Assembly (NCBI GenBank): GCA_000697665.1 | Contig: KL197722.1 | Location: 148,844 to 212,843, forward strand | Source: Jaapia argillacea MUCL 33604 | Lineage: Eukaryota; Basidiomycota; Agaricomycetes; Jaapiales; Jaapiaceae | Length of the DNA: 64,000 nt | Reading direction: 5' to 3' | Shown here: one piece after another, positions 1-64,000 of the stretch | How positions within the stretch are numbered: the first letter of the stretch is position 1 | Layout of the letters: the number at the start of each line of letters is the position of its first letter | Made by a program: the position numbers and the translations under genes | The notes under the pieces: model-generated | What the model was told of the DNA's origin: nothing | Database searches by the model: none | The model's input: only the letters and a program-made list of their open reading frames with translations

Positions 1-265
1 GCACCTCAGGCTCGCCGAGTGGCTCAACCTCAACTCGCGTTTATCTCATCTGTATTCTCAGAGACTGTTGACCGGACAACTTCGAACAGGAGTGGCTCCA
101 CATTGGGATTGCTCGAATATCCTCGATTGGTTACCGCACAAGCTGTGTTGAATCTTGATCATACCTGGTGAATGTCTTGGGATCCATACATGGTCATTAC
201 ACTGGCGGAACGCTGGGGAGGTTTGTGTCATGCCCGAATTGCAGCCCACATTCTATCATCATTAT
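1..265. repeat. Direct repeat copy A (flank of duplicated unit)
   Basis: This stretch matches 6072-6335 over its whole length with scattered substitutions and small gaps; both copies begin GCACCTCAGGCT and share GACTGTTGACCGGACAA. The right-hand copy lies just upstream of the 5' side of the DUF6697-like gene at 2696-5295. By analogy copy A should be the upstream flank of a further, leftward copy of the same gene family outside the window (inference). Confidence 0.8.
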
Positions 266-742
266 CAGCTATGAAGCCGTCTTTCTTCGGGCCTCTGCTA
301 TTTTGGGCTGCAAGAGCTGCCAAGGGGGTGCAAGGGGTGTGGTAAAGTTGGCGGATGACTGGGGTAGAAGTGGGGGCATCCTGGAGAAGGAAGTGGGGAA
401 GGAAGAAAGGATAGTGGTTCTTTATACCCTATCAACGAACTTCTTCGACCACATGTAGATCATGAATCCCATAATGCCAACTCAGAGTACGAGTGAGTCT
501 ACTGGCGGACGTCGAGATTATTGGTTGAACTTGGCGAATTTGATGTGAAGTTGTCCAGACGGGTGTCCCGTGCATAGAAGTGGTGAATTGGGATGTAATT
601 TGGCAGTGCTGTTCATGAGGGGGGTGGATTTGGCAAAGGGCGATTATCCGAGATCACATCTTTGGAACGCTCCCTCGTTGATACTGGAGTCCATCCATTC
701 ATACTTCATCAACATCCTTGTCACTGTCATACCTACTGCCGC

Positions 743-2427
743 TCAGGTCCAGCTCACTGACCGCCTCACGACACCTGAATCCCTAAGTCTTGTAACAAAT
801 CTAAAGTCCCTCCGCTCGCCAACCGGTTCATCTGTTTTTGTTCGCTTGCTCTGGCGTGGGTGTGCCGCCTCTGAGGTGCCTTCCGCGAAAGCAGCAGATC
901 GCTTCTTTGACTGTCATCAACATTTAGAATGAGACCAAGGTTGAGACAATATAAGTCTTACAGCTGGAGGTTTTGACGAGGAGAATGGGGTGTTCGAGAT
1001 AACCTGGCAGTATGCAGTCAGAAATAATATATTCACTATCCACTGTGTTACTTACATGCTTGTTTCCCGAGCTTGAAGGTCCAGCAATCTCCGCCAGACG
1101 CTCTCCCTGAAGAACGGGCAACTTAAAATGAGGCTTTGAGCATGGCTCTGAAGAAGGAGCAGCTTACAGCAGATGCACCCGTGCTGGGTGAATCTAGACC
1201 CGACAAGAGATCGACTGAAGCTTCGTAATGAGCCATGTTGGTCAGAAAACTCAAACTGAGTAGAGTTTTATCTCACAGTAGGACCAGCCTGGGAGGTGGA
1301 TCTTGAGGATCGGCCCTCCTCCCTGGGTTGATTAATAGTGCTTTGGCTGTTTTCAAGGTAATGATTTCTTGCCATCCTCTCTTCCTAGAGCACAGATCAG
1401 CGTCGGGGAAGTATCCAAAAGAGAAACATAGAGCTTACCTGGCTAAGTGTGGGTATAGATCGACCACTTTTACGGGCATCTCTTGAGGTGCGCGCAGTCA
1501 CAGCATGAAACCCAAGGGGAAATGGCTGTACATTCATCGTCAGTAAGGGTTGTATAGGAGATGGAAGCTGGGTAATACCACCACTTTACGAGCTGGACTG
1601 GGAATTGGAATGAGGATTGGAATAGAGTTGGACCTTGGGTTCGACGAGCGGTCTCCTGAGTCAATAGCGGCGGCCCTTGTCAATGGTCGCCGTCGGGCGT
1701 CTGGATCCTTTTCCGAACACTTGTGTTTATATTCCTCCACCGCTTTCTTCAGCTCTTCTTTCTCTTTCAAAAGCTGGTCGACCTGTCCCTTGAAGGCTTC
1801 CGCCTTCTTCGTCTCCTCAACTGCTCTCAAAGATCCATCCCTCAACTGCACCAACTGACCCCTTAGATCCTCCACCGTCTTTCTCAACTCCTCATTCTCC
1901 ACGGAAAGGGCTCCCGCCGAGGCCACATCATGACCTGCATCCTCCCTCCTCTGATCATCTGCGCCAAGCTCGGATACCTTAGCCAACTGATCCTGCAAAC
2001 CGCTCACCGTCCTCTTCAAGTGATCTCTCTCATATGAAATCTCCGTCAACTGCCTGACCCGATTCTCCAAAACCCCTTTCATATCTGCAACCGTTCTTTT
2101 CAAGGCCTGATTCTCCGCTGACAGAGGCACCACCTTCACAACTTCATTCCTCAACTCACCAACTGTTCTGTCCAACTCCCTAGTCTCCACCAAGAGCCTT
2201 TCTGCCGTCCGACTCTTACTCGAAAGCTCATTGGTGAGCTCCTCATTAGAACGCCTCAAGTCCGAATTTTGAATTCTGAGTTCATCCTCCCGAGAATCTC
2301 GTTGGGCTAGTTGAGTTCGGAGTGTGGATACATGGGCTCGGAAGTCATCGCGTTCGAGCCGAACTTCCTGAGAGGCTTTGCGAAGTCGTTCATTATCTTC
2401 TTGGAGTTCGACCATGGTTTCTGCCAT
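743..2427 (-). CDS. Coiled-coil nuclear protein, paralogue lacking the DUF6697-like domain
   Basis: Six exons are proposed (2427-1579, 1525-1439, 1384-1285, 1220-1168, 1106-1056, 910-743; 435 residues). Exon 1 encodes a long heptad-rich coiled coil, clearly paralogous to the start of the gene at 2696-5295: both have the pattern E-(D/N)-N-x-R-L-R-K-A-S-Q near the start and a shared STLRTQLA. The last exon carries a basic, nuclear-localisation-like stretch (SKKRSAAF and QSKRTKTDEP) that matches in position the basic stretch after the coiled coil in the paralogue. The conserved C-terminal domain and acidic tail of the paralogue are absent, and nothing between 300 and 743 resembles them. The start is ATG at 2427. 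The donor of exon 3 (GTCCTA) is weak and was chosen because it alone keeps frame, so the 3' half is less certain. It may be a dominant-negative-like relic or a decaying copy. Confidence 0.6.
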
Positions 2428-2695
2428 AGTGGGTGGAAAGAGACGGTAGGAGGTGATAGCCTGAGGAGTTGAGTCGCCAATGTTGACTTCAACGCCTGAA
2501 CACCGTCGATCAATACGAGATTTCCTAATCGGGCACATACTTTCTGAGCTCCAAACACAACGAGTGATTTCTCCTCAATTAAATATTCTTGCATTTGCAA
2601 TGAGATAGGCTGAAACTCTCGGAAGAGAGTCGAGACAAGGAGCACAGACACTCGCCGAGTTGCGAGCTCGGACTAGACTCGTGGAAGTTCAGGGA

Positions 2696-5295
2696 TCAGC
2701 CGTCAACCTCCTTGTCCTCCTCTTCACTCTCTTCAGCCCCGGCAGTCTCCTCATCCTCACCAGTCTCCTCATCTTCACCAGTCTCCTCATCCTCATCTTC
2801 CTGGTAGTGGTGGCCCTCATTAATCTCGTCTTCCTCATTAGCCTCCCCATCCATCTCGTTGTCTTCACCTTCCTCATCGCCTTCAGCTTCCTCGCGGCCC
2901 TCCTCATCTTCTTCATCCTCCTCGCTATCCTCCTCATACTCGTGAGCCTCCTCATCCTCGCTTCTGTCATCTTCATCCTCCACAAGTTCATGCTCAGAAC
3001 TGTCACAATCAGAACTGGAATCGCCGCCATTGGGCTCGTTTGACCGACTCAACAATCCCCTCCAGTCTGCGAATTTCATGTCGTTACGCATTTGTTCCTC
3101 GAAGCGATGGTCAACACCGACACACTGAAAGGTCAAGATGTTGATTTGCTTTAAACACAACAAATCGAAATCGGCATTGGCGATCAAGAGGCAATTCGGT
3201 GAACCTCACCTCATCACCACGTTTCAATGCCTCAATAATGTCCCCGGGTTTCAACATATGGTCCTCGCACGCCGTGCTCAAGTGTTTGATTTGTTCGAGT
3301 AGATCCTTTTCAAGTATTGTACGGTCATCCTCTGTATGTGAGTAATGCTTTCGGAGGGAAATTCGTGCAAGCATTCGCATATACGACTCGCACCCTCCGA
3401 GTCGCGCTGCGAGGATATGCCTGGCCCAGGCATTCTGGACCTGGCGGGCCAGATGGTAGTAGGATCAGAACAAAAGCGTCACCAAAGAGGAGCAACTCAC
3501 CTTCGTAGGCAGCCGAGCAAACTCTTCCGGAGTCAAAGATTCTTTCGAGCGAGTGAAGATTCCATCGCCACGATACTCGTACAAGGTAATTGGTTTCGTA
3601 GTCACATTTACGAAGAGAGTCCAAACCTTGTCCTCGTCCTTGTTACTCAAACCTTCCGCCTCGCAATCGTTCACAAAGATTAGCCCCCAGTCACCAACTT
3701 TGGAGGGTAGGCACGGGTTCAGCTCACTAGGAGGGAAAACAACATTCCACTTCTTAGGACGGATACTCGTCTGAGGGTATTCTTCAAAGGTGCCATAACG
3801 TGTCTGAAGGTAGATTGCCTTGGCAGTGGGATATCCCCGGCTCTCCGATGCAAGCCCCCGGTCGAAGACGTTGTGGATGGTCATCAAGTACTCGCGTGGT
3901 ACGAGAACGCGAGGGGAAGGCTTGACGGGGGGAAGGTCGAGCACTGTAACATCGCCGAGCCTCCTCTCGAAAGCCTTGGGCGCAAATATCGTTGCCGCAA
4001 TTTTCGTGCGTCGATCCTGGAAGGAAAAAAATGTCAAACCGGAACTGTCGAGAATTGACAATGGAATGTTTGAGCGGCTTACAAGGGCAGATGTTTGCAG
4101 GGCTACTTTCATCCGCTTTCTCCGGTGTGGTTCCGGACTTGATGTGGTCGCCGCCTCGTCTTCACCGTCAGAAACGAGGGGACTGCGACTTCGCTTCTTC
4201 TGCTGAAACTAAGAATCAATATGAGAACTGCCAGTCTATGAAGGGAAATCTCACAACTCCCTGCGGGTCGGGGAGCGACGAGTTTGCGGCAATTTTCAGT
4301 TGCTCGACCGACTGTCTCAACCCTAGGTTTTCTGCCGAAAGTTGATTGACTTGCTTCTCCAGAAGGCTCTTCAGCTCTGCGTTCTCTAAGCAGACTTTCT
4401 GGACCTGTTTCAGCTCCCTCTCCGTAACCTCCAACTTCTCCTCTGCAAACCTCGCCTTGCCCCTCACCAGCGACAGACGATCCTTGATAGACTGGACCTC
4501 CTTCCGCCCCTCTTCAGCAAGTCGGGTTACCTTCGCAAGTTCGGCCTTCTGTGTCTCCAAGGTCTTCTTCAACTCTTCCTTCTCCTGCAAAACATCCCTC
4601 ACCCCCCCAACTCGATTCCTCAATTCCCTAACTTCCAGCTCCAATTTCTCCTTCCCCGCCACCTGCCCCTTAAACATCTCCAACTTCTGATTCAGCACGT
4701 CATTCACCCCCCTCTGGATCTTCGCCTTCTCCTTCAAGTCTTCCACAGTTTCCTGAAGAGCCTTGCACCGGGCTGAAAGCTTATTCTCACCGGCCACTCG
4801 AACCTGCAGATCCTCCAGCACCATCTGTTTGTCGGCCGACAAGTGTCGTACCGTCACCCGGTTCGCATCCAGCTCTTGATTCAGCCTCCTATACTCTTCC
4901 TTGTCCACTAGGACATGCCTCCCATCCACCTCCTTACCCCTCGTAACCTCTAATGTCTTTCTCAGCTGCTGATTCTCCGCCGAGAGCGTTGTGGCCCTCA
5001 CCGCCTCCTCCCTCAACTTACCGATCATCTTATCCAACTCGCGATTCTCCACACGACACTTTTCCACCGTCGCATTGCTAACCGAAAGCTCTTCCTTGAG
5101 CTCGTCAACGGACCTCTTCAAGTCCGAACTGGTAACCCTGAGTTCGTCTTCTCGAGAGTCACGGTCTGCGAGCTGGGTCCGGAGAGTAGATACCTGGGCT
5201 CGGAACGTGTCACGTTCGATTCGGATGTCCTGAGATGCCTTGCGGAGGCGATTGTTCTCGTCCTGGAGCTGTTCCGTGGTGCGTTGGGCCGCCAT
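2696..5295 (-). CDS. Coiled-coil protein with C-terminal DUF6697-like domain and acidic tail
   Basis: Five exons (5295-4255, 4202-4083, 4016-3501, 3440-3210, 3124-2696) give 778 residues; all introns are phase 0. Residues 1 to about 347 form one long coiled coil. Exon 2 begins with a bipartite basic stretch (KKRSRS ... HRRKRMK), suggesting nuclear entry. Exons 3-5 hold a conserved region with W-N-V-V-F-P-P-S-E-L-N-P, GLIF and YEYRGDG, and then C-V-G-V-D-H-R-F, a pattern I associate with the basidiomycete DUF6697 family (family from memory, function unknown). The tail of about 110 residues is almost purely Glu/Asp with an 18-bp tandem repeat. The start is the ATG at 5295 in a strong context (GACCATGG). 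The stop lies 270 bp upstream of the ATG of the truncated paralogue at 743-2427, so the two are a head-to-tail tandem pair. Confidence 0.8.
2743..2796. repeat. 18-bp tandem repeat, 3 copies, in acidic tail
   Basis: Three near-perfect 18-bp copies (CAGTCTCCTCATCCTCAC and variants) lie inside the last exon of the DUF6697-like gene and encode a repeated GEDEET block on the minus strand. Being a multiple of three it can expand without breaking frame. Confidence 0.85.
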
Positions 5296-5732
5296 GGTCG
5301 TGAAGGTGTAGCCAGAGGAAGCAATGCAACTAGTAAGATCAACGAGAGTGATGGAAAGGGAAACCGCCAGGGGTTCGGTATCGGTGTAGGCAGTGTAATT
5401 CGAGTCTGAGTTTGGTGGACAGCGCTGGAGAGCTGTCGACACAGTAGTGAAGGACTGATATGCGAATGTCGAAACCTAAATGACGGGTGTTGTCGAGGAC
5501 GAGTTATGCAAGGACAAGAGGGAAGCACCGTCGTGACACAAGATATATTTGATATCCATATTCGGTGCGGTTTACGTTTCAGTAGAGCATCTCAATGTTA
5601 ACGGGTGGGCCGATGGGTTGAGCCACGGAGACGTAGATTTAATGGGGAAACGAGGGGGCAATAGGTGAGCAGGCACAGGCTGGCAGCCGAATTGAGATGA
5701 AGGGATCCTGAGAGCGAAGAGCATAGTACAGT

Positions 5733-5864
5733 GAATTCGTCTAAGTACAACGCCGACGCCGATACCAAGTACGACGCCGACTCCAAGTTCGGAGTCGGGG
5801 TTTTGCTTGGTTCGGAGTTGGCGTTTTGCTTGGTATCGGAGTCGGCGTCGTACTTAGAAAATTC
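5733..5864. repeat. Imperfect inverted repeat / hairpin, about 55-bp arms
   Basis: The left arm starts GAATTCGTCTAAGTAC and the right arm ends GTACTTAGAAAATTC, its near complement. Both arms are filled with a degenerate short motif around CCGACGCCGA / TCGGAGTCGG. The arms meet near 5790-5810, giving a potential hairpin of about 130 bp. No target-site duplication was obvious. Confidence 0.75.
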
Positions 5865-6071
5865 TGAGGACATGAGATATATTTTCCGAGGTACAAACAC
5901 AACCACATATGATTCTGCCACTTCCTCCACCCTCTGCTGCGCAACATGTTTTCCCGGGAAATAATCAGAACTCTGCTGCACCTCCCCACGCAACACTTGG
6001 AAAAGGCGCTGAATAGTCCACGCCGACCTGGAGGGAACTTTCTGGCGAGCCACTGCTCTCTCCAAGTTTCA

Positions 6072-6335
6072 AAAGCTGCACCTCAGGCTTGCCGAGCACC
6101 ACCTACTTAACCTTGATTCGCGTTTATTCCTCTGTATGCTCAGAAACTGTTGACCGGACAATTTCGAACGGAAGCATATTGGGATCGCTCGAATACCATC
6201 GATTGGTTACCGCGCGAGTTGTGTTGATCATACCTGGTGAGTGTCTTGGAATCCGTACTTGGTCGTTGGGTTGGATGAGATAGACACTGGGGAGGCTATC
6301 GCCTAATACTCGAATCGCAACCAACGTTTTATCAT
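6072..6335. repeat. Direct repeat copy B
   Basis: Homologous to 1-265 in the same orientation. It lies 5' of the DUF6697-like gene and marks the boundary of the tandemly duplicated unit. Confidence 0.8.
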
Positions 6336-6452
6336 CATTATCCCGTTTAACATGAACAATCCCTGTATCTTATTGTTCGACTCACCGACTCGTTCCTCAG
6401 ACGTCTAGAAACCACCGAAACAGTCCGCTCCCTACCCGCATCCCAATCCACT

Positions 6453-7761
6453 ATGGCACATCTATCTTTCAAAAGACCCCCATCAAAGATCCTCCTACTC
6501 ATCTTCATAACCCTCGCACTCATCTCCTACATCTCCTTCGACTGGTACATCAGACCCACATCCTCCAACCTCATAACCCTCCCCGAAGACACCTCCACTT
6601 CACGCCCACTCGCACTCCCTCATGCAACCTCCACCTCAAACACCACCATCCTCCTAGTCTCCGCCTTCTACCCCCTCTCCAAATCCAAACACACAATGTC
6701 CGATTACTCAGCCTGGCTATCCCGTTTCCTCGGTCCCATTCAAACCGAAATCTACTTCTTCACTCCTCCTTCAATGGCTCCCCTCATAGCCGAACTACGC
6801 GGGTCCCTCCCAATTACAATAAACACCTCTTACTCGTCTTTATTCGATATACCACCTTTGCAAGGACTCGAGACGGCTTATGAAGAAATGCATAAGGTCG
6901 ATCGGGAAAAACATAGACACTCGCCTGAGTTGTACGCCATCTGGGCTTCGAAACCTTTCTTCTTATCTGAGGGACTGAAGAATCTACAAGGGGAGGGGAA
7001 GGAGTATGCGTATGCGTTTTGGAACGATGCGGGGAGTTTTAGGGAGGAGCATGCGTACGTTGATTGGCCGTACCCGAAAAGGGTAGAAGATATTTGGGAG
7101 GAAGGGAGCGCTAAGAGTGGGACGCCAAAAGAAGATTTGTTGTTCTTCCCTATGTGGGAGGCACCGCATGATTCTATGCGGTATTGGACGGAAAGTATGG
7201 GTCCTATCGACAACGAATTCAGTGAAGGTACGTACCTTCTACCCTCAACGAAGCCATATCTCAACCTACCACTGGTGATCAGGTTCCTTCTTCGGCGGCT
7301 CACCTTCCACAGTCGAATGGTGGCGGAATCTTTACTACACTTACCATAACGCCTACCTCTTCTCCAAACCTCCCATCTTCGTGGGCAAAGACCAAACCTT
7401 AATCAACGCTCTCTTCCTCCTCTTCCCCTCCCGAATCCTCACCGTTTATCTCAACGACCCCTCATCGCCAACCGCTCACCCCATCCGCACCCCATTATTC
7501 GGTTTGGTAAAAGACGAGAGGGAGAGTTTGTTAGGGAGGTGTGGCTCTACTTGGTTTTATTATCAGTGGTGGATGGCTAGTGAAGGGGAGAGGGCAGGCA
7601 TGAAGGAGAGGTGGATTGGGGAGGTTACTGAGTGGTGGAGGCGGTTGGTTGGAGGACAACAGGAGAGGTGTAGGGATACGAGAGTACTTGGGATGTTGGA
7701 CGTTCTGAGGAGTAGGTTTGGGGAGAGCTGGAATCCGCCCACAGCTAGTTTGATTGATTAG
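6453..7761 (+). CDS. Type II membrane protein, putative glycosyltransferase (HtrL/YibB-like)
   Basis: Two exons (6453-7227 and 7283-7761; 55-bp intron) encode 417 residues. Residues about 13-29 form one membrane span near the N-terminus, as in Golgi type II enzymes. The lumenal part starts with LLVSAFYPLSKSKHT and continues with DYSAWLSRFL, YAFWNDAGSFR and GKDQTLINALF. This layout recalls the HtrL/YibB-type proteins of unknown activity and is common as a single-copy family in mushrooms (family knowledge, from memory). The join at the intron restores E-G-G-S-F-F-G-G-S-P, which confirms the splice. Enzymatic activity is not shown by the sequence. The gene converges with the maleylacetate reductase 143 bp downstream. 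Confidence 0.75.
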
Positions 7762-7904
7762 TGTGTTCGATTGCCTTGGTTGCTCCATCGTAATTTATTT
7801 TGTACTTTGATAATTTGTCAACCATCGGGATACTAGAAAGACACTAAAAGATACACTGCGTAGAGCGACCGGCCAATTCAACATGTTCCCCTCACAACCG
7901 ACGG

Positions 7905-9047
7905 CTACAAATCAGCCCTAGCATCCTCACCCTCATAAGCCCTCCAAATAACCTCCCTAATCTTTTCCTTCTCCACAACTCTCGGATTCCAATACTGATT
8001 CCTCATAGCGATCTCAGTCCCTTTATCAACATCCTCCTCCTTCATACCAAACTTCTTCAAACTCCTTTCCACACCCAACTTTGCAAGTAACACATTCAAA
8101 CCCTTCACCGCATCGCCGTCACTCTCGGGTAACGCCTCGGCCAATTTCTTCATTTGGTCTGGGATGGCTGGTGCGTTGTAGGATAGGGCGTGGGGTAGGA
8201 CGATGGTGTGAGTTTCGGCGTGAGGGAGGTTGAAGGATCCTCCGAGGGTGTGGCAGAGTTTGTGGTGAAGGGCCATGCCTACTGAGCCGAGACAGTAGCC
8301 GCAGAGCCAGGCTCCGTAGAGGGCTGAGGAACGGGCCGATTGCGAGGTTGGGTCGGATTTGATGAGGGGGAGGGAGGAGGCTAGGGCGCGGATACCTTCG
8401 ATGGCTAGAAGAGAGATTATCGGGTTGCCATTCTGAGCGTAGAGGGCTTCGACTGTGTATAAAGGATGTATGTCAGATATGACATTGAAGATATGGGAAG
8501 TGATGGACGAACCTGAGTGTGCGATTGCGTTTACACCCGAGGTACTGCTCAGACCAACGGGGAGGGTCATAGTCAAGTCAACATCATAGATGACAGTCCC
8601 GGGTAAGATCTTCGGATCGCTCCTCGTTTTCTTCACCCCATCAGCCGTCTCCCCAAGGATCGGTGTCATCTCCGACCCAGCATAAGTAGTCGGTATACAA
8701 ATATGAGGCAATCCCGTCCTGATAGAGATCGCCTTTCCCAATCCAATAGTACTTCCTCCACCAATGGAAACGACACTGTCCGCCCCGACTTCCTTGGCAT
8801 ATACGATGGCTTTGTCGGTGACGTTTGTAGGAGTGTGCATGGTAGCTTCGGTGAAGAGCCCAGCGAACTTGAGTCTGTCGGATACATCTTCTTGGAGTTT
8901 TTGTGCTTGTTGGATCTGTTGGGGTGTGGAGAGGAGTAAGGGGGCTTTGAGGCTGAGACGGGAGACTTCGTCAGGGAGACGTTTGAGGGTGCCAAAACCA
9001 AAGATAACCCTGGCGGGGGATTGATTGTACTCGAAAGCTTCGACCAT
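7905..9047 (-). CDS. Maleylacetate reductase (iron-containing alcohol dehydrogenase family)
   Basis: Two exons (9047-8513 and 8452-7905) encode 360 residues. The 60-bp intron is a multiple of three without a stop and could be misread as coding; removing it gives NAIAHSVEALYA, the conserved family stretch. Other motifs are GGGSTIGLGKAI (nucleotide binding), PTTYAGSEMTPI, and HHKLCHTLGG with LPHAETH (metal/substrate region). The family reduces maleylacetate to 3-oxoadipate with NAD(P)H at the end of hydroxyquinol, resorcinol and chlorocatechol degradation, a route that fits a fungus living on lignin-derived aromatics. The start is the ATG at 9047. No neighbouring gene belongs to the same pathway. 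Confidence 0.88.
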   Translation of the reverse strand: MVEAFEYNQSPARVIFGFGTLKRLPDEVSRLSLKAPLLLSTPQQIQQAQKLQEDVSDRLKFAGLFTEATMHTPTNVTDKAIVYAKEVGADSVVSIGGGSTIGLGKAISIRTGLPHICIPTTYAGSEMTPILGETADGVKKTRSDPKILPGTVIYDVDLTMTLPVGLSSTSGVNAIAHSGSSITSHIFNVISDIHPLYTVEALYAQNGNPIISLLAIEGIRALASSLPLIKSDPTSQSARSSALYGAWLCGYCLGSVGMALHHKLCHTLGGSFNLPHAETHTIVLPHALSYNAPAIPDQMKKLAEALPESDGDAVKGLNVLLAKLGVERSLKKFGMKEEDVDKGTEIAMRNQYWNPRVVEKEKIREVIWRAYEGEDARADL

Positions 9048-9092
9048 GGCGGTTGGTTGTCAGTGCGGCCTCTGTGGTGTTGGAGGCCCGGG

Positions 9093-9100
9093 TCTATAAG
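9093..9100 (-). promoter_or_regulatory. Weak TATA-like element of maleylacetate reductase
   Basis: CTTATAGA on the minus strand, about 46-53 bp upstream of the ATG at 9047. The spacing is plausible for a fungal core promoter, but the match is weak. The rest of the 370-bp gap to the ELP1 stop at 9418 shows nothing else recognisable. Confidence 0.3.
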
Positions 9101-9417
9101 CAGCTGGAGATAGCATCGAGTATACCGTATATGCGAGGAAGGTCACGAGTGTCTCCCCATGTCCACCTTTGGAACTCGAATACACACATAACCCGCCGTG
9201 AAGGAGGTCCGGATTGTCATCAGAGTAATGATTGGTTGGCAGATCGTTGTCGGGTGTTGAGTCCAAGGGAGAGAGCCTGCGACGAGCCGCACGTCGTAAA
9301 CCAGACGGCGTAACGAGGCGCGATGGTCGGGACGGAAGACCATCTACGTCGGGACTTAGTGATTAGTACAAAGCATTGGTACACTTCTACATCAACTTGA
9401 ATCTATTATCGATATAT

Positions 9418-12400
9418 CTACGCCTGAGGAATATCCAACAACGGTATCCTCCACTCCCCAGCACTAACATCCGGCTTCACAACCTTATCCAACGGATTCA
9501 CCATTCGATTCTTCTCAATCTGCTCCATCCTCTTCGCCCAGCCATCACCAACCGCACCTTCCTCATCTTGTTGAGTCTCGGAAGGAGGTCTTGTCCAGAC
9601 CTCTTCAACAGCTTGTTTGAGTTCGACTTCGAATGCAGCTAGGTCGGATTGGAGGGAGATTCCTTCGGCTCGGTGTTCGGGGGTGAACTGGAGGAGGTGA
9701 GGAAGAAGATTGCTCGTTTCTCCTAGCAAGGGAAGATTGTGATTTCGATTAAGAAGATAAAGAGATATCTCGAATAGACTGACCCTGGGCTGTGGTGAAC
9801 CTCGCAACCAGCTTCGTGATAGACTTCAACAAGTACTCTTCCTCATCGACAGTGCCCTTCCTTCCAGAACCCACTTTCCTCTCCATCTTTCTCTTCGATC
9901 GCGAGCTCCGTCTATAAACCAAGCAAAATGTATCAGATGGACTTGAGCACTTTGCGTTTCCAAGAGAAACCCACTTGGACGATGTCTTGGAAGCAGCGGA
10001 TGGAGCCACGGTGTATCGCGTGAACGTCGTAGGAGCCTGTGATATATCCGTCATGACATCCACATTGTGCAAATCGGTATCTTCGACCCCATAGAACGAA
10101 TCTATACATCCCACCACCACATCCGTCAATCTGGGAGAAAAGTGGAGGAGGGGGTGAGGAAACGTACCAGGTTCTTCAACCTTCTTCACCCTCAACTCTC
10201 TCAACCTCGTCACTTGCTTCCTCAACTGATCCCTCATCTCACTAATATCATCACCAATCTGCGCTCGCGTTTCTAGCGTCCCAGGGTATATGATCTCCGT
10301 CAAGAGGTCTGGCTTCTTTTGTAACGTCACCTGTGTAATGGTAACGCATTAAACGTTACGGAAGTCGATGAAGAGGTACACACGAGATAGAAAACGTACG
10401 ATTCGTCTAGCTTCAGAGAACGCGTGCCCTTCAACAAGCGCAATCACAGCCTGCCTCACATCTTTGACATAATCCAAAAGAACACGTGCAGCCTCGGAGA
10501 ATCGTTTCTTCGACGACAGATCCTCTTCAAAAATCAAAAAAAAAATTCAACGAAGCCACCGGCATCATCGAACGAAAAGGACGAACCAGCAACTCGATAT
10601 CCCATATCGGTGATCTCATCTTCGGACATTTGTTCAACCATAGCAAGATCAAACAATTCTTGCCATTCCAGGGCTTTTTCATGGGCAATCATCGCTTTGG
10701 GCCGTTTACCAGCTTCGAGGAAAGCTTGATGCGGGTGTTTTTCAGCATTGTGCGAGGAAGGCGTAAGGGTTGGAAGGGTTCACCTAGTGCCGCTTGTTTG
10801 AACTCTCGTCGTTCGAATAGCCAATCTCCGTATACGTCAAGGACAGCCTATCAGTTGCCCATAGTGTTCATGTTACGCGGAGAAGGTCGATGAAATGAAA
10901 ACGAACCTCATATCGTTCCGTGCCTTTCCACAAGGATAGTGCCAGTTGATACAAACGATGTTTCTCCACATATGTCATGGCTTCTTCGAACCTCTCCGGA
11001 CCTGACCAATGCCCACCACATCAGCGCCTCTTACCCCGCACATGGGATGATAGGAAGAGAAAGACGGACCGGCAAGAGATAGGTTCCTCAAAGCTTTCTC
11101 ATGCCTTCTCAGATGATCGTCGATCCTGAATCTTTGATAGTATTTCTCTAGAGCTCGGAGTTCTCGAAGGAAGGGTAAGTATTCTCTCGGGTCCTATCCA
11201 CGATATGAGCCCATACATCTTGAACGGAATGCAGTGGGGGATGACGGCGCACCTTCTGAGCATGTTGAGCGATCATCAAGAATATCGAAAAGTCATACAT
11301 CCCGATAGCGGTATCCAACAACCTCTCAGCATCCACCAAGAAAATGATATACTTTACAGCATCTTCAACCAAACTAGGTTCGCTATCTAACCACCCACCC
11401 ACCCACGACTGCGGTGAGGTTCAGTTTAAGGAGGAGTGGAGAGGGACGAACCTCGTAAACGAAGCAATAACGACAGAGCAGCTTCATGATCAGGTGGGTT
11501 CTTGACTACATACGCAGTCAAGATCGAATTAACATATTTCTTCAAATCAACTTTTTCAAGTTGGAGTCGAATCGAATCGCATATCTTGGCAATCGATTCG
11601 ATTGATTGTGTTCCTCTCCTATGCTCAAAACGTCAGCCTCGCACGATTGCTAAGGAGAGAAGGGAGGAAAACGCACCCGATACTGGTGAGGAACAAATTC
11701 ATATACTCCACATCATCTATCTGTTCGACAAACGATTCGAGGTTGACCATGAACGACTCTTGGTCATGTTCCACCAACACGTTCAAATCGATCCTATGTT
11801 TCCTACACGCCAAAAACGCCTTTCGATAATCGCCACTGTGCGCGTCCTCATGAGCATTCAAGCGGTGGAAGGAGAGGGAATAGGGGGAGGGGAGTGGGAC
11901 GTACGCGTTTATATCCTGTTTAACAACTTCCATAACCAACGGTCTCGGATTCACAGTTTCCAAATTCCCTCTTGGCATCTGTAATACCAAACTCATGGTA
12001 CTAGGTACCGCCACAACGATCCTACTCCCTCTTTCCACTCTCCTTTGTTCCCACTCTGATTTACCCAACTTCAAAGACACTTCCTCTTCCTCATTTGTAT
12101 CGCCATTAATTTGTGAAGTGAGTAAGGAGATGAGGGATGCGATGGGTGCGAAGTGGGCTAGGTGGGCTGTGGTGGTGTAGATGACGAATCCTGATGCGAT
12201 GGTGAAAGATGTTACGTTCGTAGCAAGGGTATAGGGGGTTGGAGAGGGAGAGAGGGTTATGTAGAGTTTGGAAGAGGTTGACGAAAACCCGACGAAGAGG
12301 AACCTTGGGTTTGGAATCCAAGGGGAAGGAGAGATTGGGATACATTCAGTCTCGAGACAGAACTCAGGGAATTGGGAGATGGGTGATATCGTTTCTGTTT

Positions 12401-15154
12401 CCGTTTGAACTGAACAAACATCCCGTCAAACAACAAACAACGACGCGATGGTGGGAGGTAAAGACGAACCTTGGAATAACTCTCCATCGGGAGCTTGCCA
12501 CATCACCTCCCTTCCTCCACCAACAGGGACCAAACGTCCATTAACCCCAGACATCCTAATCTCACTCTTTTCTCCCATCTCCCACTTTCCTTCTTCCTTC
12601 CCATTCTTCCCCCCCTTACTCTCCACTTCGGCGCCCTCGAGTAACTCGATAACACTAACCAAATCCTTCCCTCCCTCTGCCCCAAGTATAACCACCACCA
12701 TCTTCCCTTCTCCTTTCCCCCCTTCCCCTCCCTCCCCGCCCTGATCGCACTCGGAAACCAACACCTGCCGACACCCGCCTTCAAACCTAACATTCCCCTC
12801 CCAAACCACCCTCGGATCCATAACTTTACCTCCCCCCTTCTTTTTCTTTTGCGGGAGGCGCGTATGGAGGGCGTATAGTTCCAAATATGACGATTCGTAT
12901 AATACTGCTAGGATCTCAGACGGCGAGGGATAGGAGGGGGAGGGGGAGGAGAAGGAGAAGTGTATGGGGACTCGATGATGGTTGAGGGAGAGCTGGTATG
13001 ATGACATTGGTGGGGGAACGTTTTGGGTTCGGAATGGTGTTAACAAGATTTTGGCTATATGCGTGTCAATTGTGGGTTTGGAAGAGAGGAGGAGCGCATC
13101 AGTCAATTTGGCTTTTGGTAGAGAGGAGAGGAGAGGAGAGGAGAGGAGAGGAGAGGAGAGGAGAGGAGAGGGGAACGTACGACCGTCGATGACGCCTACA
13201 CTCCCCGTGTCGTGGGGAGGGAGAGAGCGGGAGGTGGAAGTTTCGAATGTATATGTTCGTTGGATTATTTTTGCTATAGGTGTTCGCAACGAACGTCAAC
13301 TTTCGCTTATCAAGAACGATGAGTAGAGACGAAGAACTCACACCGCGTACATAGAACGACCCTCATCTCCTCTGGGTGCCAAACCACGCTCGTAAACCTT
13401 CCCTTCCCTTTCGCGTCAGAAGGAGCGAGGATTTCTTGTTTGAGGTACCTATATGATCGTTGAGTGGTGAGTGGGAGGGGAGGGAGGGGGGGAACGGACC
13501 AGTGGTAATTTGATGTTGTGTATAGTTGGACTGGGTGGCGGTACGAGGGGTGACGGGTGCGGTGGGGTCGGGTGGTGGTGGGGGTGGATGAGAGGAGGAG
13601 AGGGTGAGGTGAGTAAGAAGGCGAGGTGAGGAAGAAGAGAGAGAGAACATACCAACATCCCCAAAACCAGTTTCGTACCAAACACCCAAAACCCTCGAAT
13701 CCGAACTCCAAGAAACTTCTTTGACTCTGTAGCCCCATTTTTTCTCGATTTCGGTCGTGGGTTTTGTGATTTCGGCTGTGGGTCTTGCGATTTCGGGGGT
13801 GGGTTCCGAGTCGATTTCGGCTGCGGGTTTCGAGTCGATTTCGTCCGTAGGTGTTGCGTCGATCTGGTTAGCAAAACCTCCGGCACTCAAGTCACCCTCC
13901 CGAATACTAAACTCCCCATGCCTCAACCCATTCCTCTCGAAAAAGACGATATCATGTCTGTTTTGTCTTCCGCTTCCTAACCCTCCTCCCTCTCCCCTCC
14001 CTCCATCCCCCTCTCCCCCACCTAGTCCTCCATTAACACCACCCCCGCGCGCACCACCCCCAGGAACGTCACCAAACCGCTGACTCGCGACAACGAGGTT
14101 CCCACTCGGTCTCCAAGCAACTACATGTTCCAAACCCGGTATCAACTCGGAAGTGGATTGGAGGGTTGCTTGGGGGTTGTATACCCTTAACACCCTATGT
14201 TTCGATGATGGACCCTGTGAGAGAGAGGACGTGACGAAGAAGGAGGCGTCGCCTCTCCAGCTTATCCGCGGTAGACCTAACCCAAAAAAGGTGGTTATGA
14301 GATGAAAGGGATGGGAGGGGAGAAGGGAGGGCGAAGGGAGAGGGAAGGGAGAGTACCATCGTCGTCTGGTGAGCAACCGATCTTTTGGGTTGAGGGCGAG
14401 AGTGCTGCGCCTTTGCCTAGGGAACCGTGGAATTGGGTGCTTTTGGAGCCCCAGCCTACGTTTATTGGTGTTTCTAGATCGTTCGGGAATTAGTTGTGTT
14501 GGATCGAGTCAGGGGATGAAAGGAAGAAAGAGAAACGTACCCTCGCCAAACTCGTCTGTATTGAGTGAAGATTCTGAAAGGACGTCAAAAGAGGAAGTCA
14601 TTAGGATTAAGTTTTGTGTGGAGGTTATTAAGACTAGGAGGGAGTCATCCGGACTCCATTCGGCTGCAAGGATTGGGGAGTCGGTGGTCCCTACTACTTC
14701 GGCCTGGATTGGTGGACGCGTGAGTGGGTGAATGAATCAGGGAACGGGTGAGACAGACCTCTGGGAAGGGAGAGTTGAGAGGGATGGTGAGGATGTCTCC
14801 ACTGTGTAAGATGGCTACGAGGGAGTGAGTTTCGGAGATGAAGTGTAGGGATATGACTTGGTAGGGTGGTTGGGCGTCGGGTACGGTGAATGAAGTTAGA
14901 GTAGTCAATATCTACACGATCCATGCATGATCAACCATTTACGCGGAAAGGGATGTAGCAGATACACGTACTGTGGCTTCACCCTCCGCATCTACACCCC
15001 AGATGTCAACTTCCACTTCGGCATCTGCGGAGATGCGTTCGGAAGAGGCATAGACGAGGTTTTGGTCGAGGTTGAATGTGGTGTTGGAGATTGTGTGAGA
15101 GGTGGGTAGGGCTAGTGTCGTGTTCAGTGTCGATGTCAGGGTTAGGTTCCTCAT
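9418..15154 (-). CDS. ELP1: Elongator complex subunit 1 (IKI3/IKAP)
   Basis: 22 exons: 15154-14972, 14911-14759, 14703-14541, 14473-14357, 14276-13653, 13530-13500, 13448-13342, 13273-13181, 13054-12470, 12409-11905, 11835-11677, 11618-11452, 11386-11253, 11193-11070, 11001-10907, 10847-10784, 10724-10587, 10524-10400, 10330-10168, 10101-9975, 9911-9784, 9722-9418. They sum to 1429 residues with no frame conflict. Diagnostic stretches are the start MRNL, AAEWSPDDSLLVLIT, ISWRGDASFFV, FFERNGLRHGEF, NYHWYLKQEI, FLACRKHRIDLN, EDAVKYIIFLVDA and DLSSKKRFSEAARVLL: an N-terminal WD40 half followed by a TPR-like half. Elp1 scaffolds the Elongator complex, which modifies wobble uridines of cytosolic tRNAs. 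The protein is somewhat longer than usual (~1330) because exon 5 adds a Gly-rich segment and a run of P-T-x-E-I repeats. It shares a short promoter with USO1. Confidence 0.95.
13121..13170. repeat. Pentanucleotide microsatellite (GAGAG)10
   Basis: Ten perfect GAGAG units lie inside ELP1 intron 8 (13055-13180), which is twice the length of the other introns because of it. Confidence 0.95.
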
Positions 15155-15320
15155 TGCTTGAGTGATGAGGAAGAGGAGAAGAGGTGAAAGTGATAGCGAA
15201 CGAAATCTGATTCAGATTAGTCGCTGTTCACATGTCGCAATGTCACTCGGGCACAATGCTGCCGAATGGACATCTCAGCATCAACGTGTCTTTGCCCTAA
15301 CCGCACCTCATCCAACCACC
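15155..15320. promoter_or_regulatory. 166-bp divergent (shared) promoter of ELP1 and USO1
   Basis: The ELP1 ATG (15154, minus) and the USO1 ATG (15321, plus) are 166 bp apart and point away from each other, so both 5' UTRs and both core promoters must sit here. A purine-rich stretch (15164-15190) is present; no clear TATA box is visible. An in-frame upstream ATG for USO1 exists at 15162 but lacks the conserved start. Confidence 0.7.
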
Positions 15321-17019
15321 ATGGAATTCCTCTCGCAAACATACACCGCCCTACGCGGCCCAACCTCCCTCCCACCCTCTCTCCACCCCCCAACACAATC
15401 CTCGCTTCAAACAATAACAAAACTAACAGACCGTCTCTCCCCTTCCACCCTCCTCGCAGACCGTCGCGCCGCAATCCTTACTTTGAAAGGCCTAGCCCGC
15501 GATCCTCGACATCGAGCAGAAGTAGGCGAGGTTGCGCTTCATGGGTTACTGGGTGTACTGTGTGAGCAGGGTGGGGACGTCGAGGTCGATCCTGAAGCGG
15601 GCAAGGGCGTGTTAGAGACTCTTGGTGTGCTTTGTGATGCTGAGGGTGAAGGCGAGGGTGGGGAGAAGGATGCAGAGAAGTTGAAGGAGATTAGAGAGTT
15701 GGCGATGAGACATACCGATCTCGTCCTCGCCGAGTCCACATCCACAGATAGACTCTTCTACCTCCTCGCTCCTTCCCAACCACAACCACCACAACAACAT
15801 CAGGCCCACGCGCTACCCTTCTACACACGCTACGCAGCACTCCAACTCCTCCATACACTATTGAAGAATAGGAGAACCGTCGTACAGAAGTATTTCTTGA
15901 AAGCTAGTTCTGGACCAGGGGCGATCGTTGGGTTATTGGAGGATAGGAGGGAGATTATCAGGAATGGTATGCCTTTCCTCGCATCGATTCCTCATGAATA
16001 ACTAACGTCCCATCAACAGAATCCCTACACATCCTCCCTCCCCTCTTGACTTCCTCACCCCCAATCCAATCCCTACTCGCCTTTTCGGGCGTCTTTGAGA
16101 GCTTGTTTGGAGTCGTTACCAATGAAGGTACGTGGGTTTGGTTTGATTCAGATGTGGCTCCACGATTGGAGGCTGGGGTGTGGTTCCACGATTGGAGGGC
16201 TCGGGCGTGGTTTTGCAATTGCGGGTTGTGGTTTTGGTTTTGGTTTCACGATTGGGACTTACGTCTGTGGTTTCACGAAATTCGGACATGTTTTTCGAGT
16301 CCGATCATTGGGATAGGCGATCCGAGTTCAATTCGGAAGATTGAGCATCCTACATGCGCTTTCGTGGGGGGGTGTATGCGCTCCTCCCCTTCTTTCCTCC
16401 TTATCTTCGCATACCATCGCCTTTGACTTCTGAGCCTCGGTTTGATCTCGCTCTCGGACTTTCACCTTTACCTTCACCTTCATCTCCACATCCACGAACC
16501 AACCCACTAACTACCATCTCCAAACCCCAGGCGGGATAGAAGGAGGCGTAGTAGTAGAAGACGCGTTGAGGTGTGTAGAGGCTATGTTGAGGTTTAATGG
16601 GAGTAATCAGGTATGTCCCTCTCATGTCCCTTTCGTTGGGGACCACTTTCCGGTGTTACCTCCTCGCCCGATGACCAACATCAACTAACACCCACTCTTT
16701 CAGGCTTATTTCTCGTCATTACCACTCCCCAAAACTCTCCTCTCGCTGCTGTTGTTCCCTACTCAGTTACAGCAACTACCAGGTGGACAAGGTTCGTCCC
16801 TCTCTCTCCCCACCTTCCCCCCTCCCCCCTCGCTCCCACCCTCTCCCTCACCCCGACTAACCCCAAAACCCCGCTAACGCCCACCCTCCAAAAGGCCTAT
16901 CCCCAGCCCCCCAAGAATTCTCCCTCCAATTCTGGGACGCCCAAAAAGCCAAGAACGCCAGTCTTGTAGTTTCGGTATTGGGCATGTTAGTTGGGGGTGG
17001 GAAGAAGGGGAACGTGAGT

Positions 17020-17054
<35 letters not shown>

Positions 17055-19416
17055 ATTCCTTTATTCTTGGAGATGAGAACGATTGACGCTGACGGTTTTG
17101 TTTTTGGGATGGTGTAGGTACACGAAACGCTCATTTATTCGAAATGTTTGTTGGAGTTGGCATTATCGTCGAATGCACCTACCTCGCTCAAGATTCAGGT
17201 CCGCCTTCTCTCTCCCTTTCTCCACTACCCTCCTCAACTAACTCCCCACATACACACACATAGGCCCTCCCCCTCCTCCCCCCAACCCTCCCCCAACCTC
17301 TCACAACCCTCCTCCTAACACCCTACCTCCCAGTCCCGGAGACGAACGGGGAGGAATGGGATAGGTTGGAGCCGGAGAGTGTAGCTGGTGTTTTAGTTGA
17401 GTTGGTCGTACTTGGTACGTTCCTCGCGTATTATTCTCGTGGAGGGGTTTCCCCTCGTTACGTTAGTGGCGGAGATGAAGAGAAAGCTGATGTTGGATTT
17501 TTTTTTTTAGGTGAGTATGGTGGGATTTTGGGGGATGGAGGGAGGGAAGGGTTGGAGTTGAGAGCGGCGGGCGCTACTGTTTTTGAGGTATGTTTTTTTT
17601 GTTCGTTTATGAGCTGTCGTCAAAGATCAGGGTTTGATTCGTTTCTTACCTTTTTGGCACTTGTAGAATCTTGTTAGTGATGGAGAGATTAGGTTCGGGA
17701 TCTTACAATCATTATTACCCTCCAACGCCCGTACGTCTCCCCCTCTCCTCCCTCCCTCCCCTCCTTCCATTCACTAACATTCCTCTCCAGCACCACACCC
17801 AACACCCCTCCTTCACGCACTCTCCACACCCCCCACATCCCCAATCAACCAAACAACCCAAACATCAACACATTTCTCCACCCTCCTCTTCTCTCATCTC
17901 GTACGTTCATCGCCTAAAGCAAAAACTTTAGCGAGGAATATAAAGTCGCTGCATGCTGAGGGTGGAGAAGGTGGTGGGTTGTTCGTCCCTGCTGATGGTA
18001 CGCTGTTCGGACCTGCTGCTGGTGCGCCGCCTGTGAAGGCAGGGGAGGAGGAAGAGGAAGGGCCGGAGACGCTTTTGCAGTTGTTGAGTGAATATCTTTC
18101 TTTGGCGTTTTTGGAGAGGGGGAGGGTTGGGTCTGGGTCTGGGTCTGGTATGTCTTTTTTTGCATTCGTTCGTTCGCCGTTTGAACTTATCTCCCCTGGC
18201 GATGTGTAGATTCGGATAGGGAAGCGAGAGAGTGGGATAGATTGATTTGTGCGTATTTGAGTTTGTTGGCTCAGTGGCTTTGGGAGGATTCGAAGAGTGT
18301 GAAGGAGTTTTTGGATGCTGGTGGGTTGGGTGTGGTGAGTCTTTTTTTACCTTGACCTTGTTGTCGTCTTTTGGTTTTTGGATGAGAGCTGAGAAAAAGA
18401 TGGATGTAGCTCGTGGAACCTATCAACCAGACGTCAGAATCGGACGAGATCGTTTCGGGTTTGTGTGTCTTTTTACTTGGGATATGTTATGAATTCAATC
18501 GAGAACCGGGGGAGATCGCGAGGTATGTGTGTCCTCTCCCTACTTCCTCCTCCTCGTCCCTTACCCCCCACTCCGTTCGTTCAGATCGACGATCCATCCT
18601 ATTTTAAACCGACTCGGCACCGATACCCTCCTGGGGAGAATGTCAAGATTGAGAGAAGACGAAAGAGTGAAGGGTGTCAGTCCTGAATCTATCGTTCTTC
18701 CATACCCGCATACTGTCGTGTTGAGAGCGGAGGGTGGTGGAAGGGAAGGAGAGATTTGGTTTGATTGGGCGTTTGTTGATTTCTTCAAGTCGAATTATTG
18801 TGAGTCGTTTTGCTTTCATTTCTCTCGTGCCTTGCGAGTTTACATATGCTCATGATGTGCGTAGATACCATACAGAAGGGTCTCGGAAGTGATCCGAATT
18901 CTCTGGGATCGTCAACTGGTGAGTCTATTTACGATCTTTGAGGTTTAGCAATTGGAAGGTTGGGTATTGATTGATGGATGATTTAGGACAAAATGTTGAG
19001 ACTGCCATGTTGGTCGCTTCGCTGAGAGAAGTTATCAAGAGTCAAGCGCAGGAGATTGAGAATTTGAATGCGGAGTTGAAGAAGTTGTCGAGTGGTGATG
19101 ATAAAGAGTCGGAGCATGTACGTTCATCTCTCTACCTTCGCGCGCTAGCTTTGATTAACGGATCGTAATATCGCGCGTTCTTTAGGTTCATGCATTAGAA
19201 GAGCAGGTGACGACATTGACTGCGGAGCTAAGGTCTTCCGAGGAGAAGAGGAAGGATGGAGAGAAGGAGCAGGAAGATTTGTTGGTGTTGTTGGATGAGA
19301 TTAGTTCGAAGAGGAGGAAGGATAAGGAACGGATGAAGGAGGCTGGGTTGGAAGTTTCTGAGGATGAGGGGGACGATGAGGATGAAGAGGATGAAGAGGA
19401 CGAGGACGAGGAGTGA
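15321..19416 (+). CDS. USO1: Vesicle tethering protein Uso1/p115
   Basis: 16 exons (15321-15966, 16020-16127, 16531-16610, 16704-16791, 16895-17013, 17118-17198, 17264-17414, 17511-17587, 17667-17730, 17791-18147, 18210-18334, 18410-18522, 18585-18799, 18865-18918, 18987-19117, 19186-19416) give 879 residues. The start MEFLSQTYTALRGP, LADRRAAILTLKGLARD, NRRTVVQKYFL, LEDRREIIRN and PETNGEEWDRLEPES mark the armadillo head domain. A short coiled coil (LREVIKSQAQEIENL onward) and a pure Asp/Glu tail form the p115 C-terminus. Uso1 tethers ER-derived vesicles to the Golgi before SNARE pairing. A GTACGT inside exon 10 (near 17899) looks like a donor, but the frame continues through conserved sequence and it is not used. 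Confidence 0.95.
16130..16300. repeat. Degenerate GTGGTT-TCACGATTGG repeats in USO1 intron 2
   Basis: The 403-bp intron 2 of USO1 is far longer than its neighbours and contains several diverged copies of a motif like GTGGTTCCACGATTGGAGG. It looks like local slippage or tandem duplication; no coding content is seen. Confidence 0.55.
17022..17053. repeat. Dinucleotide microsatellite (CT)n
   Basis: About 16 uninterrupted CT units at the start of USO1 intron 5, a few bases after the GTGAGT donor. Confidence 0.95.
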
Positions 19417-19856
19417 TCGCGAGACTTGTCTGGGGAAGGGTAGGATCGAGTCAATTATGCATAAAGTTTGCCCTCACGACCATGCTGACGCGCTCACGAG
19501 CCCGCAGTAGTCTCTCTCGCTGAAAGCACGTTTCCAGATGTTCGCTTACGTGCACTTTAGCGACGTTAGCAAGGTCAATCAGCAGACTCCAGTTTGACCT
19601 CTGTGTGGGTTAGGATGGTTTGCAATTCGGGTCTGGACGAATGGCGCAATATGATGGAATGATTCCGCAAGAGAAATTACAAGTACAGCGAATGATTCTA
19701 GTCCACGCCGAGAGGATACAAAAGGTCGTGATAACGTATCTGAATATCATCCTCGTTCCCATCCCTCCCCTCCTCTTCTCAAAAGCTCCGAACAGAAGAA
19801 TCGTACATACGGATACATAAGGATCATGCAAGAAGGCACGGTGCGTTCAGGGCCTC
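19417..19856. other. Convergent intergenic region (USO1 / aminotransferase A)
   Basis: The two genes end towards each other here. I see no gene and no clear polyadenylation element. A short plus-strand open frame at 19620-19820 has no recognisable features. Confidence 0.5.
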
Positions 19857-21800
19857 TCAAAGGTCCAGGGATGACGAAGGGGTCGCCGGAGGCTTCTTCG
19901 ACTCTAACCATTCATCCCACATCACCTGCCTCGACTGCTCCTTTCCCATCGCAGCAGCGAATTGGAGCACCGTCCACACGTCTTGGAACGTGGTAGCGAG
20001 CCCAAGGCTGATCCTGACCACACCCAGCTCCCTCCCGACGGCGTCCTCGAAATCCTTCAGTGTGACGCCAGGGTAAAGTTGCTGCATGTCGTCCTGGAGG
20101 CCTAGGATAGCAGCTGCACCTCCAGGATTACATACACAGCCGGTTCGGAGGGAGATGCGGCGCACTGAAGCCGCATATTCGATGAAGGAGTTGGGAATCA
20201 TCGCTCCAGAAGGCTGAAACACGATCAACATGTGCGTACAAAGGATCAACATGCGCGGACTTACGGATAGGAAGATCAGGGAAACGATGGAGCCCGTGTC
20301 CGCTTCTTCACTAAAAGATTTGAGAACTTGACCGGGCAATCGTGACAAGATTCGAACAACGGGAGATCCTGTGTTTTCGTGTCGTAATTGAGATAAAGAT
20401 GTCGTTAAGTGATGCATCAGGCATGATAGTCGTAACGGGAGAAACGGTAGGTAAGCTGATAGAAAGCGTAAACCATCCGTGATCGCTGGTAGCGTAAGAT
20501 AATTGATCGTGCCATCCTTTCAATTATAGGATGAGCACACAGATGAACGCAGAGAGGGTGAGATCACTAACCTCAAACTGTTCGTGAAGGTCTTGTGACA
20601 TCGTAACAATCGTACCGGGAACTTGTACAACGTCCACGGTCCCCCCAGCGAACCATGGCCTTTCCAACTTTTCCAGAAAAGATTTCTTAACGATAAGCGC
20701 GCCCACGCCTGTGGGATACCCAAACATTTTGTAAAAACTGACTGCCATGGCGTCAACTGGGAGGTCTTCAAGTGAGACTATCGATGTTGGGGCAAGAGCG
20801 GCGGCATCGAGGAGAGTATAGTATCCGAGAGATGAGGCGTATTCGACCAGAGAAAGAGGATTCTTCGAACTCGAAATATTTGATTGTGCAGTCAATGCAA
20901 ACAAGGACGGGGAAAGTGTTCGTGATTCAGGTTTCTGCAATACCAGTACATTCTAAAGAGGGTCAGGGTTAGATCTCGATTCGATCAACGATGATCAAGA
21001 GCGACCGAACCTTGGCGTTAATTTCGTCCAATCCACCATGAGGTGTCGTATCGATGTAATGAACTTGGGCTCCTCTCCGTGCCGCAAACCGTCGAATGCC
21101 ATGCACGCTATTATGAGAGTCTGCGCATAGGACGTATCGACTGTGTTCGTTGAAAGGGAATGACTCTCCAACCAGCTTCAAGGCTCCAGTAGCGTTGGCA
21201 GTGAACACTACGGTGTATTCCGGTGACGCATTGAAGAATGAAAGAACCGCCTCTCGGGCTTCACGGGCACACATTGAGGATACTTGTGAACTGAGAGAAA
21301 TCAGCGATCAGAAGGAGAGCAAATCAGCGATTGGGTAGAATCACGAACCAAGGGTTGATAGAATGTGTATTTCCCATTGTGTGGCCGTGCAAGAAGGCTG
21401 CATGGACGCGTATTAGACTCTCGGGATAGAGTGAACCTCCCATATAATCCACATAGACCTCCCCATTCTTATCAAGGCGAGAGAAATCGTCGCGGCGGAG
21501 GGAATCGAGCATCCAGGTGGACTTGTATTGAGGATACGACTTCAGAAACACCTTGTACGCCCGCGTCACATCCTCACGCCGACCAACTTCAATGGAGGCC
21601 TTGGTGTAAAGAGGCACTTGGTCGGAGTGGACGGCCTTCTCGTCGATGAAGCCATTCTTCTCCGAGGAACCGGAGTTATCTGTCGACGATGACGACGACG
21701 ACGACGAGACACATCCCAAGGTGAGAACCGACAGCCAGCGTTGTTTTCGTGAAACAGGGCGATATCGCTGCTGCTTGCGCATGGATTGAGAATTGCCCAT
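19857..21800 (-). CDS. Class V aminotransferase, Mo-cofactor-sulfurase-like, copy A
   Basis: Five exons (21800-21349, 21290-21011, 20952-20572, 20516-20265, 20213-19857) encode 573 residues. YVDYMGGSLYPESLI with GNTHS, FTANATGALKLVGESFPF and DSHNSV follow the N-terminal half of molybdenum cofactor sulfurase (MOCOS/ABA3). VSFYKMFGYPTGVGALI contains the PLP lysine (residue about 319), and RTGCVCNPGGAAA is the conserved cysteine region near the C-terminus. The MOSC domain of true MOCOS is absent, so this is a stand-alone NifS-like domain; substrate unknown. The start MGNSQS fits the N-myristoylation consensus (Gly2, Ser6), followed by a basic and Ser-rich linker longer than in copies B and C. 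It is the most diverged of three tandem paralogues with identical intron positions. Confidence 0.85.
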
Positions 21801-21844
21801 GTTGGCTGACCGGATGCTGAGGGAATCAGGACTTTCCCCCTTCG

Positions 21845-21852
21845 CCTTTTAA
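21845..21852 (-). promoter_or_regulatory. TATA-like element of aminotransferase A
   Basis: TTAAAAGG on the minus strand about 45-52 bp upstream of the ATG at 21800. Copies B and C carry AT-rich elements at similar distances (around 27357-27363 and 30657-30666). Confidence 0.35.
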
Positions 21853-24841
21853 GTTCGGTCGGGTGTTCTTCGCAGAAGCTAAGTTAAGTCCACCAAGATC
21901 ATAGATGGGGGCCTGTTAGGTCATCATGTAGACAGAGAAGGCTATCCACGCTGTCGGGATGTGTCTGACAAAATGGAAAGAACGTGGTGGAGTGCTTCCG
22001 AACTAGGGATACGCTGGTTCTGGCCTCCTGCAGGTCTTCCTGAGGGGCGTCTCGTGTCCGTCAGCGCCTGCCAGCAGAAAACAAGAACATATACGGCAGT
22101 ATTGAGTTCTCTAAGAAGCTAGTCGTTCACGGCGATGGTTGGACTACTTCTCAGCTCATTCACGTAGCACGAACTTTACTGGATACCAACTAGACGATGA
22201 CGACCTTCGATTCATCACTCGTGCACACAGCGACAGTGCAAGGGAAGCGGTGTTTAGAGCGCCATCGGCTACAGTAGACCGTACCGAGCAAGCCCGAAGC
22301 TGGGACATAGACAGGGTGCCGTACTCGGGAGGCCGTAGTTGATGGAACAAAAGCGTGTCAGATCATAGAACTGCATCCTGCTCGACTGTCGAGGGAGAAG
22401 ATGGAGCCCTTATCCAACGGAAGCTGCCGTATGTACAGCATCTCTGAGCTTTCTGCAGGTTTCGCACACAACCACTCGGCCGACAGACGAACCCACGAAA
22501 TGGTTGATTGTTGGCTCCCGCGAATCGTATTTTGACAGATTACCTCAAATCTGGCGGCGAAGATAGGAATGGCCACGGACGGTGTGGGGACGCGTGCACT
22601 GTTTGACAGGTGGTAGAGCTTTGCACCCACTTTTCCAACACGAGTGGACGGCGGAGCACACACATCTGCCCATGCCGTACAACGAGGTCAGCAGTACTTG
22701 GAAAAAGGAGATGCTAACACTGAAAAGGCGGAACAATTGAGTGGTGTGGGGGCCGATGGGAGTTATGGATCGCAGACCAACATTATCTCCCGGAGAGACA
22801 CAAGTCCGATGCGAATATGGTGCATCCAAGCCTAACCAGCGGAAAGAGCTACCTCCGAGAAAACAAGAGCAAGAAATAACGTACTCAATCCCAAGCCCGA
22901 CGGTGATGACCAAACGAAAAACTCACCAGGGACTATTATCTTGGATGTCATAGCTGTCTCAAGAGGGAGCTGTACTTGGTCTAGGGTCGGCAGGCAACCG
23001 AGAGTGGACCGAGTAGGCTTTAAAGATCAGATGAGTGGGTATATATCGAATTGCAGTGAAGGCCATAGCAGTATGGATGCACGAACAACGGCGGATTACC
23101 ATGCAAACAAAAGGGGCTTCTGGGAATGGTCTGATTTGAGACGGCGAGGTGGGGCGGTTGGAAATCGTCGAAATTGTCAGATAGGGTGGAAGATATTGGG
23201 TTGAACCAGACTAAGAATGTAGAGAGAAACGCAAGCATCGGCCAAGCATGCATAATATCACTATCAACGATAAGCGGTTGCGTCGTAGAATCTCCGGCAT
23301 TCACCCGTATGGTTCATCAGCGTCTGCAAACTAGTGTCCACATCAGCCTACAGCGGCGAACAGGAAAAGCAATTCCAGATAGTGCTGTGCCTTGATGGAT
23401 GTATTCTGGTAAACGAATTTCCCTCAATTCCGGCCCCACGGTGTAGCATGAGGAAGGCACGTGTCAATGAGTAGCGCAGGAAGGGCCAGCCTGGTACAGG
23501 GAGAGAATCATTTAGAAGAAACAGTTCACCAACCAATCATGTAAATGTCGCAGGGCAGGGTCGACAGTGGCTAATCGGCAAAGCCATCTCGGGCGACGGC
23601 AAAATCGCGATACAATTCAAGAGCGAGTTCATCGGGTGGAACAGTAAACGCTGTCAAGGAACAAGGTCAAAGAGACATTCAGGGTCAAGTTCAGGGTACT
23701 GTACCTGTCATTACTGTCAGTCACTGTCCTGTCAGGGTTTTCTTGAGCATCGTACGAGCAGGCGGTTCGGCTCCAGGTGGAGTTTGCAAGCGGGCCAACT
23801 GGTGACACCGCCTGTGGTTCGCTGACAATAGCATTTCGGCGTCCAAATATTTTACCGGAAGTGCCGCCTTCGGTCGCTGTGCGGCAGTGACCAATCCCAA
23901 GTTCCAACTCCCACACTCAGTAATACTGTATCTCCACTTGATCTCGACGTCCTCTTAATAGAATCAATTCAATTGTCAGTGGTGTTTGAGGAAGGAGGTG
24001 CGTAAGGGATGCATTCTTACTGGCCAACCACTTGGCAGCCTCAGGCATCTCAGGCTGCTGGAAATCACATCATTGCACCAAGGTCATCATCGAGTTTGTG
24101 GCAGTATCGCGGGTTGATCCTTCAGTCTTCATCAGAGGTGCTGTGTTGGGCAAAACAATCGTTGCACAACACAGTACGACATATCCATCTTCATCATAAT
24201 GCCTTCTCTTCTCAGCATTACATGCCCGTGGCCGTATGCAAGAGATCGTTGAAGCACGAATTCCGTGCGGCGGGCCATCCTTAGGCCCGTCTAAGTGAAC
24301 GCCTCGATATGGGTGTCAGGTTAATGAAGAGGAGTTGCTGAGAGTGACACGGGCTTGAATATCGGCGGCCCACTCTTGAACAGCAGTGGGCCCGGGATAC
24401 TTAATGCGAGTTGGGCGTTGCTTTCTATGATTGTAAAGAATGAGCCCAGGTCAATGGGGTGCTGGAGAGATCAATGACCATTTACCAAATATTTCATACT
24501 CAGCGTCAATCATTGTTTGTTACGACATTCGTCCGAGTTAAAATGCAGTGGAGCACCATCACGAGGGTACCGGACGTCGGAGAGAGCGTGTGTGTGAGTG
24601 TGTGAGCCCATGGGCAAAGAACCGTCAAGTCGATAACGTGTTATCTGATCCGAAGAGGGAGCAGTCGGCGAGTCGATGGTGGAGGGAGCTACGATGGAAA
24701 GGGGATAATTGGAACGGTCCCGGGGATCGGGGAATCGGGAAAGCGGTCTGGAGAAATCTATGAGAGTGCGAGTGGAAGATGACTTTGGTTCAGGCGCGGA
24801 CAATATGTCGCCCGGTTGAGTACAAGGAAACGGTTGGTAAG
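21853..24841. other. Long region without a supported gene
   Basis: About 3 kb between copies A and B. Several short open frames exist on the minus strand (22358-22663, 22545-22913, 23020-23304, 23629-23916), but none shows a recognisable motif and they do not splice into one plausible protein. A 111-residue ATG-started minus-strand frame at 24510-24845, rich in Ser and Pro, lies directly downstream of copy B and is unrecognised. Decayed coding sequence is possible. Confidence 0.5.
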
Positions 24842-24931
24842 ACATGGGGACCGAGGGTATTAAAGAATAAATTAGGACATCCTAAGCTACAATCAATAAA
24901 TATGGTCCATCCATACACCTCAGTGTGTTAA

Positions 24932-27301
24932 TTAATGTCCTGGGGTACCGTCCTTCACCCAAGCCTCCCACATCGCCTGCCTGGATCGAGACCTGCTCAT
25001 CCCAGAAGCAAACTGTAGGACACACCAAACATCCTGGAATGTGGAAGCCAGCCCAAGGCTCAGTCTAACTACGCCAGGCACCTGTCCCATAGCGTCTAGG
25101 ATATCCTGCCGGCGGATGCCATCATAGAGACCCTCCATCTCCTTCTGAGAACCCAACATAGCGGCAGCGGCTCCGGGGTTACACATGCATCCCGTCCTCA
25201 GGGAGATGCGCCGCATAGATGCCGCGTGTTCGACAAAGGTATTCGGTAGCAGGCGTCCATTAGGCTATTTGTGGGAATTTGTGAGACCGGAACTTGCGGG
25301 CCCCGAAGAAAAGGGTACGCACCGAAAGAAAAACGAATGATACAATAAAACCAGTGTCCGATTGGTCGCCAACATTTGTGAGCCGGCGGGTGGGTAAGCG
25401 GGAAACGATGCGAACAACAGGGCTTGAATTTTCTTGATGACGGAGTTGCAACAGCGATGACGATAAGTAATCGACTAGGCATGAGAGCCGCAGAGGTAGG
25501 AATGGGAGATAGTTCGACAACAGCCTCAGACCATCTGCTATCGCCGGAAGCGCGAGATAGTTTATGGTGCCATCCTGAGTAATTATGTGAGCGGCGCGAT
25601 GTCGCAATCGTATCATGTAGCTTACCTCAAAGCGTTCGTGAATATCAGAGGACATAGTGACGACTGTCCCCGGCACTTGCACCACATCCACCGTCCCCCC
25701 GGCGAACCAAGGCCTCTCTAATTGTTCCAAAAACGATTTCTTCACGACCAAAGCCCCNNNNNNNNNNNNNNNNNNNNNNNNNNNNNNNNNNNNNNNNNNN
25801 NNNNNNNNNNNNNNNNNNNNNNNNNNNNNNNNNNNNNNNNNNNNNNNNNNNNNNNNNNNNNNNNNNNNNNNNNNNNNNNNNNNNNNNNNNNNNNNNNNNN
25901 NNNNNNNNNNNNNNNNNNNNNNNNNNNNNNNNNNNNNNNNNNNNNNNNNNNNNNNNNNNNNNNNNNNNNNNNNNNNNNNNNNNNNNNNNNNNNNNNNNNN
26001 NNNNNNNNNNNNNNNNNNNNNNNNNNNNNNNNNNNNNNNNNNNNNNNNNNNNNNNNNNNNNNNNNNNNNNNNNNNNNNNNNNNNNNNNNNNNNNNNNNNN
26101 NNNNNNNNNNNNNNNNNNNNNNNNNNNNNNNNNNNNNNNNNNNNNNNNNNNNNNNNNNNNNNNNNNNNNNNNNNNNNNNNNNNNNNNNNNNNNNNNNNNN
26201 NNNNNNNNNNNNNNNNNNNNNNNNNNNNNNNNNNNNNNNNNNNNNNNNNNNNNNNNNNNNNNNNNNNNNNNNNNNNNNNNNNNNNNNNNNNNNNNNNNNN
26301 NCCCCAACACCAGTGGGATATCCAAACATTTTGTAAAAGCTAACGGCCATGGCATCAACAGGGGTCTTCTCTAGGGATATAACAGAGGTCGGGGCGAGCG
26401 CAGCTGCGTCTAGCAGCGTGGAGTATCCGAGCGATGAGGCGTAATGGAGCAATGACAGAGGATTTTTGCTGTTTGAAATATTTGATTGCCCGGTGAGGGC
26501 AAAAAGCGAAGGAGATTCGACTCTCGAGCGAGGCTTGTGCGACCGCAGAACATCCTATATCGAGGTCAGATATTACTCGAACATCAACCGACGGCAACTG
26601 ACCATCGCCGTCGAGACCTCCATTCCTCCATGTGGTGTTGACTCGATGTAAGCAACTCGCGCACCCTTCTGCAGTGCAAATTTCCTTATGCCTGTGACGC
26701 TATTGTGAGAGTCGACGCCCATCACGTAGCTCCCACCAGGAGTGAAGGGGAATGATTCTCCAATCAGTTTCAAAGCACCTGATGCATTGGGGGTGAAGAT
26801 AACAGTATATTCGGGAGGGGCGTGGAAGAAAGCGAGCACAGCTGCTCGAGCTTTGTTAGCGTAGGTAGAAGATACTTGAGAGCTATGAAACAAAGGGTCA
26901 GAAAAAAATTATTGTTCGGGCAGTGGAACATACCTGGTGCTAACGGAATGAGTGTTGCCCATAATATTACTGGAGAGGACCGCCATGTGTGCAAGGACAA
27001 TCGAGTCCGGATGAAGAGAACCACCCATGTAGTCGACATAAGTTTCCCCGCCTTGATCCAGTCTTGCAAAGTCGCTTAGCCGTAAAAGATCAAGAGGCTC
27101 CGTTTGTTCGTATTGCGGGTACTGGTCAAGAAATACTTTGTATGCACGCCAGGCAAGGTCTTGACCAACATGGGAGGAGAGCTGAGTCGAGGTCATGGGG
27201 ACATGATGTGCTCGCCTCTTCTGGATGATAACCGGTTCCGAGTCTTCAGCATGGCGACGCTGTCGCTGCTGTCCCGTCGACGACGATTGGGAGTTCCCCA
27301 T
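24932..27301 (-). CDS. Class V aminotransferase, Mo-cofactor-sulfurase-like, copy B (gap inside)
   Basis: Exons 27301-26934, 26882-26603, 26554-25626 (interrupted by the N gap), 25574-25323 and 25264-24932. Motifs: MGNSQS start, YVDYMGGSLHPDSIV, GNTHS, FTPNASGALKLIGESFPF, VSFYKMFGYPTGVG before the gap and ALVVKKSFLEQLERP after it, and RTGCMCNPGAAAA. The coding bases flanking the gap share the four bases CCCC; if these are counted once, the model has 537 residues with no frame conflict. The protein is closest to copy C. No MOSC domain. Function inferred as a PLP-dependent sulfurtransferase- or aminotransferase-type enzyme anchored to membranes by myristate (prediction). Confidence 0.82.
25758..26301. 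other. Assembly gap (544 N) inside exon 3 of copy B
   Basis: The bases on each side (AAAGCCCC and CCCCAACACCAG) are contiguous as AAAGCCCCAACACCAG in copy C (around 29613-29630). The gap therefore either hides an insertion or is an artefact joining two overlapping contig ends. Confidence 0.9.
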
Positions 27302-28699
27302 GATAGCTAGTCCTGGATATCTGTACTTGTGGTCTGGAGAGCGAGTGTCAGAGACAACTTATATCGAAAAAAGGTCGGCGGGGAAACAAACCCGCGCCTC
27401 TCCTGGCTCCGCAGAGTGTTTCATGTAACGATTGTTGCACGGATGCGGTCGCCTCATGTCTCTCGATGGAGGCCTAACGGGCAATCGATGAGGCCAAGGA
27501 AGAGGCCTCCAATGACAAATGGCACAGGTGCGATCACCGTCCCTATGGAACCCACATGTTGCACAGCCACGAGAAGAGGGGTGTCGACAAAAGGTAGACC
27601 CTTATCACTCGAGATAGTCAGCTTTCTCGACTCGCATAATTGTAGAAGTAGAGCACTGGCCACCGGCGGACGTATGTAGATCCTGGCGAAACTAACAAGA
27701 GGACAGAGGTATTCCACCTCGCAATTGCTCGCACTAAAATTTGTCCCCCCGTTTTTGTTCCCGTCTGCCGTCGTAGTTAGCATCGCACTCCCTCGCGTGC
27801 ATGAAAGAGACTGGATAAGAGTCTAAAGAATTCCGATTGTGCAGGACTCAGCGCCCCTATACCATCAGACGACGACCTGCAGCCTTTCGACACGAGATAA
27901 GCCAGAGATCTCACGAAATTCCGAATTCACTTTCAACATCTGAAGCAAATCCGCATCTGCTCAGCCACTTCGCCAATAGCCCAAACTGTGGAGACCAGTG
28001 ACTCCTCGACCTTCGTCGGGCTAAGCACTGAGGGCGGAAAACGAATCTGGAACTTCCACTCACATTAAACGAGCGTTCACACTGGCGACTGCTAACGTGA
28101 ACGGAACCTTTCAACCTTGAAGAATGGAGAGTTGATATGAGCTGGAAGAGAGATTACCCTATTGGGGATTCGTGACACTGCCTCCATCTTGAAAACTCAT
28201 GGCTACCAACTGGCTAGAGGCGGTGAGAGGTCAAACCTTGTATGAACAGCCACTTTTTGTTCGACCAGTCGAGTGGATTAGATCTGAGCCGGTTGGAGAG
28301 GGTCGGCCACGCGCATTTTGAGTTGGGAGGATAGATATCTAGGAAGATGCAGCAAAGAATGTCTCCGGCATGTCCAACTTAGCAGAGAGGTTCCAGACGA
28401 CGTTGAAGCACTCGTGGCTTTGATATCGATCAGGAGGTAAGCGCATCGTGATAGAGCGGATGGGACCACTTCAGAATGTTGAGGCGCGACGTCGACGAGC
28501 TGATGAAGAGGAAGGCCGAGGTGACTCAGGGAGTTTGACTTCTTACGGCATCTCAGACCTAAGCACGATCTCAAGGCGTTCGCCGATCATATTTCTTGGT
28601 CTGCCATATCGCCACCATATCGAAGTCCCGATGCAACATATTCAAGGGACCGTATCCATTGAATATACCCTAGGCGTGGACAAGATGTGGCTGGTAACT

Positions 28700-31600
28700 T
28701 GAAGACAAGGGGGCTGAGGGTGTTGACGAATAAATTAGGACATCTTAAGCTACAATCAATAAATATGGTACATTGATACGCCTCGGTGTGTTAATTAATT
28801 CCCTGGGGTACCGTCCTTCACCCAAGCATCCCACATTGCTTGCCTAGATCGAGACCTGCTCATCCCAGAAGCAAACTGTAGGACACACCAAACATCCTGG
28901 AATGTAGAAGCTAGCCCAAAGCTCACTCTCACGACACCAAGCTCTCGTCCCACGGCGTCCCAGATATCCTTCCGATGGATGCCATCATATAAACCCTCCA
29001 TCACATTCTGAGCACCCAGCATCGCGGCAGCGGCTCCGGGGTTACACATGCATCCCGTCCTCAGGGAGATGCGTCGTATAGATGCCGCGTGTTCGACAAA
29101 GGTAATCGGTAGCGGGTGTCCATTTGGCTATTTGTGGGAATTTGTGAGACCGGAACTTGCGAACTCCGAAGGGAAGGGTACGTACCGAAAGAAAGACGAA
29201 TGATACAGTAAAACCGGTGTCCGATTGATCGCCAACATTTGTGAGACGGCGGGTGGGCAAGCGGGAAAGGATGCGAACAACAGGGCTTGAATTTTCTTGG
29301 TGATGGAGTCGCAACAGCGATGACGATAAGTAATCGACTAGGCATGAGAGCCGCAGAGGTAGGAATGGGAGATAGTTCGACAACAGCCTCGGGCCATCTG
29401 CTATCGCTGGAAGCGCGAGATAGTTTATTGTACCATCCTGAGTAATTATATGAGCGGCGCAATGTCGCAATGACATCATGTAGCCTACCTCAAAACGTTC
29501 GTGAATATCAGGGGACATAGTGACGATTGTCCCCGGCACTTGTACCACATCCACCGTTCCCCCGGCGAACCAAGGCCTCTCTAATTGTTCCAAAAACGAT
29601 TTCTTCACGACCAAAGCCCCAACACCAGTGGGATATCCAAACATTTTGTAAAAGCTAACGGCCATTGCATCAACAAGGGTCTTCTCCAGAGATATAACAG
29701 AGGTTGGAGCGAGCGCGGCTGCGTCGAGCAGCGTGGAGTATCCGAGCGATGAGGCGTAGTGGAGCAAAGACAGAGGATTTTTGCTGTTTGAAATATTTGA
29801 TTGCCCGGTGAGGGCAAAAAGCGAAGGAGATTCGACTCTCGAGCGAGGCTTGTGCGACCTCAGAACATCCTGTATCGAGGTTAGATATCACTTGACTATC
29901 AACCGACGGCAACTGACCATCGCTGTCGAAAGCTCCATTCCACCATGTGGTGTTGACTCGATGTAAGCAACTCGCGCACCCTTCTGCAGTGCAAACTGCC
30001 TTATGCCCGTGACGCTATTGTGAGAGTCGACACCAATCACGTAGCTCCCGCCACGAGTGAAGGGGAATGATTCCCCGATCAGTTTCAAAGCACCCGAAGC
30101 ATTGGGGGTGAAGGTAACGGTGTATTCAGGAGGGGCATGGAAGAAATCGAGCACAGCTGCTCGAGCTTTGTTAGCGTAGGTAGAAGATACTTGGGAGCTA
30201 CGAAACAAAGGGTCAGAAAGAAATCATTGTTCGAGCAGTGGAACATACCTGGTGCTAACGGAATGAGTGTTGCCCATAATATTACTGGAGAGGACCGCCA
30301 TGTGTGCAAGGACGATCGAGTCCGGATGAAGAGAACCACCCATGTAGTCGACATAAGTTTCCCCCGCTTGATCCAGTCTTGCAAAGTCGCTTAGCCGTAA
30401 AAGATCAAGGGGTTCTGTTTGTTCGTATTGCGGGTAGTAATCAAGGAAGATTTTGTATGCGCGCCAGGCAAGGTCTTGACCAACATGAGAGGATAGCTGA
30501 GTCGAGGTCACGGGTACCTGATATACTCGTGACTTCTCGACCATAACCGGTTCTTCAGCTTGGCGGCGTTGTACCGTAGAAGATGATTGGGAGTTCCCCA
30601 TGTTGGCTAGTCCTGGGTATCTGTACTTGAGGTCTGAAGAGTGATTGTCAGAGACGATTTATTTAACGAAGGTCGGCGAGGAAACAAACCCGCGTCTCTC
30701 TTGGCTCCGGAGAGTGTTTCGTATCACGATTGTTGCGCGAATGCGGTGGCCTCATGTCTCTCGATGGAGGCATAAAATGTAATCCATGAGGCCAAGGAAG
30801 AACCTCCGATGACAAATGGCACAGGAGTACGATCACCATCCCTCTGGAGGGAGTTCGAGTTCGAAATGGCCCACATGCTGCATAGCCACGAGAAGAAGTG
30901 TGTCGACAAAAGTTCGATCCTTATCACTCGAGATCGCCAGCTTTCTCGACTCGCGTGATTGGAGAGAGTAGAGGACTAGCCTAAGTAGAGGATTAGCAAC
31001 CGACGAGCGTAGATCATGGCGAAACTAGGAAGAGGACAGAGGTACGAATTCCGAAGATTGCCAAAGACTCAACGCCTGCACCATCAACCGGCGACCACCT
31101 CAGCCTTCCGACACAAGATGAGTCAGACATCTTACAACATTCCAAATTCATTTTTCAACGTCCGAACTTCCGAAAGTCAGCCCCCTTGCACCCAACAGCC
31201 CAAATTGTGGAGACGAGCAGTGACGCCTCAACCTTCGTCGGGCTACTGAGGGCGGAAAGGGAATCTGGAACTTCCACTCACGGTAACCTAGCGTTCACAA
31301 CTGCTAGCATGAAGATAACCTTTCAGCCTTCGTTGAACAACAGAGATATGATATGACCCAGGCGAGAGATTATCCTATCGGGGATAAGCGACACTGCCTC
31401 CATCTTCACAAATCTTGGCTGAGTGGCAGGGTTGGAGGTCAAGCGGTTATGTACCGCCACATTTCGTTCGAGTACGAGCATGCAGCGGATTAGATCTGGG
31501 CTGGCTGGAGAGCGTCGGTCACTTTGATGATATCTCTGATAAACACTCGCATTTAAAGTGGATAGTAAGAGGCAGTGAGGAACATCTCCAGCATGTCCGA

Positions 31601-31755
31601 TTCAGCAGAATTTTTCCAGATGGCGTTGAAGCACAGTGGTTTTGATATCAAGCAGGAAGTGCGAGCAGCAGTGAGAGAGTGGATGTAACGAGCTAGCCAT
31701 GGGAACGGGAGGCGACTCATGGAGTTCGACTACTTAGGCAGCATCCGGTGTGAAA
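28700..31755. repeat. Segmental duplication, unit 2 (carries copy C)
   Basis: Tandem partner of 24842-28699. Unit 2 lacks part of the upstream flank found in unit 1. Homology fades near 31750, where the sequence turns into the 3' flank of the secreted-protein gene. The 5' flank (30602-31755) contains no supported gene. Confidence 0.85.
28795..30601 (-). CDS. Class V aminotransferase, Mo-cofactor-sulfurase-like, copy C
   Basis: Five exons (30601-30249, 30197-29918, 29869-29489, 29437-29186, 29127-28795) encode 532 residues. Exons 2, 3 and 4 have exactly the same lengths (280, 381, 252) as in copy A. The PLP lysine lies in VSFYKMFGYPTGVGAL at about residue 286, and the cysteine region is RTGCMCNPGAAAA. 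The protein starts MGNSQSSS, again a myristoylation consensus. The donor of exon 2 is GTCAGT, shared with copy B. Copies B and C differ by scattered substitutions, so the duplication is recent but not fresh. Cellular substrate unknown. Confidence 0.88.
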
Positions 31756-32070
31756 TTCGCTTTCTCCTCTGGGGACAGATTGTACTCGATACCGGCGGCG
31801 ACTGATGGAAACAGAACTTTATTCAAGATAATGCCCTCAGCCAAAGGTAAGAGCCTGAACAATTGAAATTGCATTGCACTATAGTTACAAACTCTGTGTT
31901 TTTAACAGCCCAAAGTCGTCAATTCTCGACAGCCCCAAATCATAAGCAAAACATAAAAGCGAGTGAGAAAAAGATGGAAATGCAGTACTACCTCAACTAG
32001 AAGTAAAATCTCCCAAAGCCGCGCTGAAAAGATATCAGCCCATATAAAAAGTCGAGAACGGAAACCACAC
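31756..32070. other. 3' flank of the secreted-protein gene
   Basis: AT-richer stretch between the end of the segmental duplication and the stop of the polysaccharide-lyase-like gene; no gene seen. Confidence 0.5.
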
Positions 32071-32877
32071 TCACTTGGCAATGGTCATCCCCGACACCGC
32101 AGCCCGATACTCACCAAACTTGATACTAATCCCCAAAAAATTTTAGCAAAACTTTCATAGGTGGGGAGAATTTACGCACTATGTCCCCCCAGTGCCCATA
32201 CTTCCGGTCGCCTGGTACGACAACAATGTATTCCCCGAATCATCCTTCACCACGTAATTGATTTTCCCAGAAGGTCCATACGTGATCGCCATGCTGTGGT
32301 GGGTCGTCTTCCCCTCGAAGCTGGAAAGTGCGATAGAAGGACACTTCGGGTTCGTGCAATTGCGTACGTTGTCCTCCACTGCGACCGTATCCTTCACAGC
32401 GTCGAGCGTAATGACAGGTGCGCCACCGGCGGTGCCCCTCGAAAAGACTTGCATAAGGTGAAAGAAATGGGTTGTTGAACCAGTTCCAGGAGCAAGGTAA
32501 TATTTCCACGTGTATGTGTGTGAAGTACCGTCATTGCCTGTGGGCGTCAGGAACTCGATGCGCTGACGAGGTGAATCCGGGAATCCTGGGTCCAGTTGCT
32601 TGGTTGGGTCGTTGGTGAAGGACAGTGAGTAGCAGGACGTTATGTGTGGGCTTCCAGCTGACGAGCATCCTTGCTTGAGCACACCTAAGCGATGTAGGTG
32701 AGCGAGGTAACACAAGGAACGGAGAAACAGAGGCGTACCCGACGCCTGCCATTGTAAGCCGTTTGAGAGAGTACCATACTGCATGCTGTTACCATCCGCT
32801 AAAGGGGCGTCCCTTTTGACCAGAGCGCAAGCGACCGAAACCAACGCAAGGGTGAATGAGAATGCGGTGAAAAGCAT
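32071..32877 (-). CDS. Secreted protein, putative polysaccharide lyase (PL20/glucuronan-lyase-like)
   Basis: Three exons (32877-32739, 32684-32180, 32125-32071) encode 232 residues. The N-terminus is a classical signal peptide (MLFTAFSFTLALVSVACA) followed by a dibasic LVKR that could be a Kex2 site. The body contains QRIEFLTP, YTWKYYLAPG, THFFHLMQVFSR, PSIALSSFEGKTTHHS and IKFGEYRAAVSGM, which reads as a beta-jelly-roll and recalls fungal glucuronan lyases of family PL20 (from memory; PL14-type lyases are the alternative). Cysteine pairs fit an extracellular protein. The very short last exon ends in AK-stop, a little earlier than I would expect for the family. Confidence 0.6.
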
Positions 32878-32924
32878 GGTGAGTGAGGTATGATGGTGAG
32901 GTTGCTACTGCCCGCAACCTATAG

Positions 32925-32932
32925 CTTTTATA
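32925..32932 (-). promoter_or_regulatory. TATA box of the secreted-protein gene
   Basis: TATAAAAG on the minus strand, 48-55 bp upstream of the ATG at 32877: a good match in the expected place for a strongly regulated secreted enzyme. The remainder up to 33239 shows no gene. Confidence 0.6.
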
Positions 32933-33239
32933 CGAACAAGGCGGACAGTGAGCATATATCTCGCGGAACCAAACCATTAGAGGGAAAGACCAAACGAGTC
33001 GCCAAGAAATAACCCCGTTGGACGTGGATGGGAGCATACCGCACAGCATTCGAATCCGAGCTGATCACGATCAATCGCAATTCTGATTAAATAAAACGAC
33101 AAAAGGTTCAATAAAAACAACAACACGTGTCCGTCGATCCTACAATGCGGACCAGTTTAGAATCCGCCCAGTCAAGATCGAAATAAACATACCCGTCTAA
33201 CTCTGCTCATGCCGACCACACACACTCTTCCCGCGGTGA

Positions 33240-34966
33240 TCATCTTGTCTTCCGAGTGTCCGCTTCTCCGCTCTTCAACACCTCGCTCTCGAACTCAAAT
33301 CTCCCGGTATCTTTTAATCGCTTCACCAATACGTCTCCGAGGGCGGTGACCGGAGTTAAAACTCCACCTTCCCGGCGCGGAAGCGCATCTTGTTCAAGGG
33401 CAAGAGCAAGAGCGCATTCCGAGATCATCACTGCGGATCATGGGGATTGTGAGGTTAACCAAAGAGTATGAATCAAGGTTGCGTACTGGAGGTTAAGAGG
33501 TAACCTGGATCACCACGCCCTTTGATCACAGTTTTGACGTGTGTTCTAGGTGCGGTCGATGTTGGTATGGATGAAGTGATGTTGGTTGCTTTCAAGAATC
33601 CCTTTTCCATCTCTCTGAAAACAGAACAATTAGCCAGCGCACGGATGCCGTGTCACGGAAAGAAACTCAACTGGTCGGAAGGGCCATAACCAGATTTCGG
33701 AAGATACCTCTTCGCTAGGTATCGAAGCTGAACAAACCCATCATTGAGGTACCGCAGATAAGAGTCGATCCAGAGATGACTAACCGGAGGGATCATGAGG
33801 GTAACGGCAATGAGACCCATAACCAAACTAAATGCTGCAGCACCTATTGTGCTCGGCATAGCGAGAAACTCCTCGTAACGGAATTCGGGCCCATAAGTCA
33901 ACAACTTCTTACTATCCTTCTCGGCGGCAGTTGCCTTAGCTTCAGCCTTGAACGCGTCCATTTGGAACAGACCCCAAGATCTTTGGACGATGGCTTTGTT
34001 CGAATGCGACATGATAAAGAAGGACCCAATAATTGGGGGAGTGACTTGAGGAAGGGTGTACACGAGACGAGGAGGTTTGCTGAGACGACCTGTCACTGAA
34101 GCTATTACACCCAAAAGTAAGATGAAGATTCGGACTGGTGCTGTCACGAGAAGGGAACCTCACTGCTGATAGCAAAGTCTTGCCGTGCTGCTTTGACAAT
34201 ATGTGGAGGGACTTCCTCCAGCATGGTGAACATTGATGCGATTGTACCCCCTGAAATTCCACCCTTGATCTTGAACGCTGTGGTGGATTCGTCAATGCAT
34301 GCATCAGGGCCTGCAGCTGCTTTGAGTGTCTTATTGGATAGATATACGGAAATATCGGACGGTATTGAATCCATTCCACACGAAGGGATGATCATTGCGC
34401 CCGTTTTGAATGCCAGGTAGTCATACCTAGACGAAGTCATTTGATGGCCAAAATATCGTTGATACTTGGACTTACTTGAAGATGATACTCATGATCCATG
34501 GCGTCTCCCCCGTTAGGTCGACGTAGTGGCGTCCATGAACAGCACATGCACTGCCAAACCGTTGAACTCAGGGCTCAGAAAACGATGGAAAAGTTGCATA
34601 CCGGACAACTGGAGTTCCCCATCGCCAATACGGTCCCACCGTATTGATGACCACTTTCGTCTGCTTAACAGCTTCCTCAACCTGATCCTTCTTGGTTACG
34701 TCAACCACCAGAATCGAGGTATTCTTGTCAAGGCCCAACTCGTTCACCAGGGCGTCAAGTTTGGACTTCGACCTCGCCGCGATCGCAAATTTGAAAGTTG
34801 ACCGCTGCGGGTGTGCAGAGAGATACCGAGTGATGAGCCGTCCGGTAAATCCTGAAAGACAGCATATTCAGCTGGAGCGAGGCAGAGGAAGTAAGGTCAA
34901 CTTACCGGTAGCTCCAAAGAGTAAAACATCAAAAGCAGGGGCTGGTTTATCGTTCTGCAAAGCCAT
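33240..34966 (-). CDS. Saccharopine dehydrogenase-like oxidoreductase
   Basis: Seven exons (34966-34906, 34851-34602, 34550-34476, 34426-34164, 34095-33672, 33614-33487, 33430-33240) encode 463 residues. VLLFGATGFTGRLI is the Rossmann nucleotide-binding loop; AIAARSKSKLDAL, INTVGPYWRWGTPVV, YVDLTGETPW, PSCGMDSIPSD and KGRGDPGYLLTSMMISE are typical of the SCCPDH / trans-acting enoyl reductase group rather than of true lysine-pathway saccharopine dehydrogenase. A hydrophobic stretch near residues 300-330 (FSLVMGLIAVTLMI) could associate with membranes or lipid droplets, as reported for SCCPDH relatives. Substrate unknown. The start is the ATG at 34966, divergent from the kinase at 35526. Confidence 0.85.
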
Positions 34967-35525
34967 GGATGATATCGAGAACTGGAAAAGCTGCGAGGCC
35001 TTCCCGACGCGAAGCTCGAAGCTCTGACGTGGGCATAACAGGCAATGCGAGAGCCATTGGCAAAATAATGTGACAACATACGTCACAGGTCACAGGACTC
35101 CTGGGCGTGACGGAAACACGGCGCACGGACCACACGCGACAGAGTTTGATCAAGTCTGTGGCAGACTTTCTAGTAGGTCTTTCACGTACTGTACATTGCA
35201 AGCCCATCTCGGTGGCCGCCCAGTCTTCATTGGCGGGATGAAGAAACAAAGGCTTCAGACCGATCCTCAGCATGCTGTTGTTTTTGGTTCATTTGTGGAA
35301 AGTGTTGTTGTCTGTGAGTCCCTCGATGTTGCTTTTCTTGTCCTTATATTCCTTAGAATCCAGGCTGCTTATTGCTGCTTATCATTCTCTTGCATTTAGT
35401 GACTCAGGGCGCCAAACGAGAACACGAGGCCTCATCGCCCCATGAGGGAAGCGAAATTGAATCCTACGCCACACAAAGGTTCCTATGAATATATGATCTT
35501 TTGAGACCAATCCATTCCCAACGAA
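34967..35525. promoter_or_regulatory. Divergent intergenic region
   Basis: 559 bp between two ATGs pointing apart (reductase, minus; kinase, plus); it must hold both promoters. No TATA box or clear element was recognised. Confidence 0.4.
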
Positions 35526-37850
35526 ATGTCCGCCATCACCGTCGACAAATCTCCAGTAGACAGCCTCTTGTATTACGCTGTGGGAGATGACACTCCGACG
35601 GTGCGTTTCTACACTACCTGCGATCTTCGCCGACGCATCTAACATCGACCTGGCAGCCTGAGGTTGGGGACTTATCGCCCGTCGAAGCAGACAGCTCTCC
35701 GCCCGTCGCATATCCCCCAAGTCCGGTACGCATTTCCTGAGCGATCAAGGTCCAGATATCTAACGCTGACTCTCCCACTGAAGGAGCATTACCCATGCCC
35801 CTTCTTGGACGATGATTGGACTGTGGATATCGTAGAAAAGGTTCCTGTTGTGGTAGGCCTTTTCACAAGCGACCAAGTTTGACAAGTCTAACATGATCCG
35901 TGTAGGCTCCATATCCTCAGCTATTATACCTCGATGATGATGATGATGACCGATCGCAATCTGAAGATCGGGAGGAGGGGTCCGCCATCGAATCAGTACG
36001 ATCACTTAACATCCTTCCAATTTCGAGAAGTCTGAAAAATTTACAGGATCATGACGCGCCCCACGTCGAAGATGCGAGCACTGCAACAATCGAAGAGACT
36101 ACAACTCCAGTATGATCACTTCACAAGTTATTGGAGTCGACGCATCTAATATTGACCCCACAGCGCCGGACCATATCCCCCGATTTTGATCGTAGTGTTT
36201 TGGCATGGGCACCCTACGCTCGCCATGTTTATAACGATGATCTCGAACACCTCTCGACTTCCGAAAGGGAGGATATTAGTATCAGCCTCACCCACCTGAT
36301 GAAGCCCTTGAAGGAACCTGGCGGGAGAGAGGTTCTTACCCTTGCCGACGAAGAGATCATTTCTCGATACAATGCAAATTCGCAGATGGACCATATCCCG
36401 ACCGATACTATTCGGGCGATTATAATTTTGTGGCTCAAAATCATTTTGGGCTCTCTGGATGCCCAGGAATGTATCCTCGAACTGCGAGATGACGAAGCCA
36501 GGGTTTTTCTGACCGCTTTTCAGGAGGTTCGTAAAAGCGTTCGGTCATTGAGATTTCTACTAAATGTCGCCACTGGCTTTAGTTCCTCGACTGGATGCGA
36601 GACGAGACCAAGGCTCTCTCGCTACTTCCCGAAGCCTCTCTCCAAGATATACGAGATTTGCGAAGGCGCGCAATGCGCTTATTAGTCAACTTAACCAAGT
36701 CGTCCAAGGACTTCCCTCCATCGCTTTTCTTCACAGTTCAAGGGAAACTTCCTCGCGACATAAGCATACCTGGCAACAACGCCAATCTTTACATAGTCTC
36801 GCATAAGGTTGGAGACCAGGTGACGACGTTGGTGGCCAAACAACTTCGGACCTTCCTCAATTGTCAGGCTGATGCCGCGAAAGTTCGGGAGGTAAGCGAC
36901 ATCGATCATCACTGCTCGTGGATCGCCAACTGATTTCTCTTAGGAGTTTTACCGAGAAGCCATAACTTGGAGGCAGGTCGACCACCCCCGTTTACTGCCA
37001 TTTCTTGGAATATGGCAATATCCTTCTTATCCAGAGGATATCCCCTTTTTGGTGGCACCCTACATGGAGAAAGGGTCATCGAAAGGTTATGTCGCGAATA
37101 AGGACGTCACTCGTGAAATCGTTAATCGTCTAGTACGTTACAGAGCCATTTGATGATCCCGGGCCTCGTCCATTGATATCTGTGCCGTCTGCAGTTGGTT
37201 GATACTCTAGAAGGTCTGGTGTATCTGCATTCTTTAGGTATCGTTCACTGTGACATAGCCGGCGTAAGTCCATTTAACTCATCAGTTTGCCTTGTCGTTA
37301 TTCAAACATTTAACACTCCTCCCGCAGAAAAACGTCCTTGTTGACGATTCCAGCGGAGAAATCCGCGCTTTACTCTGCGATTTCGGTATCTCGGGAGTCT
37401 ACTCAAACCCGCATTCCACCATGTATAACCCGCCATCTGAACTAGCGGGCGGGACCTTGCGTTGGATGGCCCCTGAAACGCAAGATGCGAAGCTACATGC
37501 ACGGCAGCAGCCCAGCTTTAAGAGCGATTCCTATTCATTTGGTTCCCTCGCTCTCGAGGTGGGCTCAAACTCTCCACCTCCTTCATAATGATCTAACAGG
37601 CGGTATTCAGCTTTACAGTGGGATGATTCCCTTTGAGGTTGAATTTCCAAGCGTGAGGGACGAGGCGCGCATTAGCCTTGAGGTTGTGAAAGGTCTTCGT
37701 CCGGCTCATCCTGGTGCTGGCATGTATGGTAGGGAGATGCCGCCTTGGTTATGGTCGCTCATAGGAGAGTGTTGGAAGGATGACCCCGCCGAGCGACCGG
37801 ACGCCACGACCTTACTGGAGCGTTTGCGGAAGGAGACACTCTTGAAATGA
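35526..37850 (+). CDS. Atypical protein kinase (TKL-like) with acidic N-terminal region
   Basis: Eleven exons (35526-35600, 35657-35725, 35784-35852, 35906-35995, 36047-36109, 36164-36526, 36583-36891, 36944-37132, 37195-37263, 37328-37558, 37611-37850) give 588 residues; all ten introns are phase 0. Residues 1-120 are acidic and probably disordered (D-D-D-D-D-D around residue 80). A helical middle is followed by a kinase domain: VAK lysine (about 329), HCDIAGKN catalytic loop (Asp about 429), CDFG (about 450), RWMAPE and a C-lobe ending CWKDDPAERPD. The glycine-rich loop is not recognisable, and the catalytic loop has Ala where Ser/Thr kinases have Lys, so activity is uncertain. It is a different lineage from the kinases at 42.7-51.7 kb. 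Confidence 0.82.
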
Positions 37851-38117
37851 ATGAGCTCACTCAGGGGTCTCCTCTCACCCCTCACCATCAGACAATGGAC
37901 ACCATGTATAAGCCGATGTGACACTGTAGGTTAGGTTCGAATGGTCTGGCTGGGAGTAATAACTGCAATCCACCGTCTTCGCTAGGTCTCTCCATGAGGC
38001 TGACGGTGTTGAGGTCATTGTACGCTTCGAAGATAGGGTTTCCCGACGACAATCAAGAGCATACTGTATTCAAGTCCATAGTAGTACAAGGTGAATCTCA
38101 CCGCAAAACGGATGAAT

Positions 38118-39309
38118 TCAATTGTCGAACTCCATACGAACACCAAAGCTCTGTTTGACATCCATACCAAGTCGTTTCATCTTTCCAGCCTATCGACAAG
38201 GAATCAGTAACCCGGGACAAATCGGAAAGGTGTGCAGCAGGGACCCACCTCAATTCTTTCCTGTTGAACTTTCCTCAACTCTTGAAGCTGCTCCTTGCTC
38301 AGATAACTGTCGTGCTCAACCTCTTTCTTCTTGTGTCGACTCGCATGCTCCTTGATATCGGCGTTGGGGTCATACCCGTCATCCATGGGCGGTAAGGTCT
38401 CGCCGGCCCGAAGAGCGTTCATGCGACGATCGTAGTGTTCGATGTTATAGTATTTTTCATGGGGAAGTGTGGCTAAGATAACGAAGGGATAAGGTAAGGG
38501 GTTTGAGCGAAAGATTTCAAGACAACGTACCAGTGTTGAAGTCTTCGACAAACTTTGTAAACTCCTTCTTGGTCTGGTCTTTGGAGATGGTTTCGGGGTT
38601 GATCATCCGTTCTTCGACGAGCCAAGTGCGGAATTCTTGCTCCTTATTGTACAAACTTGGGTCATGATCAGTTCCTGAATATATGCGGACAGATGAGGAC
38701 TTACTCCGTCTCGCTGATGATGCCGTACCTTCCCCATTGTGTGACCGCACCTCCCTTCTTCTTCTGCAAGAGACGCATCAGGATAACTTGTTTCATCGTA
38801 GATCACTGAAGTCAAACGAAGACCGACCTTCTTGTCTTTCTTATCCTTTTTCTCCCTCTTTCGCTCTTTTCGCTCCCGACTGCGACTGCTGCGTCTCTTA
38901 TGTTTATGATCCCTCTCCTTCCCTTTGTCCTTCTCCCTTCTCCTTCGCTTTCTACGAGTATCAGACGATGTTGAAGCGTCAGAAGACCTGGAGCGCGAGC
39001 GTGAACTTGAGGGTGAACGGGGGCGTCTTCGTCGTTCACGATCTGGGTCTCGGTCTCTGTCCCACTCCAATTAGTCCCCTATATCTCCCGTATAACAGCA
39101 AGATGGTCAACGTACCCCGATCTTGATCTATCCTTATGTCTTGGTCTGGGGCTCCGAGACCTTGACCTTGAGTGATGACGCCGAGAAGGCGACTTTGAGC
39201 GAGAAGGACGATGGTCTCGTCGTGGATCGACGTGGCCTCTGTCGCGGCTACGACTTCGTCCTCTGGGAACTGGGCGGTCATCACCGTAACTTTCTGTGCG
39301 GCCCGACAT
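38118..39309 (-). CDS. SR-rich nuclear protein, probably splicing-associated
   Basis: Six exons (39309-39116, 39056-38828, 38763-38705, 38655-38531, 38472-38249, 38189-38118) encode 300 residues. The first half is Arg/Ser dipeptides and a strongly basic K/R/E/D stretch. The second half has a conserved block QWGRYGIISETD, then EFRTWLVEERMIN, FVEDFNTATLP, EKYYNIEHYDRRM and SYLSKEQLQELRKVQQ. I recognise this block as a eukaryotic RS-protein family found with spliceosomal factors but cannot name it safely. An in-frame codon upstream of 39309 is not ATG, so 39309 is taken as the start. The 3' end converges with the kinase gene 267 bp away. Confidence 0.75.
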
Positions 39310-40062
39310 ATTGACTATGGCGTATGTTGCCAAAGTGAGTTCCGATGCTATGCTGGTTTGACGCTGGTGGTGTTGAAGCGGCTCAAGCCTCGGTTGGAAA
39401 TATCATGTTGCCTGATTGGGATGGTTTTCCACCATATTATCTCTCCGTGATATCGGAACCTCCCTACCACGCACTCCACATACTATCCCGACAATCTGAA
39501 GATCGTTCTTTAGACAATGGGATTCTTTTATCGGTTCATCTCCTTGATGACAGCTCAACAATTACTCTTTGTTCGGTACTGAGTTGCCATTGCGGCAGTC
39601 GTACGTTTATCGACGATTCGAGCACCTACGATGTACTGTCAACTTCCGCCAACCGCAAATACTTCAACGGTACAGAACTGGTTTGTTATCTAGCTGCTGT
39701 TGTGTCACCCTGTTTGGCGGTGATTATCACTCTTCCGACGCCAAAGGAATCAGGGCACCACCCATCCGTTTATTGTCTCCCCAGACAATCTAGCATCAGG
39801 ATTGTGGTTGATCACCGTTGCCTATCCGACCATCATACGGCTCCGCTTCTACAACAAGCTACTCGAGAAAATTCAACAACAGCTCTTTCTGCACAATCGG
39901 TCTTTCTGCACAATCATATTTGTTGTGCATCAGATTTTCTTCGAATCAGCGAACAATCAAGCATTGCTTCCCTCCCCCAAGGTGGCCCTTCATAAACGGA
40001 AATGCGATTCATCCCAACTACCATATCCCCACACGACCAACTAATAACATTCGTCTGCGACG
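39310..40062. promoter_or_regulatory. Divergent intergenic region
   Basis: Between the ATGs of the SR-rich gene (minus) and the F-box-associated gene (plus). A 216-codon plus-strand open frame at 39345-39995 starts with ATG but has no recognisable domain and a composition unlike the neighbouring exons, so it is not called as a gene. Confidence 0.45.
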
Positions 40063-42502
40063 ATGCCACCCAAAACTCCTTCCACTTCTTCAGGTGTTGC
40101 GCGGAATTCGGGGCCGGTCCCCGTAATTTCGCACTCTGCTTCCAACATTTCACAACCTTCGAAATTTTCAACAAGGAGCCCCCGCGCCCCCACACCTGCA
40201 ACCCCTAATCCCCAGTCTGGCATCTTCGGGGACACCTTCGCTTGGGCCTCAGAAGTGCCAATCAAGTCCATTAGATTCCGCAACTTGACGTCTTCCCCGA
40301 CCGCTAAGCATCGCCGATGTGATCTAGAGGAGGACCTCGATACCCTGGCTTTCGCTATAGATCCTAGTCAAGATCTTCTTGTCCTCGCCACAATAGAACA
40401 GTATGTCGAATATCATCGCCTCCCTTCAGTTCCTCCCCGTCCCGAGCTAAAGCAACGATACATAGGCCGACTAACGTTGCCCACGCGCTTGTCTTGCACT
40501 GTCGGTCGTTCTCTCAGGATAAACACGGTGATGTGAAGAAAACGCACCCTGATGCCCAGAGTGCAGAAATCAAGGTGCAGACACATCGTAAGCTCACGGA
40601 TGGCGAAATGCGCCACTTGCGGGTGCAGTTGTGCGTGCAGAAAGGCTCTATCAGTGCAGAATTGAAAGTGGGGGAGGGTCAGGCTGATAAGCTGGAATTG
40701 ATGGTGGTGGCCTGGCGTCGATCGACAAAGGCTAATCCCATCTTCGTAAGCCTTCCTCTGGCATACTGATTGCTCATGCTTACCGTGGAACTAGTCTTCC
40801 CAGAGAAACCTGACAGGCCCATTACGCCAGTACTCCTCTTTCACGTTCCTAGACGAGGACCGCATCCTGCTTGCTTCATCACTGGATCGCTGTCTTAGAA
40901 CTTACGACATCCGCAAAGGGGGAACCATCACGGTATTTAATCTGCCGGCGTTCGAATTGTCAGCGTACCGACCTCGCCTTCTGAGATACCAAATCCATAA
41001 TGGAAATATTGGTGGCACAGGCCAAGCGAACAGGCGATTCATATTCGTAGAGCTTTCTGTTGCTAATGGACGTGACCCCTCCGAAGGCCCCAAAGATTTC
41101 GCTCTCGTACTCCCCGTCTCCGCATTTGCCGTCGGCCAGGCGAAGGGGACGGTGTGGAATTCTTGGGGTGCCGAATGTTGTGCTATCCTTCCCCTCGAGG
41201 GCTGTAGGGTCGCTGCTTTTGGATCTCGACTGATCCGCCTCGGCGCTGGGCGGAATTCGGGTCTACAGGGCCAGGCAACAATCTTTGACTTTGAGCACAT
41301 CGACGACGGTTTTATCAAGAGCAGTCAGCCCTTTACTGTTGAACACGGTGCTTCAATATCTACCTTTGAGAAGGAGGAGGGTGATCCTGAGCTATTTGAT
41401 GGAAGAATTTCTAAACAGGCTGTGGAGTGCACGATTCGGCATACCAGGACCAAACTAACTATCAACGGTATCCCGCTTGCTGATGGTATTCATCTTTCGA
41501 CAAAGTATCTTATCTATCGAGAAGTGAGTAATTTCCCCGTCCGCGACTGTGATTGTCAGTGACGGGTTTCCTCCAGATGAACGATAGTGACTCCAAGTCG
41601 AAATGCATTCGATTCCATTATATACCACAAGTTATACCCGGAGGTCCGACGGGCCCTGCGCCGGCTGGCCCCTCAAATATCCTCCTTCCACCAAGCACTC
41701 CTTCACATGATTCTTCCATTGAGGAAGTCATCCCGACGCACGCTCGGGACGATGCCCCTTTGGCTCAACCTGGACCTCGCTGGGCGATGGGTCCACATGG
41801 TCCAACGACATCTCACGTTACGAGCCAGCCATTCGACCTCCAACCGGCACCAGCGCAGAATTCCACGAAGCGCTCGGTAACCCTTCCCCCCAACACCATC
41901 GAAGGACACCCCATGCCCGTCTTCCCAATCGATAGCAAGTATCCCGCTCCTTCACCAACCCAAACTTCCCCACATCAAACCAGAGGTACAAACAACATTC
42001 CCCACAGGAAGGCATCTCTCCAGTCACCGAAATCCCCCCTACTCCCCCTCTTCAAGATCACGATACACCTATCCAAGACATAATTCAGGCATCGAGCCGA
42101 GACCCCACCTATAAAGGAAAGAGACAACATTCTGCTTCGACGACAGCTTCGTCTTGCTCCCGTGCATCGAGTCGGAAACACAAGCACAAAAAGACTCGAA
42201 AGGGTCCTTCTCGAAAGAATAGCGAGAACGAGCCGCTCACGATTGATACGAGTGTTGCGTCGGCTAGGTCGGGTTATTTGGGGGTAAACCTTGCCGATAT
42301 TCAAGCTTCTCCGTCTGGAAGTTCGGGGGTGCCTGAAATCGGTGGGGGGTATTTGACGCCAGCCTCCCAACCACCATCTGCATCTAGAGATTCATATGCA
42401 TTCCCACCACCGACACCCAGGTCGTCGACGTCATCTATTTTCAGAATGGTCAACCTAATACCTCTACAACTAGGTCGAGGTTCATCTGACACCAGGCGAT
42501 GA
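40063..42502 (+). CDS. F-box-associated protein of the mushroom type, no visible F-box
   Basis: Five exons (40063-40404, 40518-40745, 40795-41523, 41577-41876, 42008-42502) give 697 residues; all introns are phase 0. AIDPSQDLLVLATIE, a THPDA block, SSFTFLDEDRILLASS with YDIRKGGTITVFNLPAFEL, RRFIFVELSV and VWNSWGAECCAILPLEGCRV follow the C-terminal scaffold seen in many agaricomycete F-box proteins. The N-terminal 60 residues are Ser/Pro-rich without an F-box helix motif. The last two exons add a Pro-rich linker and a Lys/Arg cluster (SRKHKHKKTRKG), a nuclear-localisation candidate. The exon 1 donor (TAT-GTCGAA) is weak; an adjacent GTATGT would break frame. The end may differ: an alternative splice near 42420 could extend the protein to 42692. 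Confidence 0.6.
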
Positions 42503-42770
42503 TGTGAGCGAGGCTGAGGAGGATCATTCTTTAAGGTCGCCTTCATCTTGGTGTCGTCGATGTAGTGCTGTACTTGATAATGACAGAGCAAGTCCCCAGT
42601 GGCTGTCGAGTGTAAAAGCTCCAATGGTATCGTACTGCAACTTTGGTATGCGTACGAAATACAGTCCTCGTTTGATGATGGAAGTGACATAAATGTCCGA
42701 TGAGACCGGGTTCAGTCGCCAAGTTCACCGCCTCCGTACAACATTTCAACAGCGGACGGGGTCACTCGAT

Positions 42771-45008
42771 CTACACATAGCTCACTTCACCAAAACGAAC
42801 CCTCCTAGGAGGAGATTCCAGGGGTGGGTAATAAGGAGGGCCGGGCGGATCACCAGTGGATCCAAGGTTGAAAGGGGCGTACCGGCTCGAAGAATTTGTG
42901 GAAGTGATGACGGGGGGTGTAGTACGAGGTACCCTACGGGATGTACCGACACGTATTGGGTCGAAAGAGTCGTTCTGCAAGGAAGGGCTTGGGGAAGTAG
43001 CGACTTGGGATCTAGTTGAACTTCTCCGGCCAGAGTCGCCCTGGAATGAAGGGTTTGTAGGAATATCGACGCAGGTTGTAGTTGACCAACTGGACATAGA
43101 GTCAAAAACGTCGTTCTCAACTGAAAGGTCTGTGGAAATGATGACTCGGTCCGACGCATACATCCGCCGCGACGACGTGGTTGGATGTATCCTACCGGAT
43201 GTAGACTCGAAAGTGTCGTTCCGGGATGAAGGGTTTGCGGAAGTTGTGACGGGGTCGACCCGAGAACGGGTTGTTGGAGGAGGTTGCTGGGGGAGGTCGT
43301 AGGGAATGTAGTCGTACATGTGGGGAGTCAAAGAGTGGCCCTGGAACGAGGAGCCCTCAGTGAGTCGGGTTGTACTCAGCGATCCCCAGGGTGGGTAGTA
43401 AGGGTCTCCGGCGGGGGTCAAATGGTGGTTCCTGAATAGAGGCGGACCATCCGGTCCTAAATCCTTCACCAAACAACAAACCTCATTCATCCCAGGTCTC
43501 CCCTTCGGCATAATAACCCAACATTTCTCAAGTTCAGCCCATAACATATCTGTTATGTACCGACCCGAGTAAGGATCTTTGGGGGGACGTTTGGGTGGGC
43601 AGGGGTATTTGAGGAGGTCTAGTTCGGAGCGGTCTTGGAAGGGGATTTGGGATGTGAATACCTGGTGGGACGTTAGTGAGGGTGCGAGGGGTTTCATTCA
43701 GTGGGGGGGAGGACGGACCTCGAGACAGGTAAGACCGAAAGAGTAGACGTCTGTTGCTGTTGTTGGCTTTTTGGCAGGTTCGGGGGTGGAGGTGGAGATG
43801 GAGGAAGAGGAGGAAGAAGAAGAGGAGGAGGCGGGTTGGAGAAGTTCGGGTGCCATCCATCGTAATGAACCTGCATTAGTGCATTGTACCATTTCGGCTG
43901 TTAGGCTTAAACCGAAATCGCTGATTTGGACATGGTGTTTTTGGGAGATTAGGATGTTTGCCTGTTGAATTGTGTTATGTTATGTGGGTGTCGAGCGGGA
44001 GGGAGGAAGGGGGGGCTTACGCCTTTGATGTCGCCGTGGACGAGGGCTTCGTTATGTAGGTATTCTAATCCGCGAGCTACTTGGTCCAGCTGCGGACGAC
44101 CTTGTTATAAGGAGGTTCGGCATTGGGAGTTGGGTGGGGGACGTACGAGTATACATGTCTGAATGGTGGATAGGCAGTTCCGCTGGACGTATTCTGTTAT
44201 GTTGCCATTTGACATCCATGGGGAAACGAAGACGAAAGGACATGGATCTTCGTCCATTTGGTGGATCCCGAGGAGAGGGAGGATGTTGGGGTGTTTTAGG
44301 GATTGCCAGATCGCAGCTTCGTGATATAATTTCTGGAGTACGCTCCCATCCCATAAGCTCCTGATTGCATAATGTATTGGATTGGAGTGGGACTTGCCTT
44401 GATCGTACCGTCACTTTCGAAATCGGATGGGGAGAAAGATATACGGATCCTCTTTAACGCTACTGGTTTTCCACGGAGGTATCCCATGTAGATGGATGAG
44501 GAACCGCCGGAACCTATTGGGTCTTTTCCTTTTCTTTGGATGGAATCGATTGCAATGGATGATGGGAGTTTGTGATGGGATATTGCAAGATCGTAGAGGA
44601 TGTGATGGGATCTGGGATGGTGCCAGTTGATTGTTGACTCTTGGGGTGCGAATAAACTCCTGTCACAGGCCTGCAACATTACAGTTAGAAAGGGTGCGAG
44701 AGGAGATATTGGAGGGACGGACATGGTGGAGGATATCGACGAGAAGGCGTAGATATTCATGGGATAGCTGTTCTCGCAGTTTTTCGATTGGTTCTTCTAT
44801 GATTCGTTTGACGTGAATCACAAATCGGGCTTCTTGTTGCTTGAGCTCTTCGAGGTCGGAGGTATCGGGTTGTAGTTGCGCGAAGATCGTCGAGGCGCTA
44901 TAAGTATATATGAGGTTAACTTTGGTAAGCCGGTGAGACGCTGGAGCGGTGCCGTATATCAACGTACAACTGAAGTTCTTTGGCGATTATCTGTCCTGAG
45001 CTGGGCAT
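42771..45008 (-). CDS. TKL-like protein kinase with N-terminal helical domain and Ser-rich tail
   Basis: Seven exons (45008-44968, 44897-44723, 44670-44398, 44332-44147, 44089-44021, 43961-43719, 43661-42771) encode 625 residues. The helical domain (residues 1-72, signature STIFAQLQ ... LLVDILHH) is shared with the copies at 48-51 kb. The kinase has GSGGSSSIYMG (about 125), ALKRIR (Lys about 145), HGDIKG (Asp about 245), SDFGL (about 263) and RWMAPELL; all catalytic residues are present. A 16-residue Ser run lies just after APELL. The C-terminal 230 residues are Ser/Thr/Pro-rich with a loose repeat around N-P-S-x-x-N-D-x-F and end in RRVRFGEV. Intron 3 is a GC-AG intron (donor AAG-GCAAGT, 44397). 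It is the only intact gene of this array. Confidence 0.88.
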
Positions 45009-45289
45009 CGTCAAGAGAAACGAATACGCTCGGTGGGCGTACAAACGAAAGCACAAAGCTGAGCGGACAGGTCTACAGAGCTTTCACAGCTTTCCGGTGT
45101 GGAACGAAGCTGGGGAGGTGGAATTGGATGTGAAATTTGAGTTTGATATAGATAGGAATAAGCGCCCATACGCACTGCTTAAGACACCGGCCGGAGCACA
45201 GCCACGAAAAGAAGGTTGGTATAGCTGCGGGAGGGAAATGAGATGCTACTTATTCGTTAGGGAACGGCAGTGAGACCACAATATTGGTC

Positions 45290-46450
45290 GGCGGAAACGG
45301 TGAAACACTGCGACGTCCGGGAATACTAGTAGATGCCGTACGCGTCGATTTTGATTTTCCGGCGAATGCAGCAGCCATTGCTAGGTCTTGCTCACCGGTA
45401 GATCCGAAAATGTGAAAGTCCCAATGGGATCGTATATGTAAACATGTTGTGCCCACGAATACAACCCCGCCCGATGACAGGAGTGAAACGAAGGTCCGAT
45501 GACACGAGTTTCGGTCAACAAGCTCACCGCCTCTGTGGGACCTTCCAACAACGGACAGGGTCGCTCAACCTATCCACAGCGCACATCACCAAAACGAACT
45601 CGCCTAGTAGGACGTTCCAAATGGGTGGGTAACAAGACGAGTCGGACGGATCACAGGGGGATGCAGGGTCGGAAGTGTTGTGCCGGCTCGAAGAGTTCGT
45701 TGAAGTGATGATGGGGATGCAGTAAGAGGTACACAATGGGATGTGCCGACACGTATTGGGTCGAAAGAGTGGTTCTGCGAGGAAGTGTTTGTGGAAGTGG
45801 CGACTCGGGATCTAGTAGACCTTATCCAACCCGAATTGCCCTGGAATGAAGGGTTTGTAGATATGTCGACTCGGGATCTATGTGGAGTTATCTAACCCGA
45901 GTCGTTCTGGAATGGAGGGGTTATAGAATTGATGGCCCGGTCCGGCGCATACACCGCGACGACAAAGTTGGACTTGACCAACCGGATGTATCGACAGGTA
46001 TGGAGTCGAGAGGGTTTGTGGAAGTTGTGACGGGGTCGACTTGCATAACCCGAGAACCGGTCGTAGTAAGGGATTGCTGGGGTTGGCGGTAGGGAATATT
46101 GCTAGATCGTAGAGGAGGTAGTGAGCTCTGAGATGGTGCCAGTTGGTTGTCGACTCATGAGGGGCAAATAAGCCTCTGTCGCAGGCCTACAACCTCGCAA
46201 TTAGAAGTGATGCGAGAAGAGGTTGGAGGGACGGACATAGTGCAAGATATCGACGAGAAGGCGTCGATAGCCACTGCTGGGATACTAGTAGCTGCTCTCG
46301 CAGCTGTTCGATTGGTTCTTCTATGATTCGTTTGACGTGAACGGCAAGTTGGGATCCTTGTTACTTGTGCTCGTCGAGGTCTGAGGTACCCGCTGATGAA
46401 AGTACAAAGGTGAGTGTGCAGAGCCCCGCAGCTTTCGGGGTGTTGACTCG
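45290..46450 (-). pseudogene. Wrecked copy of the TKL-like kinase, unit II
   Basis: 45400-46100 matches the Ser-rich C-terminal region and 3' flank of the intact kinase (42540-43300), and 46100-46380 matches its helical N-terminal part (44580-44860). The whole catalytic core between them is missing. 46380-46440 matches the 5' flank of the intact gene (45040-45120). So this is an internally deleted tandem copy, with frames no longer continuous. Confidence 0.75.
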
Positions 46451-47890
46451 GAGATCATTGTTTGAACGGAAGAGGGCGAAACACAGCCACGTCCGAGAAT
46501 AGATGCCGTACGTGTCGACTTGGCAGATTTTCCAACACATGCAACGGCCATCGCTACGTCTTGCTCACTCGTAAAACCGAAAACCATACCCTCCTGGTTA
46601 ACTTGCCCGCCCTTCGCTCGGCTACGACCACTCGGGCTACGACTGAGTAGAATCATTCGTTGAGATGCCCCCATCTTGGTGTCGTCGATGTAGTGTTGTT
46701 CTTGAGAATGGCGGAGTAAGGCCCGAGTTCCTGCCGAACGTGAAAGTTCCAAATGGTATCGTATATGCAACTTTGTTGTACCTACGAAATACAAACCTCG
46801 TCCGATGTTACATAGGAGTGAGTTGAAGGTCCGGTGAGATGGGGTTCGGTCACCAAGCCCACCGCCTCCGTACAATGGACGGGGTCGCTCAACCCGTCCC
46901 GGACCACATATCGCCAAAACGAACTCGTCTAGTAGGAGAGCCCAAGGGTAGGTAATAAGGCGAGCCGGGTGGACAACACGGTGATTCAAAGTCGTTGCCG
47001 GCTCGAGGAGATTGTGGAAGTAGTGTCGAGCGATGTAGTAGGAGGTAACCAAGGGGGGCAGTGACACTTATAGGGTCTAAGATCTAAAGAGTGTTTCCTG
47101 ACTGAAGGGTTTGTGGGATGGTATGGGGTTGTATTGTCGCGTATGGAGGCGAAAGACTGGTTCCAGGCTGAGGAGTTTGTGGGAGAGGTGACGGGTTCGA
47201 GTTGCATCGCCCGATATTGTGTTGAAGCAGGAGGATCCGATGGTGGTCGATAGAATGAGCCTGTAGTGGTGTCTATGGGGTACCTAGGGGGCGAAAAAGT
47301 GGTTCTGAACTGAAGGGTTTGGCGAACTTCCAGCCACGATAGTGTAGAGTGCGTCATAATGGCTTGCACCAGAAGGGCGTCTAGCACTAGGACCGACACC
47401 AATACTCCCCAAACCCAATCCGCCGTTAAGTCCTTCGTCAAACACCAAACCTCGTTCATGCTCAGCCTTCGGCACCACATCCCAATACCTACGCAACTCT
47501 TTCTACAGCGTATCCGTTACGGATCGACCTGAATACGGATCTTTGAGACGTTTGGGTTGGGAGGGGTACTTGAGGTCTGTCCCGGAGCGGTCAGGGAAGG
47601 GGATTCGGGATATAAATTGATACCTGTGGGGGCGTGTTGGTGAGGTGATAGGGGGGAAGAGGGTTGGAGAAGTTCGGGGACTGTCCATTGAGTGAATCTG
47701 CGTTTGTTGATGGCACCGTTTCAGCTGTTGGACTTCAAGTTAGACTGAAATGACCGATCGCGATTTGGGATGTGGCCTTTTCGGTGGATTACGATGTTTG
47801 CCCGGTTGGAGATGTTATGTGGGTGTCAAAAGGAGGGTGCAGGGGGATCCACACGCCTTTGACGTCGCCATGGACGAGGCCGGGGTAGAT
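46451..47890 (-). pseudogene. Wrecked copy of the TKL-like kinase, unit III
   Basis: 46455-46600 resembles the start of unit II (45290-45430), 46660-47340 resembles the C-terminal region of the intact kinase, and 47380-47880 resembles its C-lobe (IPFPDRSGTDLKYPSQPKR, DPYSGR). The N-lobe and helical domain are absent, and frames are broken in several places. Confidence 0.7.
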
Positions 47891-48479
47891 ACTTAGCTCT
47901 AGAAGGGCATAAGTGATATGGATCGTAGAAGTAACAAACTAGTACTTACTAGTAGTGGAGAATTCCTATGTTGGGCGAATGCCTTGTGATACTGATGGAC
48001 GTCTGATACTTAGCGAAGGCCGCAGGCCAGCCCCTCTTAATGTACCCGACCAATACGCCAAGCCACAACGTCGATGTCACCATCAAGTCAACATACTCGC
48101 AGAATTGTACCACTGAAGCAACAAGTTCACCCGCGCAATCAGTAGATTCTCCAAACCTACACAAAAAGGTACGACTTGTTGCCTTTCGTATCCCAATTCT
48201 GAGTCTGAGTGTGAAGGATTCAAACTTAGTTTCGTGTCACGCGTCCGGAGATTCCCTTGGCTTACAAACTGTCTCGTAAACACGCTGAGATCGCCGTGCT
48301 GCGCAGTCCTTGCGACTCCCTTGCAGCTCAACCCCTCCACTCCCTTTTCCTATTCTACTTAGGCGCATATCGCTGGCGCTGATGGCGAACACATCGAGGG
48401 ACATCATCGCTTCCCAGCTTCGGCGGTTTGTCCATTCATTGGTATGACTGATCTCGACCCCGCTTACCTCGAGTTGCAG
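47891..48479. other. Spacer between opposed kinase arrays
   Basis: Minus-strand kinase copies end here and the plus-strand pair begins. A candidate first exon of the plus-strand gene runs from an ATG at 48382 to a GT at 48442, but its phase does not fit the next conserved exon, so the true start is unresolved. Confidence 0.5.
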
Positions 48480-50026
48480 AGCCTCCGCGATTTTCACCCA
48501 TCTGCAAATGGATTCGGCAGCGGACGACGTGTTGCGGGAGCAACAACTGAACCCGGGCCTTGTAGCTCACGTTGAAAGCATCGTACAAGAAGACATTGAA
48601 CATTTTCGAGCTCTACAATCTACTGGCAATACGTGGCTGCCTACCAACGACGTTGATTGTCTCGTGGACATTCTCCTTTATGTGCGAGTTGCCATATTAT
48701 ATTTTGGATCTCTTTCTCACTCAGCCATTACAGACTCTCAAGATTGATGCTTTCACTGCTCGGCACGATGCCAATCGACTCCGTAACAGGATTACGCGCA
48801 TCCTTGTTATTCTTTCGGGAATTTTGGAGAGGCTTCCTCCATCATCAGTGGTCGACGGCATTGAAAAAATCGACAAGTACCCCACGATCTGTAGCGGAGG
48901 TTTTTCTGATATCTACAAGGGGTTCCTCTGTGGGAACGCCGTTGCATTGAAAAGAATCCGTGTGTTCATATCCCTGAATGCTGATCCTGCTGACCTTAAG
49001 GCAAGAATTTCACTGAAACATGTCGATGACGAGCTTACATATCATGGGTCAAATTCTAGAAACTTTATCGCGAAACAATCGTTTGGCAATCTCTCAAGCA
49101 TCGACATGTTCTTCCGTTACTGGGTGTCTACAGAATGGCTCATGATCGATGCCCCTTTACACTCGTGGCGCCATGGATGTGGAATGGAGATATAACTGAG
49201 TATGTTAAGGCACAGGGACTCTCCACTCTCGACGTCTGTAAATTGGTATGTTCCTCGCACTCTCAGTTGGATTGCATCTTGTGTCATTGATCCTTCAGTT
49301 GCACGAAACTGCTCTCGGGCTGGAGTATATCCATAGCCTGGGCATTGTTCATGGTGACATCAAAGGGGTAAGTGGTGAATCCCTCTGTCTCTCTGTGATT
49401 TTAATGCCCTATTGCAGGGAAACATACTCATCAGCAATGAAGGGAGTGCCCAGATTTCTGATTTTGGCCTGACCTACCCTTGTGAAATGACTCAATCCAC
49501 TAGTGCTGGCTCAATTTGATGGATGGCTCCTGAATTGTTTGGGAGACATGCATCTGGAGTTCCAGGTGTTGTCCAGGTGAATTGTAATGGTGTTGATGCT
49601 GACACATCTGCTTCTGCCCAAGTGTCCTTGGGTGACCCTGCCTCCACACTCAACTCTTATGAATCAGAATGGAATGAGGTTAAGCGGACAACTGGAAGTG
49701 ATGTTTATGCCTTTGGTATGACATGCTACGAGGTGAACACATCATCTTTAGGTGATATCAGAACCAGCTTTTGATTGAATTTACCACAGGTCTTTACTGG
49801 CAACATACCTTTTCACAATGTCAAGCATGATCCAGCTGTGTATATGAAGATCATATCCCATCATAAGCCAATCCGCCCTTGTACTTCCCCACACATATCT
49901 AACAGAGTTATGTCAGATGAGCTCTGGAGAATGTTAAATACCTGCTGGGATGACAATGACAAGGTGCGGCCATCAATGTCTGAGGTCTGCCTTGCAATGG
50001 GTCTTTTCCATGACCTTCAGCTGTGT
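48480..50026 (+). pseudogene. TKL-like kinase unit with CGA-to-TGA stop (first half of tandem kinase)
   Basis: Exons 48480-48681 (helical domain, SAIFTHLQ ... LVDILLY), 48743-49000, 49060-49245, 49299-49367, 49418-49732 and 49790-50026 follow the exon lengths of the intact kinase (for example 186 and 69). CSGGFSDIYKG, ALKRIR, HGDIKG and SDFGL are all present. At the place of RWMAPE the codon before Trp is TGA (49517-49519), where the intact paralogue has CGA. The intron at 49001 is again GC-AG (AAG-GCAAGA). The last exon ends phase 0 at 50026 with a GT donor and splices in frame to the helical domain of the next unit at 50069, so both units look like one gene. Confidence 0.7.
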
Positions 50027-50068
50027 GTAGCCATGAGTTGGTTCTGCCCTAATTTCCACTCACCCCAG

Positions 50069-51730
50069 ATCACTAGAGCCTCCACAATTTTCATGCAGTT
50101 GCAAACAGATTCATTGGCAGATGTCCTATCTCTCAAATCTAAACTTGCATCTAGCCTCGGTGGTATCATAGAACATCCAATAGCCGAAATACAAAGGCAC
50201 CTATCTACTAAGAATACAGACAACCTCATTCAGATTCTCCATTATGTATGATATCCCGTCTTCTCATTGCTGACTCAGTGATTCAGCTATCATAGGCACT
50301 TGACACAGATTTATTTGCCACCCAGTCTATCAATACATGGCACCACAGTCGATCTCAGACTATTATCACTTTTCTAGAGGCTTTATCAAGCATACCAGCC
50401 TTGTTGACTGATTCAATTGGCATCTTTCCCCAGTATATCAACCAAGGACTTCTTTACAGAAAGGTGGTGGCATTGAAAATAATGCAAATATTTTCTGGCA
50501 TTGATGACTCTACAGCAAGTTGTACTCTGAAGGTAAGATCTGGATGTAAAACTGTATATGTGGGTTGACCCTCTTTGGGATGACCTCTAGAATGTGTACC
50601 ACAACACTTCTATTTGGCAGTCTCTCCAGGAGCTGTATATCCTGCAACTGTTGGACATCTATCAAATGTCTGGTGATCCATGTCCTTATGTTCTGGTGTC
50701 ACCTTGGATGTCAAATAGATATGTAACCAAGTATGTTCAAAGGAGCCAATTATCAAGTGTTGACATATACAAATTGGTGTGTAGTTTTGGAACTTAGCTG
50801 GTTTTCTTCTTATATCATCACTCTTCTAGCTCTACAAAACTGCTCTTGGCCTTCAGTATCTCCACAGCCAGGGAGGTGTTCATGACAATGTCAAAGGAGT
50901 CAGTATCATAATAGACTTTTCCTCCTCAACATGACAATAACATGATAATCTAGGCAAATATTGTCATCAATGATGAAGGGTGTGTTCAGATTTTTGACAT
51001 CAGCCTCCTCCTTTCCTTAGAAGTGTCCAGCCTCAGTGCTGCCCCTGGTTTGCTTCAGTGGATGGCACCTGAGTTACTTAACACCACATCTAAATATATA
51101 GTCCCAATCACTGCAAGTGATGTTTACTCTTTTGGCCTGACATATTGGGAGGTAAGCTTATCTCATTCTAGAAGATGTGAGAACCAAGTGCTCACTATAT
51201 TGACTTAGGCATTTATGGGAAAGATCTCCTTCCATGAGGTGGCACTTTCTAAGAAGGTGATACAAGCCATCTCATACCATTGCAGACCTAAGCATCCTTC
51301 TAGAGGCCAATATCCCAGAGTTATACCTGATATCTTTTTGAAATTTTTGGTCAGGTGCTGGGACCACAACCCAGATGCTCAACCTTCAATGCACAGCATT
51401 ACATGTGACCTCTCTGTTCAAATTACTGCTCAGCAGATTAGCATCCCCACTGTGATCACAATCCTAGAAATTTTTTCTGCTCAGCTATACAGGCTTCACA
51501 CCAAAGTCAATAGCCTTTACAAGTTTATCAAGTGGGCCAAGTTCATGGCTGACAAAGTTGACCTTATATATATCTCTGATCTGTTATGGATGAAAGAACC
51601 AGGTCTTCTATCATATGAATTCTTGATTGTATCTACTGCAGGCCCTCAATTGGAGCAGCCTACATACCTTCATATTGAACAAGATGCCACAACCTTGTTT
51701 ACCTTATATCAATCATACTCAAGGTTGTAG
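50069..51730 (+). pseudogene. Kinase-like unit with lost catalytic motifs (second half of tandem kinase)
   Basis: Exons 50069-50245, 50296-50532, 50591-50776, 50830-50898, 50954-51151 and 51209-51730 keep one open frame. The helical domain reads RASTIFMQLQTDSLADVL ... IQILHYV. The glycine loop is deleted (GLLYRKVVALKI), the HGD catalytic loop is HDN (VHDNVKG), DFG is DIS, and RWMAPE is QWMAPE. The ATP lysine remains. Despite the lost catalysis every junction is in frame to a stop at 51730, so it may be a true pseudokinase domain that later lost its start through the damage in the first unit. Labelled pseudogene because the transcript would stop earlier. Confidence 0.6.
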
Positions 51731-52660
51731 TGCAAGAACAAGGTGACTTTTACAGAAGCATTCAGATGGGGCTCTCTATTGAAAATAGGGCCTTGTCTAT
51801 TACATTCTATTACTTCTGTTGCCTTTATTTATAACAATATCCCTCTCATCAAAGTTGTTGTTCTCTTGGGTATCATCAGTAAAGTTGTAGATCTACAATA
51901 TGTGGACTGTCAATTGCTGGTGGTTTGTGAGGATCATTTGGAAGAATATTGTTAAGCTTGAGACAAATGATGAGATGAGATTTGTATCAGTTCTGGAATG
52001 GAAATTGGCTTGGTTATGGAAACAGGTGGCTGAAGAGAAAAATATGAAAAAGTGGGAAGCAAGAAAGTTTGAGAGAGTTCAGTGGTGTGTTCATTGTGCT
52101 TGCTTGATGAGAACATTTGGGGATGACAAGGATGAGGAAAAATTGGACAGTAGGTTGAATAGGGTCAATGAGGTATTTGGGAAGAAGCTACTCAATAAGT
52201 GCAAGCAATTACCCCAAAAATCCTTCCAGGCCAAGTAGCTGAAGTCAGAGAAGAGAGATCAGAAATCTTCTCAACAGTATAGCAAAGGATAATAGGTGGC
52301 AAGTGGTTCATGCAGTGAACAAAGAATTTGCCAAATTGGGTGTTTAAAGTATCTCCCACCTGATGAAGATCTAATAGAGTGACTGGTTAGAAGTGCACAG
52401 GCAGTGAACTTAATGTTTTGCAAAGAGATAAATCCTCAGATAAGGCTTGTTGGACTTGATTTGAGGAGCTGAGAATGGAGCCAACACAGTTTATATAGAC
52501 TACAGGAAAGAGTATGGCATTGTATGGCTTGTCTGTCAACTAGCCATGGATATGGTAAAGAAGAGCAAGAGCAAGAGAGTACAGAAGTCAAGGGGAGCAG
52601 ACTTGGTGAGGATAAGTCTATGCATATGCACCCAACTTGGTGATAACTTGGTGAGGTTGA
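51731..52660. other. CpG-poor region of unknown content
   Basis: A Lys/Glu-rich plus-strand open frame at 51900-52238 (KKWEARKFERVQW ... KCKQLPQKS) has no recognisable family. The rest is AT-rich and shows no gene. Probably decayed transposon sequence. Confidence 0.4.
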
Positions 52661-55110
52661 GCATAGGCGTGCACATAACTTGGCATGGTTAGAAGGAAAG
52701 AACATCAAAACAGAATATCCTAGTGCAAAACTAGCTCCCAAACAACATGGACTATTTCCTATCAAAGCAATTATAGGATCTGGTGCCTACAAGCTGACAT
52801 TACCAAAGAAGTGGAGAATCCACCCAGTTTTCTACACAGGATTACTTATGCCATACAAAGAAACCGAAAAACACAGAGTCAATTTCCCACAACTGCCACC
52901 AGACTTGATTGAAGGAGAAGAAGAATATGAAGTAGAAGAAGTAGTCAAATCAAAATTCATTGGGAGAAACAAGGAGATCCGATATCTAGTCAAATGGAAG
53001 GGTTATCCTGACTCAGAGAATACCTGGGGAGACATTGGAAACATACAGAATTTGGCAGAATTAGTAGAATTATTCCATCAGAAGAACCTAAAGGCACTAA
53101 AACCAGTGCAAGTTGCATTAACATTACCCAAGGTACCTGAGGAATAATGACATGCTTCTGGATCAATAGAGAAGTAGAACAAACAACAAGAGAGAACTAT
53201 TTCTGCATACTGGAAGTATTGTCAAAACATCCAAATCCAGGAGATATAAAAGCACATCTGGCAAGGCTGCAACAGTCTATTCCACAGTGAATACTCTAGC
53301 AGTACCAGCCTCCACTCAGCCCACCAGCACCAATTTGATTACCACCTACCTCATCATGTTGAACATTGTCTGAGCCATCCAGATCTATAACATCATCACT
53401 CCCTCTGCCCACTATAGGAATGACAAAGGCAACATCATTGATCAGGCTGATGTCATCAAGTGAGAATGCACTCAAGTCACCAATATCCTGCAAAAGGCAT
53501 GATACATTCAAGCCTTACTTTGGACCCTCTGGTACAACCCAAAGCAAATTGAGGCCCTCAGCATCCACATGCACTGCCCCACTGGCATTGACATCCTTGA
53601 GGAAGAGGAGGGCAAACTCCACTACCCTATCCCCATCCTCACGGTTTGCTACACCCCCTCAAAAGACCTCCAAGCCATTGCAGCCATCCTTTCCCCACTC
53701 ACTTGCCTTTGCCTCATCAGCCTCCCATTTGAGGAGGAAAGTCAAATTCATATTAACTCAGACATGGATATTGCATCCAGCACCTCCTATCACCCCAACT
53801 CCCTGACATACTCTCATCACAAGTTGGACTACATACCACTATCCCCTTACTACTGGCACACCCAACTGACGATGCATGGTCAGCACCCACTAACGTCCCA
53901 CCAATATCACCCAGATCACCCACATTTGTATTCCCAAATGCATCACTGATTGATGTGCCCAACCCTCATCTTCCAACCCCTCATCATTCATGTTAGCGGA
54001 TACATATCAGTCAGTTCAAAGCAAAGTATCCAGTCACCCATCACTCCTGTCATTAGTCTCCATACCCAAGTCCACACCACTCACTGATGGGGTCAAGGAT
54101 GGACACAGGAACAAGTTGACAAGTGGAACTGCACCTGTAACAACCAATGGAACAATGATGCTATTGTTGACTCCAAGGACATCTGGCCTAAAACCAACAA
54201 AGAGAAACACTGTCACTCACCATAGTGCTGGGGATGTGGTGTGTGGAGACACACTATCTACAAGTGTAAGAAAACCAACAATCATAAGCATCCACTCTGA
54301 TCCCACTTCACCACCACTCATCACAACTTAGCTGGCACCACTCCACTTCCATCCCTACACTGGATGACCCCTTCTATCCCTTACACCTTTTGACCTGCTG
54401 AGGAAAAATAGCTCTTTGACTTCCTCATAGAACAAGTATCAATGTCAGCAGCCAGGCTTCAGGCAGCTGAGTGGACCCACAGTTATTGGGTTAAATAGGG
54501 AAAACATCTGGCTGGGTCAGATGGTCTCCTGGGCCCTCAACTCCCTGAGTGGTACCCTTCTGAACCTGCCCCTGTCGCCCCTAAACTAGGACATTAGAGA
54601 CAATGTCAGTCATAGAGAGGGGGCAGTGTTGTGAATGCATTCAGACTTGTATATTTTCATTTGTATTGTATGTATTTTACTTCTGTTTAATGGACTTCAT
54701 TCATCTTCGTATCATTTCCATTGTCTATGATACTTAGTATGACTTGATCTTATTGTGTCTTATCTTATCTTGGATTGTTATCTTATCTCAGACCTTGTAC
54801 TATTATTAGCACACCATGACTCAGACTGCACAGCCTCTGTATAGCCTCATCATTGTTCGCTAAACCTTATCTTGTTTGCCATTGTCCAAGTCCATTGTCT
54901 CATTCCTTATTGTCCATAGTCCATTGTCTGAATATCTATTGTTCTGTTAGTATATAAGGATGCCTAGCTACTCTGTATTCAATAGCTTGTCTCCTTGAGC
55001 AATATAGCACTTTAGTTGTATCCTTCAACTGGTTCACTGTCCTCTCCTTTGTCATCCTCTATAGCCTTAACATTGTAGCCTGAGTACTAGTTGCTAAGGC
55101 ACTCCTAACA
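52661..55110 (+). mobile_element. Ty3/gypsy chromovirus fossil, 3' part
   Basis: 52680-53147 carries the C-terminal end of an integrase with a chromodomain (VRYLVKWKGYP-like core, 52920-53085), the hallmark of chromoviruses. Upstream protease, reverse transcriptase and RNase H are not seen. 53150-54610 is unassigned spacer, followed by a polypurine stretch (AGAGAGGGGGCAG) and a 3' LTR at 54627-55110. The copy is broken and strongly CpG-depleted, so it is old. Confidence 0.75.
54627..55110 (+). repeat. LTR (family A), 484 bp
   Basis: Begins TGTTGTGAATG directly after a polypurine tract and ends CTCCTAACA, the short inverted ends expected of an LTR. It has a TATA-like AGTATATAAGG near 54950. 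No second copy lies in the window. Confidence 0.65.
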
Positions 55111-55111
55111 G

Positions 55112-55375
55112 GAGGAATACAATCATAGTGTTTGATGATTCTGTACTGTACCATTGCGATCAATTCAACAGTCATGCATCACAACTGATTTTTTCTAACC
55201 CTTGGAATGATTTAATTTCGATTTTTTTCAGGTTTTCTGAGATTTGTCAGAGAAATAAAAAAAGTCATATGTTTGTCAAATTGATCAAAATGGTACAGTA
55301 TGTGAAAGGATCAGATATCTGTGAGGAGTGTCATATAATAAGAAAAAATGAAAATAGATGTAGCACAGTGTGATT
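55112..55375 (-). mobile_element. Inverted fragment of LTR family B, interrupted by a MITE
   Basis: The two flanks of the MITE (55112-55143 and 55301-55375), read together, are the reverse complement of 59390-59515, the first part of LTR family B. The LTR family A copy abuts it on the left, so elements are nested here. Confidence 0.75.
55144..55300. mobile_element. Mariner-like MITE, about 153 bp plus TA target duplication
   Basis: Terminal inverted repeats start CTGTACCATT and include GATCAATT; 21 of the first 25 bases match between ends. A TA dinucleotide flanks both sides. The same host sequence without the insertion is present (inverted) at 59475-59500, giving an empty site. The interior is AT-rich and codes for nothing. 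It keeps several CpGs and so looks younger than its surroundings. Confidence 0.8.
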
Positions 55376-55379
55376 CATT

Positions 55380-56694
55380 ATAACCTCCAGCTTTTACTCT
55401 GGATTTGTATAAGGTGGACATCATTATTTAACTTTCTCAAACAAGTTCTCCAACTTTGCAAGCTAAATGATTGCTTTCATCTGGGCAAGTATCTGTCTTG
55501 TATTGCTCAGGCTGTTGACCAATTCATAAGACTTGCCAACACTACTGATGAAGTTCCAAACCTCAAAACAAAGCAATACTCCTACTTTTACTTATCTTCT
55601 CAAGAGTAGACTCAGCTGGTGTTCATGCAGGAAGTCTTACAGGTACATTCTTATGCTTGGTTTGGATATCTCTTTAAATGGAACAACTGCTAATATCATT
55701 AACCTTACAGGAACTTGCTGATGCTCACCAAACATTTTTGTCAGCTTCTCATCCCTTGTGGCAAGCAATCCCAGTCCTCAAGCTCCTTCAAGAGACTTGG
55801 GAAAAATTTGCAGTGGGAAGTAAGTTCTCATTGATCAAGTCCTCTATCCAGGCTGGGCTGGAGAATCTCAGCAAGTGGTACTGGAAGATGGACAACTCCA
55901 ATGCCTATTTTATCTGTCTCAGCATGTTTTCTCCTGTGTTACTGCTTTCAACCCCTAACCATTAAATATAGTGTTGAACCCAGTAGTGAAGCCAGCCTAT
56001 TTTGAAGATCAATAGGATGCCAACTAGGTTGAGATTTGCAAAGCCAATGTTGAGTTGAGGGTATGTTGTGTTCACTTATTTTTCTTTGACCCTATGCATC
56101 TGAATATTCTATCCAGTTCCAGAAATATCTTGTAGCTCACAGCAGTGAAAGTGTGGCAAATGCCACTGCTGGTGAGTCATCACTAGTCTCTTATCTTACT
56201 TCCACTCAACAGGGTCTGGTACAGCCATGCCATCAAGTACATCATCAAATGTCAGCAACAAGCACTATGGAAGCTCTTGGATGAGAACAGCTCTGCAAGC
56301 TCACCAAGACACCAATTTGGCCAACTACAATCCAAACCAAGAGCTCAATTCATATCTTGAAGCCCTGCTTGAAGATATGCATGACAGTGAGGTTATCCAA
56401 TGGTGGGGAATAAGTTATTTCTCCCACTTCATTGTATGTGATGTATGCTACCCTGAATTGCTTATACTGTCACTCCATGGCATACCCTGTTCTCTCTCAG
56501 ATGGCTTGAGACTACCTCACATCCCTGGCTTGTCTGTAGCCTCAGAGCAGGCATTTTTAAGTAGTGGTATCACAGGCACAGTCCATGACAACCAACTGCT
56601 TCCTGACATTTTTCGGGTGTTACAGCTCCTGAAGAGTGCATATCACAAACAAGCTCTTGACATTGTCAAGAACTTAGGTCTAGATAATGTATAG
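55380..56694 (+). mobile_element. hAT-family transposase fossil
   Basis: RWTSLFNFLKQVLQL (55410-55460) matches the RW-x-S block of hAT transposases. IPVLKLLQETWEKF with GLENLSKWYWKMDNSNAYF (55760-55915) and the C-terminal dimerisation region (LLEDMHDSEVIQWWG ... VASEQAFLSSG ... VLQLLKSAYHKQAL, 56340-56680) follow in order. The pieces are separated by apparent introns with GT/AG ends and by frame changes. The N-terminal zinc finger and first catalytic part are missing, cut off by the LTR insertions on the left. Terminal inverted repeats were not found. Confidence 0.75.
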
Positions 56695-56828
56695 AGTATT
56701 AATTGGCCCTTTATATGTCTGGTATCAAATACTATGTGAATCTACTTGTGTTGAACCTGTTTGAACCTGTTTGAATATGAACTGAACTCTTCAAACATGT
56801 TCTTCTGGGTCTGATTGGGGTTTTTTAT

Positions 56829-57082
56829 GACACTCAATGAATCATTGCTATGTCATGCAAGTAGAACTGTTACCTGTCTTATTATGATAAGCCATAACAT
56901 ATACTAGAGTGACAAGAGAGAACAATAGAGAGCAAATGAGACTGTAGACAACACAGTGTGTAAGACAATCTGGGGAAACAAGACAGTGTGCCATTGCATA
57001 TGAACAAGAATGGAACTAAACAAGACGAAGCTTCAGCCACAACTTCAGCCACCTTCCTAAACTGGATTCCAATCCTTGCATG
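56829..57082 (-). repeat. LTR-like direct repeat, left copy
   Basis: About 90 percent identical by eye to 62662-62914. Shared landmarks are GTAGAACTGTTACCTGTCTT and GACAATCTGGGGAAAC. Confidence 0.8.
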
Positions 57083-57442
57083 TTCCCCCATCAGAACCAA
57101 ATCCACTGGCCAAGTTGAATGAATCTAAAATGAGAGTAATGAAAGGGGGAGAAATAAGAACATCCTCTGCCAATCTATATGCAGGATAGGTATGTGACCA
57201 TATCATGTTCAGAGAGCCCAATGAGAGAGGACCTCAATAAGAGTCTGTGGAGAAGCTACTACTTTGAGAGGCCAGGACATTGAATCAGAAGAGTAGTTCA
57301 AGTCACTAGAACCTGAATTAGAATTACTATAAGCCTGCATACTTACAGACTCATGATTATGTCTTGATGATGGGTCATATCCCTAAGACCCAGGGATAAA
57401 TGTCCCAGAAGATACAGAGTCAGAATCAGAATCTTCAATTGT

Positions 57443-57610
57443 CTGAAAACTGGAGCTACCAGGCTGAATGCTGGAATTACCAGTCTGGGAGCTAGAACTA
57501 CCAGCATGAAATCTGGAGCTACCAGTCTGAACACTCAAACTACCGGTCTGGAAACTGGAACTACCAGTCTGGAAGCTAGAACTACCAGTACAAAAGCTGG
57601 TCTTACTAGT
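57443..57610. repeat. 21-bp tandem repeat, 8 copies
   Basis: Eight diverged 21-bp units around CTGGAAGCTAGAACTACCAGT lie in the gag-like fossil. On the minus strand they encode a repeated seven-residue T-G-S-S-S-F-Q motif. Confidence 0.9.
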
Positions 57611-59389
57611 CTGTGTTGACCAGAAGAGAGAAGAGATAGTTTTTGGTGGCTGGGGCTTCTCATATACCAGGCTATCCACTGTTGAGACTGAGGAGTCATA
57701 GGAATAAAGAGGTCCTGAATACAGTCCTTCAAACTTCAATGCCTCCTTGTACATCCAATCAAAAGATGTGGAAGCAACAGACATTCCACATTTCTGTAGA
57801 AGGTGTTGAGATATAGGGAGAGGAAGACCTTGGATGAATTGCCCACAGAATGCTTTGTTATCTGGTTGCCTAACCATCAGCTTTGCAGCAAGGAGGAGAT
57901 CATTATAGAAACCTCAACACCAGTTGATGAGTGGAAGCAACAATCACCAAACCTGGTAACCACTAGCTATCCTGGCCTAAACATTAACACCCTTGCAAAG
58001 AAAGTGCTTATATATAGCACAGACGACATCCTGAAACTTCACGTTGTTACCAATGACCAGATGATCATTGACTTCGTGGTCAAACCAGGATAATGCCTGA
58101 CCATTTAGATACTGTCCAAGAATATCAATCTGGGTACTTAAGCTCAAGACAAAGGAGCCCAAAACACCAAGAGGCCTTGATGAAGACAGAGGTCCTGACA
58201 GGGGTAGTTTCTGAACACTGTGAGCACATGACAACACTTCCTTATATTTATTTGTGGTACCAGCCACTTGTATCCTTCGTGGATGAGGGGTGCACTTGGT
58301 GACACAAGCACCCAAGTCAACTGGCATGACATTCTTGCCAGGAAAGGGAATGTCACCTGGAGTATCAGCAAAACCATTTGAAACACCTGCAGCAACCCAC
58401 ACTCAGGTCCTATGTTGTTGAGTATCATCGATTGAACATGAAGAGTGATAATAAGGATGAGACTGAGCATGAGGATCTGTAGTAGTACCACCATTAGCTG
58501 AGGTTGGGCCTCCATCCTCAACATCCATGAGATCCAGATCAAATCAAACACTGTGAAGGTGACATGAACTAGTGCTGCAAGCAGCATTCACAACCTCAGA
58601 GAGATCTCTATTGTTAGGTCAATGATTGTTGAGCAAATTCCAGAAAATCGATGGCAAGCCCTGACTGAACACATTGGAGTTGCATGAGTCACAAAGTGAC
58701 CCACCACGATCAAGGGAAAGCTCAATATGCTTGTTATGATCAACCAGAACACTGCAGACATCAGGTTGTCAATGAGATAAAGTGCCTCCAGCAATGCTGA
58801 AAGCTGAGCATGAACTGTTGGTGCTGACCTGAGCCCCAATAATATTCTAGCCATCCAGTCCTAGATTGTGGGCATCGTGGTAGGAAAGGACTCACCACAA
58901 TTGAGGGACCTCCAGTACATTGGCAGATCCATTCAGTCAACCAGAAGACCTAGTGTTGGTGCTCATCACCAAAGGCTTGATATGAGAATCAGGTAGTGGC
59001 ACAGAATGAAGCAGAGTGATGCCACAATCTGGAAGCTCCTCTTGAGCTGAGTAGGGAGGCCAGTGGGTGCCAGTCATGAAAAGCTTAGTATGTGAATCAT
59101 TGAGTTATGTAATAGGGTTACGATCAGGAAATTCCAACCACACATGGTGAGGAATGATGCCATGACCAAGGGGTCTGGCTTGAGAATGGCTATTGGCACT
59201 GTACATAGGTGCTGTAGTCAGTGTCTCCACCTGAGAACATATAAGAACAGACTCTCGACAGTGGCTGGATGAGGGTAGGGTATCAGATTTTATAGATGAC
59301 TTTGAGGCCCAAAGAGACATCATGTTGATAGTACCAATCACAGGAGACTCAAGAAAATAATCCAGCAATGGCACACAAGGGAGTGATGC

Positions 59390-60033
59390 TGTTAAGAATC
59401 ACACTGTGCTACACCTATTTTCATTTTTCTTGTTATCCAACACTCCTCATGGATATCTGATCCTTCCATATATGGGATCATCAAGCACTATGATCATATT
59501 CCTCCTGAACACAAGGGATGGGTTCACACCCCTTTGATATCCCTTCAATACACCCTCATTCCTGCACATCCAACCTCTAGTGCATTATCCTTCATCTTTG
59601 TCACTCTGACTCCTCATCACCTTGTCACTTCACCTTCCAGTACGACCCAGGCCACAGACTACAGACCCCTATGTCTCTGACTCATAGATCAGACCATTGA
59701 CTGTGGACTACAGACTACAGACCCCTAACTACGGACCCCTATTCCTTTTGACTCACTTTGACTTATGCTTACTACTGTCTTACTATTGTCTTACTCATTG
59801 CTACTACAGACTATGGACTGTGCTTCATCATAGTATATATACTTCCCTGTATTTGCTAGTATTCCCCATCTTGTTCACTTTGTCAATCTAGATTGTTATC
59901 TCTATTTACATCGTCCCAACTTGATCCCTGTCTGATCATCTGTCTGGAAACCTCTGATAGTTTCTCATCCTCTTGTCATTCTACTTCTGGGACTGTAGCC
60001 TAGGTATCATCAGAGAAGTATCCAAGTCTTACA
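59390..60033 (+). repeat. LTR family B, about 644 bp
   Basis: Starts TGTTAAGAATC and ends near AAGTCTTACA, with a TATA-like AGTATATATAC at about 59830. Its first 125 bp recur inverted at 55112-55375. No partner LTR is in the window; it may be solo. The right end is uncertain. Confidence 0.5.
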
Positions 60034-62661
60034 TCATATACTTTGTTGAAGTAACAATCTCAATAGATGCAGTGTTGTCATGTGGAGGTTTTCCTGGATG
60101 CGATGACTGAAAACAAGAGGGGACCTCATCCAGCACCTTCAACAATTCCTTGGAGACTTCCATAGTCCTCAAATATGTAACTCCAGATACCAGATACCAG
60201 AGACTCAGAGTGAAGACTAGGAGCCTGAGATGCACTGCGACATGCCAAAGGCTCAGGTACTGCCAGGGGGTATGATGACTAAGAGCAAGTGACTATGTTC
60301 ATGTTCATGGATTCAACAGTTTTTGTAGCCCTTGTATTTGTGGTGTTAGTTGCCACAGACTTTACATAAGAAGGTCAATGAGATCCAGTATGACAGCCCA
60401 AGCATGTCACTGGGTTTGGTGATGGAGGATACAAAGTAGTTAATGGTGTTGTCCTATTCACAGGACAGGTGTTGTTCACCATTGAGTTGACATGAGAGCC
60501 ACCAAATGATATGACATGATTGTGACTGCTAGCAACCCTCAGTGGTTCAACAGAAACAGAGGATTGAGAGCATGCAGTAGTAGTCTCAGTTTTTGTATTT
60601 GTGGAAATCTCAGAGATGTTTGGAGTTGGAGTTGGAATCAACAGATTGGTGATACATGTGTCATGATCACCACCTTGCTGCAAGGGTTGATAAGCAGTCC
60701 CACTGAGACTGGAGTGAGCCAACAGATTTGGACTTCTTGTCAGTCTGCTATCTATTGCACAGCTGGGGAGTTGATCCTCAGAATGCATTCTATCACAGCC
60801 ATTTACATGGAAGATGGACACCTTTCTGAGTGTTGCAATTGTAGTACTGGCTGACAACAACTCAGTACATGAGTTATGTAACAGTAAGGTATGACCAGAC
60901 TTTGGTATAACTGGAGTTATTGTCAATGATGACAACCCTCTTTTGCAAGGAGGAGGTAGCATCCCTGCTGTCAGAGAAAGAACTCCCATGACTGGTATCC
61001 CACTCAATGCCAATGGGTCTCTGAGCTTGGGAGGTAGATCTGAAGGGAAGCAACCCATTTCAGGTTGTTTCTCCATCTGACTAGCACTTGAAAGTGGTAT
61101 AGGGGATTGAAGGACAGAGTGATTTGTTCTCCATGGGCACCCCACCTCTGTGCCAGTCAAACTGCAAGGGACACAAGCACTGTCATGCACATCTGACATG
61201 GCTGCTTGAGACTCTTGGCTAGGACTGTAAGCACTTACTAGACTCTTGAGTATACCTTCAAGTTCTTTCCAAGAATGTGCCACCTCAGGATCTGTTTGCC
61301 ACACATCATTATCAACATCATCTGGTCCCATCTGAGTCCCAATTCCATAAGCATAGGTGCCATGAGTTGATGATGCCAATTCACAAAGCCTATCCAAATC
61401 AGTGTGAGTTTGGTCATAGTCATGATGATGCCTATGCAGACCTGGAGAAGATGCTGGATAACCAGCAGATGGAGCAGGAACCCCCACAACAGGTGTCCTC
61501 ATTGATGCTGTTGATTTTATGTGGGACAAGCTAAGTGTACACTTGGACAGAGACAATATCCCAGGTGAACCAGGTACACCATGACTGGTAAGGTGAGGGT
61601 CAGCACCCTTTGGATGTTTATGCAACAAGGCAGAAGCCAAGGCAGTACAATAATGGCTTCTAAATCGATCCTGGAGACATCGGGTATCAGCCTCCTGGCA
61701 TGCATCAAGTGCTTCCAACACAACTTAGTAAGACTCTGAGGTGGCAGCAGTGATGTAAGCTTCTGTATCACTGTCACCTCCTGTCATTTAAGGTGCATGA
61801 TCAACAGTGATCAAGTGGTGGTGGCTCAAGGCCAGTCCTTGACTAGAGACTGTTTGATCAACAATAAACGATTTGCATTAATACACACCAGAGTGAAAAC
61901 CACCAAGCTCAACGACAGGAGGCAATAGACAGCTGTAGAAGGTTTCATAAGATGTAGCCCAAAGCCCCACCATCTCCTCATTTGCATATAATCCACTCAC
62001 TTCCTGGTGATGGTGTAGATCTGGAGACCAAGCATGTGAGGAGTAAGATATGATAGGAGGTTGTTGAACCTGAGGTCCATCTTGCCTGGAGTGCATAGGC
62101 ACACAATGCAACATGAGGAGAGTTTAGATTGTTCAGGACCAGGATCCAGTGCATCCACAGATAGTTTCAACCTCCTTGGGGGTTGAGGTTCAACAACAAC
62201 ACTGCACACTTGAGAGGACACACTAGAATCTTGATGTAACACATTGTAATGGGTTGCCACACCCAAAGTCGAAGGTTCTTCCAGATGTGAGATCAGCAAG
62301 CATGTAGAAGGGGGTTGAACAAGTGATGTATTGGTAGTGTTGCCTCAGTTTTGAGCTTGTGGCACTGCAAGTGGAAGATCAGTGTAGTTCAGAGTCAAGA
62401 ATTAAGGGTGACATGACAACACTGAGTGATGCATTGTCTTCCTGAAGTTGGGAGGCTCCTTGAGAAAGGAAGAACGGATGTGACTGGGAGGAACATCAAC
62501 CCCAGCTCGGAACTGAGGGTAGGGGATACTGTGGACTCTGTAAATATCTTCATATGTTGCCATAGAAGGTTTGGCTTTCACTACAAGTTGTATAGACTGT
62601 TTCAAGAGCCTAGGCTGTAGGAGTTCAAAATAAAAAGTTCAAAGTTCAAAAAGGTATAAGA

Positions 62662-62914
62662 CACTCAATGAAACATTCCTAAGTCACACAAGTAGAACTG
62701 TTACCTGTCTTATAAAGATAAACCATAACCTATACTAGAGCAACAAGAGAGAACAATAGAGAGTGAATGAGACCATAGACAACATAGTGTGTAAGACAAT
62801 CTGGGGAAACGCGAGAGTGTGCCATTGCACATGAACAAGAATGGAACCAAACAAGACCAAGCTTCAGCCACAACTTCAGCCACCTTCCTAAACCAGATCC
62901 CAATCCTTACAGGT
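62662..62914 (-). repeat. LTR-like direct repeat, right copy
   Basis: Partner of 56829-57082. Its outer end on the minus strand begins TGTAAGGATTGGG. Confidence 0.8.
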
Positions 62915-63837
62915 TTGGACTAGCACTTGAACAGAACCATAGGTCAGGTTCTGTGTTCAGAGAATAGGTTACTGAACTGCACAGACCTAGACCATCACAT
63001 CACCATCCATCACCTTTGCCAGCACCACCACCACCAACCCAGTTGCTTCCATCTCCATTGCTAAGTTTCTACCACCAACCTCCCTGATAATCTTCCACCA
63101 TGTCCTCAACAAAGTAATGAACCAATTGTAATGGTCTTGGCCACTATCTGTGCCCACTATATATGCTTTGCTAGAATTCTGGAGGATGCCTTCCAACAAG
63201 CCATGACAGGACATAACAGAAGATTTTAATGCTTTGGGAGGAAGTTAGTTGATGCTAATCAATCACAATCTGAGGTATGGATTACAGTTCTGGGAAATGG
63301 CATTGTATGGGAGATTGAGGCTGTTTTGATCCTCATAATGATAAAGGTGATAAGGTTTGGTTTTATCACTGAGAAGACCTGATACTGTAACATTTCAACC
63401 AATCTGGCAGGGGTTACAACACCAGATAGGCCCACCACTAAGCAACCAACTGGTGAGGATATCTTTGATATCAGACAAGGGTCAGGAGCAGCCAGTATAG
63501 TGGTCTGATGCAACCAAAACCAGTGTTAAAATATCCTTAGAAAGGTCTCTCAGATTCAGATGCAAGAAGGCTATTTGGGTCGTAGCAGGGAACCCTCACA
63601 AATGCGCAAAGGGAAACATACAATGAATCTAGCTATAAATAGTGGAATAATACTGAATGTGGGGGATAAAACATTGATCCAAAGTAAGTAAATAGCTGAG
63701 GGACTACAAAAGTTCATGTGAGCTCATTCGTACATTAACCATAAATCCAACACACCCCTGCGAGCGAAGCATGAACAACCAGAAAAATAGAAACCAAAGA
63801 TGTAAAAGCACACCCCTGTAATCTGCACCCCTGCATT
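62915..63837. other. No gene seen
   Basis: CpG-poor sequence with short open frames only. Probably part of the retroelement that enters from the right edge, or its flank. Confidence 0.4.
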
Positions 63838-64000
63838 CACCAAGCCTCATTCTCCAAATCCAAGTCCACATTGACAACAGCAGCCATTTCAGCACCTCCC
63901 TTTGAAGCTTCCCACTTCCTTTTCTCAGGACAATCAGATTTGTAATGTCCCTTTCCATCACAGAAGAAGCACGTAACATCCAAACAATCGCGTGTGTTGA
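63838..64000 (-). mobile_element. Retrotransposon gag with CCHC zinc knuckle, cut by the window edge
   Basis: On the minus strand 63971-63930 encodes C-x2-C-x4-H-x4-C (CFFCDGKGHYKSDC), the retroelement nucleocapsid knuckle, followed by a short acidic tail and a stop near 63838. The element continues beyond 64000, so family (copia or Ty3) and integrity cannot be judged. It retains more CpG than the sequence to its left, suggesting a younger insertion. Confidence 0.7.

Follow-up and report, generated by a model that had tools for sequence, protein, structure and literature searches.

Two kinase-type units follow one another on the plus strand of a 64,000-nucleotide stretch of the Jaapia argillacea genome (the window, which is part of contig C14). 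Are they, or were they ever, a single gene? The original prediction described them as a kinase/pseudokinase tandem gene. This layout is present in the sequence and the second unit carries the marks of coding constraint, but the locus is pseudogene-like as it stands and its supposed 3' end is the relic of another gene. The reading we lean towards, with somewhat more confidence than doubt, is an in-frame fusion of two paralogues in which the second unit would have been a long-coding pseudokinase, the whole now being a pseudogene that erodes from its 3' side.

Results

Two kinase units of one subfamily

In a Pfam profile search both units match PF07714, the first (U1) with E=2.7e-35 and 122.4 bits and the second (U2, including the tail derived from gene D) with E=8.4e-27 and 94.5 bits, the curated cut-off being 23.1. 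Together with six corresponding exons this bears out the tandem arrangement of two kinase-type units on the plus strand. By the PF07714/PF00069 criterion, U1 and U2 belong to the protein kinase superfamily and are TKL-like. The short introns, the chromodomain retroelement and the abundance of TKL-like kinases are in keeping with a basidiomycete genome. The N-terminal 132 aa of U1 gave no Pfam match above cut-off, the sole hit being PF06250 (E=0.18).

Unit 1 had been taken to start at 48480, and an upstream exon with its own ATG had thereby been missed (Table 1). The catalytic motifs ascribed to U1 are all present: VALK, the αC Glu, HGDIKG, DFG, APE and the αI Arg. The intron after its exon 3 is of the GC-AG type (AAG followed by GCAAG, 49000/49001) and is common to gene A (44398/44397) and gene B, U2 having GT at this place; the remaining donors and acceptors of both units are GT-AG and usable. 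An in-frame TGA at 49517-49519 falls in exon 6 within the activation segment, immediately 5' of WMAPE. In gene A the codon at this position is a sense codon containing CpG, and U2 also differs from gene A there.

The catalytic losses described for U2 are confirmed, the Gly-loop being absent and HGD and DFG having become HDN and DIS; further, the αC Glu is replaced by Asn and the αI Arg by Gln. VALK, the Asn of GAN, the DFG Asp, APE and DVYSFG are retained. A kinase domain is classed as a pseudokinase if the VAIK Lys, the catalytic Asp or the DFG Asp is lost, and U2, whose catalytic Asp is Asn, is a predicted pseudokinase in this sense. A recent origin of U2 by duplication of U1 is ruled out, since it shares 37% identity with U1 (135/365 columns) as against 41% with gene A (151/364 columns).

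The closest paralogues are two single-kinase genes on the minus strand, gene A and gene B. Gene B is broken: its exon 3 is one base short, a TAA lies early in exon 7 and Asn stands at the catalytic Asp. Its CpG content drops through the 3' half, as in U1. A degraded third kinase paralogue, resembling the 3' half of A and B, was observed at ~46501-47881 on the minus strand between gene A and U1.

Table 1. Features of the locus and related loci. Positions refer to the window unless a contig (C14, C60, C73) is named.
Feature	Position	Strand	Description
Gene A	42771-45008	-	CpG-normal single-kinase paralogue, own exon 1, ~200-aa tail; reference for U1 and U2
U1 exon 1	48382-48425	+	44 nt, phase 2, own ATG, begins MANTSRDIIASQLR; counterpart in A and B 41 nt, same phase
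U1 exons 2-3	48480-48681, 48734-49000	+	N-terminal domain and kinase N-lobe
U1 exons 4-6	49060-49245, 49299-49367, 49418-49732	+	Kinase core; carries the in-frame TGA
U1 exon 7	49790-50022	+	End of kinase C-lobe, then apparent 3' end of U2 first exon in frame
Junction intron	50023-50076	+	54 bp, phase 2, by homology; alternative of the original prediction 50027-50068, 42 bp
U2	50077-50245, 50296-50532, 50591-50776, 50830-50898, 50954-51151, 51209-~51430	+	Dead kinase unit, without stop
Gene-D relic	51457-52189	+	80% identical (597/744 columns) to C14:249176-249919 minus
CpG-depleted tract	49300-64000		Repeated sequence, chromodomain ORF inside
Gene B (L029)	C14:~229.5-231.5 kb	-	Single-kinase paralogue, broken
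Locus T (L014/L068)	C14:~108.7-111.2 kb	+	Kinase-pseudokinase, CpG-normal
Locus C73 (L025)	C73:~15.9-18.2 kb	+	Kinase-kinase; second domain partial
Locus C60 (L026)	C60:~112.1-114.5 kb	-	Pseudokinase-kinase; second domain partial

An open frame across the junction

The units are joined in frame, as had been proposed, the frame 49775-50251 being open straight over the junction. The splice put forward for this join, 50026/50069, is possible and in frame, but 50022/50077 is the better choice: an intron of 42 bp falls outside the 50-59 bp spanned by the remaining 11 introns of the two units, and 50022/50077 is the homologous join because in phase and position it agrees with the first intron of both A and B. 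The junction, A and B have an intron 1 consensus in common, with CTTCAG(C/T)T followed by GT at the donor and TAG followed by (A/C)GCCTC at the acceptor. The last exon of U1 ends in CTTCAGCT followed by GT, matching the end and donor of gene B exon 1, ACTTCAGCT followed by GTACGT, and the junction acceptor (TAG followed by AGCCTC) likewise matches those in U1, A and B. The protein encoded by this last exon ends in MGLFHDLQL. The frame is kept with either join and also if the intron is retained.

From these homologies the first exon of U2 appears to be merged with the end of the U1 kinase, which looks like an in-frame fusion without an intergenic region. That the open junction frame also preserves the phase of U2 exon 1, intron 1 and exon 2 is, by comparison with the paralogues, a point in favour of fusion; that a chance join would be in frame in about one in three cases counts against it. 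A DNA search of the genome (43.7 Mb, 95 contigs) with the junction returned the query itself as its single match. The AlphaFold model of the junction region has a mean pLDDT of 38.6, a low confidence that is too poor for judging the helicity of the N-terminal domains.

Loss of CpG and the 3' end of the locus

The CpG observed/expected ratio falls steeply within U1. In 500-bp bins it is 1.04 at 48500-48999, then 0.58 and 0.16, and thereafter at most 0.20 in each bin to 60 kb; in 2-kb bins no value before 50,000 is below 0.63, and none from 50,000 to the end of the window exceeds 0.14. Along U1 exons 1-7 the values are 1.21, 1.19, 0.99, 1.01, 0.46, 0.12 and 0.17 (bounds of exon 1 one base off), and those of the U2 exons range from 0 to 0.33. 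TpG/CpA is in excess where the ratio is low. Sequence repeated in the genome starts at ~52,250, and an ORF at 52647-53147 encodes a chromodomain/Tf2-1-like SH3, integrase-like product. Four ORFs of the tract and the ORF with the last exon of gene A gave nothing in a Pfam scan at E 0.01. We also observed in the tract an ORF on the minus strand (57383-57913) with a 21-bp tandem repeat at 57441-57629, again with no Pfam match at E 0.01.

Of three basidiomycetes, one is reported to show pronounced CpG-type mutation of transposons and the other two a weak form of it, and Masc2-like methyltransferases are reported for the same three species (PMC4352252). Near-vanished CpG is as expected from long-standing cytosine methylation and deamination; the methylation itself we infer. 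The locus shows the one-sided erosion of a gene at the border of a CpG-depleted tract.

Unit 2 had been thought to end at the TAG at 51728-51730. This stop belongs to the relic of an unrelated gene D, whose first part makes up the last ~90 codons formerly assigned to unit 2, and U2 proper ends near 51430. What was said of the open frame of U2 over six exons accordingly holds in part: 369 codons are free of stops and the five inner introns have usable sites, but the last ~90 codons and the TAG are foreign. Nor is the TGA in U1 the only clear lesion, as the relic adds its TAG, a 9-bp deletion and a frameshifting 2-bp deletion, and the tract is nearly without CpG. Gene D (~269 aa, with a copy ~48 kb from the relic) has no Pfam match above cut-off. 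On the branch of the relic, changes are found at 22/42 CpG sites and at 56/471 other sites. Members of the gene-D family (~269 aa) were also seen at L042, L044 and C4:~950-982 kb, and several more places match the N-terminal part.

Coding history of U2

At non-CpG sites, the U2-specific changes at codon positions 1, 2 and 3 amount to 47/160, 50/231 and 62/119 (0.294, 0.216, 0.521), as compared with 50/171, 37/220 and 59/118 (0.292, 0.168, 0.500) for U1 and 55/184, 41/225 and 79/138 (0.299, 0.182, 0.572) for gene A. The pattern of U2 is close to those of U1 and A, which indicates that U2 was coding for most of its history. Lineage-specific residues among 360 columns number 68 in U2, 51 in U1 and 36 in A, and the maximum likelihood branch of U2 measures 1.21, those of A and U1 0.45-0.48. 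As judged from these comparisons, U2 is faster evolving, yet constrained; its long branch would also follow from relaxed constraint.

The 369 codons were simulated under three mutational loads, with 1500 runs per load. U2 stayed free of stops in 17.7% of runs at a load of 4%, in 4.8% at 8% and in 0.5% at 11.9%, the last being the non-CpG load on the branch of the gene-D relic (56/471 sites).

CpG decay was considered as a general cause of the motif losses of U2 and rejected. Over 166 columns, conserved residues are lost at 21/50 with CpG context and at 47/116 without (Fisher p=0.87); there is no CpG enrichment, so CpG decay does not account for most of the divergence of U2. The changes Asp to Asn, DFG Gly to Ser, αC Glu to Asn and αI Arg to Gln fall at CpG in A or U1; the deletion of the Gly-loop, HG to HD and DFG Phe to Ile are non-CpG changes.

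Discussion

Origin and fate of the locus

According to the reading we favour, two paralogous kinase genes of the TKL type and of one subfamily would have become joined. The sequence from the end of the U1 kinase to the first exon of U2 would have been lost, by a mode that can be presumed only from its outcome, and the last exon of U1 would since have run into U2. U2 would then have diverged as coding sequence and lost catalytic residues, giving a joined product in which a pseudokinase came after the kinase and, if JAKs and plant tandem kinases are a guide, would regulate the active domain or act as its scaffold. Later, the decay of the transposon-bearing tract would have reached into U1, whose stop sits in the decayed part. 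Today the locus would most likely be a pseudogene, able at best to yield a shortened U1 that lacks most of the kinase C-lobe.

The two units may instead never have formed one protein, being two neighbouring single-kinase genes that decayed independently and were joined by a deletion after their function had been lost, with the open frame a matter of luck. The closest paralogues, A and B, are indeed separate single-kinase genes, gene B is broken too with a fall of CpG through its 3' half, and the minus strand holds a further degraded paralogue at ~46501-47881. U2 also continues in frame into the unrelated gene-D relic, which shows that read-through junctions arise at this locus. Against such a history stand the 369 stop-free codons of U2, a rare outcome in the simulations (0.5% at the load of the relic, 4.8% at 8%), and the excess of U2 at the second codon position, which amounts to no more than some 3 to 5 points. 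We regard it as rather unlikely, though worth serious attention. That the locus is a working kinase-pseudokinase gene which yields the tandem protein, its TGA being confined to this strain, bypassed by readthrough or an error in the sequence, seems improbable. CpG is at a normal level in the 5' half of U1, the splice sites are usable and three other tandem kinase loci occur in the genome; but the stop of U1 lies within the CpG-depleted part, the supposed 3' end is gene-D debris with its own stop and frameshift, and gene B decays similarly. Least credible, with very little in its favour beyond the CpG-normal and open exons 1-4, would be a U1 that persists in truncated form, its N-terminal domain and N-lobe being followed by the C-lobe as far as the activation segment, possibly as an interfering fragment with mere debris downstream: a kinase that stops short of APE would not be expected to fold.

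Tandem kinase loci elsewhere in the genome

It had been held that relatives in which the units are always separate genes with their own starts would speak against a joined gene. The closest paralogues A and B are of this kind, but at three loci elsewhere in this genome two kinase domains lie in tandem. Among the best matches of kinase searches plus one extra stretch, taken with short flanks and thus covering a part of the kinome, 41 of the 48 merged stretches (172 kb) carry 46 catalytic-loop clusters, and at least four pairs of catalytic loops lie on the same strand less than 2 kb apart (U1-U2, T, C60 and C73). As modelled by eye from the sequence, locus T carries VALKR, HGDIRG and MDFG, then CRAMR, HGDLTP and FNFG, with 1.2 kb between its catalytic loops, and its two kinases are probably one gene. 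C73 has IAIK, HGD and DFG, then VAIK, HSD and DFG, to which point its second domain was read; C60 has HGD with ASFA replacing DFG, then AMKK, HGD, DFG and APE as far as DVYAFG. Locus T resembles U1-U2 in having a kinase and then a degenerate kinase on one strand, and differs in that no N-terminal domain was seen by eye ahead of its second kinase.

A tree built from 10 kinase domains places A, U1 and U2 in a single clade excluding T1 and T2 (support 95/97), only 1 of the 7 inner branches being well supported and the placement of the long branches T2, C60k1, C73k2 and C60k2 being unsure. An ancestral fusion common to U1-U2 and locus T is not supported, as A, U1 and U2 group apart and the rest of the tree is weak. 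The U1-U2 fusion probably arose independently.

JAKs, as generally described, hold a pseudokinase and a kinase in one chain, in the order FERM-SH2-pseudokinase-kinase. U1-U2 is like them in having pseudokinase and kinase side by side; its order, kinase then pseudokinase, is opposite and the pair falls outside the JAK family. Plant tandem kinases (TKPs) such as wheat WTK1 (Yr15) are reported with the kinase first and the pseudokinase second, as here, and to have originated repeatedly, through duplication or fusion; they differ in deriving from plant kinase families, and WTK1 has been cloned and tested with mutants (PMC6170490). U1-U2 is by comparison a fungal pair of the TKL type with an N-terminal domain before each unit, and it is broken: a TKP-type layout has both kinase domains in one uninterrupted frame, which the TGA in U1 interrupts. 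In Agaricomycetes, the FslK/TKL kinases of Laccaria bicolor are reported to belong to large families that are lineage-specific in basidiomycetes (PMC2838846, PMC3937382). Their likeness to U1 and U2 rests on this family expansion, and the words "tandem" and "pseudokinase" do not occur in the main text of either article. Among the titles and abstracts listed in a collection with few subscription papers, none concerned tandem kinases in fungi.

It is tempting, if still speculative, to suppose that separate fusions have given rise to tandem TKL kinases in this fungus again and again and in all orders, and that U1-U2 would be one of them, its N-terminal domain repeated, now silenced and dying. As part of that supposition, tandem TKL kinases might tentatively be set beside plant TKPs and animal JAKs as their counterpart in fungi. 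If the tandem layout does recur in the kinase expansion, the pairing of kinase and pseudokinase would be convergent in plants, animals and fungi, and the fungal cases would be amenable to study in small genomes. For the idea of tandem kinases, loci T, C73 and C60 are better material than U1-U2.
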